Positions 1 through 38,592 of a stretch of DNA of 38,592 bases are shown here, in pieces. The stretch is from NCBI GenBank assembly GCA_003022945.1, contig PXRZ01000024.1:1-38592 (forward strand). The letters run 5' to 3'. The notes below the pieces were generated by a model. That model worked only from the letters and a program-made list of their open reading frames with translations. It was not told the origin of the DNA and ran no database searches. The translations under genes and the position numbers were made by a program. The stretch's first letter is position 1; every line of letters starts with the position of its first letter. Source of the stretch: Halobacteriales archaeon QS_8_69_73. GTDB lineage: Archaea; Halobacteriota; Halobacteria; Halobacteriales; Haloarculaceae.

Positions 1-1
1 C

Positions 2-2278
2 CCCATCGCCCGCGTGACCGCGAAGGTGGCGATGGGCAAGCGGCTCCACGAGATAGACAACGAGATCACCGGCGAGACGACCGCCGCCTTCGAGCCCGCG
101 ATCGACTACGTCGTCACGAAGGTGCCGCGGTGGCCCAAGGACAAGTTCTCCGACGTCGAGTTCGAGCTCGGCCCGGCGATGAAGTCGACCGGCGAGGCGA
201 TGTCCATCGGCCGGACCTTCGAGGAGTCGCTGTTGAAGGCACTGCGCTCCTCGGAGTACGACCCCGCCGTCGACTGGACGACCGTCGACGACGAGGAACT
301 CGAGACGGAGTACCTCGAACGGCCGACGCCGGACCGCCCCTACGCGATGTTCGAAGCCTTCGACCGGGGCTACTCCGTCGACGAGGTCGTCCAGTCGACC
401 GGCATCTACGAGTGGTACGTCGAGCGGTTCGAGCGGATCGCCGACGCCGCCGGGGCCGCCCGTGAGGGCGACTTCCAGACGGCCGCCGACGTCGGCTTCA
501 CCAACCAGGAGGTCACCGCCATCGCCGGCGGGGAGTTCAACGACACCCACGCCTCCTGGATTCCCTCGGAGGCGGCCGACACGGACGACGATGGCCAGCG
601 CGTCGAGCCGGACGGCAGCGGCGTCACCGTCGGCGACGTCGAGGCCGACACCTCCCGGCGGACGTACAAGCAGGTCGACACCTGCGCCGGCGAGTTCCGC
701 GCCTCGACGCCGTACTACTACTCGGCGCGTGAGCCGCCCATCGGCCGCGGCGCCAGCGAGGTCCAGGTCGATCGGGACGTCGAGTCGGTCGTCGTCGTCG
801 GCGGCGGGCCCATCCGCATCGGCCAGGGCGTCGAGTTCGATTACTGTGCGGTCCACGCCGTCCGAGCGCTGCGGGAGGAAGGCATCGACGCCCACGTCGT
901 CAACAACAACCCGGAGACGGTGTCGACGGACTACGACACCTCCGACGGACTGTTCTTCGAGCCCATCACCGCCGAGGAGGTGGCCGACGTCGTCGCGGAG
1001 ACGGACGCCGACGGCGTGATGGTTCAGTTCGGCGGCCAGACCTCCGTCAACGTCGGCGGTCCCCTCGAGGACGAACTCCGGCGTCGCGACCTCGACTGCG
1101 AGATCATGGGCACGAACGTCGGGGCGATGGACCTCGCAGAGGACCGCGACCGGTTCAACGCCCTGATGGACGAATTGGGCATCGACCAGCCGGAAGGTGG
1201 CACCGCCACCAGCGAGGCCGAGGCGCTGGAACTGGCCCACGAGATCGGCTACCCCGTCCTGGTGCGGCCCTCCTACGTGTTGGGTGGCCGCGCGATGGAC
1301 GTCGTCTACTCCGACGCGGAGCTGCGGGAGTACATCGAGGAGGCCGTCCGGGTCGCCCCGGACAAGCCGATCCTCGTCGACGACTTCCTCGCCGACGCCG
1401 TCGAGCTGGACGTCGACGCGGTCGCCGATAGCGACGACGTCCTCATCGGCGGCATCATGGAGCACGTCGAGGCCGCCGGCATCCACTCCGGCGATTCGGC
1501 CTGCACGATCCCGCCGCGGTCGCTGTCGGCGGAGACGCTCGGGCGGGTCCGGGAGGTCACCCTCGAGATCGCCCGCGCGCTCGACACCGTCGGCCTGCTG
1601 AACGTCCAGTTGGCCGTCCGTGACGACGAGGTGTACGTTCTGGAGGCCAACCCGCGCTCCTCGCGGACGGTGCCGTTCGTCTCGAAAGCCACGGGCGTCC
1701 CGATCGCGAAGCTCGCGGCGAAGGTGATGGCCGGTCAGTCGCTGGACGAGCTCCGCGCCCACGAGCAGGTGCCGGAGCACGTCTCCGTCAAGGAGGTCGT
1801 CCTGCCGTTCGACCGCCTGCCCGGCTCGGACCCCCGCCTCGGCCCCGAGATGAAGTCCACCGGCGAGGTGATGGGCACCGCCCGCTCGTTCGGCAAGGCG
1901 TACCTGAAGGCCCAGGACTCGGTCGGCAAGCCCATCCCGACCGAGGGGACGGCCGTCGTCGACCTCGAGACCCTTCGGGGACTCTCCCGGAAGAACGAGG
2001 ACGTCTCCGACGTCCGGGAGGCCGCCGAGCGTCACTTCGAGGTCCGCGAGAAAGAGGAGTTCGAGGACCTGCCGGGGGCGCTGCGGGACGGCGAGGTCGA
2101 CGTCGTCCTCTCGCGGGACCGCGACGTCCTGGAGGTGGCCGTCGAGGAGACCATCACATACTTTTCGACGGTGCCGAGCGCCCGCGCCGCCCTCGAAGCC
2201 ATCGAGACGCAGGGCGAGCCGCTGGACGTGATAGCGCTGTCCGAGCGCCCGACCGAGCGGCGCAACTGGGGCGATTGA
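2..2278 (+). CDS. carB: Carbamoyl-phosphate synthase large subunit, 3' part
   Basis: The gene is cut by the left edge; the frame is open from base 2 and ends at TGA 2276-2278. CarB makes carbamoyl phosphate from bicarbonate, ammonia (passed from CarA glutaminase) and two ATP, for pyrimidine and arginine synthesis. The visible part starts at the end of the first ATP-grasp half (YPIAKVAAK-like start, then SFEPxIDYVVTK-like text), then holds the oligomerisation domain, the complete second ATP-grasp half (VVVVGGGPIRIGQGVEFDY, VMVQFGGQTSVN, PVLVRPSYVLGGRAM, LEANPRSSRTVPFVSKATG) and a short methylglyoxal-synthase-like regulatory domain. The amino third is outside the window. The short C-terminal domain looks intact. 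The stop codon lies inside the terminal tetranucleotide of a putative IS right end. CarA would be expected nearby but is not in view. Confidence 0.97.
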   Translation, partial: PIARVTAKVAMGKRLHEIDNEITGETTAAFEPAIDYVVTKVPRWPKDKFSDVEFELGPAMKSTGEAMSIGRTFEESLLKALRSSEYDPAVDWTTVDDEELETEYLERPTPDRPYAMFEAFDRGYSVDEVVQSTGIYEWYVERFERIADAAGAAREGDFQTAADVGFTNQEVTAIAGGEFNDTHASWIPSEAADTDDDGQRVEPDGSGVTVGDVEADTSRRTYKQVDTCAGEFRASTPYYYSAREPPIGRGASEVQVDRDVESVVVVGGGPIRIGQGVEFDYCAVHAVRALREEGIDAHVVNNNPETVSTDYDTSDGLFFEPITAEEVADVVAETDADGVMVQFGGQTSVNVGGPLEDELRRRDLDCEIMGTNVGAMDLAEDRDRFNALMDELGIDQPEGGTATSEAEALELAHEIGYPVLVRPSYVLGGRAMDVVYSDAELREYIEEAVRVAPDKPILVDDFLADAVELDVDAVADSDDVLIGGIMEHVEAAGIHSGDSACTIPPRSLSAETLGRVREVTLEIARALDTVGLLNVQLAVRDDEVYVLEANPRSSRTVPFVSKATGVPIAKLAAKVMAGQSLDELRAHEQVPEHVSVKEVVLPFDRLPGSDPRLGPEMKSTGEVMGTARSFGKAYLKAQDSVGKPIPTEGTAVVDLETLRGLSRKNEDVSDVREAAERHFEVREKEEFEDLPGALRDGEVDVVLSRDRDVLEVAVEETITYFSTVPSARAALEAIETQGEPLDVIALSERPTERRNWGD

Positions 2279-2640
2279 CATCCTCCCCGCGCTGAAGGGC
2301 GAGGATTCCCACGCCTGCACCGCACCGCGCTGGGTTGGGAGTTTCAGGTCCGTGGAGGGGCCGGGTCCTTGTCGGGGATTCAACCCATCGCGGAGCGGTC
2401 TCCACTGGCCATGTCAAGTGGCCGTTACTCCTATTCTCGAAACGACAGGTCCCGTCGTTTCCTCGGGGCTTGCGCCGTTCGTCGGCGAATTCGGAGGTAC
2501 CTGTGTCGCTACCGGTACCGACGTGTCCCGACGGGGGACCGTCGGGCGTCGGTCGGATGCATCCGAGTTTGTCCAATTGTCCCGGCATGGGCGCGGACGT
2601 GCCGCGTCGGATACATAAAGAACTGCGCGGAGGGCACCTA
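2275..2640 (-). mobile_element. Decayed TnpB (IS200/IS605, IS1341-type) right-end remnant
   Basis: Read on the minus strand, the segment has an open frame whose end (the stretch around TWPVETAPRWVES) resembles the low-complexity C-terminal tails of haloarchaeal TnpB proteins. It finishes in a hairpin (ATCCTCCCC at 2280-2288 pairing with GGGCGAGGAT at 2297-2306, one bulged C) followed by GTCAA. A GC hairpin ending close to TCAA is the usual right-end form of this family, as in IS608. No zinc-finger or RuvC motif of TnpB is present, so this would be a solo end without a working nuclease. The assignment rests on remembered family features and is not proven. The hairpin could also serve as the carB transcription terminator. 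Confidence 0.4.
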
Positions 2641-2683
2641 AGACCTCGCCTCGCACTGAAAGTAGACGATGACGGCGATTCGT

Positions 2684-2711
2684 CCTCGCCCTCAACGGCG
2701 GGGCTTTCTCG
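2684..2711 (-). repeat. Second GC hairpin resembling an IS1341-type end
   Basis: CCTCGCC (2684-2690) can pair with GGCGGGG (2697-2703) across the loop CTCAAC, followed by CTTTCTCG. On the minus strand it reads GAAAGCCCCGCCGTTGAGGG, a form common at haloarchaeal IS1341-type ends. It has the same orientation as the hairpin at the carB stop, so two nested or successive remnants are possible. No protein motif supports it. Confidence 0.3.
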
Positions 2712-2801
2712 CCTGCAATCACGTAACCCGCGACGTCCGCGGAATCGCCCGCCGAGTCTAAGGGCCCCGTTATGCTGCCCCCGCCACACGCTCCGACGAA
2801 G

Positions 2802-3089
2802 ATGACCGACGAGCCCCTCGGCGGCTCCCGTTCGCGCCCGAGCGACTCGGCCGGCTGGCGCTCGTCGCACAGCTTCCCGCCTTCGCCCACCTCGCTGCTG
2901 TTCGGGGACCTCGTCGACGGCACCGTCGCGGGTCTCGTCGTCTTCCTCCTTCTCCGGTACGTCCTGGCGTCGAGCGACGCCGGCGGCCACGGTCGCCTCG
3001 CGCGGCGCCCTCGCGGGCGGCGGACTGTACCCATCCGGAGCCGCGCGGCCCGTGCCGGGACGGCCGAATGGCGAATGGGAAGAACCTAA
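2802..3089 (+). CDS. Possible small membrane protein, unrecognised
   Basis: A 95-codon frame starts at ATG 2802 (MTDEPLGGSR) and ends at TAA 3087-3089. A TATA-like GTTATGC about 27 nt upstream would fit a leaderless mRNA. Codons end almost entirely in G or C through the middle of the frame, as in real genes here. One hydrophobic segment, around residues 38-55 (GTVAGLVVFLLLRYVLAS), could span the membrane. The C-terminal third is arginine-rich and unlike a normal acidic haloarchaeal protein, so it may follow a frameshift or be non-coding. No family is recognised. It lies 24 bp before the next membrane-protein gene on the same strand. Confidence 0.4.
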   Translation: MTDEPLGGSRSRPSDSAGWRSSHSFPPSPTSLLFGDLVDGTVAGLVVFLLLRYVLASSDAGGHGRLARRPRGRRTVPIRSRAARAGTAEWRMGRT

Positions 3090-3113
3090 CGCCGGGCTGT
3101 CGAACCGGGGTGC

Positions 3114-3482
3114 ATGAGCGACGAGACGGAGTCCGAGGAGGCGGCCGGCCAGCGGCGTGCGCTGCGGTTCGTCGGTTACGGCATCATGGTCGCCGGCGTC
3201 GCCGTGGTGGGAGCCGCGGCCCTCAGCACCGACCCCGGGCCGCTCGTCGTCTACGGGCTCCTCGGACTCGGCGTGGCCGTGTTCCTGCTGGAGGTCGTGG
3301 AGGGCGGCGCCTCGGGCGTTTCCGTGGGGCTGCTGCTCGGGTCGCTCGGCGGCTGGCTGTGGCCCCGGCTCGGCGATGGCAGCTACACCGTGCTGGGTGG
3401 GACGCTCGTCGTCGTCGGCGTCGTCAACGCCGTCGTCTCGCCGTACTTCCACGCGCTCGGCAAGCGACTGGCCGAGCGGTAG
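3114..3482 (+). CDS. Small multi-pass membrane protein, unknown function
   Basis: A 122-residue protein starts at ATG 3114 with a short acidic, soluble N-terminus (MSDETESEEAAGQ) followed by about four hydrophobic segments: roughly residues 18-38, 43-58, 63-80 and 90-108. A weak TATA-like AACCTAAC lies about 27 nt upstream. No catalytic motif is visible and I do not recognise a named family. It is on the same strand as rfcL, 48 bp ahead of it, but rfcL has its own TATA box, so the two need not be co-transcribed. Acidic residues and GC-ending codons support a real gene. Confidence 0.75.
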   Translation: MSDETESEEAAGQRRALRFVGYGIMVAGVAVVGAAALSTDPGPLVVYGLLGLGVAVFLLEVVEGGASGVSVGLLLGSLGGWLWPRLGDGSYTVLGGTLVVVGVVNAVVSPYFHALGKRLAER

Positions 3483-3501
3483 GTCGGCGGCTCCGCAACC
3501 A

Positions 3502-3509
3502 CTATATCC
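3502..3509 (+). promoter_or_regulatory. TATA box of rfcL
   Basis: CTATATCC is centred about 26 nt before the rfcL ATG at 3531, the spacing expected when transcription starts at or next to the start codon (leaderless mRNA). Confidence 0.6.
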
Positions 3510-3530
3510 GGCTCCCGCCAACGCGGTGTA

Positions 3531-4910
3531 ATGGCAGACTGGACGGAGACGTACCGCCCGACAACGCTGTCGGAGGTGCGGGGCAACAACAAGGCCCGGG
3601 ACGCCTTCGAGGAGTGGGCCGAGACGTGGGACGACCACGGCGACGCGGTCGTCCTCCACGGGTCGCCGGGGGTCGGCAAGACCTCCGCCGCCCACGCGCT
3701 GGCCAACGACATGGGGTGGCCCGTCCTGGAGATGAACGCCTCCGACGCCCGCACCAGCGACGAGATCGAGCGGTTCGCGGGTCGGGCGGCATCGAACGCG
3801 ACGCTGGGAAGCCGGCGCCAGCTCGTGATCCTCGACGAGGCCGACAACCTCCATCGGCACAAGGACCGCGGCGGCGCCGCCGCGATGACGCGGTTGGTCA
3901 AGGACGCCAGCCAGCCGGTCGTGCTCATCGCCAACGACTACTACGAGATGTCCGCCGGCCTGCGGGGCGCTTGCCGCGAGGTCGAGTTCCGGGACGTCTC
4001 CTCGCGCTCCATCGTGCCGGTGCTGCGGGACATCTGTCGTCGCGAGGACGTCACCTTCGAGGAGTCGGTGCTGGAGATCATCGCCGACCGCAACCGAGGG
4101 GACCTCCGCGGGGCCATCAAGGACCTCCAGTCCCGCGTGAAAAACGGCGCGGTGACCGCCGAGGCGACGGAGGGCCGGCGCGACAAAACCGAGGACATCT
4201 TCTCGGTTCTCGACGCCGTCCTGAAGGAAGAGCCCGCCGAGGCGGCGCTGCGGACCACCTACGACGCCGACGAGACGCCCGACGACCTCCTGCAGTGGGT
4301 CGAGGGGCTGGGGCGGGTCCGGGCGACGCAGAACTACAGCTACTGGCGGTACGCGACGGACAACCTCGCGGCCGGCGTGGCGGCGACCCGCCGCTCGGAG
4401 CGCGGCGGCTGGACCCGCTACGGCGGAGCGCCGTACCGCTCCTCGCGGGACGCGACCCGCGACTACGTCGCCGAGCGCGTCGCCCAGCGGGCCGGCGTCT
4501 CGACGGCCACCGCCCGTCGAGAACTCATGCCGTACCTCGCGGCGATGACCCACCACTGCAAGAACCGCGAGTTGACGATCCGGATGGCCACCCGCTACGA
4601 CCTCGAGGCCGAACATGTCGCCTTCGTTACCGGCTCCGGCAAGACGACCAACAAGGTCCAAGGCATCGTCGAGGAGGCCGAACGCCGCAGCGAGGAGGCG
4701 GCCGTCGAGGGCTCCCGCGGGGCGTTCGCCGCCGTCGAGGAGGGTGTCGACGCCGACGCCGGCGACGGGTCGGACGCAGACGTCGACGCCAGCGACGCTG
4801 AGGCCGGTGCCGACGTCGACGGGGAGGGCGCCGGCGACGCCAACGACGCCGAGGAGGCCGATGAGCCCAACGCAGCCGACGACCAGGCCGGGCTCTCGGA
4901 GTTCATGTAG
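3531..4910 (+). CDS. rfcL: Replication factor C large subunit (clamp loader)
   Basis: A 459-residue AAA+ ATPase that, with RfcS, opens and loads the PCNA sliding clamp on primed DNA. Residues 1-20 (WTETYRPTTLSEVRGN) carry the RFC box. Walker A is GSPGVGKTS at 44-52 and Walker B is LVILDEAD at 98-105. Sensor text (VVLIANDYYE) and the GDLRGAIKDLQ helix of the lid follow. The C-terminal 70 or so residues are an acidic low-complexity tail of Asp, Ala and Glu. The last eight residues, QAGLSEFM, fit a PCNA-interacting (PIP) box with Q, L and F in the right places. The start is fixed by the TATA box 26 nt upstream. The stop at 4908-4910 directly abuts the stop of the convergent permease gene. Confidence 0.95.
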   Translation: MADWTETYRPTTLSEVRGNNKARDAFEEWAETWDDHGDAVVLHGSPGVGKTSAAHALANDMGWPVLEMNASDARTSDEIERFAGRAASNATLGSRRQLVILDEADNLHRHKDRGGAAAMTRLVKDASQPVVLIANDYYEMSAGLRGACREVEFRDVSSRSIVPVLRDICRREDVTFEESVLEIIADRNRGDLRGAIKDLQSRVKNGAVTAEATEGRRDKTEDIFSVLDAVLKEEPAEAALRTTYDADETPDDLLQWVEGLGRVRATQNYSYWRYATDNLAAGVAATRRSERGGWTRYGGAPYRSSRDATRDYVAERVAQRAGVSTATARRELMPYLAAMTHHCKNRELTIRMATRYDLEAEHVAFVTGSGKTTNKVQGIVEEAERRSEEAAVEGSRGAFAAVEEGVDADAGDGSDADVDASDAEAGADVDGEGAGDANDAEEADEPNAADDQAGLSEFM

Positions 4911-5826
4911 TCAGTCGCGTCCGTCGGTGCCGACGCCCGGGACGGCGACGCGGGCCTCGACCCGGTTCATCACGAGCGATAGCGTCAGCACCAGCCCGAG
5001 GTACAGCAGCGCCACCCACAGGTAGATGTCGAGCACGCGGAAGCTGTCGTTGGCGATGCTGCTGGCCCGCCGGAACAGCTCCGGGACGGTGATGAACGCC
5101 GCAAGCGAGGAGTACTTCACCAGGTAGATGAGCTCGTTCGTCCAGCCGGGGATGGCGTAGCGGGGCGGCGGCCAGCTGTCCGGCGTCGACCGACTCCAGC
5201 GCCGAGCGGATGTACTCCGCCTGATAGGCGCTGCTGTTGATCGTGAACCCGACGACGGCTACCCAGACGGCCGCCCGGGGGAGTGGGCCGCCGATGCCGG
5301 GGAGACTCCGGACCGGGCCGGACAGCGAGAGGCCGTAGTAGACGACGAACAGCTGTGCGAGCAGCGGCGTGCCGCGGATGAGTTCCGTGTACCCCAGCGC
5401 CACCCCCCGGAGCGGCCGCCCGCCGTACGTGCGGGCGACCGCGAGCGGAACGGCGATGACGAGTCCGAGTAGAATCGAGAGGACGGTCAGAAACACCGTC
5501 AGCCGGGCGCCGGTCGCCAGCGCCGGCATCGACCGCGCGCCGAAGGCGAGGAACTCGAGGGTACCGGCCCACAAATCTACGGCCGCCGCGGCCGGCCCGT
5601 CGAGTCCTCCGGCGACCCCGTGTGCCCGGGTGGCGGCGGCCTCGAGCGGCGCCGGCGGGACGAACGGCTCCCGGTCGCTGGTGTTGACGCCGGGCGCGAG
5701 GATCCGGTCGGTGACCCACCGGGCGAGCAGCCATAGCCAGAACAGCCCTCCGAGGCCGGCGGCCAGCAGTCGGCGGATCCCCGGGAGGTCGTCGACGCCG
5801 ATGTCGCGGCTCGTCCGGGTGCTCAT
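4911..5826 (-). pseudogene. Amino-acid ABC permease with deletion and frame change
   Basis: This is the last gene of the transporter operon. The frame from ATG 5826 codes for a HisM/GlnP-type permease up to about base 5165, with membrane segments around residues 20-36, 108-130 and 151-168 and the text ELIRGTPLLAQLFVVYYGL. After ALESVDAGQLAAA the good reading moves to another frame that resumes at YAIPGWTNEL and runs to TGA 4911-4913. About 20 residues normally lie between these blocks. They form the EAA loop (consensus EAAxxxGx9LP) that docks on the ATPase, and they are absent. Either a deletion of roughly 60-65 bp made the gene non-functional, or the assembly lost bases here. The ATG overlaps the TGA of the ATPase gene (ATGA), showing tight translational coupling. 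Confidence 0.75.
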
Positions 5827-6551
5827 GCGTCCAGCCGGCCGAGGAACTGGTCGGTACGCTTTCTCTCCGGCCGCTCGAACAGCCGGTCGGGCGGCCCCCG
5901 CTCGACGACCCGTCCGCCGTCGAGGAAGGTGAGAGTGTCGGCGACCGACCGGGCGAACCCCATCTCGTGGGTGACCACCAGCATCGTCATGCCGTCGTCG
6001 GCGAGGTCCTGCATCACCTCGAGCACCTCGCCGATGAGCTCGGGGTCGAGCGCGCTCGTCGGCTCGTCGAACAGCAGGAGTTCGGGCTCCATCGCCAGCG
6101 CGCGAGCGATGCCGACCCGCTGTTTCTGGCCACCGGACAGTTCGGCGGGATAGGAGTCGGCCTGATCGGCCAGTCCCACCCGCGCGAGGTTCGACTCGGC
6201 GGCCTCGCGGGCCTCGGCCTTCGACATCCCCCGGACCTGGCGGAGCCCGAGGGTGACGTTGCCCAGCGCCGTCCGGTGGGCGAAGAGGTTGACCCCCTGG
6301 AACACCATCCCGACGCGCCGCCGCAGGCTGTCGACGTCCATGCCGTGGACGGAGTCGCCGTCGAGGTAGATGTCACCGTCGTCGATCTCGGTGAGCCGGT
6401 TGACACACCGCAGCAGCGTCGACTTGCCGCTGCCGCTCGGGCCGACCACCACCTCGACGTCGGTCCGGTCCATCCCGAAGCCGACGCCCTCGAGCACCTC
6501 CTCGTCGCCGAAGGCCTTGTAGACGCCGTCGAACTCGAGCAGTCGGCTCAT
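5823..6551 (-). CDS. Polar amino-acid ABC transporter ATP-binding protein
   Basis: A 242-residue ABC ATPase of the GlnQ/HisP type that would power uptake of a polar amino acid with the two neighbouring permeases. Visible motifs: Walker A GPSGSGKST at 37-45, Q-loop VFQGVNLF near 83-90, signature LSGGQKQRV at 138-146, Walker B LLLFDEPTSALDPE near 158-171, and switch histidine in VVTHEMGFA. All catalytic residues are present. The ATG at 6551 overlaps the TGA of the upstream permease, and its own TGA overlaps the ATG of the downstream permease, so the three are one coupled operon. Which amino acid is carried cannot be read from the sequence. Confidence 0.93.
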   Translation of the reverse strand: MSRLLEFDGVYKAFGDEEVLEGVGFGMDRTDVEVVVGPSGSGKSTLLRCVNRLTEIDDGDIYLDGDSVHGMDVDSLRRRVGMVFQGVNLFAHRTALGNVTLGLRQVRGMSKAEAREAAESNLARVGLADQADSYPAELSGGQKQRVGIARALAMEPELLLFDEPTSALDPELIGEVLEVMQDLADDGMTMLVVTHEMGFARSVADTLTFLDGGRVVERGPPDRLFERPERKRTDQFLGRLDA

Positions 6552-7285
6552 GTTGACTCCTCCGGGATCGCGTACCGCCGTTCGACGAGATCGAGCGTCC
6601 GGTTCGTCGCGAAGGTGAGCACGAAGTAGACGGCGCTGATGACGAAGACGACCTCGACGACCGCCGACTGGCCGGGCTGGAGGAACAGCTGCCGGCCCTG
6701 GAACAGCAGCTCGCCCAGCCCGATGGCGATGGCGATGCTCGTGTCCTTCAGGACGATGGTGAACTCGTTCTGGAAGCCCGGAATCGAGCGCCGCAGCGCC
6801 TGCGGCAGCACGACGTGCCGGACGGCCTGGAACGTCGAGAGGTTGATCGCTCGAGCGGCCTCCATCTGCCCCTCGTCGATGCTCCGGATGGCGCCGCGGA
6901 ACACCTGCGACTGGTAAGCGGCGCTGCGGAGTCCGAGCGCCGTCGTCGCCGCCAGCAGCGCCCGGCCGTTGACGTCGAACCGCGGGACCAGCAGCCACCC
7001 GCCCAGCGGGAGTCCGCCGAGGTCGGGCCACGGCGCCCCGAAGAAGAACAGCACGATGAGCACGACGATGGGCGTCCCGCGCAGCAGGACGCCCGCCCCG
7101 CGGACGACCGACCGGAGCGGACCGGCGCCGTACACCTCGACCGCGCCGGCCGGAAAGCCCGCCAGAAAGCCGAGCAGGAGACTCCCGACCGTCAGCAGGA
7201 CCGTCACGTACAGCCCCTGTGCGAGCACCGGCCAGTTCCCGAGGACGAAGGCCCAATCGCCGGGCTGAAGCGGTACGGACTCCAT
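6548..7285 (-). CDS. Polar amino-acid ABC transporter permease
   Basis: A 245-residue HisM/GlnP-type permease with hydrophobic segments near residues 20-45, 72-83, 108-125, 175-195 and 208-228. The ATPase-docking EAA loop is intact at residues 142-165 (EAARAINLSTF, then LPQALR), in clear contrast to the sister permease in the same operon. RGTPIVVLIVLFFFG is the usual conserved segment of the family. The gene follows the binding-protein gene by 9 bp and overlaps the ATPase start by ATGA. A working transporter could use this permease as a homodimer if the second is dead; that is inference. Confidence 0.92.
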   Translation of the reverse strand: MESVPLQPGDWAFVLGNWPVLAQGLYVTVLLTVGSLLLGFLAGFPAGAVEVYGAGPLRSVVRGAGVLLRGTPIVVLIVLFFFGAPWPDLGGLPLGGWLLVPRFDVNGRALLAATTALGLRSAAYQSQVFRGAIRSIDEGQMEAARAINLSTFQAVRHVVLPQALRRSIPGFQNEFTIVLKDTSIAIAIGLGELLFQGRQLFLQPGQSAVVEVVFVISAVYFVLTFATNRTLDLVERRYAIPEEST

Positions 7286-7294
7286 CGCGGCGGG

Positions 7295-8137
7295 TTACCG
7301 CTGGGCGAAGTTCTCCGCGACCGGGACGTCGATGATGACGGCGTCGATGTTGCCGCTCTCGAGGTCGTTCACCGCCAGCTCGTAGTTGCCGTAGACTCGC
7401 TTGTCGTCCTCCGAGATGATGCTGTCCTCGACGAGCATGTCGACCTGGCCCTCGCCGGTGGTCCCGCTCTGTGCGCCGACGACCTGTCCCTCGAAGTCCT
7501 CGCGGCCTTCCGGTTCGAAGTCACCCCCGGAGGCGACTAGCACCGCCTGATTGGCCTCGTAGTAGGGGTCCGAGAAGTCGATCTGCTCGTCGCGGTCGTC
7601 GGTGATGGTCATCGCCGCCGCGATGAGGTCGATGTTGCCGTCCTGCAGCGCGGGGATGAGGCTGTCGAACTCGAAGGTCTCGAAGCCGCCGAACTCGTAG
7701 TCGGTGCGGGCTAGCACCGCCTCCGTCAGCTCGACGTCGAAGCCGACCAGCTCGCCGCCCTCGTTGAACTCGAACGGCGCGAAGCCAGAGGCGGTCCCGG
7801 CGACGACCGTCCCCGCCCCGGTGCCGCCGTCGGCGCCCTCGGTGACGTCGCCGGCGTCGTCGCCGGAGCCGAAGTACTCCTCGATGAGCGCGTCGTAGGT
7901 GCCGTCCTCCTCGACGGCCGACAGCCCCTCGTTCACCGCCGTCTGGACGTCGCCGGCGTCCTCACGGAGCCCGAGGCCGTATTCCTCGCCGGTCTCGATG
8001 GTGAAGGCGACCTCGACGCCGCCCTCGCCGCTGCCGCCGTTACCGTTGCCCGTACAGCCGGCGACGGCCGCCGTCGTCCCCGCGACCCCGACCGTCTTCA
8101 GGTACGCCCGACGGTCCAAGCCGTAGCTGCGTGTCAT
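7295..8137 (-). CDS. Amino-acid-binding lipoprotein, apparently circularly permuted
   Basis: A 280-residue extracellular binding protein (SBP family 3) of the operon. ATG 8137 gives a Tat signal with DRRAYLK at 8-14 and lipobox cysteine 28 (VAGC). The normal N-terminal start of the fold (GTVVAGTASGFAPFEF) only appears at residue 109. Before it, residues 41-90 (VEVAFTIETGEEYGLGLRED, ending in DGTYDALIEEYFG) match what is usually the C-terminal end of such proteins, where the chain returns to lobe 1. The protein instead stops at AVIIDVPVAENFAQR, just where that end should begin. A Gly/Asp-rich linker (91-108) joins the two. A circular permutation, or a tandem dimer that lost its two outer halves, explains this. 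Either could fold, because the natural termini are close together in this fold. Confidence 0.88.
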   Translation of the reverse strand: MTRSYGLDRRAYLKTVGVAGTTAAVAGCTGNGNGGSGEGGVEVAFTIETGEEYGLGLREDAGDVQTAVNEGLSAVEEDGTYDALIEEYFGSGDDAGDVTEGADGGTGAGTVVAGTASGFAPFEFNEGGELVGFDVELTEAVLARTDYEFGGFETFEFDSLIPALQDGNIDLIAAAMTITDDRDEQIDFSDPYYEANQAVLVASGGDFEPEGREDFEGQVVGAQSGTTGEGQVDMLVEDSIISEDDKRVYGNYELAVNDLESGNIDAVIIDVPVAENFAQR

Positions 8138-8351
8138 ACCCGTGTCGTCGGGTGAACCCCGTTTGAAGCTTTCGACACGCAGCACCCGAATACCGCAGAA
8201 TGGAACGGCTCGAGGCGTCCTCCGACCGTTCACCCACCGTCGGACGCCGGCACCGAACGAACGGAGGATTTCCCGGCCGTCGGCCCGCGGCCGACCACCC
8301 CTCGCCGTCCTGTGCGTCGACGACGATGCCGGCACTCGCGTTCGCGGTCGA

Positions 8352-10610
<2,259 letters not shown>

Positions 10611-10633
10611 ACCGCATCACCGTCCAGCGGCCT

Positions 10634-10641
10634 CAAAAAGC
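10634..10641 (-). promoter_or_regulatory. TATA-like box of the malic enzyme gene
   Basis: GCTTTTTG on the minus strand is centred about 27 nt before ATG 10610, consistent with a leaderless transcript. Confidence 0.5.
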
Positions 10642-10721
10642 TACCCACCGGCACGACGGCGACGCTCGTGCCCGCCCGCGGTCGACGGGTCGGCGGCGCC
10701 GCGTCGACCGGTTCCGCGGGG

Positions 10722-10728
10722 TATAAAA
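10722..10728 (+). promoter_or_regulatory. TATA box of the ctaA-like gene
   Basis: TATAAAA, the clearest TATA box of the window, is centred 26 nt before ATG 10751. It excludes the upstream GTG at 10733 as the start. Confidence 0.7.
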
Positions 10729-10750
10729 TCCCGTGGTCCCGACCGTCGGT

Positions 10751-11584
10751 ATGGACTTCCGTCGGCTGCTCGCCGGGACGACCGCCGCGACGGCGGTCAC
10801 GGCGCTGGTCGGGGTGGTGACCGCCACCTCCGGGGCCGGGCTCACCTGCGAGGCCCGGTGGCCGCTGTGCGACGGCGCCGTCTTCGGGCTCTTTCCCGCC
10901 AACTTCATGTCGTTTATCGAGTGGTCCCACCGGCTGGTCGCGATGGTGACCGGGCTGCTCATCGTCGCCTCGACGGTCGCCGCCTGGCGCGGCGGCCGGG
11001 AGCGCCGCGTCCGGCTGACGACGCTCGGTGCCGTGCTGTTGACGCCCGTACAGGTCGTCTTCGGCGCTTTCACCGTTCTCGTCCAGGAGTTCGTCTTCGG
11101 CTACTCCATCGTCGTGCTGACGCTACACTTCGCGCTGGCGTCGACCATCCTGGGGCTGCTCGTGGCGGCGACGACCTGGACCTACGCCGCCGAGACGACC
11201 GTCTCCGCCGGCCGGGTCCGGCGGGCCGGCGGCGCCGCCCTGCTCGCGTTCCCGGTGATGGTCGCGCTGACGCCGCGGCTGTTCGTCACCTTCGGCGAGG
11301 CCGCGCAGTTCGTCTACTACGCCGTCGGCTTCGGGCTGTTCGCGGCGCTATCCGTCGTCGCGCTGTGGGGCCGCGAACTCGGCGCCCGCTCGACGACCGC
11401 CGCCGCAGCCGCCGGCGCGGTCATCGTCGTCGCCCAGCTGGTGCTCGCCCGGCGAGCCTTCGGCGACGAGGGCCAACTGGCCGTCCTCGGACTATCGTTC
11501 CTCGCGTTCGGGCTGACGGTGCTCGCCGTCCGGCTGAGCCGGCACGCCGAGCCGGCCGTCGCCGCCGGCGCGGCCGCCGACTGA
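10751..11584 (+). CDS. ctaA: Haem A synthase-like membrane protein (CtaA/COX15 family)
   Basis: A 277-residue protein with about eight membrane segments, predicted to convert haem O to haem A for an aa3-type terminal oxidase. The N-terminal half carries the expected features: a cysteine pair C33 and C40 (LTCEARWPLC) with the spacing of the Bacillus CtaA disulphide, E57 and H60 in SFIEWSHR, and H126 in LTLHFALA. The C-terminal half has no histidine in the membrane segments where the second haem-binding pair normally sits; the only late histidine is in the soluble tail. Haloarchaeal homologues may share this, so it is noted rather than called a defect. Start chosen at ATG 10751 from the TATA box. 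Confidence 0.85.
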   Translation: MDFRRLLAGTTAATAVTALVGVVTATSGAGLTCEARWPLCDGAVFGLFPANFMSFIEWSHRLVAMVTGLLIVASTVAAWRGGRERRVRLTTLGAVLLTPVQVVFGAFTVLVQEFVFGYSIVVLTLHFALASTILGLLVAATTWTYAAETTVSAGRVRRAGGAALLAFPVMVALTPRLFVTFGEAAQFVYYAVGFGLFAALSVVALWGRELGARSTTAAAAAGAVIVVAQLVLARRAFGDEGQLAVLGLSFLAFGLTVLAVRLSRHAEPAVAAGAAAD

Positions 11585-11696
11585 TATTGCCGGCCGCAGT
11601 TCTTTCGAGATTCCTCGGCGACGATCGGCCGGATACCGCTCGAATCCCGGCTTCCGGACGAGGCCGCGCTGGGTAGTTGCAGCCGCGACCGAGCGC

Positions 11697-12474
11697 TCAG
11701 TCGTCCGTCCGGTCGAGATACTCCAGCACGCCCGCCACGTCCCGGTTGACGGTCGGGCTCATCCACCGCCCGTCCAGCGCCTCGACGATGACGTCGACGT
11801 CGTCGCCGAGTCGGTCGCGGAAGTCGGCGACGGTCTCGACCCACTCCGGCAGCATCGCCTCGTAGCGGTCCAGCTCCGCGACGGCGTCCTCGCCGGGGCC
11901 GACGTGGCCGTAGAACGTCACCGATGGCTCCAGCGCCCGGAGCCGGCGGACGGTCTCGAGGTTGGCCTCCAGGTCGAAGTCCGGCGGCGGCGTCGTCGGG
12001 CGCATCTCGCCGGCCAGGAACATCCCGGCGGCGTCGATGGCGAACAGTCCGTCGGTCGCCGGGTCGAGGGCCGCGAAGTGGTGCCAGCTCCGGGTCGCCG
12101 TAGGCGTCTTCGAGGCCCATCGCCCGGTCGACGCTGCGTTTCAGCCGCGAGAGCTTCTCCGGGTCCGTCAGGTACGGGGTGCCCCGCTCGTGGACGTGGA
12201 AGGTGGCGTTCGGCAGCGACTCGGCGAGGGCGCCGGCGCCGCCGCCGTGATCGAGGTGGACGTGCGTCACGAGGACGTGCTCGACGGCGGTCGGGGCGAC
12301 GCCGACCTCCTCGAGCGCCTCGAGGATCCGCGGCGGCGAGTTCGCGGAGCCGGTGTCGACGAGCGTCGGCGCCGGGGCGTCGACGAGATACAGCGTCAGC
12401 GCCCCCGGCGTCCCCATCAGCTCGGGGTCGACGGCGTAGACGTCGTCGACCGCGTGGGTGACTCTCGGTGTCAC
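11697..12474 (-). pseudogene. Metallo-beta-lactamase-fold hydrolase, internal deletion
   Basis: The N-terminal half reads from GTG 12474 (VTPRVTHAVDDVYAVD) and holds the zinc motif THVHLDHGGG. Near base 12083, after AYGDPEL, the frame changes and reading resumes at HHFAALDPATDGLFAIDAAG, then MFLAGEMRPTTPP, running to TGA 11697-11699 with a late FYGHVGPGE histidine motif. Around 30-35 residues that usually precede HHF, including the APGH metal ligand, are missing. A deletion of about 100 bp with frame change makes this a pseudogene, unless bases were lost in assembly. The function would have been a generic MBL hydrolase; the substrate is unknown. The start is divergent from the phosphoglycolate phosphatase gene, 54 bp away. 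Confidence 0.75.
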
Positions 12475-12528
12475 GTCCCGCGGTACGGCGGCGGCAGGCT
12501 TGATACCTGCGGCGCCCGAACGCCCGGT

Positions 12529-13209
12529 ATGGTTCCGCCGCTGGCCGTCGACGTCGACGGCACGCTCACCCGCCCGGACAGCTCGCTGGACCCCCGCTCG
12601 TTCGACGCCCTCCGGGAGTGGCCGGCGCCGGTCGTCGTCGCCACCGGCAAGGCCTTTCCGTTCCCGGTCGCGCTGTGTGAGTTCGCCGGGATTCCGGTGA
12701 ACGTCGTCGCCGAGAACGGCGGCGTCGTCCACGTCCGGGCCGCCGACGAGGTGACGTTCAACGGCGACCCGGAGGCGGCGACGGCCGTCGCCGAGGCTTA
12801 CCGCGAGGCGGGCCACGACCTCGGGTGGGGGGCGGTCGACACGGTCAACCGGTGGCGGGAGACGGAACTCGCCGTCGCCCGCGAGCGGCCGCTGGCGCCG
12901 CTGGAGCGGGCCGCCGACGACCACGGGCTGGAGGTCGTCGACACCGGATACGCCTACCACGTCAAGTCGCCGACCGTCGACAAGGCGGCAGGGTTGGAGA
13001 CGGCCGCCGCGTCCCTGGACCGCGACCCGGCGGCGTTCGTCGCCGTCGGCGACTCCGAGAACGACGTCCCGGTGTTCGACGCGGTTGAGCGGGCCTACGC
13101 GGTGGCCAACGCCGACGACGCCGCCACGGCCGCCGCCGACGTCGTGACCGAGGAGGCCTTCGCCGACGGCTTCCTGGAGGCGCTCGACCGGATCCGCGCC
13201 GACGACTGA
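12529..13209 (+). CDS. pgp: Phosphoglycolate phosphatase, archaeal HAD type
   Basis: A 226-residue HAD phosphatase of the archaeal phosphoglycolate phosphatase family (TA0175-like, Cof subclass IIB). Motif I is AVDVDGTL with nucleophile D8 and D10. Motif II lies in VVVATGKAF, motif III lysine in VKSPTVDKA (the substrate-binding loop), and motif IV is VAVGDSENDVPVF near 166-178, followed by YAVANADD. The cap sits between about 80 and 150. The product removes phosphate from 2-phosphoglycolate, a damage-repair and salvage role. ATG 12529 was chosen because the fold begins there and a TATA-like TTGATACC lies about 27 nt upstream. The upstream open frame belongs to the antisense of the MBL gene. 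Confidence 0.85.
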   Translation: MVPPLAVDVDGTLTRPDSSLDPRSFDALREWPAPVVVATGKAFPFPVALCEFAGIPVNVVAENGGVVHVRAADEVTFNGDPEAATAVAEAYREAGHDLGWGAVDTVNRWRETELAVARERPLAPLERAADDHGLEVVDTGYAYHVKSPTVDKAAGLETAAASLDRDPAAFVAVGDSENDVPVFDAVERAYAVANADDAATAAADVVTEEAFADGFLEALDRIRADD

Positions 13210-13220
13210 ACCGCTTTGCA

Positions 13221-13264
13221 GGACGGTCGGTCTCGAAAGACGGTCGGTCTCGAAGGACGGTCGG
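13221..13264 (+). repeat. 17-bp tandem repeat, 2.6 copies
   Basis: The unit GGACGGTCGGTCTCGAA at 13221-13237 is repeated at 13238-13254 with one change (A for the first G), followed by ten bases of a third copy. It lies between the phosphatase stop and the GTPase promoter. Confidence 0.85.
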
Positions 13265-13412
13265 GCCTTCGCGCACCCGTTAACCCGATCCGAGCGCTCC
13301 GGTGATCCGTCGCGACGCCGCCGGCCGAACGCCGGTTCGTCCGACGGAGACGGCCGATTCCGGCCGCTCCGGGGGAATCCTTTTACCGGTGTGGTCGCAA
13401 CCTCCGGCCGGC

Positions 13413-15050
13413 ATGAGCGCCGACCGCGCCGCGCTCCGACGGGCCCTGGAGCGCGGCGAACGGGAGGACGGCAGCGTCGAGTTCAAGGAACGGCTCACGC
13501 GTGCGGTGCATCTGGCCGACGGCCGGCTGGAGTCGCTCGTCGCCCAGATGCGCCACCGGGTGCTGTCGGGCGACGGCGAGGCGACGTACGTGGTCGGGGT
13601 GACGGACGACGGCGGCGTCGCCGGCATCGAGCCGTCGGCCTTCTCCGAGACGATGGACGTGCTGTCGCTCATCGCCGAGGAGGCCGACGCCCACATCGAC
13701 GACGTCCGGACGTGGGGCGTCGACGACGACGGGACCGTCACGCGGGGCGAGACCGACACCGACGGGCTGGTCGGTATCGCGACGCTGCAGGAGGGGGCCG
13801 TCCTCGACGTCGACGACGACCACATCGTCGTCGGGACGGCCGGCCACGTCGATCACGGCAAGTCGACGCTGGTCGGCTCGCTCGTCACCGGCGACCCCGA
13901 CGACGGTCAGGGCGGCACCCGGAGCTTCCTCGACGTCCAGCCCCACGAGATGGAGCGGGGGCTGTCGGCGGACCTCTCCTACGGCGTCTACGGCTTCGAC
14001 GACGAGGGGTCGGTCCGGATGGACAACCCCCACCGGAAGTCCGACCGGGCCCGCGTCGTCGAGGAGGCCGACCGGCTCGTTTCCTTCGTCGACACCGTCG
14101 GCCACGAGCCGTGGCTCCGGACGACCATCCGGGGGCTGGTCGGCCAGAAGCTCGACTACGGGCTGCTGACGGTGGCGGCCGACGACGGCCCGACGAAGAC
14201 CACCCGCGAACACCTCGGCATCCTGCTGGCGACGGAGCTACCGACGCTGGTGGCGATCACGAAGGCCGACGTCGTCTCCGACGAGCGCGTCGCCGAGGTC
14301 GAACGCGAGGTCGAGCGGCTGCTCCGGGACGCCGACCGGACGCCGCTGTCGGTCGAACGGCACGGCGTCGAGGCCGCGATCGAGGAGATCAACGAGCAGG
14401 TGGTGCCGGTGGTGACCACGAGCGCCGTCACGATGCAGGGGCTGCCGGTGCTGGACGAGCTGTTCGAGCGGCTCCCGAAGACCGGCCCGACCGACGGCGA
14501 CTTCTCGATGTACATCGACCGGACGTACAACGTCACCGGCGTCGGTGCCGTCGCCTCGGGGACCATCCGCTCGGGGTCGGTCGCCGCCGGCGACGAACTG
14601 CTCGTCGGGCCGCTGGCCGACGGCGCCTTCCGCGAGGTCGAGGTCCGCTCCATCGAGATGCACTACCACCGCGTCGAGGAAGCGTCGGCCGGCCGCATCG
14701 TCGGCATCGCGCTGAAGGGCATCGGCGAGGCCGACCTCGAGCGCGGGATGGTGCTGCTGCCGCGGTCAGCCGACCCCGATCCCGTCCGGGAGTTCACCGC
14801 CGAGGTGATGGTGCTGAACCACCCCACCCGCATCCACGACGGCTACGAGCCGGTGGTCCACCTCGAGACGGTCAGCGAGACGGTCTCCATCCACCCCGAC
14901 GGGGGCCAGCTGCTGCCCGGCGACACCGGAACCGCCCGCGTCCGGTTCAAGTTCCGCCCCTACACCGTCGAGGAGGGCCAGCGGTTCGTCTTCCGGGAGG
15001 GCCGCTCGAAGGGCGTCGGCACCGTCACCGACGTCGCGCCGGACGGGTGA
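13413..15050 (+). CDS. GTPBP1-like translational GTPase (COG5258)
   Basis: A 545-residue GTPase related to eukaryotic GTPBP1/2 and to EF1A/SelB. An N-terminal acidic domain (1-135) with KERLTRAVHLADGRLE precedes the G domain: G1 GHVDHGKST at 144-152, switch text RGLSADLSYGVYGF near 182-195, G3 DTVGHE at 227-232, G4 TKAD at 283-286 and G5 TSA near residue 338. Two beta-barrel domains follow (SMYIDRTYNVTGVGAVASGT, then RVRFKFRPYTVEEGQRFVFREG). The cellular role in archaea is not established; family knowledge suggests ribosome- or mRNA-linked functions. The start was set at ATG 13413, about 30 nt after a CCTTTTACC box; the longer frame from 13302 lacks protein-like sequence. It stands alone. Confidence 0.9.
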   Translation: MSADRAALRRALERGEREDGSVEFKERLTRAVHLADGRLESLVAQMRHRVLSGDGEATYVVGVTDDGGVAGIEPSAFSETMDVLSLIAEEADAHIDDVRTWGVDDDGTVTRGETDTDGLVGIATLQEGAVLDVDDDHIVVGTAGHVDHGKSTLVGSLVTGDPDDGQGGTRSFLDVQPHEMERGLSADLSYGVYGFDDEGSVRMDNPHRKSDRARVVEEADRLVSFVDTVGHEPWLRTTIRGLVGQKLDYGLLTVAADDGPTKTTREHLGILLATELPTLVAITKADVVSDERVAEVEREVERLLRDADRTPLSVERHGVEAAIEEINEQVVPVVTTSAVTMQGLPVLDELFERLPKTGPTDGDFSMYIDRTYNVTGVGAVASGTIRSGSVAAGDELLVGPLADGAFREVEVRSIEMHYHRVEEASAGRIVGIALKGIGEADLERGMVLLPRSADPDPVREFTAEVMVLNHPTRIHDGYEPVVHLETVSETVSIHPDGGQLLPGDTGTARVRFKFRPYTVEEGQRFVFREGRSKGVGTVTDVAPDG

Positions 15051-15077
15051 CGCCGGCGGACGGTCGCCGACGGCCCG

Positions 15078-15773
15078 CTACCGACCGAGGACGCCCGACA
15101 GCTCCGCCAGCGTCGCGATGGCGTGGTCCGGCTCCGGGTCGGGGTCGGGGTTGGGCTCCTCGTCCGGCGCCGCGGCCGGCTCCCCGCCGGTCAGCCATAC
15201 GGCCCCGACGCCGGCCGCCCGCGCGCCGGCGACGTCCGACGACAGGGAGTCGCCGACGTGGTAGGTCCGCTCCGGGCGGGCGTCCAGCGCCGACAGCGCC
15301 TCGCGGAACGGCGCCGGCGACGGCTTGGCCGGGGCGTCGTAGCCGGCGTGGACGACGACGTCGAAGGCATCCGCGAGGCCGAGGGCCGCGAGCTTCGCCG
15401 ACTGCATCTTTGGGGCGCCGTTGGTCACGACCCCCAGCGGTAGGTCGTCGAGCGCCGACAGCGCGGCATCGAGGCCGGCCGTCGGCTCGACGTCGCCGTG
15501 GTCGCGCTCGTCGGCGTAGGCGCGGGCGACGCGGCGGCCCGCCTCCGGGTCCCGTCCCTTCTCGGCGGCGATGGCCGCGAAACACCGCTCCCGGAGGTCG
15601 GCCACGGAGTCGCTGTCGTCGACGAACTCCGGGTAGCGGCCGTGGTACTCCGCGAGGGTGATGAACGGGTCGAGGCCGGTCCGCTCGAAGGCCACCGCGA
15701 GCAGTTCGTCGCCCGTCCGCCGGTACCGACAGAGCGTGTCGTCGACGTCGAACAGGACCGCGTCGGTGTGCAC
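15078..15773 (-). CDS. HAD-superfamily hydrolase, subfamily IA
   Basis: A 231-residue HAD phosphatase. Motif I is LFDVDDTL (D9 and D11 counted from GTG 15773), motif II LGVVTNGAP, motif III lysine in PAKPSPAPF, motif IV HVGDSLSSDVAGARAAGVG. The helical cap lies between about 20 and 90. The substrate cannot be deduced. A start at GTG 15773 puts the fold at the N-terminus; TTG 15809 would add 12 residues and overlap the upstream HD gene stop. An acidic, proline-rich spacer (EEPNPDPDPEPDH) near the C-terminus is unusual. It follows the HD-domain gene closely on the same strand, so co-transcription is likely. Confidence 0.85.
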   Translation of the reverse strand: MHTDAVLFDVDDTLCRYRRTGDELLAVAFERTGLDPFITLAEYHGRYPEFVDDSDSVADLRERCFAAIAAEKGRDPEAGRRVARAYADERDHGDVEPTAGLDAALSALDDLPLGVVTNGAPKMQSAKLAALGLADAFDVVVHAGYDAPAKPSPAPFREALSALDARPERTYHVGDSLSSDVAGARAAGVGAVWLTGGEPAAAPDEEPNPDPDPEPDHAIATLAELSGVLGR

Positions 15774-15805
15774 GGCGGGTCGTTGCGCGCCGCTGGTACT
15801 AACGT

Positions 15806-16471
15806 TCAACGGCCGCCGTCGCGATCGGTCCCGACCTCGGCCTCGAACCGCCGGGCGAACGTCCGGACGAAGTCGGCACGTTCCTCAGCGAGCTCCCGCC
15901 CGGCGTCGGTGTGCATCCGCTCCGGCAGGCCGAGGAGCTTCCTGTGGAGGTGGTTGAACTGCGTCCGGCCGGCATCTGTGGAGTCCGCTTCGGGCGGGAG
16001 CGACGGGTCGTGGATCGGTGACCCCCGTTCGCCGCCGTAGGCGAAACAGCGGGCCACCCCGACCGCCCCGAGGGCGTCCAGGTCGTCGGCGTCGCTCAGA
16101 AGCTCCGCCTCGATCGTCTCGGGGGCGACCGGCCCGGAGTACCGGTGGGCGCGGACGGCGTGAGCGACGGCGGCGACCGTCCCCTCGGCGGCGCCCCGCT
16201 CGCGGAGGAGCCGCTCGCTCTCGGCGGCGCCCCACTCGGCGTGGTCGTCGATCTCGCCGCGGTCCTCCTGGGCCCGTCCGACGTCGTGGAGCAACACCGC
16301 CAGCCGGACCACCCGGCCGTCGGCGTCGGGCCGCGCCGCGAGGAGCCGCTCGGCGTTCGATTCGACGCGCCGGACGTGAAACCAGTCGTGGGCGGGGCTC
16401 ATCCCGTCCGGGAAGTACGAGCGGGCGACCCTACGGACGTCCGACAGCAGGTCGTCGGTCCCGTTCGGCAT
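15806..16471 (-). CDS. HD-domain phosphohydrolase
   Basis: A 221-residue metal-dependent HD protein similar to bacterial YedJ-type enzymes. Metal ligands are visible as H28 and H32 (AHDWFHVRRV), the H62-D63 doublet (LLHDVGR), H77, H104 or H109 (AVAHAVRAHRY) and D127-D130 (SDADDLDALGA). A substrate such as a nucleotide or phosphoester is likely but unproven. ATG 16471 has a TATA-like CTTAACC about 27 nt upstream (16495-16501). The downstream HAD gene starts 32 bp after its stop, so the two probably share a transcript. Two phosphatases of different folds side by side could act in one salvage route; that is inference. Confidence 0.87.
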   Translation of the reverse strand: MPNGTDDLLSDVRRVARSYFPDGMSPAHDWFHVRRVESNAERLLAARPDADGRVVRLAVLLHDVGRAQEDRGEIDDHAEWGAAESERLLRERGAAEGTVAAVAHAVRAHRYSGPVAPETIEAELLSDADDLDALGAVGVARCFAYGGERGSPIHDPSLPPEADSTDAGRTQFNHLHRKLLGLPERMHTDAGRELAEERADFVRTFARRFEAEVGTDRDGGR

Positions 16472-16582
16472 ACCGTCGCGTCGGGCGGTGCGACGGTTAA
16501 GCGTGGTCGTAGCGGGTCGTCGACCGACGGGTGCCCGCCGGCGACCCCAGCGGCACGCCGGTCCCGGGTCGTCGGGCGACGG

Positions 16583-17641
16583 TCACGCCTCCTCGAGGAA
16601 CGACCCGAGCCGCGCCAGCCCCTCCTCGAGTTCCTCGCGTGGGAGTCCGTAGCCGACCCGGACGCGGTCGGGGTGGCCGAACGCCTCTCCCGGCGCCAGC
16701 ACGACCGACTCCGCTTCGACCAGCCGCCGACAGAACCCCTCGCCGTAATCGAAGCCGTCCGGCACCTCGAGAAAGGCGTTGACGCCGCAGTCGGGGTCGG
16801 ACCAGCCGATGTCGTGCGCCTCGAGGAAGTCGGCGACGACCGCGCGGTGGTCGGCCGCCAGCCGGCGGTTGGCGGCGAGAATCTCCGCCCGGTCGTCGAG
16901 GGCCTGCCGGGCGACGTGCTGGCCGACTCGCGGCGGCGCGATGGTGGTGTAGTCCTTCCACCGCTCGGCGGCGTCGACGACGGCTTCGGGGCCGCAGAGC
17001 CAACCGAACCGCAGCCCCGCGAGGCCGAATGACTTCGAGACGCCGGCCGTCGAGAGGCCGTACGGGCCGAGACTCGCGACCGGCGGCTGCGGCTCCTCGG
17101 CCAGCAGCCGGTAGACCTCGTCGCACAGCAGGTAGGTGTCGTCGTCGGCACACGCCTCGTAGACGGCCCTGACGGCCGCTGCGTCGTGGTAGCGCCCGGT
17201 CGGGTTGTTGGGGTTGTTGAGGACGACGAGGTCGGTGTCGGGTCGCAGCGCCTCGACGACAGCCTCGGGATCGAGCCGCCAGCCGTCGGCGAGCGGCACC
17301 TCGGTCACCTCGCCGAGGGAACGCGGTACGGCCGACAGCGAGCCGTAGGTCGGCGTGACGACGACGGCGTGGCTCTCGACGGTCGCGAGAAACGCCAGGA
17401 AGTTCGCCTCCTGGGTGCCGCAGGTGAACAGCGTCTCGGCGGCCGACCGGTCGTGAAGCGCGCCCACCTCGGCCCGGAACTCGGGGTCGCCGGCCGTCGG
17501 GATGACGTAGCCCAGGTCCTCAGGGTCGGTGTCGAAGCGGTCCGGCGACAGCGGCCGGACGCCGCTCTCGGCGAGCATGAGGTCGGCGTCGTGTTCGACT
17601 TCGGCGAACCACCGCTCAAGGGCGAACGGCTCGATCTCCAT
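16583..17641 (-). CDS. PLP-dependent aminotransferase, class I/II
   Basis: A 352-residue fold-type I aminotransferase. PLP contacts visible: NNPNNPTG at 142-149 (N146), CDEVY at 173-177 (D174, Y177), the Schiff-base lysine K203 in GVSKSFGLAGLRFGW, and R211. The substrate arginine is probably in RVRVGYGLP near the end. The protein is shorter than classical aspartate aminotransferases and resembles the archaeal group often annotated with capreomycidine synthase or histidinol-phosphate aminotransferase relatives. The substrate cannot be named. The start has a CTTTTGTC box 26 nt upstream (17664-17671), giving a leaderless mRNA. It has its own promoter, and 111 bp separate its stop from the next gene. 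Confidence 0.92.
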   Translation of the reverse strand: MEIEPFALERWFAEVEHDADLMLAESGVRPLSPDRFDTDPEDLGYVIPTAGDPEFRAEVGALHDRSAAETLFTCGTQEANFLAFLATVESHAVVVTPTYGSLSAVPRSLGEVTEVPLADGWRLDPEAVVEALRPDTDLVVLNNPNNPTGRYHDAAAVRAVYEACADDDTYLLCDEVYRLLAEEPQPPVASLGPYGLSTAGVSKSFGLAGLRFGWLCGPEAVVDAAERWKDYTTIAPPRVGQHVARQALDDRAEILAANRRLAADHRAVVADFLEAHDIGWSDPDCGVNAFLEVPDGFDYGEGFCRRLVEAESVVLAPGEAFGHPDRVRVGYGLPREELEEGLARLGSFLEEA

Positions 17642-17717
17642 GTCGTCGGCTCGCGGCCATCGGACAAAAGGCCGCCGGACGGAGACCCGTCGGGACGACG
17701 CTCGGCCGTGTTCAGTT

Positions 17718-17860
17718 ACGCGAGAGCCGGCCGGTCAGCCGGCGTCGGGCGGGACCTCGAACGGGGCCGACCGCTCGCCCCGCGAGCGGGAGGGGGCGTT
17801 CGGACACGCCGCTATCGCCGCCGAAAGACGCTACTCCCTCTTCACTGGACACTATCCGAC
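17718..17860 (+). repeat. Dispersed intergenic repeat, short copy
   Basis: The segment from ACGCGAGAGCCGGCCGGTC to CACTATCCGAC matches the two outer parts of the longer copy at 20045-20407, sharing GAACGGGGCCGACCGCTCG and GAGCGGGAGGGGGCGTTCGG. Here the middle part is missing and a perfect hairpin lies at the join: CCGCTCGC (17771-17778), loop CCC, GCGAGCGG (17782-17789). It fills the gap between the aminotransferase promoter and the 3' end of the UbiB gene. Confidence 0.75.
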
Positions 17861-17869
17861 GCTCGGCCG

Positions 17870-19528
17870 TCAGTCGTCGCGGCGCTGGCGCATCTGCTGG
17901 CGGGTGAACTGCGGCGTCGCCCGGATGCCGCTCGGCTCGCGGAACGACCGCCACAGCAGCAGCGCGACCGGCACCGCGAGGCCGGCGGCGACGAGGGCGG
18001 CTTCCGGCGTCGAGAAGGCGTACAGCACCGCCGCCGCCATCACTGTCGCCGACAGCAGCCCGCCGAGGATGAGCCGCTTGGCGAGGCGATCCAGCGCGCG
18101 CTCGTCGTCGGCCACCTCGAACTGGACGGTGACGTCGCCCCGCTCGACGCTGTCGAGGGTGCGTTCGAGCTTCGGCGGCACCCGGACCAGCGACTCGCCG
18201 AACTGCTGGAGCTCGTCGGCCCGCTCCTCGACGTAGTCGCGGGCGCTTTCCTCGATGAACCCCTCCTCGCCGAGGTAGTCGGTGGCGACGGCGATGAAGT
18301 CGAAGTCGGGATCCAGCGTCACGCAGACGCCCTCGACGACCGTCGCCACGCGCAGCACCAGCGCCAGGTTCGGCGGCAGCCGCAGCGGGAACTCGTAGAT
18401 GGTGTCTTCGACCTGTTGGATGATCTGCTGGACGCGGTACTGCTCGATCTCCTCGCCGCGGGCGTCAGCGATGGCCAGCTCCATCACGTTCGACATCACC
18501 TCGCGGTCGGCCTCGGGGCTGAGCGTTCCCATCTCCACGAGCGTGTCGAGGATGGCGTCGGTGTCCCGGCGGGCCACCGCCATATAGAAGTCGACGATGC
18601 GGTCCTGGATGAACGGGTCGACCCGGCCGGACATCCCGAAGTCGTAGAAGACGATGGTTCCGTCCTTTCTGACGGCGAGGTTGCCGGGGTGGGGGTCGGC
18701 GTGGAAGACGCCGTCCTCGACGATCATCTGGAGGTAGACGCGCTGCAGCGTCATCGCCAGCTCCGTCCGGTCGACCCCGAGGGCGTCGAGGTTCTCCAGT
18801 TCGGAGATCTTCGTCCCCTCGACGTACTCCATGGTGAGCACGCGCCGGCTGGACAGCTCCGGCAGCGCCGCCGGCACCCGCACCCGGTCGCTGTCGGCGA
18901 GGTTCTCGCCGATCTCCTCGAGCATCCGCCGTTCGCGCTCGTAGTCCATCTCCTCGCGGACGGTCTTTTCGAACTCGTCGGCCAGCGTCTCCAGCGAGAA
19001 TGACCGCGCCTGGTCGACGAACCGCATCAGTATCGGCAGCGACCACCGGATGACCCGGAGGTCGGCCTCGACGAGCCGCTCGATGCCGGGCCGGCGGATC
19101 TTCACCGCGACCCGCCGGCCCTCGTGGGTCGCGACGTACACCTGCCCGAGGCTGGCGCCGCTTATCGCCTCGGTGTCGAACTCCTCGAACGTCTCCTCGA
19201 CGGGGCCGATGTCCGTCTCGAGCACCTCGCGGGCCGCGGCCCAGCCGGCCGGCGGAACGTCGTCCTGCAGGGACTCGAACTCCTCGACGTACTCCGGCGG
19301 CAGGACGTCCGGCCGCGTCGATAGCAGTTGGCCGAGCTTGATGAACGTCGGCCCCAGCCTCAGCAGCGACTCGAGTAGCGACCGCGCCCGGCGGCGGCGC
19401 GTCTCGGCGTCGACCTGCCGGCTCGACCCGAACAGCAGAAACCGGTTGCGGTCGCGGGCGTACGACAGCAGCAGCGGCAGGAACTGGTAGGCGACGACGA
19501 CGAACCGCCGGTAGGAACGGAGTACCAC
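17870..19528 (-). CDS. ABC1/UbiB family atypical kinase-like protein
   Basis: A 552-residue member of the UbiB/ADCK family, an atypical kinase fold linked to quinone synthesis and membrane lipid handling. Signature elements: KxGQ motif FIKLGQ at 62-67, the Ala-rich nucleotide loop SGASLGQVYVA at 123-133, VAVK at 140-143, EMDYERE near 195, GVFHADPHPGNLAV (catalytic-loop equivalent) near 270-283, and FYDFGM (metal site). Two hydrophobic segments near the C-terminus (around 500-515 and 520-538) anchor it in the membrane. Haloarchaea use menaquinone, so a role in menaquinone or prenyl-lipid homeostasis is plausible but inferred. It starts 11 bp after the Hsp20 stop and has no promoter of its own, so it is probably expressed with Hsp20. 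Confidence 0.93.
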   Translation of the reverse strand: MVLRSYRRFVVVAYQFLPLLLSYARDRNRFLLFGSSRQVDAETRRRRARSLLESLLRLGPTFIKLGQLLSTRPDVLPPEYVEEFESLQDDVPPAGWAAAREVLETDIGPVEETFEEFDTEAISGASLGQVYVATHEGRRVAVKIRRPGIERLVEADLRVIRWSLPILMRFVDQARSFSLETLADEFEKTVREEMDYERERRMLEEIGENLADSDRVRVPAALPELSSRRVLTMEYVEGTKISELENLDALGVDRTELAMTLQRVYLQMIVEDGVFHADPHPGNLAVRKDGTIVFYDFGMSGRVDPFIQDRIVDFYMAVARRDTDAILDTLVEMGTLSPEADREVMSNVMELAIADARGEEIEQYRVQQIIQQVEDTIYEFPLRLPPNLALVLRVATVVEGVCVTLDPDFDFIAVATDYLGEEGFIEESARDYVEERADELQQFGESLVRVPPKLERTLDSVERGDVTVQFEVADDERALDRLAKRLILGGLLSATVMAAAVLYAFSTPEAALVAAGLAVPVALLLWRSFREPSGIRATPQFTRQQMRQRRDD

Positions 19529-19539
19529 CCGATGCCACC

Positions 19540-19887
19540 TCAGGAGACGGGGATCCGCTCGCCGCCGTCGTCGGCCGACTTCGGGAGTTGGAGCCGGAGG
19601 ACGCCGCGGTCGACCTCGCCGTCGGCATCGGCGCCGGTGGCGTCCGGCGGCAGCGGCAGCTCCGCGTCCAGGAACAGCGACCGCTCCTCGGTCAGGTAGC
19701 GGAACGAGTCGGGAACGGACTTCGCCCTGCGCGCCTCGACGCGGAGCCGGCCGTCCTCGACCGTCACGTCGACCGTGTCGGCGTTGACGCCCGGCATATC
19801 CAGCACGAGGAGGTACGCCTTCTCGCTTTCCAGCAGATCGGCGAACACCGTCTCCGGGAGGTCGCCCAACGCCTCGCGCAGTTGCAT
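19540..19887 (-). CDS. Hsp20 / alpha-crystallin family small heat-shock protein
   Basis: A 115-residue small heat-shock protein that would hold unfolded proteins for refolding. The alpha-crystallin core runs from about residue 20 (YLLVLDMPGVNADTVDVTVE) through RLRVEARRA, the FRYLTEERSLFLDAELPLP segment and GVLRLQLPK near 95-103. The C-terminal ERIPVS contains an I-x-V motif of the type used in oligomer assembly. It is shorter at the N-terminus than many family members. ATG 19887 has a CTTTAACG box about 27 nt upstream. It is the first gene of a probable two-gene unit with the UbiB homologue. Confidence 0.9.
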   Translation of the reverse strand: MQLREALGDLPETVFADLLESEKAYLLVLDMPGVNADTVDVTVEDGRLRVEARRAKSVPDSFRYLTEERSLFLDAELPLPPDATGADADGEVDRGVLRLQLPKSADDGGERIPVS

Positions 19888-19910
19888 GCCTCGACGTAGA
19901 ATCGCGGGCT

Positions 19911-19918
19911 CGTTAAAG
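19911..19918 (-). promoter_or_regulatory. TATA-like box of the Hsp20-UbiB unit
   Basis: CTTTAACG on the minus strand is centred about 27 nt from ATG 19887. No further operator is evident. Confidence 0.5.
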
Positions 19919-20044
19919 GCCCCGATATGTCCCGTTCACCGCCGGCAGCGACCGGCTGACGACCGGTACCACGCCGCACGGCCCGGCCGCCGAGCGACGT
20001 TTCGAGACCTCGTCGCCGGCCCCGACTGCCTGCCCTGTTTGATC

Positions 20045-20407
20045 ACGCGAGAGCCGGCCGGTCGACCGGCCTCGGGTGGGATCTTGAACGGGGCCGACCG
20101 CTCGCGCGGCGAGGCCGAGCGAGCGCAGCGAGGGAGGCCTCGTGAAGCAGCGAGCGGGAGGAGCGACGTGAAGAGCGACGACACGAGAGCGCAGCGGGCC
20201 GACGCAGGCGCGGCTACCGGCCCCGTCAAGAAGCGAGTGGGAGGAGCGACAGAAGCAGCGACGACACGGGAGCATAGCGAGGCCGACCGGTCAAAGGAAG
20301 GGAGGCCTCAAGACGGAGCGGCGTCCTCGCGAGCGGGAGGGGGCGTTCGGATACGCCACCGTCGCCGCCCAAGTATGCTACTTCCTCGTAATTAAACACT
20401 ACCCGAC
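20045..20407 (+). repeat. Dispersed intergenic repeat, long copy
   Basis: The outer parts match the copy at 17718-17860. The inside holds two GAGCGNNGCGAG-rich blocks, about 20108-20200 and 20274-20340. The first (GCGAGGCCGAGCGAGCGCAG to GACACGAGAGC) matches, in reverse complement, 30016-30098. The second (GCGAGGCCGACCGGTCAAAG to CGTCCTCGCGAG) matches 30217-30277 in reverse complement. No stop-free acidic protein is encoded in either strand. This explains most of the gene-free interval 19888-20450; the rest holds the two flanking promoters. Confidence 0.8.
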
Positions 20408-20420
20408 CGCCCGGAGTGAC

Positions 20421-20428
20421 GCTTTTGG
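20421..20428 (+). promoter_or_regulatory. TATA-like box of moeA
   Basis: GCTTTTGG is centred 26-27 nt before ATG 20451, consistent with a leaderless transcript. The nearby ATG at 20445 is ruled out because it runs into TGA after two codons. Confidence 0.5.
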
Positions 20429-20450
20429 GTTCGGCACACACAGTAATGGT

Positions 20451-21698
20451 ATGACAGATGTAGACCGGTCCGGGTTCAAACAGCGGACACGGCTGGCGGA
20501 AGCGCGGACGCGGCTGCTGGAGACCGACCCGGTCGACCGCACCGAGCGGGTGCCGCTGTCGGCGGCCGACGGCCGGATCGTCGCGGAGCCGATCGATGCC
20601 GCCCGCGACGTGCCGCACTACGCCCGCGCGGCGCTGGACGGGTGGGCGGTCCGCGCCGAGGACACCTTCGGCGCCTCGGACCGTTCGCCGGCGGTCCTGC
20701 GGCCGGTCGACTCCGTGGGGCCGAACGCCGCGACCCGCGTCCACACCGGGAGCGAACTGCCGGACGGCGCCGACGCCGTCGTCCGGGTCGAGGCCGCCGA
20801 GCCGGTCGGCGGCGACGTGGAGGTGTTCGACGCCGTCGCCGAAGGCGAGAACGTCGCCCCGGTCGGCGAGGACGTCGCGGCCGGCCAACGGCTGTACGAC
20901 CCCGGCGACCGGCTCCAGCCGTCCGACCTCGGGCTGTTGAAGTCCGTCGGCGTCGACGTCGTCGAGGTCGTCGCCGAGCCGGAGGTGGCGGTGGTTCCGA
21001 CCGGCGAGGAGCTCGTCCAGGCGGAGCCGGCGCCGGGGGAGGTGGTCGAGACCAACCGACTCACCGTCTCGCGGCTGGCCGAGCGGTGGGGCGCCGACGT
21101 CACCCGCCGGGAGATCGTCACCGACGACGCCGAAACGCTGCGGGCGGCTGTCGAGCGGGACCTCACCCGCGACGTCGTCGTCACGACCGGCGGCTCGTCG
21201 GTCGGCGACCGCGACCTCGTGCCGGATGCGGTCGCCGAGCTCGGGGAGGTGTTCGTCCACGGCGTCGCGCTGAAGCCAGGCCATCCCGTCGCGCTCGGCC
21301 GCGTCGACGACGTCACCGTCGTGATGCTGCCCGGCTACCCCGTCGCGGCCATCGTCAACGCCGTCCAGTTCCTCCGGCCGCTGATCGAGCACCTCGGCCG
21401 GATGCCGCGGTCGCCGCCGCCGACCCGCGAGGCGACGCTGGCCCGCAAGATACGCAGCGAGCCCGGCGTCAGGACGTTCGTCCGGGTCCGACTGGAGCGC
21501 ACGTCGCCGGGCGGCGAAGGGACCGAGCCGCGAGACAACGACGCGGACGGCCTCGAGGCGACGCCGACGCGGGCCGGCGGATCCGGCGTCCTCTCCAGCG
21601 TCGCGCTGTCGGACGGCTGGGTCGTCGTCCCCGAGGCCCGCGAAGGGATTCCGGCGGGTGAATCCGTCGCCGTCGAGAACTGGGAATATTCGTTATAA
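20451..21698 (+). CDS. moeA: Molybdopterin molybdenumtransferase MoeA
   Basis: A 415-residue MoeA that would insert molybdate (or tungstate) into adenylylated molybdopterin. The family order is visible: VPLSAADGRIVAEPIDA, the domain III start VPHYARAALDGWAVRAEDTF, HTGSELPDGADAVVRVE, the MogA-like domain with VAVVPTGEELV, ETNRLTVSRLAERWGA, TTGGSSVGDRDLVPD near 243-257, and HGVALKPGHPVALGRVDD then MLPGYPVAAIVN. A C-terminal domain IV closes the protein. The second, fused MoeA lies downstream on the same strand; haloarchaea commonly have both side by side. The stop overlaps the stop of a decayed gene on the other strand. Confidence 0.94.
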   Translation: MTDVDRSGFKQRTRLAEARTRLLETDPVDRTERVPLSAADGRIVAEPIDAARDVPHYARAALDGWAVRAEDTFGASDRSPAVLRPVDSVGPNAATRVHTGSELPDGADAVVRVEAAEPVGGDVEVFDAVAEGENVAPVGEDVAAGQRLYDPGDRLQPSDLGLLKSVGVDVVEVVAEPEVAVVPTGEELVQAEPAPGEVVETNRLTVSRLAERWGADVTRREIVTDDAETLRAAVERDLTRDVVVTTGGSSVGDRDLVPDAVAELGEVFVHGVALKPGHPVALGRVDDVTVVMLPGYPVAAIVNAVQFLRPLIEHLGRMPRSPPPTREATLARKIRSEPGVRTFVRVRLERTSPGGEGTEPRDNDADGLEATPTRAGGSGVLSSVALSDGWVVVPEAREGIPAGESVAVENWEYSL

Positions 21699-21907
21699 CT
21701 CCCCAGGCCACCGGAAGGCGAGCAGCGCGTCACGGCAGGTGACGAGGACGGTGCTGTCGGCAACGACCGGCGGGTACCGGGCCCGGCGGGTAGTTCCCGA
21801 CGGGCGAGCGAGGCCCCGGTCTCGGGATCGAACCACTCGAAGAAGCCAACGTCGTCGTCGTCCTCGAATTCGAGGCTGCTGGTCGGGAGCACTTCGGAGC
21901 CGGCGAT
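21693..21907 (-). pseudogene. 3' fragment of a PQQ-type beta-propeller protein
   Basis: On the minus strand the text FFEWFDPETGASLARRELP is followed, after a frame change near 21775-21785, by RYPPVVADSTVLVTCRDALL and AFRWPGEL before TAA 21693-21695. Such 'DPETG...L' and 'DGTVLV...AF' blocks are typical of the last blades of PQQ-like repeat proteins. Nothing upstream continues it: the AT-richer island begins immediately at about 21905. It is therefore a truncated, frameshifted remnant. Its stop overlaps the end of moeA tail to tail. Confidence 0.6.
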
Positions 21908-21935
21908 TATTATACCCAAATATCTTTATACAACC

Positions 21936-22571
21936 CTACCTCTGTTGAACTTTAGTATGTTGCCACGTCACGTACACGGTGATAATAATTAGACCAGTGA
22001 TTAAGGTTAGTAGACCGGGTGACAGCAGAAGCGTCTCTGATGAAGTTGTATCTGCAAACTGCGAAGCGGTCACGCTAACATTTTCGCCTGCATCACTCCC
22101 CGACGTTTCTGGTAAACTGGCGCGCTTTGCCAGTAGTTCCACGCTGACGCTCGCTAGTCCAAGTACCGTCACCCCACTGAATAGGCGAGTCAGGGCTGTT
22201 CGAACATTCGAGTTCGTCGACTCAGACACGAAACTGATGATTAATGGACTGTGGGTCGGCCCAAATACCGACATTTCTGCGCTTTTTTTTTGAATACCGT
22301 ACGTCGACCGGCTCGATCAAGCCAGCTTCTTCGAGTTTATCGAGGTGACAATGGACGTTCTGGATACTTGTATCGAGTACCTGTTGCAGTTTAGAGGCTG
22401 TCTCGGGGAACTATCGAATCTCTCGTAGATACGGCATGTCGACTCTCCTGACAGAGGCTTGAATACTTGGACAGCATCATTGTCGTGCATTTCCGCGATC
22501 CGGAGTAGCGAGTTAGTTTCCGGTTCGGTTTCCGTGGGTTTTGAGAAGAGCTAACCTGTCTGTCTGCTCAT
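21936..22571 (-). pseudogene. Winged-helix (ArsR-like) regulator with two membrane segments, broken
   Basis: Reading from ATG 22571 gives MSRQTG then TAG, then LFSKPTETEPETNSLLRIAE and MHDNDAVQVFKPLSGEST. Near 22405-22408 (four G on the plus strand) the frame shifts by one and the wing-helix text continues (PETASKLQQVLDTSIQNVHC, HLDKLEEAGLIEPVDVRYS). At the run of nine A (plus-strand T, 22283-22291) it shifts back to SAEMSVFGPTHSPLII and runs to TAG 21936-21938. The last part has two hydrophobic segments (FSGVTVLGLASVSVELL and LLSPGLLTLITGLIIITVYV). One stop plus two one-base shifts point to a pseudogene, or slippage and sequencing error in homopolymers. ATG 22571 overlaps the lipoprotein stop (ATGA), so both were one operon. 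Confidence 0.6.
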
Positions 22572-23182
22572 GAGGCCGAGAGAGCAACGGTGAATCCCCA
22601 CCTGAAGGAGGGTTCATCGAGAAAGTCGAACTCATACTCACGTTCGAATCGGAACTCGCCGGTCGGAAGACAAATATTCTGGTCGGCGTTCCTTGGACTG
22701 CCCCATAGTTTTGCCTCTCGCTTGATGCTCTCATTCTGCTCAAGGGTGACGATTTTGGCGTTTGCATTGTAACCACCTGCGTTCGAAGATTGGGGTCTCC
22801 AGCATTCCCGCCCCGATTTTTCGTAGTCCCTTTTCGGTCCAAGAAGCAGGGTGCCCGGATCGTCTTCCTTGCTTCCCGTGACCGTGAAGGGCGGGAGATC
22901 TCCAAAGGTGAAATCACGCCTCTCTCCTCTGTTCACGAAGGTGATATGGACTGTTGCTGTATGGTCGGACGTAACAGTCGATTCAACCACGTCAGCAGTC
23001 AGGTCGGCCTCGATTTCATCTGGAATGTTTCCTTGATCGATGATTTCAATGGACCGAAGCCTATCGGAGTTTTGCGTTGTCTCCGTTCCGGTAGCACCTG
23101 AACTGGCAGCTCGATTATTACAACCTGTAGTTGCGACGGTGAGTGTGGTTCCGATCCCCGTGATGACAACTCTTCGTCGCAT
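22568..23182 (-). CDS. Putative lipoprotein, unknown function
   Basis: A 204-residue protein with an N-terminal MRRRVVITGIGTTLTVATTGC: two or three arginines, a hydrophobic stretch and lipobox cysteine 21, typical of haloarchaeal Tat-exported lipoproteins. The rest (ADVVESTVTSDHTATVHITF, FTFGDLPPFTVTGS) is beta-rich and resembles small Ig-like or DUF-type extracellular domains with a conserved WGF segment near the end. No enzyme motif is seen. Base composition is clearly lower in GC than the neighbours, in line with its place in the AT-richer island between the two moeA genes. The frame is intact. The downstream regulator overlaps by ATGA, so regulator and lipoprotein were probably a unit. 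Confidence 0.75.
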   Translation of the reverse strand: MRRRVVITGIGTTLTVATTGCNNRAASSGATGTETTQNSDRLRSIEIIDQGNIPDEIEADLTADVVESTVTSDHTATVHITFVNRGERRDFTFGDLPPFTVTGSKEDDPGTLLLGPKRDYEKSGRECWRPQSSNAGGYNANAKIVTLEQNESIKREAKLWGSPRNADQNICLPTGEFRFEREYEFDFLDEPSFRWGFTVALSAS

Positions 23183-23206
23183 GTATGAGAAGTACGACTG
23201 GGGGAA

Positions 23207-23416
23207 TCAAGTAGATTCTGTACACTCAAACATCTCTTTGAACGAAGTAATCAGTACAGCGGTCCCGGCCTCTACTGCATCAACGCCGGCCTTAAACTCG
23301 CAGAAGCCCCCAGCAGCGTCCTTCTGGCGGTCTCGCTGATACTTCTCGGGTATCAGACCAAGCAACGTCTCGACAGGAAGGTGATAACAATCGACTCGTC
23401 TTCTAGTGACAGAGAT
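23207..23416 (-). pseudogene. 3' end of an unrecognised protein gene
   Basis: On the minus strand a well-formed C-terminal stretch reads VDCYHLPVETLLGLIPEKYQ, RDRQKDAAGGFCEFKAGVDA, VEAGTAVLITSFKEMFECTE, ST and stop TGA 23207-23209. Upstream the frame closes at a TGA near 23414 and there is no ATG or GTG start, so only about 68 codons remain. It lies 24 bp before the lipoprotein start on the same strand, as if once part of that operon. I do not recognise the family. It could also be a chance frame, but the composition looks protein-like. Confidence 0.4.
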
Positions 23417-23707
23417 TCACTATACAGAATCGCATTCAATTGCTTACGTGATAACTAAGGGCCATAATTTTCCATCGTTTTCCCTACTGCGCTTCCATCG
23501 GGAACTGAACGTTTTGAACTTTACTGCTAGCCGAGCGCACGGGGGTTTCGTGAAGCGTATTCTTTCAATGGTTGGGGGATGGCATTCAAGGCCCGTCGAC
23601 GAGAGACCGAAGGTCTCGAGGGGCGGCGCATATTTCACGAATCGAATAAGTGAAACAGTTTTTCGTTCGACAGCAGACTTTTCGCGCTCCGACCGAACTA
23701 CACACCC
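23417..23707 (+). other. Gene-free AT-richer spacer before moeA2
   Basis: No frame with protein-like sequence is seen on either strand. It contains a small perfect hairpin with stem GAGACC (23603-23608), loop GAA and GGTCTC (23612-23617). The ACTTTTCG box at 23677-23684, centred about 27 nt before the next ATG, is the probable promoter of the MoeA fusion gene. The lower GC content marks it as part of the island that starts near 21905. Confidence 0.5.
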
Positions 23708-25654
23708 ATGGCAGACCGCCGGCAGTTCCGCGACTTGGCGCCGCCCGAGGAGGCCCGAGAGGTCATCGACTCCTTGGACCTCCGGCCCGACGACGAGACG
23801 GTGCCGCTCCGGGAGGCTCGCGGTCGGGTGCTGGCCGAGCGGGTCGACGCCGACCTGGACGTGCCGGGGTTCGACCGCGCCAGCGTCGACGGCTACGCCG
23901 TCCGGGCGGCCGACACCTTCGGCGCCGACGAGGCCGACCCCGCCCGGCTCGAGTTGGTCGACGAGGTTCACGCCGGCGCCGAGCCGGATGTCGAGGTCGG
24001 CGCCGGCGAGTGCATCGAGGTGTCGACCGGCGCGGTGCTGCCGCCCGGTGCCGACGCGGTGGTGATGGTCGAGCGAACCGACCGGGTGTCGGGAAGCGAC
24101 GCCGTCCTCGTCCGCACCTCGCTGGCGCCCGGCGACCGCGTGATGTTCGCCGGCGCCGACGTGGCCGCCGGCGAGCGGGCACTCGGCCCTGGCACGGTGC
24201 TCACGTCCCGGGAGGTCGGCCTGCTGTCGGCGCTGGGCGTCGAGACGGTGCCGGTCCGCGGGCGGCCGACCGTGGGCATCATCTCGACGGGCGACGAACT
24301 GGTCCGGCCGGGCGGGGACCTCAACAGCGCCACCGGCGAGATCTACGACGTCAACAGCTACACGACGGCGACGGCCGTCGAGGCCGCCGGCGGCGAGGCG
24401 CGGCTCTACCCCCACGCCGGCGACGACTACGAGGCCATGGAGTCGGCGCTCCGGGAGGCCGCCGACGAGTGCGACCTCGTGCTGTCGTCGGGGTCGACGT
24501 CGGCGTCGGCGGTGGACGTCATCTACCGGGTGGTCGAGGAGTCCGGCGAACTGCTGTTACACGGCGTGGCGGTGAAGCCGGGCAAGCCGATGCTGGTCGG
24601 GCGGCTGGGGGTCTCCGAGCCGCGCTCGGACGGCTCGGAGGACGAGCGAAGCGAGTCTTCCGGTGGTAGCGCCTACGTCGGCCTGCCGGGCTACCCGGTG
24701 TCGGCGCTGACCATCTTCCGGACGTTCGTCGCGCCGGCGATCCGGGCGGCCGCCGGCCTGCCGGAGCCGGAGACGGCGACCGTCGAGGGGGCGATGGCCG
24801 TCCGCGAGCGGTACGACGAGGGCCGACTCCGGTACATGCCGGTGGGGCTCGTCGGCGACGGCGACGGCCGGACGCTCGTCTACCCCGTCGACAAGGGCAG
24901 CGGCGCGACGACGAGCCTCGTGGAGGCCGACGGCGTCGTCGCCGTCCCGCCGGACGTGGAGTACCTCGCCGCCGGCGAGACGGTCGAGGTGCGGCTGTTC
25001 TCGCCGAATGTCCGGCCGCCGGCGCTGTTCGGCGCCGGCGAGGACGACCCCGCGCTGTCGCGGCTGCTGGACCGGGTCGACCGGCCCCGCTATCTCGGCG
25101 TCGGCAGCCGCCAGGGGCTCCGCCGGCTCCGGGACGGCGCCGCCGACGTCGCCGTCGTCACCGGCGACGCCGACCTCGACCCCGACGGTGCGGTCGCTCT
25201 CGGCGGCTGGACCCGCGAGTGGGGGTTGGTCGTCCCCAACGGCAACCCCGACGACGTCGACGGCGTCGCCGACCTCGTCGACCGCGAGTTGCGGTTCGTC
25301 AACCGGACGACCGACTCGGGGCTGCGGACGACGCTCGGCACCGCCGTCGCCGCGCTGGCCGACGACCGCGGCGCCGAGCGGCACGATCTCGTCGAGGCGG
25401 TCGACGGCTTCGAGTTCGCCGTCCGGGCCCACGAGTCGCCCGCCCGGAAGGTGCTGGCCGGGGCGGCCGACGCCGGCCTCGGCCTGCGGGCGACCGCCGA
25501 GCGGCTGGGGATGGGGTTCGTGCCGTGCGGCGAGGAGCGGGTCCGCGTCCTCGCGGCCGAGGGCCGCGCCGACAAGCCCGGCGTCCGGCGACTGGAGCGG
25601 GCCGTCGAGGACGCCGACGATGTTCTCGGGTCGCTGCCGGGGTACGGGCGGTAG
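23708..25654 (+). CDS. moeA: MoeA fused to PBP-like (LysR substrate-type) domain
   Basis: A 648-residue fusion known from archaea and some bacteria. Residues 1-410 are MoeA: VPLREARGRVLAERVDADLD, VPGFDRASVDGYAVRAADTF, LPPGADAVVMVERT, VGIISTGDELVRPGG, DVNSYTTATAVEAAGGEARL, SSGSTSASAVDVIYRV, HGVAVKPGKPMLVGR and GLPGYPVSALTIFRTFV. Residues about 440-648 are the PBP-like domain (YLGVGSRQGLRRLRDGAADV, WGLVVPNGNPDDVDG, ELRFVNRTTDSGLRTTL, GLGLRATAERLGMGFVP), which may bind molybdate, tungstate or another ligand; that is inference. Residues 302-320 (VSEPRSDGSEDERSESSGG) break the conserved LVGRLG-SAYVGLPG segment and come from an inserted repeat-like tract. ATG 23708 fits the upstream TATA-like box. 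Confidence 0.93.
   Translation: MADRRQFRDLAPPEEAREVIDSLDLRPDDETVPLREARGRVLAERVDADLDVPGFDRASVDGYAVRAADTFGADEADPARLELVDEVHAGAEPDVEVGAGECIEVSTGAVLPPGADAVVMVERTDRVSGSDAVLVRTSLAPGDRVMFAGADVAAGERALGPGTVLTSREVGLLSALGVETVPVRGRPTVGIISTGDELVRPGGDLNSATGEIYDVNSYTTATAVEAAGGEARLYPHAGDDYEAMESALREAADECDLVLSSGSTSASAVDVIYRVVEESGELLLHGVAVKPGKPMLVGRLGVSEPRSDGSEDERSESSGGSAYVGLPGYPVSALTIFRTFVAPAIRAAAGLPEPETATVEGAMAVRERYDEGRLRYMPVGLVGDGDGRTLVYPVDKGSGATTSLVEADGVVAVPPDVEYLAAGETVEVRLFSPNVRPPALFGAGEDDPALSRLLDRVDRPRYLGVGSRQGLRRLRDGAADVAVVTGDADLDPDGAVALGGWTREWGLVVPNGNPDDVDGVADLVDRELRFVNRTTDSGLRTTLGTAVAALADDRGAERHDLVEAVDGFEFAVRAHESPARKVLAGAADAGLGLRATAERLGMGFVPCGEERVRVLAAEGRADKPGVRRLERAVEDADDVLGSLPGYGR
24614..24661 (+). 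repeat. Hairpin-forming insertion inside moeA coding sequence
   Basis: TCCGAGC (24614-24620) pairs perfectly with GCTCGGA (24624-24630) around loop CGC. A second inverted repeat follows: GGAGGAC (24637-24643) with GTCTTCC (24655-24661, one G-T pair), enclosing GAGCGAAGCGA. The words match the intergenic hairpin and GAGCGNNGCGAG repeats elsewhere in the window. The insertion keeps the moeA frame. Confidence 0.7.
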
Positions 25655-25666
25655 CCGGGCGCCTCG

Positions 25667-26146
25667 TCAGAATGCTCGCCCCGACGGCCGCGCGTCGCTG
25701 CGGTGCCATCGGCGGCCGAGGAGGAAGGCACCGATGCCCAGTGGGGCTGACAACAGACCCGACAGGACGGCTGCCGGTACGGAGGCGGCGATGACCGGAA
25801 GGCCCAGAAGCACCTGGAGGACGCCCGTCGTCAGCCCGATGGCGACCGCGTGCATCGTCACGACGGCTACCCGCCACGACGGGTCGCGGGCCGACTCGAT
25901 GGTTACGACCGCACACCAGACGGCCAGCACGGTCGGGGCGACCCAGAGCGCGTCCGGAATCCAGAAGACGACGGCCCACCAGCCGGCCGGGACGCCGAGG
26001 ACGACCGCCGCCGCGAACCACTCCACGTACGGGACCTCGAGACGGCCCGGGAGCCCGGCCCCCGCGGCGAACGCGGCGCCGAAGAGAGCGGCCCCTGTCA
26101 GGTGGTCGTCATGGTCGGACAGCCAGCCCCGGACGAGCCCCGCCAT
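25667..26146 (-). CDS. Hypothetical membrane protein
   Basis: A 159-residue protein with about five hydrophobic segments (roughly residues 18-30, 42-62, 68-85, 94-112 and 118-142) and a short soluble N-terminus (MAGLVRGWLSDHDDHL). No catalytic motif or named family is recognised. It is convergent with the MoeA fusion (12 bp between stops) and divergent from the serpin gene, 98 bp away, where both promoters must lie. Codon use fits the neighbours, so it is likely a native gene. Confidence 0.72.
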   Translation of the reverse strand: MAGLVRGWLSDHDDHLTGAALFGAAFAAGAGLPGRLEVPYVEWFAAAVVLGVPAGWWAVVFWIPDALWVAPTVLAVWCAVVTIESARDPSWRVAVVTMHAVAIGLTTGVLQVLLGLPVIAASVPAAVLSGLLSAPLGIGAFLLGRRWHRSDARPSGRAF

Positions 26147-26212
26147 CGGCGTGTCGTTCCGACGGGACCCTCATAGGTGCTTGGCTCCGGACGGCGGCCA
26201 AATCCGACGACA

Positions 26213-26220
26213 CTCTTTAG
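26213..26220 (+). promoter_or_regulatory. TATA-like box of the serpin gene
   Basis: CTCTTTAG is centred about 28 nt before ATG 26245 and only 16 nt before ATG 26233, which favours 26245 as the translation start. Confidence 0.45.
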
Positions 26221-26244
26221 CACGTCCGGTCGATGGACCCCGGC

Positions 26245-27588
26245 ATGGATCTCGATCGCCGGGCGGCGCTGGGGCTGGTCGGTGGCGGTCTCGCCGGGGG
26301 GCTGTTCTGGAACGCCGCCAGCGGCGATGCGGTCGCCGACGCCGGCGGCCCCGATAGTCGCCCGGACGCGACCGCCGATGACGTCGAGGCGTACACCCAC
26401 GGGAACGCCGACTTCGGGCTGGACCTGCTGGAGGAGCTGGCCGCCGCGGACCCGGAGAAGAACCGGATGGTCTCGCCGACCAGCGTCTCGGCGGCCCTGG
26501 CGATGGTGTGGGCTGGCGCCCGCGGCGAAACCGCCTCAGAGATGCGCCAGACCCTCCGGTTCCCACACGATCGGCCGGCACTCCACCGGGCAGTCGGCGC
26601 GCTCACCCACGAACTGGGTCGGCGCGCGGAGGGGGTCCCCCCGTCCGAGGGCGCCCGGCTCTGGGAGGACAACCGGTTCGAACTCCGGCTGGCGAACGCG
26701 CTGTGGGGCCAGGCGGGGTTCCCGTTCGCCGAGTCGTTTCTCGGGACGCTGGACCGGTACTACGGAAGCGGGCTGCGTACCGCCGACTTCCAGAGCGACC
26801 CCGACGGCGCCCGCCAGCGGGTGAACGACTGGGCGGCCTCGCGGACGGCGGGCCGCATCGACGAGCTGTTGCCGGCGGGGTCGGTCACGCGAGAGACCCG
26901 GTTCGCGGTCGTGAACGCGGTCTATCTGCTGGCCGACTGGGACCGGCAGTTCGACCCCGAGGAGACGGAGGACGGCGAGTTCACTGCCATCGACGGCCGC
27001 AGTCGGCAGGTCAGGATGATGGAGCAGACCGACGACTTCCGAACGACGTTCGACCGCGAGGCCGGCTACCGGGCCGTCGAGCTGCCGTACGTCGGCGGCG
27101 ACCTCGCGATGGTCCTCGCGATGCCGTTCCACGGCGAGACCTCGTTCCGCGAGTTCGAGGCGGCCGTCGACGGTGCGTGGCTGACCGATCGGTTCGCGGA
27201 GCTCGACGCGGCCGACGAGACAGAGACGCTGGTGCGGCTCCCCCGGTTCGAGTTCGAGACGACCACGAGTCTGAACGACCCGCTCCGGGAACTCGGCATG
27301 GCGTCGGCGTTCGATCCGGGAGCCGCGAACTTCGACGGCGTGGTCGCCGAGGGAGACGACGTGCCGCTGTACCTCTCGCACGTGTTCCACGACACGTACG
27401 TAGCCGTCGACGAGACGGGGACCGAGGCGGCGGCCGCGACGGGCGGCCTCGGAGAGGAGGTATCCCGTCCGCCGACGTTCGCCGCCGACCGGCCGTTTCT
27501 CTTCTGCATCCGGGACCGCCCGACCGACGCCGTTCTCTTCCTCGGCCGGGTGGTCGACGCCGCCGCGGCCGCCCTCGGCTCCGGGTGA
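26245..27588 (+). CDS. Secreted serpin (serine protease inhibitor)
   Basis: A 447-residue serpin, a suicide inhibitor that traps a protease after cleavage of its reactive loop. The N-terminus DRRAALGLVGGGLAGGLFW is a Tat-like export signal, so it acts outside the cell. Core text includes NRMVSPTSVSAALAMVWAGA, LRLANALWGQ, VNDWAASRTAGRIDELLP, FAVVNAVYLLADWDRQFDPE and VELPYVGGDLAMVLAMP. The hinge of the reactive loop, DETGTEAAAATGG, starts at E390 (P17) and has small residues at P12-P9, as needed for inhibition. Counting 17 residues puts the scissile bond at V406-S407, suggesting an elastase- or subtilisin-like target. FAADRPFLFCIRD closes the fold. Haloarchaea secrete halolysins (subtilases), so a self-protective or competitor-directed role is plausible. 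Confidence 0.93.
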   Translation: MDLDRRAALGLVGGGLAGGLFWNAASGDAVADAGGPDSRPDATADDVEAYTHGNADFGLDLLEELAAADPEKNRMVSPTSVSAALAMVWAGARGETASEMRQTLRFPHDRPALHRAVGALTHELGRRAEGVPPSEGARLWEDNRFELRLANALWGQAGFPFAESFLGTLDRYYGSGLRTADFQSDPDGARQRVNDWAASRTAGRIDELLPAGSVTRETRFAVVNAVYLLADWDRQFDPEETEDGEFTAIDGRSRQVRMMEQTDDFRTTFDREAGYRAVELPYVGGDLAMVLAMPFHGETSFREFEAAVDGAWLTDRFAELDAADETETLVRLPRFEFETTTSLNDPLRELGMASAFDPGAANFDGVVAEGDDVPLYLSHVFHDTYVAVDETGTEAAAATGGLGEEVSRPPTFAADRPFLFCIRDRPTDAVLFLGRVVDAAAAALGSG

Positions 27589-27661
27589 ACTCCGGCCCGC
27601 GGCCGCGGCATCGTTTCATTCGGACGACAGGTTTAGTGCTGCTTCCGGTCTGGACCCGCAT

Positions 27662-27868
27662 ATGGCGTGCACCCACGACATCGACGTCGAGTTCGTGTAC
27701 CCGCCGGATTCCGACGTGCTCGACGTCTACGAGGAGGCAGGCGAGCTTCGAGTGGCGCTCGCGATCCCCTACCCCGAGTGCGGGACGGGGCTGGAGTTTG
27801 ACGCGTCGGTCGAGACCGTCGCGGAAGGCGAGTTCGAGCTCCCGCTGGACGATGACCGCTACGACTGA
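27662..27868 (+). CDS. Small acidic hypothetical protein
   Basis: A 68-residue acidic protein starting at ATG 27662 (MACTHDIDVEFVYPPDSDVL) with a GTTTAGT box about 28 nt upstream. A single YPECGTG and an early CTH might hint at metal contact, but two cysteines are not enough for a zinc ribbon. The composition is normal for haloarchaea and all codons end mainly in G or C. No family is recognised. It lies 73 bp after the serpin stop with its own promoter. Confidence 0.65.
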   Translation: MACTHDIDVEFVYPPDSDVLDVYEEAGELRVALAIPYPECGTGLEFDASVETVAEGEFELPLDDDRYD

Positions 27869-28000
27869 GTGGCACCCCGACGCGCCCGAACCCGTCGTCG
27901 TCGGGCCCCGTCGACGCCGTGACGGGACCCCTGCCAGCTACGGCTCCGTATAGAGACCGGCGCGCGCTCGACGGGTCCCACGGCCGTCGGCCGGCTCATC

Positions 28001-28220
28001 GCTCGATGCCAGCCCAGGAAACGTGTACGTGATTTTCGAGCAGCAAAAGCGGCTCCGACAGGTCTTTCCGAACGTCGGCTGCGGCGACGAATCCGGTGCC
28101 GTCCTGTGAGTACCTCTTGCTGCGGGGCGCCGTCGATTCACTGCCCGATACCGACCCAGGGAATTTGTATGAAGCTTCTCGCCCGTAAAGCGTGTTGTGA
28201 CAACACCTTCCAAACGTGGG
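28001..28220 (-). repeat. Imperfect direct repeat of about 75 bp, two copies
   Basis: Read on the minus strand, 28220-28146 and 28078-28001 share the pattern ACGTT-GGAA-G, then TGTC, CGCTTT, CGA-AA, TACA, TT-CCTGGG and ATCG-GC-TGA at the same spacing. By eye they agree at roughly 60% of positions. In one frame both encode a PTFGK/R-x-C then Y-x-FPG pattern, but no continuous real gene is evident: the 95- and 129-codon frames here have unlikely composition. The copies fill most of the gene-free interval 27869-28304, which otherwise shows nothing. Confidence 0.55.
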
Positions 28221-28304
28221 TCGGTACCACGCCTCGACCGATGACGATTCCGTCGTTGTTCGTCGATTCGGCGTCGTGGCCAATCGCGTGGTTGCTGCCA
28301 GGGG

Positions 28305-28937
28305 CTACGACGGGACGAGTTCATCAATGCGCTCGAGGCGGTGGTCGCCGACGACGCACAGCCCCCGCTGCTCGTGGCCGTGTCGCTCGACGTGGGCGCC
28401 GTCGAGGCCGGCGTTCCAGGCGGCGCCGACGTCGTGCGGCCCGTCGCCGACGAGCACGCCGTCGCCCGACTCGGCGCCCGCCTCGCGGAGCGCCATGCGG
28501 ACGGGCCGGGGGTCGGGCTTCCAGCCGATCTCCTCGGTGCAGCAGACGACGGCGTCGAACCAGTCGCGGATGTCCAGCACGTCCAGTACCGGGTCCGTGA
28601 GGTAGCGTTGGCAGTGTGTCACCAGCACCGTCGGCTCGGTCAGCTCGCCGACGACGGCGGCGTCGTCGTGGAGGAAGGTCGCCTCCGCGCGGGCGGTGCC
28701 GTTTTCCTCGGCGTGGAACGCCTTCCAGAAGGCCTCGACGTCGACGCCCCACGACGCGAGGCGGTCGTTGCGGGGACCGCCGAGCCCGTGCCAGACGGTC
28801 TCGGCCTGCTCGGCGGTGAACCCGCGGTCGAGCCGGTCGCCGACCCGGTCGAAGACATCGTGAATGTACCCCGGTTCGACGTCGACGAGCGTCCCGTCGA
28901 GGTCGAAAACCCAGCGGTCGTACGTCCGTGTCGTCAC
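28305..28937 (-). CDS. HAD-superfamily phosphatase (phosphoglycolate phosphatase-like)
   Basis: A 210-residue HAD subfamily IA hydrolase. Motif I is WVFDLDGTLVD (D12, D14), the cap holds VWHGLGGPRNDRLASWGVD, motif II is TVLVTHCQR, motif III lysine is in EEIGWKPDPRPVRMAL and motif IV is VLVGDGPHDVGAAWNAG. The start is GTG 28937; no ATG lies nearby. It resembles Gph/MupP-type enzymes, but the substrate cannot be named. It stands alone on the minus strand, about 130 bp after the dehydratase stop. It is not closely similar to the other two HAD proteins of the window. Confidence 0.87.
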   Translation of the reverse strand: MTTRTYDRWVFDLDGTLVDVEPGYIHDVFDRVGDRLDRGFTAEQAETVWHGLGGPRNDRLASWGVDVEAFWKAFHAEENGTARAEATFLHDDAAVVGELTEPTVLVTHCQRYLTDPVLDVLDIRDWFDAVVCCTEEIGWKPDPRPVRMALREAGAESGDGVLVGDGPHDVGAAWNAGLDGAHVERHGHEQRGLCVVGDHRLERIDELVPS

Positions 28938-29064
28938 TGCCCGCCGGTAGCGCGTTCGCGGGCAAGTGCCTTCCGGCCGTGCTACGGATAGTGTTCAGTG
29001 AGGAGTAACTGGCGTGACGGGTCGACCTCGAACTCGACGGCGAAGAGGTACTCCGCCGCGGCCA

Positions 29065-29346
29065 TCAGTCCGCGATCTCGTCGAGCCGGGCGGCGAGGTC
29101 GGTGTCCTTTTCGGTGACCCCGCCGGCGTCGTGGGTCGTCAGCCGGACCTCGACCTCCCGCCAGCCGACCGTCAGTTCGTCGGGGTGGTGGAACGCCTCC
29201 TCGGCGAGGCCGCCGGCCGCCGCCGCGAAGCCGACGCCCTCGAGGTAGGAGTCGAATTCGTACGTCCGGGCGATGACGTCGCCGTCCCGCTGCCAGCCGT
29301 CCGGCAGCCGCGCGGCCAGGTCGTCGTCGGAGAGCACGTCGCTCAT
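29065..29346 (-). CDS. Pterin-4a-carbinolamine dehydratase (PCD/DCoH)
   Basis: A 93-residue protein with the full PCD signature: EEAFHHPDELTVGWREVEVR with H53, H54 and P55, then TTHDAGGVTEKD with T71, H72 and D81, and LAARLDEI. The enzyme removes water from 4a-hydroxytetrahydropterin. In haloarchaea, where aromatic amino-acid hydroxylases and pterin use vary, it may act in pterin recycling or molybdopterin-related chemistry; that is inference. It lies 34 bp before the J-domain gene's stop side on the same strand (J-domain gene upstream), so the two may be co-transcribed. Confidence 0.92.
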   Translation of the reverse strand: MSDVLSDDDLAARLPDGWQRDGDVIARTYEFDSYLEGVGFAAAAGGLAEEAFHHPDELTVGWREVEVRLTTHDAGGVTEKDTDLAARLDEIAD

Positions 29347-29380
29347 GTCCGAGCGGTCGGCCGCCGCCGGAATAAACCCC

Positions 29381-29881
29381 TCACTCGGTCAGCGTCTCGT
29401 AGGCCTCCGTCACGCGTCTGAAGGCCTCCTCGTCGCCGCCGCGGTCCGGGTGGACCTCCTTGACCTTCCGGCGGTAGGCCCGCCGGACCTCGCTCTCGTC
29501 GGCGCCGGCCTCGAGGTCCAGGCGGCGGTACGCTTCCGCCGGACTGAGCCCCGACGGCGAGCGGTCGCGGGACCCACGGCGTCGTCGCCGGCCGCCGTCA
29601 CCGCCGGCGGCCCGTCGCCGGTCGCGACGTGTCTCCCTGCGGGCGCCGGCGCCGAACCCGCCCCGCGACTCTCGGGTCCGACCGTCGGACTGCCGGCTCC
29701 TGTAGACCCGTTCGCGGAGTCTGCCGGACGACTGATACCAGAACAGTGCCGTCGCGGCGCCCAGCGGCAGCGCGACGACGAGGAGAACCGGCTCGACCGC
29801 GGCGACGGCTACCAGGACCACGAGCACCGTCATCGCAGCGAAGGCGGCGGTGAGCCCGAAAACGAGCCGGTCTTTCTGCAC
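29381..29881 (-). CDS. Membrane protein with C-terminal J domain
   Basis: A 166-residue protein read from GTG 29881. Two hydrophobic segments (about residues 7-28 and 30-46) are followed by a long arginine- and glycine-rich linker and a C-terminal J domain (SPAEAYRRLDLEAGADESEV, RRAYRRKVKEVHPDRGGDEE, AFRRVTEAYETL) with the HPD triad at 144-146 that stimulates DnaK ATPase. The layout, membrane anchor first and J domain last, matches the DJLA/Tim14-like type and differs from DnaJ. A GCTTACC box 28 nt upstream (29906-29912) supports this GTG; the longer frame upstream runs into repeat sequence. It would recruit Hsp70 to the membrane. Confidence 0.85.
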   Translation of the reverse strand: MQKDRLVFGLTAAFAAMTVLVVLVAVAAVEPVLLVVALPLGAATALFWYQSSGRLRERVYRSRQSDGRTRESRGGFGAGARRETRRDRRRAAGGDGGRRRRRGSRDRSPSGLSPAEAYRRLDLEAGADESEVRRAYRRKVKEVHPDRGGDEEAFRRVTEAYETLTE

Positions 29882-30015
29882 GCCCGCCGTTTGACGCTGC
29901 GAGAAGGTAAGCTTCCGGTCATAATCCTGGTCCCGCTCGGAAAAAGCGCCATCTGCGACCGCACCGGGGTGACCGCCCCGGGAGCCCCCGTCTCTCGGCC
30001 GCCGCGACTCGCCGT

Positions 30016-30098
30016 GCTCGCGTGTAGTCGCTCCATGCGTCGCTCCTCCCGCTCGCTTCTTGACGAGGCCTCTCTCGCTGTGCTCGCTCGGCCTCGCT
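30016..30098 (-). repeat. Dispersed repeat block 1, inverted copy
   Basis: The reverse complement, GCGAGGCCGAGCGAGCACAG continuing to CTACACGCGAGC, matches 20108-20200 with few changes, for instance GAGAGGCCTCGTCAAGAAGC against GGGAGGCCTCGTGAAGCAGC. Thus the same block sits in two intergenic places 10 kb apart in opposite orientation. Confidence 0.75.
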
Positions 30099-30128
30099 GT
30101 CGTCCAAAATCGCAGAGTTTCGCGATCA

Positions 30129-30459
30129 CGGACGACCGCCGGTCGTCCGAACGACGCTCCGCGGTTCCCTGCGGTCACCGGCAGAGCGACGCTCTGCCGA
30201 GGCCCCGCTCGCTTCACTCGCGAGGACGCCGCTCCGCCCCGAGGCCTCCTTTCCTTCGATCGGTCGGCCTCGCCGTCTCCGACGATCAGCGATTGTCGGG
30301 AGTGAGCGGATCGGAGATCCGCGATCTACGGAAGAGCTTCGCTCTTCCGGTATGACGAACGACGGCTCGCGGAGCCGTCTTCCGAACCATCGTCCTCGGA
30401 TCCCGTCCTGTGGTCCCTGCGTCGTCGGGGCTGGCCGAGAGCCCGGGCCCTTCGGGTCC
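30129..30459 (+). repeat. Run of perfect triloop hairpins
   Basis: Six inverted repeats, each with a three-base loop, lie in 331 bp: CGGACGACC/GCC loop (30129-30149), CGGCAGAGC/GAC (30179-30199), GCGGATC/GGA (30306-30322), CGGAAGAGC/TTC (30329-30349), GACGGCTC/GCG (30361-30379) and GGGCCC/TTC (30445-30459, one G-T pair). Stems are 6-9 bp and the first five are perfect. The stem sequences differ but the architecture is shared. Block 2 of the dispersed repeat (30217-30277) lies between the second and third hairpins. No coding frame is evident from 29882 to 30554. Confidence 0.8.
30217..30277 (-). repeat. Dispersed repeat block 2, inverted copy
   Basis: The reverse complement, GCGAGGCCGACCGATCGAAG continuing GGAGGCCTCGGGGCGGAGC and CGTCCTCGCGAG, closely matches 20274-20340 near moeA. 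It lies among the triloop hairpins. Confidence 0.7.
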
Positions 30460-30554
30460 CACCCGGCGAGGTGCGGTCGGCCGGCCATCGCTCATCCGAA
30501 TACCGTGTCTGACGGGAGCGCGGCGATTAAGATGCCGGCGCCGAACCGTGAGCC

Positions 30555-30941
30555 ATGGAACTGGAGACGATGCGGCCGAACCCCGTCTGGAACGCCGAGT
30601 CCTACGATGACGCCGTTACGACGTTCGAGGCGGCCGCCGACGAGGTCGTCGTCAAGGTGTGGGGCGGCGACTGGTGCAAGGACTGTCGCTCGCAGCTGCC
30701 GGACCTAGCGGCGGCGCTGGAGGCGGCCGGCGTCGACGCCGTCGAACACCGTCCCGTCGAGACGGCCGACGACGGCTCGAAGGTCGGTCCCGGCGTCGAA
30801 GCGTACGGCATCGAGCTGATCCCGACCGTCGTCGTCGAGGACGACGAGGGCCGGGAGCTGGCCCGGTTCGTCGAGAGCGAGGAGCTGCCGGTCGTCGTCC
30901 ACCTGGCGGAGGAACTGGAAGCGTCGGCGACGGACCTCTAG
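30555..30941 (+). CDS. Thioredoxin-fold protein
   Basis: A 128-residue thioredoxin-like protein with the active site WGGDWCKDCRSQLPD (C41-x-x-C44) and the cis-proline segment IELIPTVVVED near 86-96. The CKDC dipeptide is unlike the CGPC of classical thioredoxin, which suggests a different redox potential or partner. ATG 30555 follows a GATTAAG box by 27 nt. The gene converges on the DUF255 thioredoxin-fold gene: both stops lie in the same CTAG (30938-30941). The two could serve in linked thiol chemistry, but only the position suggests this. Confidence 0.88.
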   Translation: MELETMRPNPVWNAESYDDAVTTFEAAADEVVVKVWGGDWCKDCRSQLPDLAAALEAAGVDAVEHRPVETADDGSKVGPGVEAYGIELIPTVVVEDDEGRELARFVESEELPVVVHLAEELEASATDL

Positions 30942-33040
30942 TCGTCGGCCCACGTCAGCGCCTCGGCCATGTCGTGTTTCGGCGGCGAGCAGGTGAAGTC
31001 CTGGCAGGCGTACACCGTCGGCTCGCCGTCGCGTGCCTCGCGGTTCGCCCACAGCGGCGGGACCGCCTCGAGGCCGAGCCCGTCGGCCCACCGCCGGACG
31101 CCGTCGGCCGTCGGCGGCCGCACGGAGAGGAACCCCGTCGGCAGGTACCGGTCGGCGAGGGCGGCCCGGAACCGCTCCGGGAGGCCGTCGGCGGCCACCG
31201 TCAGCTCGAGGGCGCCGACCGCGCGGTCGTCGGCCCCGAGCGCCAGCGCCGCGTGCGACAGCGGCTCCGACTCCAGCGTCTCCGCGTGGGTCTCGACGAC
31301 CGTCTCGGCGATCGCGTCGAACCCCGCCTCGGGGGCGACGAGCGCCAGCCGCGACAGCAGCTCGACGGCGACGCCGGTGCTGGCCGGCGTCGAGGCGTCC
31401 GTCAGCTCCTGTGGCCGTGCCACCAGCGACTCCCCGTCGGCCGGCGTGAAGTACAGCGTCCCCGCCTCGGGGTCGTAGAAGTCCCCCCGGATCGCCCGGC
31501 CCAGCTCAAGGGCGAACGACAGCTGCTCGATGTCGCCGGTCGCCTGGTAGCAATCGAGGGCGCCGCGGCCGAGGAAGGCGTAGTCCTCGAGGTAGCCCTC
31601 CACGCCGACGTCGCCGTCCTTGACCCGGCGGCTGAGCCGGCGGTCGTCGGCGTCCCACAGTCGGTCCCGGCAGAACGACACCGCCTCGACGGCGGCGTCG
31701 GCGTACGACGGGTCGAGGGCGACGGCACCCTCGGCGAGCGCCGAGATCATCAGCCCGTTCCAGCCGGCAAGCACCTTCTCGTCGCGGGGCGGGCGTGGAC
31801 GCTCGGCGCGGGCCGCCGCGACCGCCTCGCGGGCGCCGGCGAGTCGCTCCTCGACGGCGGCCGGCCCGAGATCGTGCTCCTCGGCCAGCACCTCGACGGG
31901 CGTCGACTCCGTGAGCACCGTCCGGCCGTTCTCGAAGTTGCCGGCCTCGGTGACGCCGTAGCGGTCGCAGAACAGCGCCGCGTCGGTTGAGTCGTCGACG
32001 GCCGCCTCGACCTCCGCCGGCGTCCACGTGTAGAAGGCGCCCTCCTCGCGGTCGCCGTCCGGGGTCTCGCTTTCGGCGTCCAGCGTCGCGTAGAAGCCGC
32101 CGTCGGGGTGGGTCAGTTCGCGCTCGACGAACGCGAAGGTTCCGCGGACGGCCTCGGCGTAGCGGTCGGCGCCGGTGACCCGGTAGCCGGCCAGCAGCGC
32201 CCGCGGCATCTCGGCGTTGTCGTACAGCATCTTCTCGAAGTGCGGCACCGTCCACTTGCGGTCGACGCAGTAGCGGTGGAAGCCGCCGCCGACGTGGTCA
32301 TAGAGCCCGCCGGCGCACATGGCGTCGAGCGCCTCGACGGCGACGTCGCGGTACTCCTCGCGGCCGGTCCGGTCGAAGGCCCGCAACAGCAGGTGGATTC
32401 GGCCGGCCTGTGGGAACTTCTGGCCGCGGCCCCAGCCGCCGTGCTCGCGGTCGGCCCGCCGGACGGCGGTGCTGGCGGTGGCGTCGAGGAACGCCTCGTC
32501 GGGGGCCTCGCCGCCGGCCTCCGGCGTCGCCTCCAGCTCGTCGGCGACGGCGTCGGCCCACCGGTCGGCCCGCTTCCCGATTTCGGCCCGCTCGTCGGGG
32601 TCGTCCCAGGAGTCGGCGATGTCGTCCAGCAGGCCGCCGAACGCCGGCAGTCCCCGTCTCGGCTCCGGCGGGAAGTACGTCCCCACCTGGAACGGCCGCT
32701 GGTCCGGCGTCAGGAACACCGACAGCGGCCACCCGCCCCGGCCGCGGACCATCTGACAGACGCTCATGTAGACGCTGTCGACGTCCGGCCGCTCCTCGCG
32801 GTCGACCTTGATCGGGACGAACGACCCGTTGAGTCGCTCGGCGATTGCGGGGTCCTCGAAGCTCTCCTCGGCCATGACGTGACACCAGTGACAGGCGGCG
32901 TAGCCGACCGAGAGGAAGATGGGGACGTCCCGCTCTTCGGCGAGCTCGAGGGCCGCCTCGTCCCAGGGCTGCCAGGCGACGGGGTTGTCGGCGTGCTGCT
33001 GGAGGTACGGCGAGGCGGCCTCGTCGAGACGGTTTTCCAT
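30938..33040 (-). CDS. DUF255 thioredoxin-domain protein (YyaL/SSP411 family, COG1331)
   Basis: A 700-residue protein of the COG1331 family. The N-terminal thioredoxin-like domain reads NPVAWQPWDEAALELAEERD, PIFLSVGYAACHWCHVMAEE (C50-x-x-C53), VPIKVDREERPDVDSVYMSV, GGWPLSVFLTPDQRPF and GTYFPP. An (alpha/alpha)6 barrel like that of N-acylglucosamine epimerases or glycosidases follows (WTVPHFEKMLYDNAEM, DEKVLAGWNGLMISALAEGA). The function is unsettled; some family members are linked to sugar-related or redox processes. ATG 33040 has a TTTAGTAG box (33062-33069) about 26 nt upstream. Its promoter is divergent from that of the Tat lipoprotein gene. Confidence 0.93.
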   Translation of the reverse strand: MENRLDEAASPYLQQHADNPVAWQPWDEAALELAEERDVPIFLSVGYAACHWCHVMAEESFEDPAIAERLNGSFVPIKVDREERPDVDSVYMSVCQMVRGRGGWPLSVFLTPDQRPFQVGTYFPPEPRRGLPAFGGLLDDIADSWDDPDERAEIGKRADRWADAVADELEATPEAGGEAPDEAFLDATASTAVRRADREHGGWGRGQKFPQAGRIHLLLRAFDRTGREEYRDVAVEALDAMCAGGLYDHVGGGFHRYCVDRKWTVPHFEKMLYDNAEMPRALLAGYRVTGADRYAEAVRGTFAFVERELTHPDGGFYATLDAESETPDGDREEGAFYTWTPAEVEAAVDDSTDAALFCDRYGVTEAGNFENGRTVLTESTPVEVLAEEHDLGPAAVEERLAGAREAVAAARAERPRPPRDEKVLAGWNGLMISALAEGAVALDPSYADAAVEAVSFCRDRLWDADDRRLSRRVKDGDVGVEGYLEDYAFLGRGALDCYQATGDIEQLSFALELGRAIRGDFYDPEAGTLYFTPADGESLVARPQELTDASTPASTGVAVELLSRLALVAPEAGFDAIAETVVETHAETLESEPLSHAALALGADDRAVGALELTVAADGLPERFRAALADRYLPTGFLSVRPPTADGVRRWADGLGLEAVPPLWANREARDGEPTVYACQDFTCSPPKHDMAEALTWADD

Positions 33041-33061
33041 ATCGGAGGGTGGGCCGCCGGC

Positions 33062-33069
33062 TACTAAAT
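33062..33069 (-). promoter_or_regulatory. TATA-like box of the DUF255 gene
   Basis: TTTAGTAG on the minus strand is centred 26 nt from ATG 33040. A second box for the opposite strand lies 35 bp away. Confidence 0.5.
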
Positions 33070-33104
33070 GCCCGGGACCCGGGCGGCGACCCCGGGACGG
33101 CGGG

Positions 33105-33112
33105 TTATTTCA
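33105..33112 (+). promoter_or_regulatory. TATA-like box of the Tat lipoprotein gene
   Basis: TTATTTCA is centred about 28 nt before ATG 33136, which supports that start over the longer upstream frame. Confidence 0.5.
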
Positions 33113-33135
33113 ACGACCCCGCCCGACCGTCGGGC

Positions 33136-33918
33136 ATGGAGCTGTCCAGACGGGAGGCCCTCCGCGCGGGGGGCGGGTTGGTCGCCAGCGTCGCGGCCGC
33201 CGGCTGCATCGAGGAGCGCGTCACGCGACGGCAGACCGAGGTCGGCAGCTCGACGACCTGGGGGTTGACCCCGGGCGTCGGCGACGAACTCGACGCCGCG
33301 GCCTTCGGCTCGTACGTCGAGGAGATGGCGTCGATCTACGGCGACGCTGGCGTCTGGGGGACCGGCGAGCCGCCCGAGGCCGACCCGGAGGTCGCCTACG
33401 CGGGGCGGCTGCCGGTCGTCCGGGCGACGGCCCGACAGCCAGGCGACATCCGGCCGACGCTGTCGCCGGCGGAGATCGACCGCGCCGCCGGCTTCCCGGT
33501 CGTCGACGCGTCGGTGGCGAGCTATCGGCTCGACTCCGGGCGCCGCCGGTACCGGCTGTGGGCCGCCGTCGACGTCAGAGACGAGACGTTCGGCCGCGAT
33601 GCCGAGGCGACCGTCCTCTCGGCCGGCGTCGCCGTCCGCGGCGGCGACCTGGCGGAGATGGCCGCCGTCACCTCCGACGACGACGAGGCGACCGTCACGC
33701 TCGGCGGCGACGACCTCGGCGGGTTCCCGCTGTCGGCGGGGACCGACGGCCTGGAGGCGACCGAAGAGACCGACGTCGGCGGCTCCTACGCCGTCGAGTG
33801 GACCGGCGGCGTCACGGGGGTCCAGTCGCTCGCCGGCGTCTGTGACGTCGAGCCGACGGGCGACTACGACCTCCGCTGGAGCGTCGGCGGCGGCTACCGC
33901 ACCGGCGAGCAGGTCTGA
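33136..33918 (+). CDS. Tat-exported lipoprotein, unknown function
   Basis: A 260-residue protein whose N-terminus MELSRREALRAGGGLVASVA then AAGC has the twin arginine motif and lipobox cysteine 24, so it would be exported folded and lipid-anchored outside. The body (TTWGLTPGVGDELDAAAFGS, YVEEMASIYGDAGVWG) does not match a family that I can name. It has segments rich in Asp, Glu and Gly and a late TGDYDLRWSVGGGYR, suggesting a beta-sandwich-like module. The start is fixed by the TATA-like box and signal peptide. It is divergent from the DUF255 gene and 119 bp ahead of purD, which has its own promoter. Confidence 0.82.
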   Translation: MELSRREALRAGGGLVASVAAAGCIEERVTRRQTEVGSSTTWGLTPGVGDELDAAAFGSYVEEMASIYGDAGVWGTGEPPEADPEVAYAGRLPVVRATARQPGDIRPTLSPAEIDRAAGFPVVDASVASYRLDSGRRRYRLWAAVDVRDETFGRDAEATVLSAGVAVRGGDLAEMAAVTSDDDEATVTLGGDDLGGFPLSAGTDGLEATEETDVGGSYAVEWTGGVTGVQSLAGVCDVEPTGDYDLRWSVGGGYRTGEQV

Positions 33919-34005
33919 ACGGTGCCGCCGGCCGGGCGCAGCAGGGAGCGTCCTGGCGCCCGCGGCGGACCGTCCTGCGTCGCCGCCGGCCCCCGCGAAT
34001 GGCAA

Positions 34006-34013
34006 CGTTTAGG
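34006..34013 (+). promoter_or_regulatory. TATA-like box of purD
   Basis: CGTTTAGG is centred about 28 nt before ATG 34038 and argues against the upstream ATG at 33999. Confidence 0.5.
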
Positions 34014-34037
34014 CGTCCCTGCGACGCGGGTTCGGGT

Positions 34038-35333
34038 ATGACGGAGACGGTCCTGCTCGTAGGCGGCGGCGGCCGGGAACACGCCATCGCCCGCGCCGTG
34101 GACGACGCCGACGACGCGGAACTGTACGCCTGTGCCTCGAACCGCAACCCCGGTATCGACGCGCTGGCGGCGGGCGTCGAAGGGCTCGAGGAGACCGACG
34201 CCGAGGCAGTCGTCAACTACGCGGAGTCGGTCGGCGCGACGCTCGCCGTCATCGGCCCGGAGGCGGCGCTGGCGGCCGGCGTCGCCGACGCGCTGGACGA
34301 CGCCGGCGTCTACGCCTTCGGCCCCCGCGCCGAGGCGGCCCGCATCGAGACGGACAAGGCCTTCCAGCGGGAGTTCATGGCCGAACACGCGGTTCCGGGC
34401 TGTCCGGCCTTCGAGACGTTCGACGACCCCGCGGCCGCCGCCGACCACCTCCGGAACGCCGACGAGGACCTCGTCATCAAGCCGCAAGGGCTGACCGGCG
34501 GCAAGGGCGTCCGCGTCGTCGGCGACCAGCTCACGCGGGCGGAGGGCGTCGACTACATCCTCGACGGCGACTACGAGGAGTTCGTCCTCGAGGAGCGGCT
34601 CGTCGGCGAGGAGTTCACGATCCAGGCGTTCGTCGCCGACGGCTCCTACCGGGTGACGCCCGCCGTCCAGGACCACAAGCGCGCCTACGAGGGCGACGAG
34701 GGCCCCAACACCGGCGGCATGGGGTCGTACTCCGACGCGAGCTTCGAGCTGCCGTTCATGACCGAAGCCGACTACAGCGCGGCCATCAAGATAATCGACG
34801 CGGTCGTTGAGGCGCTGCCCGACTACAAGGGCGTCCTGTACGGGCAGTTCATGCTGACCGTCGAGGGGCCGAAAGTCGTGGAGTTCAACGCCCGCTTCGG
34901 CGACCCGGAGGCGATGAACACGCTACCGGCCCTGGAGACGGACTTCGTCGAGCTACTGGCGGCGGCCCGCGACGGCGAGGGGATGCCGGCCCTGGAGTTC
35001 GCCGACCGGGCGACCGTCTGCAAGTACGCCGTCCCGGACGGCTACCCGACGGACCCGACCGCCGGCGCCCGCGTGGGGGTCGACCCGGAGTCGGCCGGCG
35101 AGGCGCTGCTGTTCTACGCCAGCGTCGACGCCCGCGAGGACGGCGTCTACACGACGACCTCGCGGTCCTTCGCCGTCGTCGGCCGCGGGGAGACGGTCGC
35201 CGAGGCCGAGGCCGTCGCCGAGGACGCCCTCGAGCGGGCCGGCGAGACGGGGCTGCGGGTCCGCCACGACATCGGCACCGCCGAACTGCTCCAACGGCGT
35301 ATCGATCACATGGACGACCTGCGCGACGACTGA
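34038..35333 (+). CDS. purD: Phosphoribosylamine-glycine ligase
   Basis: A 431-residue ATP-grasp enzyme of purine synthesis that joins glycine to 5-phosphoribosylamine with ATP. The N-domain starts MTETVLLVGGGGREHAIARA and has ACASNRNPGI. The ATP-grasp region has DKAFQREFMAEHAVPGCPAF, LVIKPQGLTGGKGVRVVGD and VLEERLVGEEFTIQAFVADG. The hallmark stretch is QDHKRAYEGDEGPNTGGMGS (about residues 212-231). VVEFNARFGDPEAMNTLPAL carries the metal ligands, and the C-domain follows. All motifs are present. ATG 34038 is chosen by TATA spacing and because the family starts there. Confidence 0.96.
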   Translation: MTETVLLVGGGGREHAIARAVDDADDAELYACASNRNPGIDALAAGVEGLEETDAEAVVNYAESVGATLAVIGPEAALAAGVADALDDAGVYAFGPRAEAARIETDKAFQREFMAEHAVPGCPAFETFDDPAAAADHLRNADEDLVIKPQGLTGGKGVRVVGDQLTRAEGVDYILDGDYEEFVLEERLVGEEFTIQAFVADGSYRVTPAVQDHKRAYEGDEGPNTGGMGSYSDASFELPFMTEADYSAAIKIIDAVVEALPDYKGVLYGQFMLTVEGPKVVEFNARFGDPEAMNTLPALETDFVELLAAARDGEGMPALEFADRATVCKYAVPDGYPTDPTAGARVGVDPESAGEALLFYASVDAREDGVYTTTSRSFAVVGRGETVAEAEAVAEDALERAGETGLRVRHDIGTAELLQRRIDHMDDLRDD

Positions 35334-35469
35334 GCCCGCGGGTGCGGCCGATCCGACCGCGACATCTGCGGCGCCCGCGGCGATCCTTCGGGAGCGTCGC
35401 GGACCCCGCACGCCGATCGGAGCCGTGCCGAGTACGGGCCGCAAACCGCCTCAAGCGGGCAAACTGATC

Positions 35470-35484
35470 CGGGGAATTTCCCCG
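35470..35484 (+). promoter_or_regulatory. Operator-like palindrome upstream of the kinase gene
   Basis: CGGGGAA, one T, then TTCCCCG form a perfect 7-bp inverted repeat with a single central base, 55 bp before ATG 35539. The form suits a dimeric DNA-binding regulator. No clear TATA box was found for the kinase. Confidence 0.35.
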
Positions 35485-35538
35485 AAGGGAGGGTTCTTCA
35501 ACGCGGAAGCACACGTGTCGGTGTCGACCGGGAGAACG

Positions 35539-38193
35539 ATGGACGACCCGATCAACGTACTGCACGTCGACGACGAGGGGGATTTCGGGGAGATGGCGGC
35601 GACCTTCCTCGAACGGGAGGACGACCGCATGGCGGTCGAGACGGTCCGGAGCGCCGACGAGGGGCTCGACCGGCTCGCCGGCGGCGGATACGACTGCGTC
35701 GTCTCGGACTACGACATGCCGGACACCGACGGAATCGAGTTCCTCCGTCGCATCCGCGAGGACTGGCCGGACCTGCCGTTCATCCTGTTCACTGGCAAGG
35801 GAAGCGAGGAGATCGCCAGCGACGCCATCTCCGCCGGCGTCACCGACTACCTCCAGAAGGAGCCCGACCCGGAGCAGTACAAACTTCTGGCGAACCGCAT
35901 CGGCAACGTCGTGAGCCAGTTCCGGGCCGAACGGCGGGTCGAGGAGGAACGAGAGCGGTTTCGGGCGCTGTTCGACCGGCTCTCGCAGCCGACCGTCGAC
36001 GTCGAGTTCCAGGACGGCGAGCCGGTCATCGAGCGGGTCAACCCCGCCTTCGAGGAGACGTTCGGCTACGACGCCGACGCGGTCGTCGGCGACTCGCTCG
36101 ACGACCACATCGTCCCCGAGGACGAACTCGAGGATGCCGAACGGATCAACGACCACATCATGGACGGCGAACGGGTCGAGGCCGAGGAGGTCACGCGGAA
36201 GACCGCCGACGACCGTCGCAGGTTCCTGCTTCAGAACGCCATCTACGACGACGGGGCCGGCGGGTTCGGCATCTACACCGACGTCACCGAGCGGCGGGAA
36301 CGCGGAGCGAAGCTCGAACGGAGCCGGGAACTGCTGCGTCACACCGAACGGCTGGCGGGGGTCGGCGGCTGGGAGGCCGACGTCGAGACCGGCGAGCTGT
36401 CGTGGACCAGGGGGACGTACGCCATCCACGACCTCAACCCCGACGGGGAGTTCGAGCCGACGGTCGGGTCGGCGCTCGACTTCTATCACCCCGACGACAG
36501 GGAAACGATCGAGACGGCGGTCGAACGCTGCCGCGAACGCGGCGACTCATACGAGTGTGACCTCCGGCTGATCACCGCGTCGGGCGAACGGAAGAAGGTC
36601 CGGACGATCGGCAACCCCGTCTACGACGGCGACGAAGTAACCAAGATTCGCGGCGCGATGCGGGACATCACCGAACAGCGACGGCGCCAAGAAGAGCTCG
36701 GGCGGTACGAGACGCTGGTCGAGTACTCCCCGGAACTGCTGGTCATGCTGGACGAGGAGATGACCGTCGAGTACCAGAGCCCGCCGTCGCCGCTGATGGA
36801 GTGGGACCCGCTGGACGTCGCCGGCGATAATCCGCTGGAGAACGTCCACCCGGACGACCGCGACGAGGTCGCCGAGCAGTTCGCCCGGCTACAGCGGCAC
36901 CCCGACCGCGTCTCGACCGCCGAGTTCCGGGTGCAGGACGCCGACGGGAGGTGGCGGTGGATCGAGAGCAGCGCACAGAACTTCACCGACGACGACGCCA
37001 TCGGCGGAATCCTCGCCGCGGTCCGCGAGGTCACGCGCCGGAAGCGGCAGGAACAGGAGATCACCCGGCACAACACCGTCCTGGAGCAGTTACAGTCGAC
37101 GACGAAGACGCTGCTGGAGACGCGGGACGTCGAGCAGGCGGCACGGCACGCCATCGAGAGTATCGAGACCGTCCTGGAGTTCGACATCGCCTGCGTCTGG
37201 CTGAGCACGGACGACCAGCGTGCGCTCGAACCGGTCGCCATCTCCGAGCGCGGCCGGGAACTCGTTCCGGAGCCGCCGACGTACACCGCGGCGGCGGAGT
37301 CCATCTCCTGGGAGGTGTACCGGGAGCAGGAACTCCGGTACATCGACGACGTCCGGGCGGACGACCGGCGGTTGAACGAGGACACGCCCATCGGGAGCGA
37401 GGTGATCGTGCCGCTCGGCCGGCACGGTCTGCTGAACATCGGTGCCACCGAGCCGGACGCCTTCTCCGAACGGGACGTGGATCTCATCGAACTGTGGAGC
37501 GACACACTGGTGGTCGTCCTCGCGCGGATCACCCAACTCGAGCTGCTGCAGGAGCGGGAGACCGAACTCACCCGCGAGCGCGACCGGCTCGACGAGTTCA
37601 CCGGCGTCGTCTCCCACGACCTGCGGAGCCCGCTGAGCGTCGCCAAGGGCCGGACCGAACTTGCCGCCGCCGACTGCGACAGCGAGCACCTCGCCGACGT
37701 GCGGCGGGCGCTGACGCGGATGGAGGAGCTTCTCGACGACTCGCTGGCGCTGGCCCGACAAGGGAAGGTGGTCGGCGAGACGACCGCGGTCGACCTCGAA
37801 GACGGCGTCTCCCGGTGCTGGCAGACGGTTTCGACCGGCGAGGCGTCGCTCATCGTCGAGGGGTCGGCGACGATACGGGCGGACGAGGACCGGCTCCCGG
37901 AGATCTTCGAGAACCTCTTCCGGAACGCGATCGAGCACGGCGGCGAGTCGGTGCGGGTCACCGTCGGTTCGACCGACGACGGCTTCTACGTGGCCGACGA
38001 CGGCGCGGGGATCCCGCCCGAGGACCGGTCGCAGGTGTTCGAGAGCGGCTTCACCACGAGCGACGACGGCAGCGGATTCGGGCTGGCGATCGTCGAGCAG
38101 ATCTGCGAGGCACACGGCTGGGAGGTCGACGTGACCGAAAGCGAGGCCGGCGGCGCCCGGTTCGAGGTCACGGGCGTCGAGACGGCCGAGTGA
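35539..38193 (+). CDS. Hybrid sensor histidine kinase (REC-PAS-PAS-PAS-GAF-HisKA-HATPase)
   Basis: An 884-residue cytoplasmic signalling protein of the haloarchaeal type. An N-terminal receiver (MDDPINVLHVDDEGDFGEMA; acidic D11-D12, phospho-acceptor D57 in VVSDYDMP, T85, K107) is followed by three PAS-like repeats: about 150-270, 275-395 and 400-515, with PAC-type ends such as IYTDVTERRE, MRDITEQRR and REVTRRKR. A GAF-like domain (about 530-670) precedes HisKA with H693 in FTGVVSHDLRSPLSVAKGR, and an ATPase with FENLFRNAIEHGG, VADDGAGIP and FGLAIVEQICEAHGW. No membrane segments were seen. The input signal is unknown. A start at ATG 35539 puts REC at the N-terminus; the frame upstream is not protein-like. 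Confidence 0.94.
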   Translation: MDDPINVLHVDDEGDFGEMAATFLEREDDRMAVETVRSADEGLDRLAGGGYDCVVSDYDMPDTDGIEFLRRIREDWPDLPFILFTGKGSEEIASDAISAGVTDYLQKEPDPEQYKLLANRIGNVVSQFRAERRVEEERERFRALFDRLSQPTVDVEFQDGEPVIERVNPAFEETFGYDADAVVGDSLDDHIVPEDELEDAERINDHIMDGERVEAEEVTRKTADDRRRFLLQNAIYDDGAGGFGIYTDVTERRERGAKLERSRELLRHTERLAGVGGWEADVETGELSWTRGTYAIHDLNPDGEFEPTVGSALDFYHPDDRETIETAVERCRERGDSYECDLRLITASGERKKVRTIGNPVYDGDEVTKIRGAMRDITEQRRRQEELGRYETLVEYSPELLVMLDEEMTVEYQSPPSPLMEWDPLDVAGDNPLENVHPDDRDEVAEQFARLQRHPDRVSTAEFRVQDADGRWRWIESSAQNFTDDDAIGGILAAVREVTRRKRQEQEITRHNTVLEQLQSTTKTLLETRDVEQAARHAIESIETVLEFDIACVWLSTDDQRALEPVAISERGRELVPEPPTYTAAAESISWEVYREQELRYIDDVRADDRRLNEDTPIGSEVIVPLGRHGLLNIGATEPDAFSERDVDLIELWSDTLVVVLARITQLELLQERETELTRERDRLDEFTGVVSHDLRSPLSVAKGRTELAAADCDSEHLADVRRALTRMEELLDDSLALARQGKVVGETTAVDLEDGVSRCWQTVSTGEASLIVEGSATIRADEDRLPEIFENLFRNAIEHGGESVRVTVGSTDDGFYVADDGAGIPPEDRSQVFESGFTTSDDGSGFGLAIVEQICEAHGWEVDVTESEAGGARFEVTGVETAE

Positions 38194-38286
38194 CCGGTCC
38201 GCGACCCGTCGGTGCGCCGCCTCCGTCGCTCGCCCCGGTGCGGGAGGGGTTTCCGGGCTCGGGGCTCGGTGCCCCCTCGCCCCGGC

Positions 38287-38592
38287 CTACGCGTCGCTGG
38301 CGGCGAGCTCCTCGAGGGCCGTCTCGGCGGTCTCGATGGCCCGCTCGCGCTCGGCGGGGTAGGCCTCGACCTTCCCGCGGAGCATCAGCCCGTCGCCGAG
38401 CCCGACGTCGCCGTTGTAAGCGGCCTGCTTGTCGAGGCCGAGGAAGAACGCGCAGTTGTCGTCGATCCGTCCGTCGAGCTCGTCGAGGAGGCCGTCGAGG
38501 TCGTCCATCTCGGCCAGCCGCGAGAGGACGTGTCTCACCTCGTCGGCCCGCTCCAGCCGGACCGACAGCACGAGGATGCGGTCGCCGTTGTG
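38287..38592 (-). CDS. COG1325 RNA-binding protein, 3' part
   Basis: The gene is cut by the right edge. The frame is open to base 38592 and ends at TAG 38287-38289. The visible 101 residues contain ILVLSVRLERADEVRHVLSR, RIDDNCAFFLGLDKQAAYNG and LMLRGKVEAYPAERERAIET, matching the archaeal COG1325 family (predicted exosome-associated or RNA-binding subunit; fold related to Rib-PAPD-type proteins). The function is predicted only from the family. It is tail-to-tail with the kinase gene, separated by 93 bp that shows nothing else. In many archaea this gene is near other RNA-processing genes, which would be outside the window. Confidence 0.8.
   Translation of the reverse strand, partial: HNGDRILVLSVRLERADEVRHVLSRLAEMDDLDGLLDELDGRIDDNCAFFLGLDKQAAYNGDVGLGDGLMLRGKVEAYPAERERAIETAETALEELAASDA

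Follow-up and report, generated by a model that had tools for sequence, protein, structure and literature searches.

A probable natural circular permutation in an SBP_bac_3 amino-acid-binding lipoprotein of haloarchaea

The window analysed here, the whole stretch of 38,592 nucleotides from Halobacteriales archaeon QS_8_69_73 (contig PXRZ01000024.1), encodes what is very probably a natural, genuine circularly permuted amino-acid-binding lipoprotein, which took the place of the usual binding protein of a GlnPQ-like ABC importer, at the locus where the latter originally lay. The order of the segments, its conservation in six genomes, the synteny with normal-order genes, the grouping of the permuted genes in one clade, the low dN/dS of the protein body and a confident predicted fold were established, and amino-acid binding and transport are the functions predicted from the sequence. 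Besides this permutation within SBP_bac_3 (type A, the window lineage), a second, bacterial one is new here, permuted binding proteins being already known in other families (TpMglB-2 and the betaine binders).

Segment order and predicted fold

By sequence, the protein belongs to SBP_bac_3 (PF00497), with 107.9 bits vs the Pfam curated cut-off of 26.4, and the profile is not matched in native order: in the profile search, PF00497 positions 97-131 (7868-8077) were located upstream of positions 2-95 (7520-7804). As the order of segments lies outside the Pfam curated cut-off, membership by sequence stands, and our claim is that of a permuted member of the family. A phmmer comparison with AncQR (4zv1, chain of 233 residues) aligned query residues 109-276 with chain residues 10-173, and query residues 39-90 with chain residues 181-232, the two swapped pieces together spanning nearly the entire chain; likewise, the NCBIfam GlnH model matched two stretches of the window protein vs a single one in its normal-order relative G017. 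Every segment is thus present once, in an order rotated relative to the homologue, as defines a circular permutant (Table 1).

Table 1. Features of the permuted gene, its product and the downstream importer genes in the window
Feature	Positions	Strand	Basis
Permuted SBP_bac_3 lipoprotein gene, 280 aa + stop	7295..8137	(-)	
Residues 1-28, twin-arginine-type signal and lipobox ending at Cys28	8054..8137	(-)	motifs by eye
Residues 29-40, linker 1, short and Gly-rich	8018..8053	(-)	sequence
Residues 41-90, moved C-terminal segment (hinge strand 2 and last two lobe 1 helices)	7868..8017	(-)	PF00497, phmmer, model
Residues 91-109, linker 2, from native C-terminal end to native N-terminal end	7811..7867	(-)	
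Residues 94-104, 11-codon run invariant across the six permuted genomes	7826..7858	(-)	codon comparison
Residues 110-280, N-terminal part of lobe 1, hinge strand 1 and lobe 2, stopping at the last lobe-2 helix	7298..7810	(-)	
First permease gene (BPD_transp_1, GlnP-like), next downstream of the permuted gene	6548..7285	(-)	
ATPase gene (GlnQ-like)	5823..6551	(-)	
Second permease ORF	4903..5826	(-)	comparison with G016

A preliminary description of this DNA, made from the sequence, had placed the C-terminal segment first (residues 41-90), followed by a Gly/Asp linker and the normal start, and had set the end of the protein where the usual C-terminal segment would begin. The PF00497 and phmmer orders bear out this arrangement, with the N-terminal body at residues 110-280 behind linker 2 and the last lobe-2 helix as the end; of the two linkers proposed to resemble lipobox spacers, the second was seen to do so. 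Little is lost at the new C-terminus, since the protein stops only 2-3 residues short of the usual hinge strand.

By prediction, the fold would be shared with the SBP_bac_3 binders (GlnH/GlnBP, ArtJ, AncQR), from which the window protein differs in carrying the C-terminal segment ahead of the N-terminal body, with its termini at hinge 2 rather than on lobe 1. An Arg and an Asp that should hold the amino acid are conserved in both these binders and the window protein; R182 and D270, invariant in 41/41 rows of the modelling alignment, are presumably these residues, judging by their roles in GlnBP, and are predicted to bind the amino acid here as well.

This modelling alignment (A1) comprised the six whole permuted proteins and 35 body fragments from available loci, so that the depth over the moved segment was six sequences; an alternative (A2), to which normal C-segment fragments were added, gave identities of 15-40%, which we read as MAFFT placing the fragments on the body, and A1 was preferred. 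Fold prediction, proposed as a check in the preliminary description, yielded a confident two-lobe AlphaFold2 model (mean pLDDT 83.7, pTM 0.79), in which pLDDT was at least 90 at 177 of the 280 residues, below 50 at residues 1-38, 92-96 as block means over residues 41-90, and 79-84 in linker 2. The normal-order G017 protein gave comparable values (mean pLDDT 84.1, pTM 0.76). When aligned with liganded 4zv1 by Foldseek, the window model matched over 171 columns at 1.8 A vs 228 columns at 2.1 A for the G017 control; Foldseek being order-dependent, it is pLDDT and pTM, at a depth of six sequences, that speak for the docking of the moved segment. In the G017 model a helix ends at residue 227 and a continuous strand runs from 230 to 246. 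The window protein ends on the equivalent of that helix and, after linker 1, starts with the equivalent of that strand, which locates the cut in the short turn that leads into hinge strand 2.

According to the mechanism that we propose, the protein would be exported folded by Tat and then lipid-anchored. Linker 2 would join both native termini, each on lobe 1, and this lobe would be rebuilt by the moved segment, now at the front, together with the N-terminal one. The new ends would fall at the former connection of hinge strand 2 with lobe 2, so that one of the two covalent lobe crossovers would be cut; lobe 2 would then hang on a single covalent crossover, with hinge strand 2 kept in place by pairing, and the lipid anchor would enter at the hinge/lobe-2 side and no longer at lobe 1. 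The amino acid would be bound between the lobes and passed to the permease.

Lobe 1 might instead be completed by the front segment of another chain, in a segment-swapped dimer or oligomer. A precedent exists in the relative TmArgBP, whose C-terminal helix is exchanged between chains (PMC9402392, PMC7589609) and, in the simulations described in the available part of one report, restrains the open state (PMC9402392). Such a swap is unlikely here, as the 19 residues of linker 2 seem long enough for docking within the same chain and the model, computed for a single chain, is confident. The D1 construct of TmArgBP (PDB entry 6GPC) resembles the monomeric arrangement that we prefer, its lobe 1 being formed by two non-consecutive segments and a flexible linker; unlike the window protein, from what the available text of the report describes, D1 is engineered, has no lobe 2 and retains the native segment order (PMC7589609).

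Distribution, locus and evolution of the permuted gene

Six of 20 genomes of the genus (G000, G007, G011, G016, G013 and G014) displayed the permuted order as a single-stretch match over residues 1-280. One of them is the window genome itself; the proteins of the other five share 75-91% identity with the window protein, and the ORF is intact in all six. Another eight genomes gave normal-order matches (five at 58-64% identity, three at 43-45%), and the remaining six gave no match to the window protein at E <= 1e-20. In each permuted genome (completeness 72-99%) a single PF00497 locus was found, namely the permuted gene. Family-wide (146 genomes), the permuted order occurred in these six only, among 35 genomes matching at E <= 1e-60, and in 391 genomes drawn from the class no further permuted case appeared among the matches listed.

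The window genome is a 79-contig assembly with 76% completeness, and a local rearrangement within one metagenome bin could in principle have produced the observed order. This is very unlikely, to the point of being negligible: the order is shared by five other genomes in separate assemblies, including G016 (99% complete, 5% contamination, two contigs), where the gene lies on a 3.85-Mb contig, and the synonymous and amino-acid differences among the six indicate that the permuted gene has been accumulating changes for a while. The preliminary description had named normal-order genes in sister genomes, together with reads revealing a local assembly rearrangement, as grounds against a permutation; the first do exist at the locus, and a local mis-assembly is made very unlikely by the recurrence of the order in six assemblies. 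Its central proposal, a natural permuted binding protein, is supported by the six of 20 genomes, the five normal-order sisters at the locus, the single clade and the confident predicted fold.

The locus is arranged as CtaA-like / malic enzyme / SBP / permease / ATPase / permease / RfcL, and in G017, G015, G010 and G018 a normal-order gene occupies the position of the permuted one, as it does in G001 over the extent of its contig. These orthologues thus combine 58-64% identity with the same gene neighbourhood. Two contigs are truncated within the region, that of G001 starting within the malic enzyme gene and that of G007 stopping within the second permease gene. In the window, the second permease ORF displays a frame change near position 5163 relative to the G016 gene, with about 20 residues missing and the permease profile matched in part; it looks broken, either as a pseudogene or through an assembly error of the bin.

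Three further features of the locus were recorded: the malic enzyme gene of the window (8352-10610, minus strand) is fused with a phosphotransacetylase-like domain; G011 (locus L069) carries about 1.8 kb of additional DNA (3683-5492) between the malic enzyme gene and the permuted gene; and G018 (L077) has two neighbouring normal-order SBP_bac_3 genes at the locus, with 58% and 42% identity to the window protein.

Phylogenetic trees were built from 35 sequences chosen from available loci (6 permuted, 27 normal-order and 2 outgroup). The permuted genes formed one clade, with support of 74 for the body, 96 for the C-segment and 70 for both jointly. The body tree placed G017 as sister of this clade (98), whereas in the C-segment and joint trees a clade including G323, G034 and others was nearest to the permuted genes, followed by G017. 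Since the trees differ on the nearest normal relative, the permuted gene may combine two closely related paralogues; on these trees, a chimera built from distant ones is unlikely.

Among the permuted genes, dN/dS was 0.18-0.33 in the body (14 pairs) and 0.29-1.02 in the moved segment (15 pairs). The moved segment diverged faster than the body, with a median ratio of 1.84 (range 1.26-2.63; 15 pairs), vs a median of 0.98 for the C-segment and body of normal genes; the latter was obtained from 48 pairs, which are not independent, with body identity of 0.72-0.97 and with G018b and the outgroups left out. This faster divergence would be explained as well by relaxed constraint as by adaptation. Together with the broken second permease of the window genome, it could also point to a tandem fusion whose remnant is decaying, with binding and transport lost. 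We consider such decay improbable, given the intact ORF in six genomes, the low body dN/dS, the adjoining permease and ATPase genes, the confident predicted fold and the fact that no other family-3 locus was found in any of the six genomes.

Linker 2, a Gly/Asp linker, is nonetheless strongly conserved, even at synonymous sites. Across the six genomes, 13 of its 19 codons are identical, 3 display synonymous changes and 3 amino-acid changes; the 11 successive codons for residues 94-104 are identical in 6/6 genomes and the flanking synonymous sites are variable. A run of such length arose in 2 of 20,000 shuffles, in a test applied post hoc. As a mere conjecture, the identical codons could be the trace of some mobile or regulatory element. 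At the other end of the gene, the signal-peptide DNA (8054-8137) has a dS of 0.04 relative to G011, despite a body dS of 0.42, which suggests an exchange of the 5' part.

Relation to known permuted binding proteins

TpMglB-2 of Treponema pallidum, a sugar-binding lipoprotein of known crystal structure, is permuted, and the designation Type Ic / Cluster Bc was proposed for it; according to the available part of the report, it binds its ligand and changes conformation, and its authors considered tethering a possible reason for the permutation (PMC4990184). Both TpMglB-2 and the window protein are natural circular permutants and lipid-tethered binding proteins, but the former is, as the available text describes it, a sugar-binding Type I / Cluster B protein in which a fourth crossover was added rather than one cut (PMC4990184). 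The window protein falls outside Type Ic / Cluster Bc, its matches being family-3 amino-acid binders. The moved part of TpMglB-2 and its E. coli counterpart share only 13% identity, which makes the event look old, and the available part of the report mentions no gene of normal order at that locus, unlike what is found in the window lineage (PMC4990184). Furthermore, the CPSARST report, as far as available, relates glycine-betaine- and molybdate-binding proteins and CysB by circular permutation; these are permutations among substrate-binding folds as well, but between distant proteins (<24% identity) of other families (PMC2395249). Within SBP_bac_3, no report of a natural permutation was found in the open-access literature, a scope outside which most subscription journals lie, and the available parts of the CIRPIN preprint and the OpuA paper held nothing on such a case.

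The published natural binding-protein permutations cited above link distant proteins, and those events are therefore old. Conversely, the permuted and normal genes described here are 58-64% identical and share one locus in one genus, so that it becomes possible to map the event onto a phylogeny, to reconstruct how it arose and to measure what it costs or gains. On the reading of recurrent cutting at the hinges, proposed below, the window lineage would be a recent, in-place case with its unpermuted sisters still available. The permuted proteins would also be ready-made scaffolds, like the permuted ones engineered for amino-acid sensors.

Permutations at other cut points and possible origin

A second permutation, type B, emerged from a comparison of the window protein with 296 genomes of the phylum to which the L039 genome belongs: 37 genomes matched at E <= 1e-25, and in three of these the match covered query residues 40 to about 203. 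The type B order is lobe 2, hinge strand 2, C-segment, linker and N-terminal segment of lobe 1, with the end right after hinge strand 1, and the proteins are lipoproteins (lipobox by eye). With one of them (P0002) as query, 23 of 296 genomes of the class gave a single-stretch match over essentially full length (66-100% identity), and 68 gave some match at E <= 1e-30; one type B gene lies on a 1.84-Mb contig. Normal-order relatives were read in five genomes of the same class, and in the tree the 23 type B sequences group apart from the five normal ones with support of 100. Type B shares with the window protein its nature as a permuted family-3 lipoprotein ahead of permease and ATPase genes (7/7 loci examined, of the 23), but it is cut at the other hinge, hinge 1, and constitutes an independent permutation of separate origin.

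The type B junction retains a footprint of its formation. The motif W[FL][GA]xxPMSxP, present in 23/23 (counted by eye), is like the C-terminal ends of the five normal-order proteins (WFGAEPLSIP or close variants of it) and continues, in most, into a stretch resembling the normal N-terminal spacer (TLTxGKIIVGSDT). A native C-terminal tail followed by a native N-terminal spacer agrees with the expectation for an in-frame tandem fusion and subsequent outer truncation. For the window protein, too, the most likely origin would be an in-frame tandem duplication, followed by truncation of both outer parts, the N-terminal one in copy 1 and the C-terminal one in copy 2, its footprint in this lineage being limited to linker composition. 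A remnant of a tandem SBP fusion had been the alternative offered in the preliminary description; it is apt as a route of origin only, whose footprint the bacterial junction bears and which would apply to the window protein by inference.

Alternatively, the 3' segment might have moved into the lipobox spacer by cut and paste, with no tandem duplication or truncation. The combined length of linkers 1 and 2 (12 and 19 residues), close to that of the single G017 spacer, would agree with such a transfer, which we hold to be a possible but clearly less probable origin: the bacterial junction is what a fusion predicts, tandem SBP genes occur at the archaeal locus (G018), and a 1016-codon open frame of the type B class (G890, L109) contains two tandem SBP_bac_3 domains before a permease in one frame.

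A third cut point was observed in G776, whose 307-residue open frame, after a signal and lipobox, starts inside lobe 2 and also ends inside lobe 2, with permease and ATPase matches after it. This segment order was found in one of the 14 genomes of its order, all 14 with some match at E <= 1e-20, and four close relatives (60-76% identity by piece) have the normal order. As the contig spans 4.2 kb, the third permutation is provisional.

The frequency of permutation was assessed with a doubled query, i.e., one normal protein written twice, which exposes any cut point. In the bacterial phylum (376 genomes), 173 genomes matched at E <= 1e-28, and among the matches listed mid-protein starts occurred only in type B G590, G623 and G644. 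Among 391 haloarchaeal genomes, 220 matched at E <= 1e-30, with mid-protein starts only in G011 (171-393) and G013 (173-416) among the matches listed, which did not include that of the window genome. Natural permutation thus appears to be rare in these samples, yet to have occurred more than once.

In all three permutations the anchor would have moved off lobe 1, onto the hinge or lobe 2. We tentatively suggest, as a possibility somewhat short of even chances, that lipid-anchored family-3 binders have recurrently been cut and rejoined at their hinges in evolution. The tether would have passed from lobe 1 to the hinge or to lobe 2 three times, in one provisional and two replicated cases, opposite covalent crossovers being cut in the replicated pair, and opening, closing or permease docking would thereby have been retuned. 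As the two separate events cut the Venus flytrap at opposite hinges, the need for both crossovers and the position of the tether become directly testable.

Several further candidates read as normal order: G244 (match 6-278; 2-222 with the doubled query), the bacterial relatives L039 and L040, G728 (71-273, with a long spacer) and G778 (117-302). G515 (2-451), which spans both copies of the doubled query, matches the window protein over 108-276, like normal genes, and G536 (8-448; L133), a bacterium of the type B phylum, has two neighbouring normal-order SBP_bac_3 genes.

Finally, an N-terminal permease extension of about 150 residues was observed beside the type B genes of L085, L086, L087, L116, L119 and L120; it was not seen in normal-order L111-L114, in type C L110 or in type B L118.
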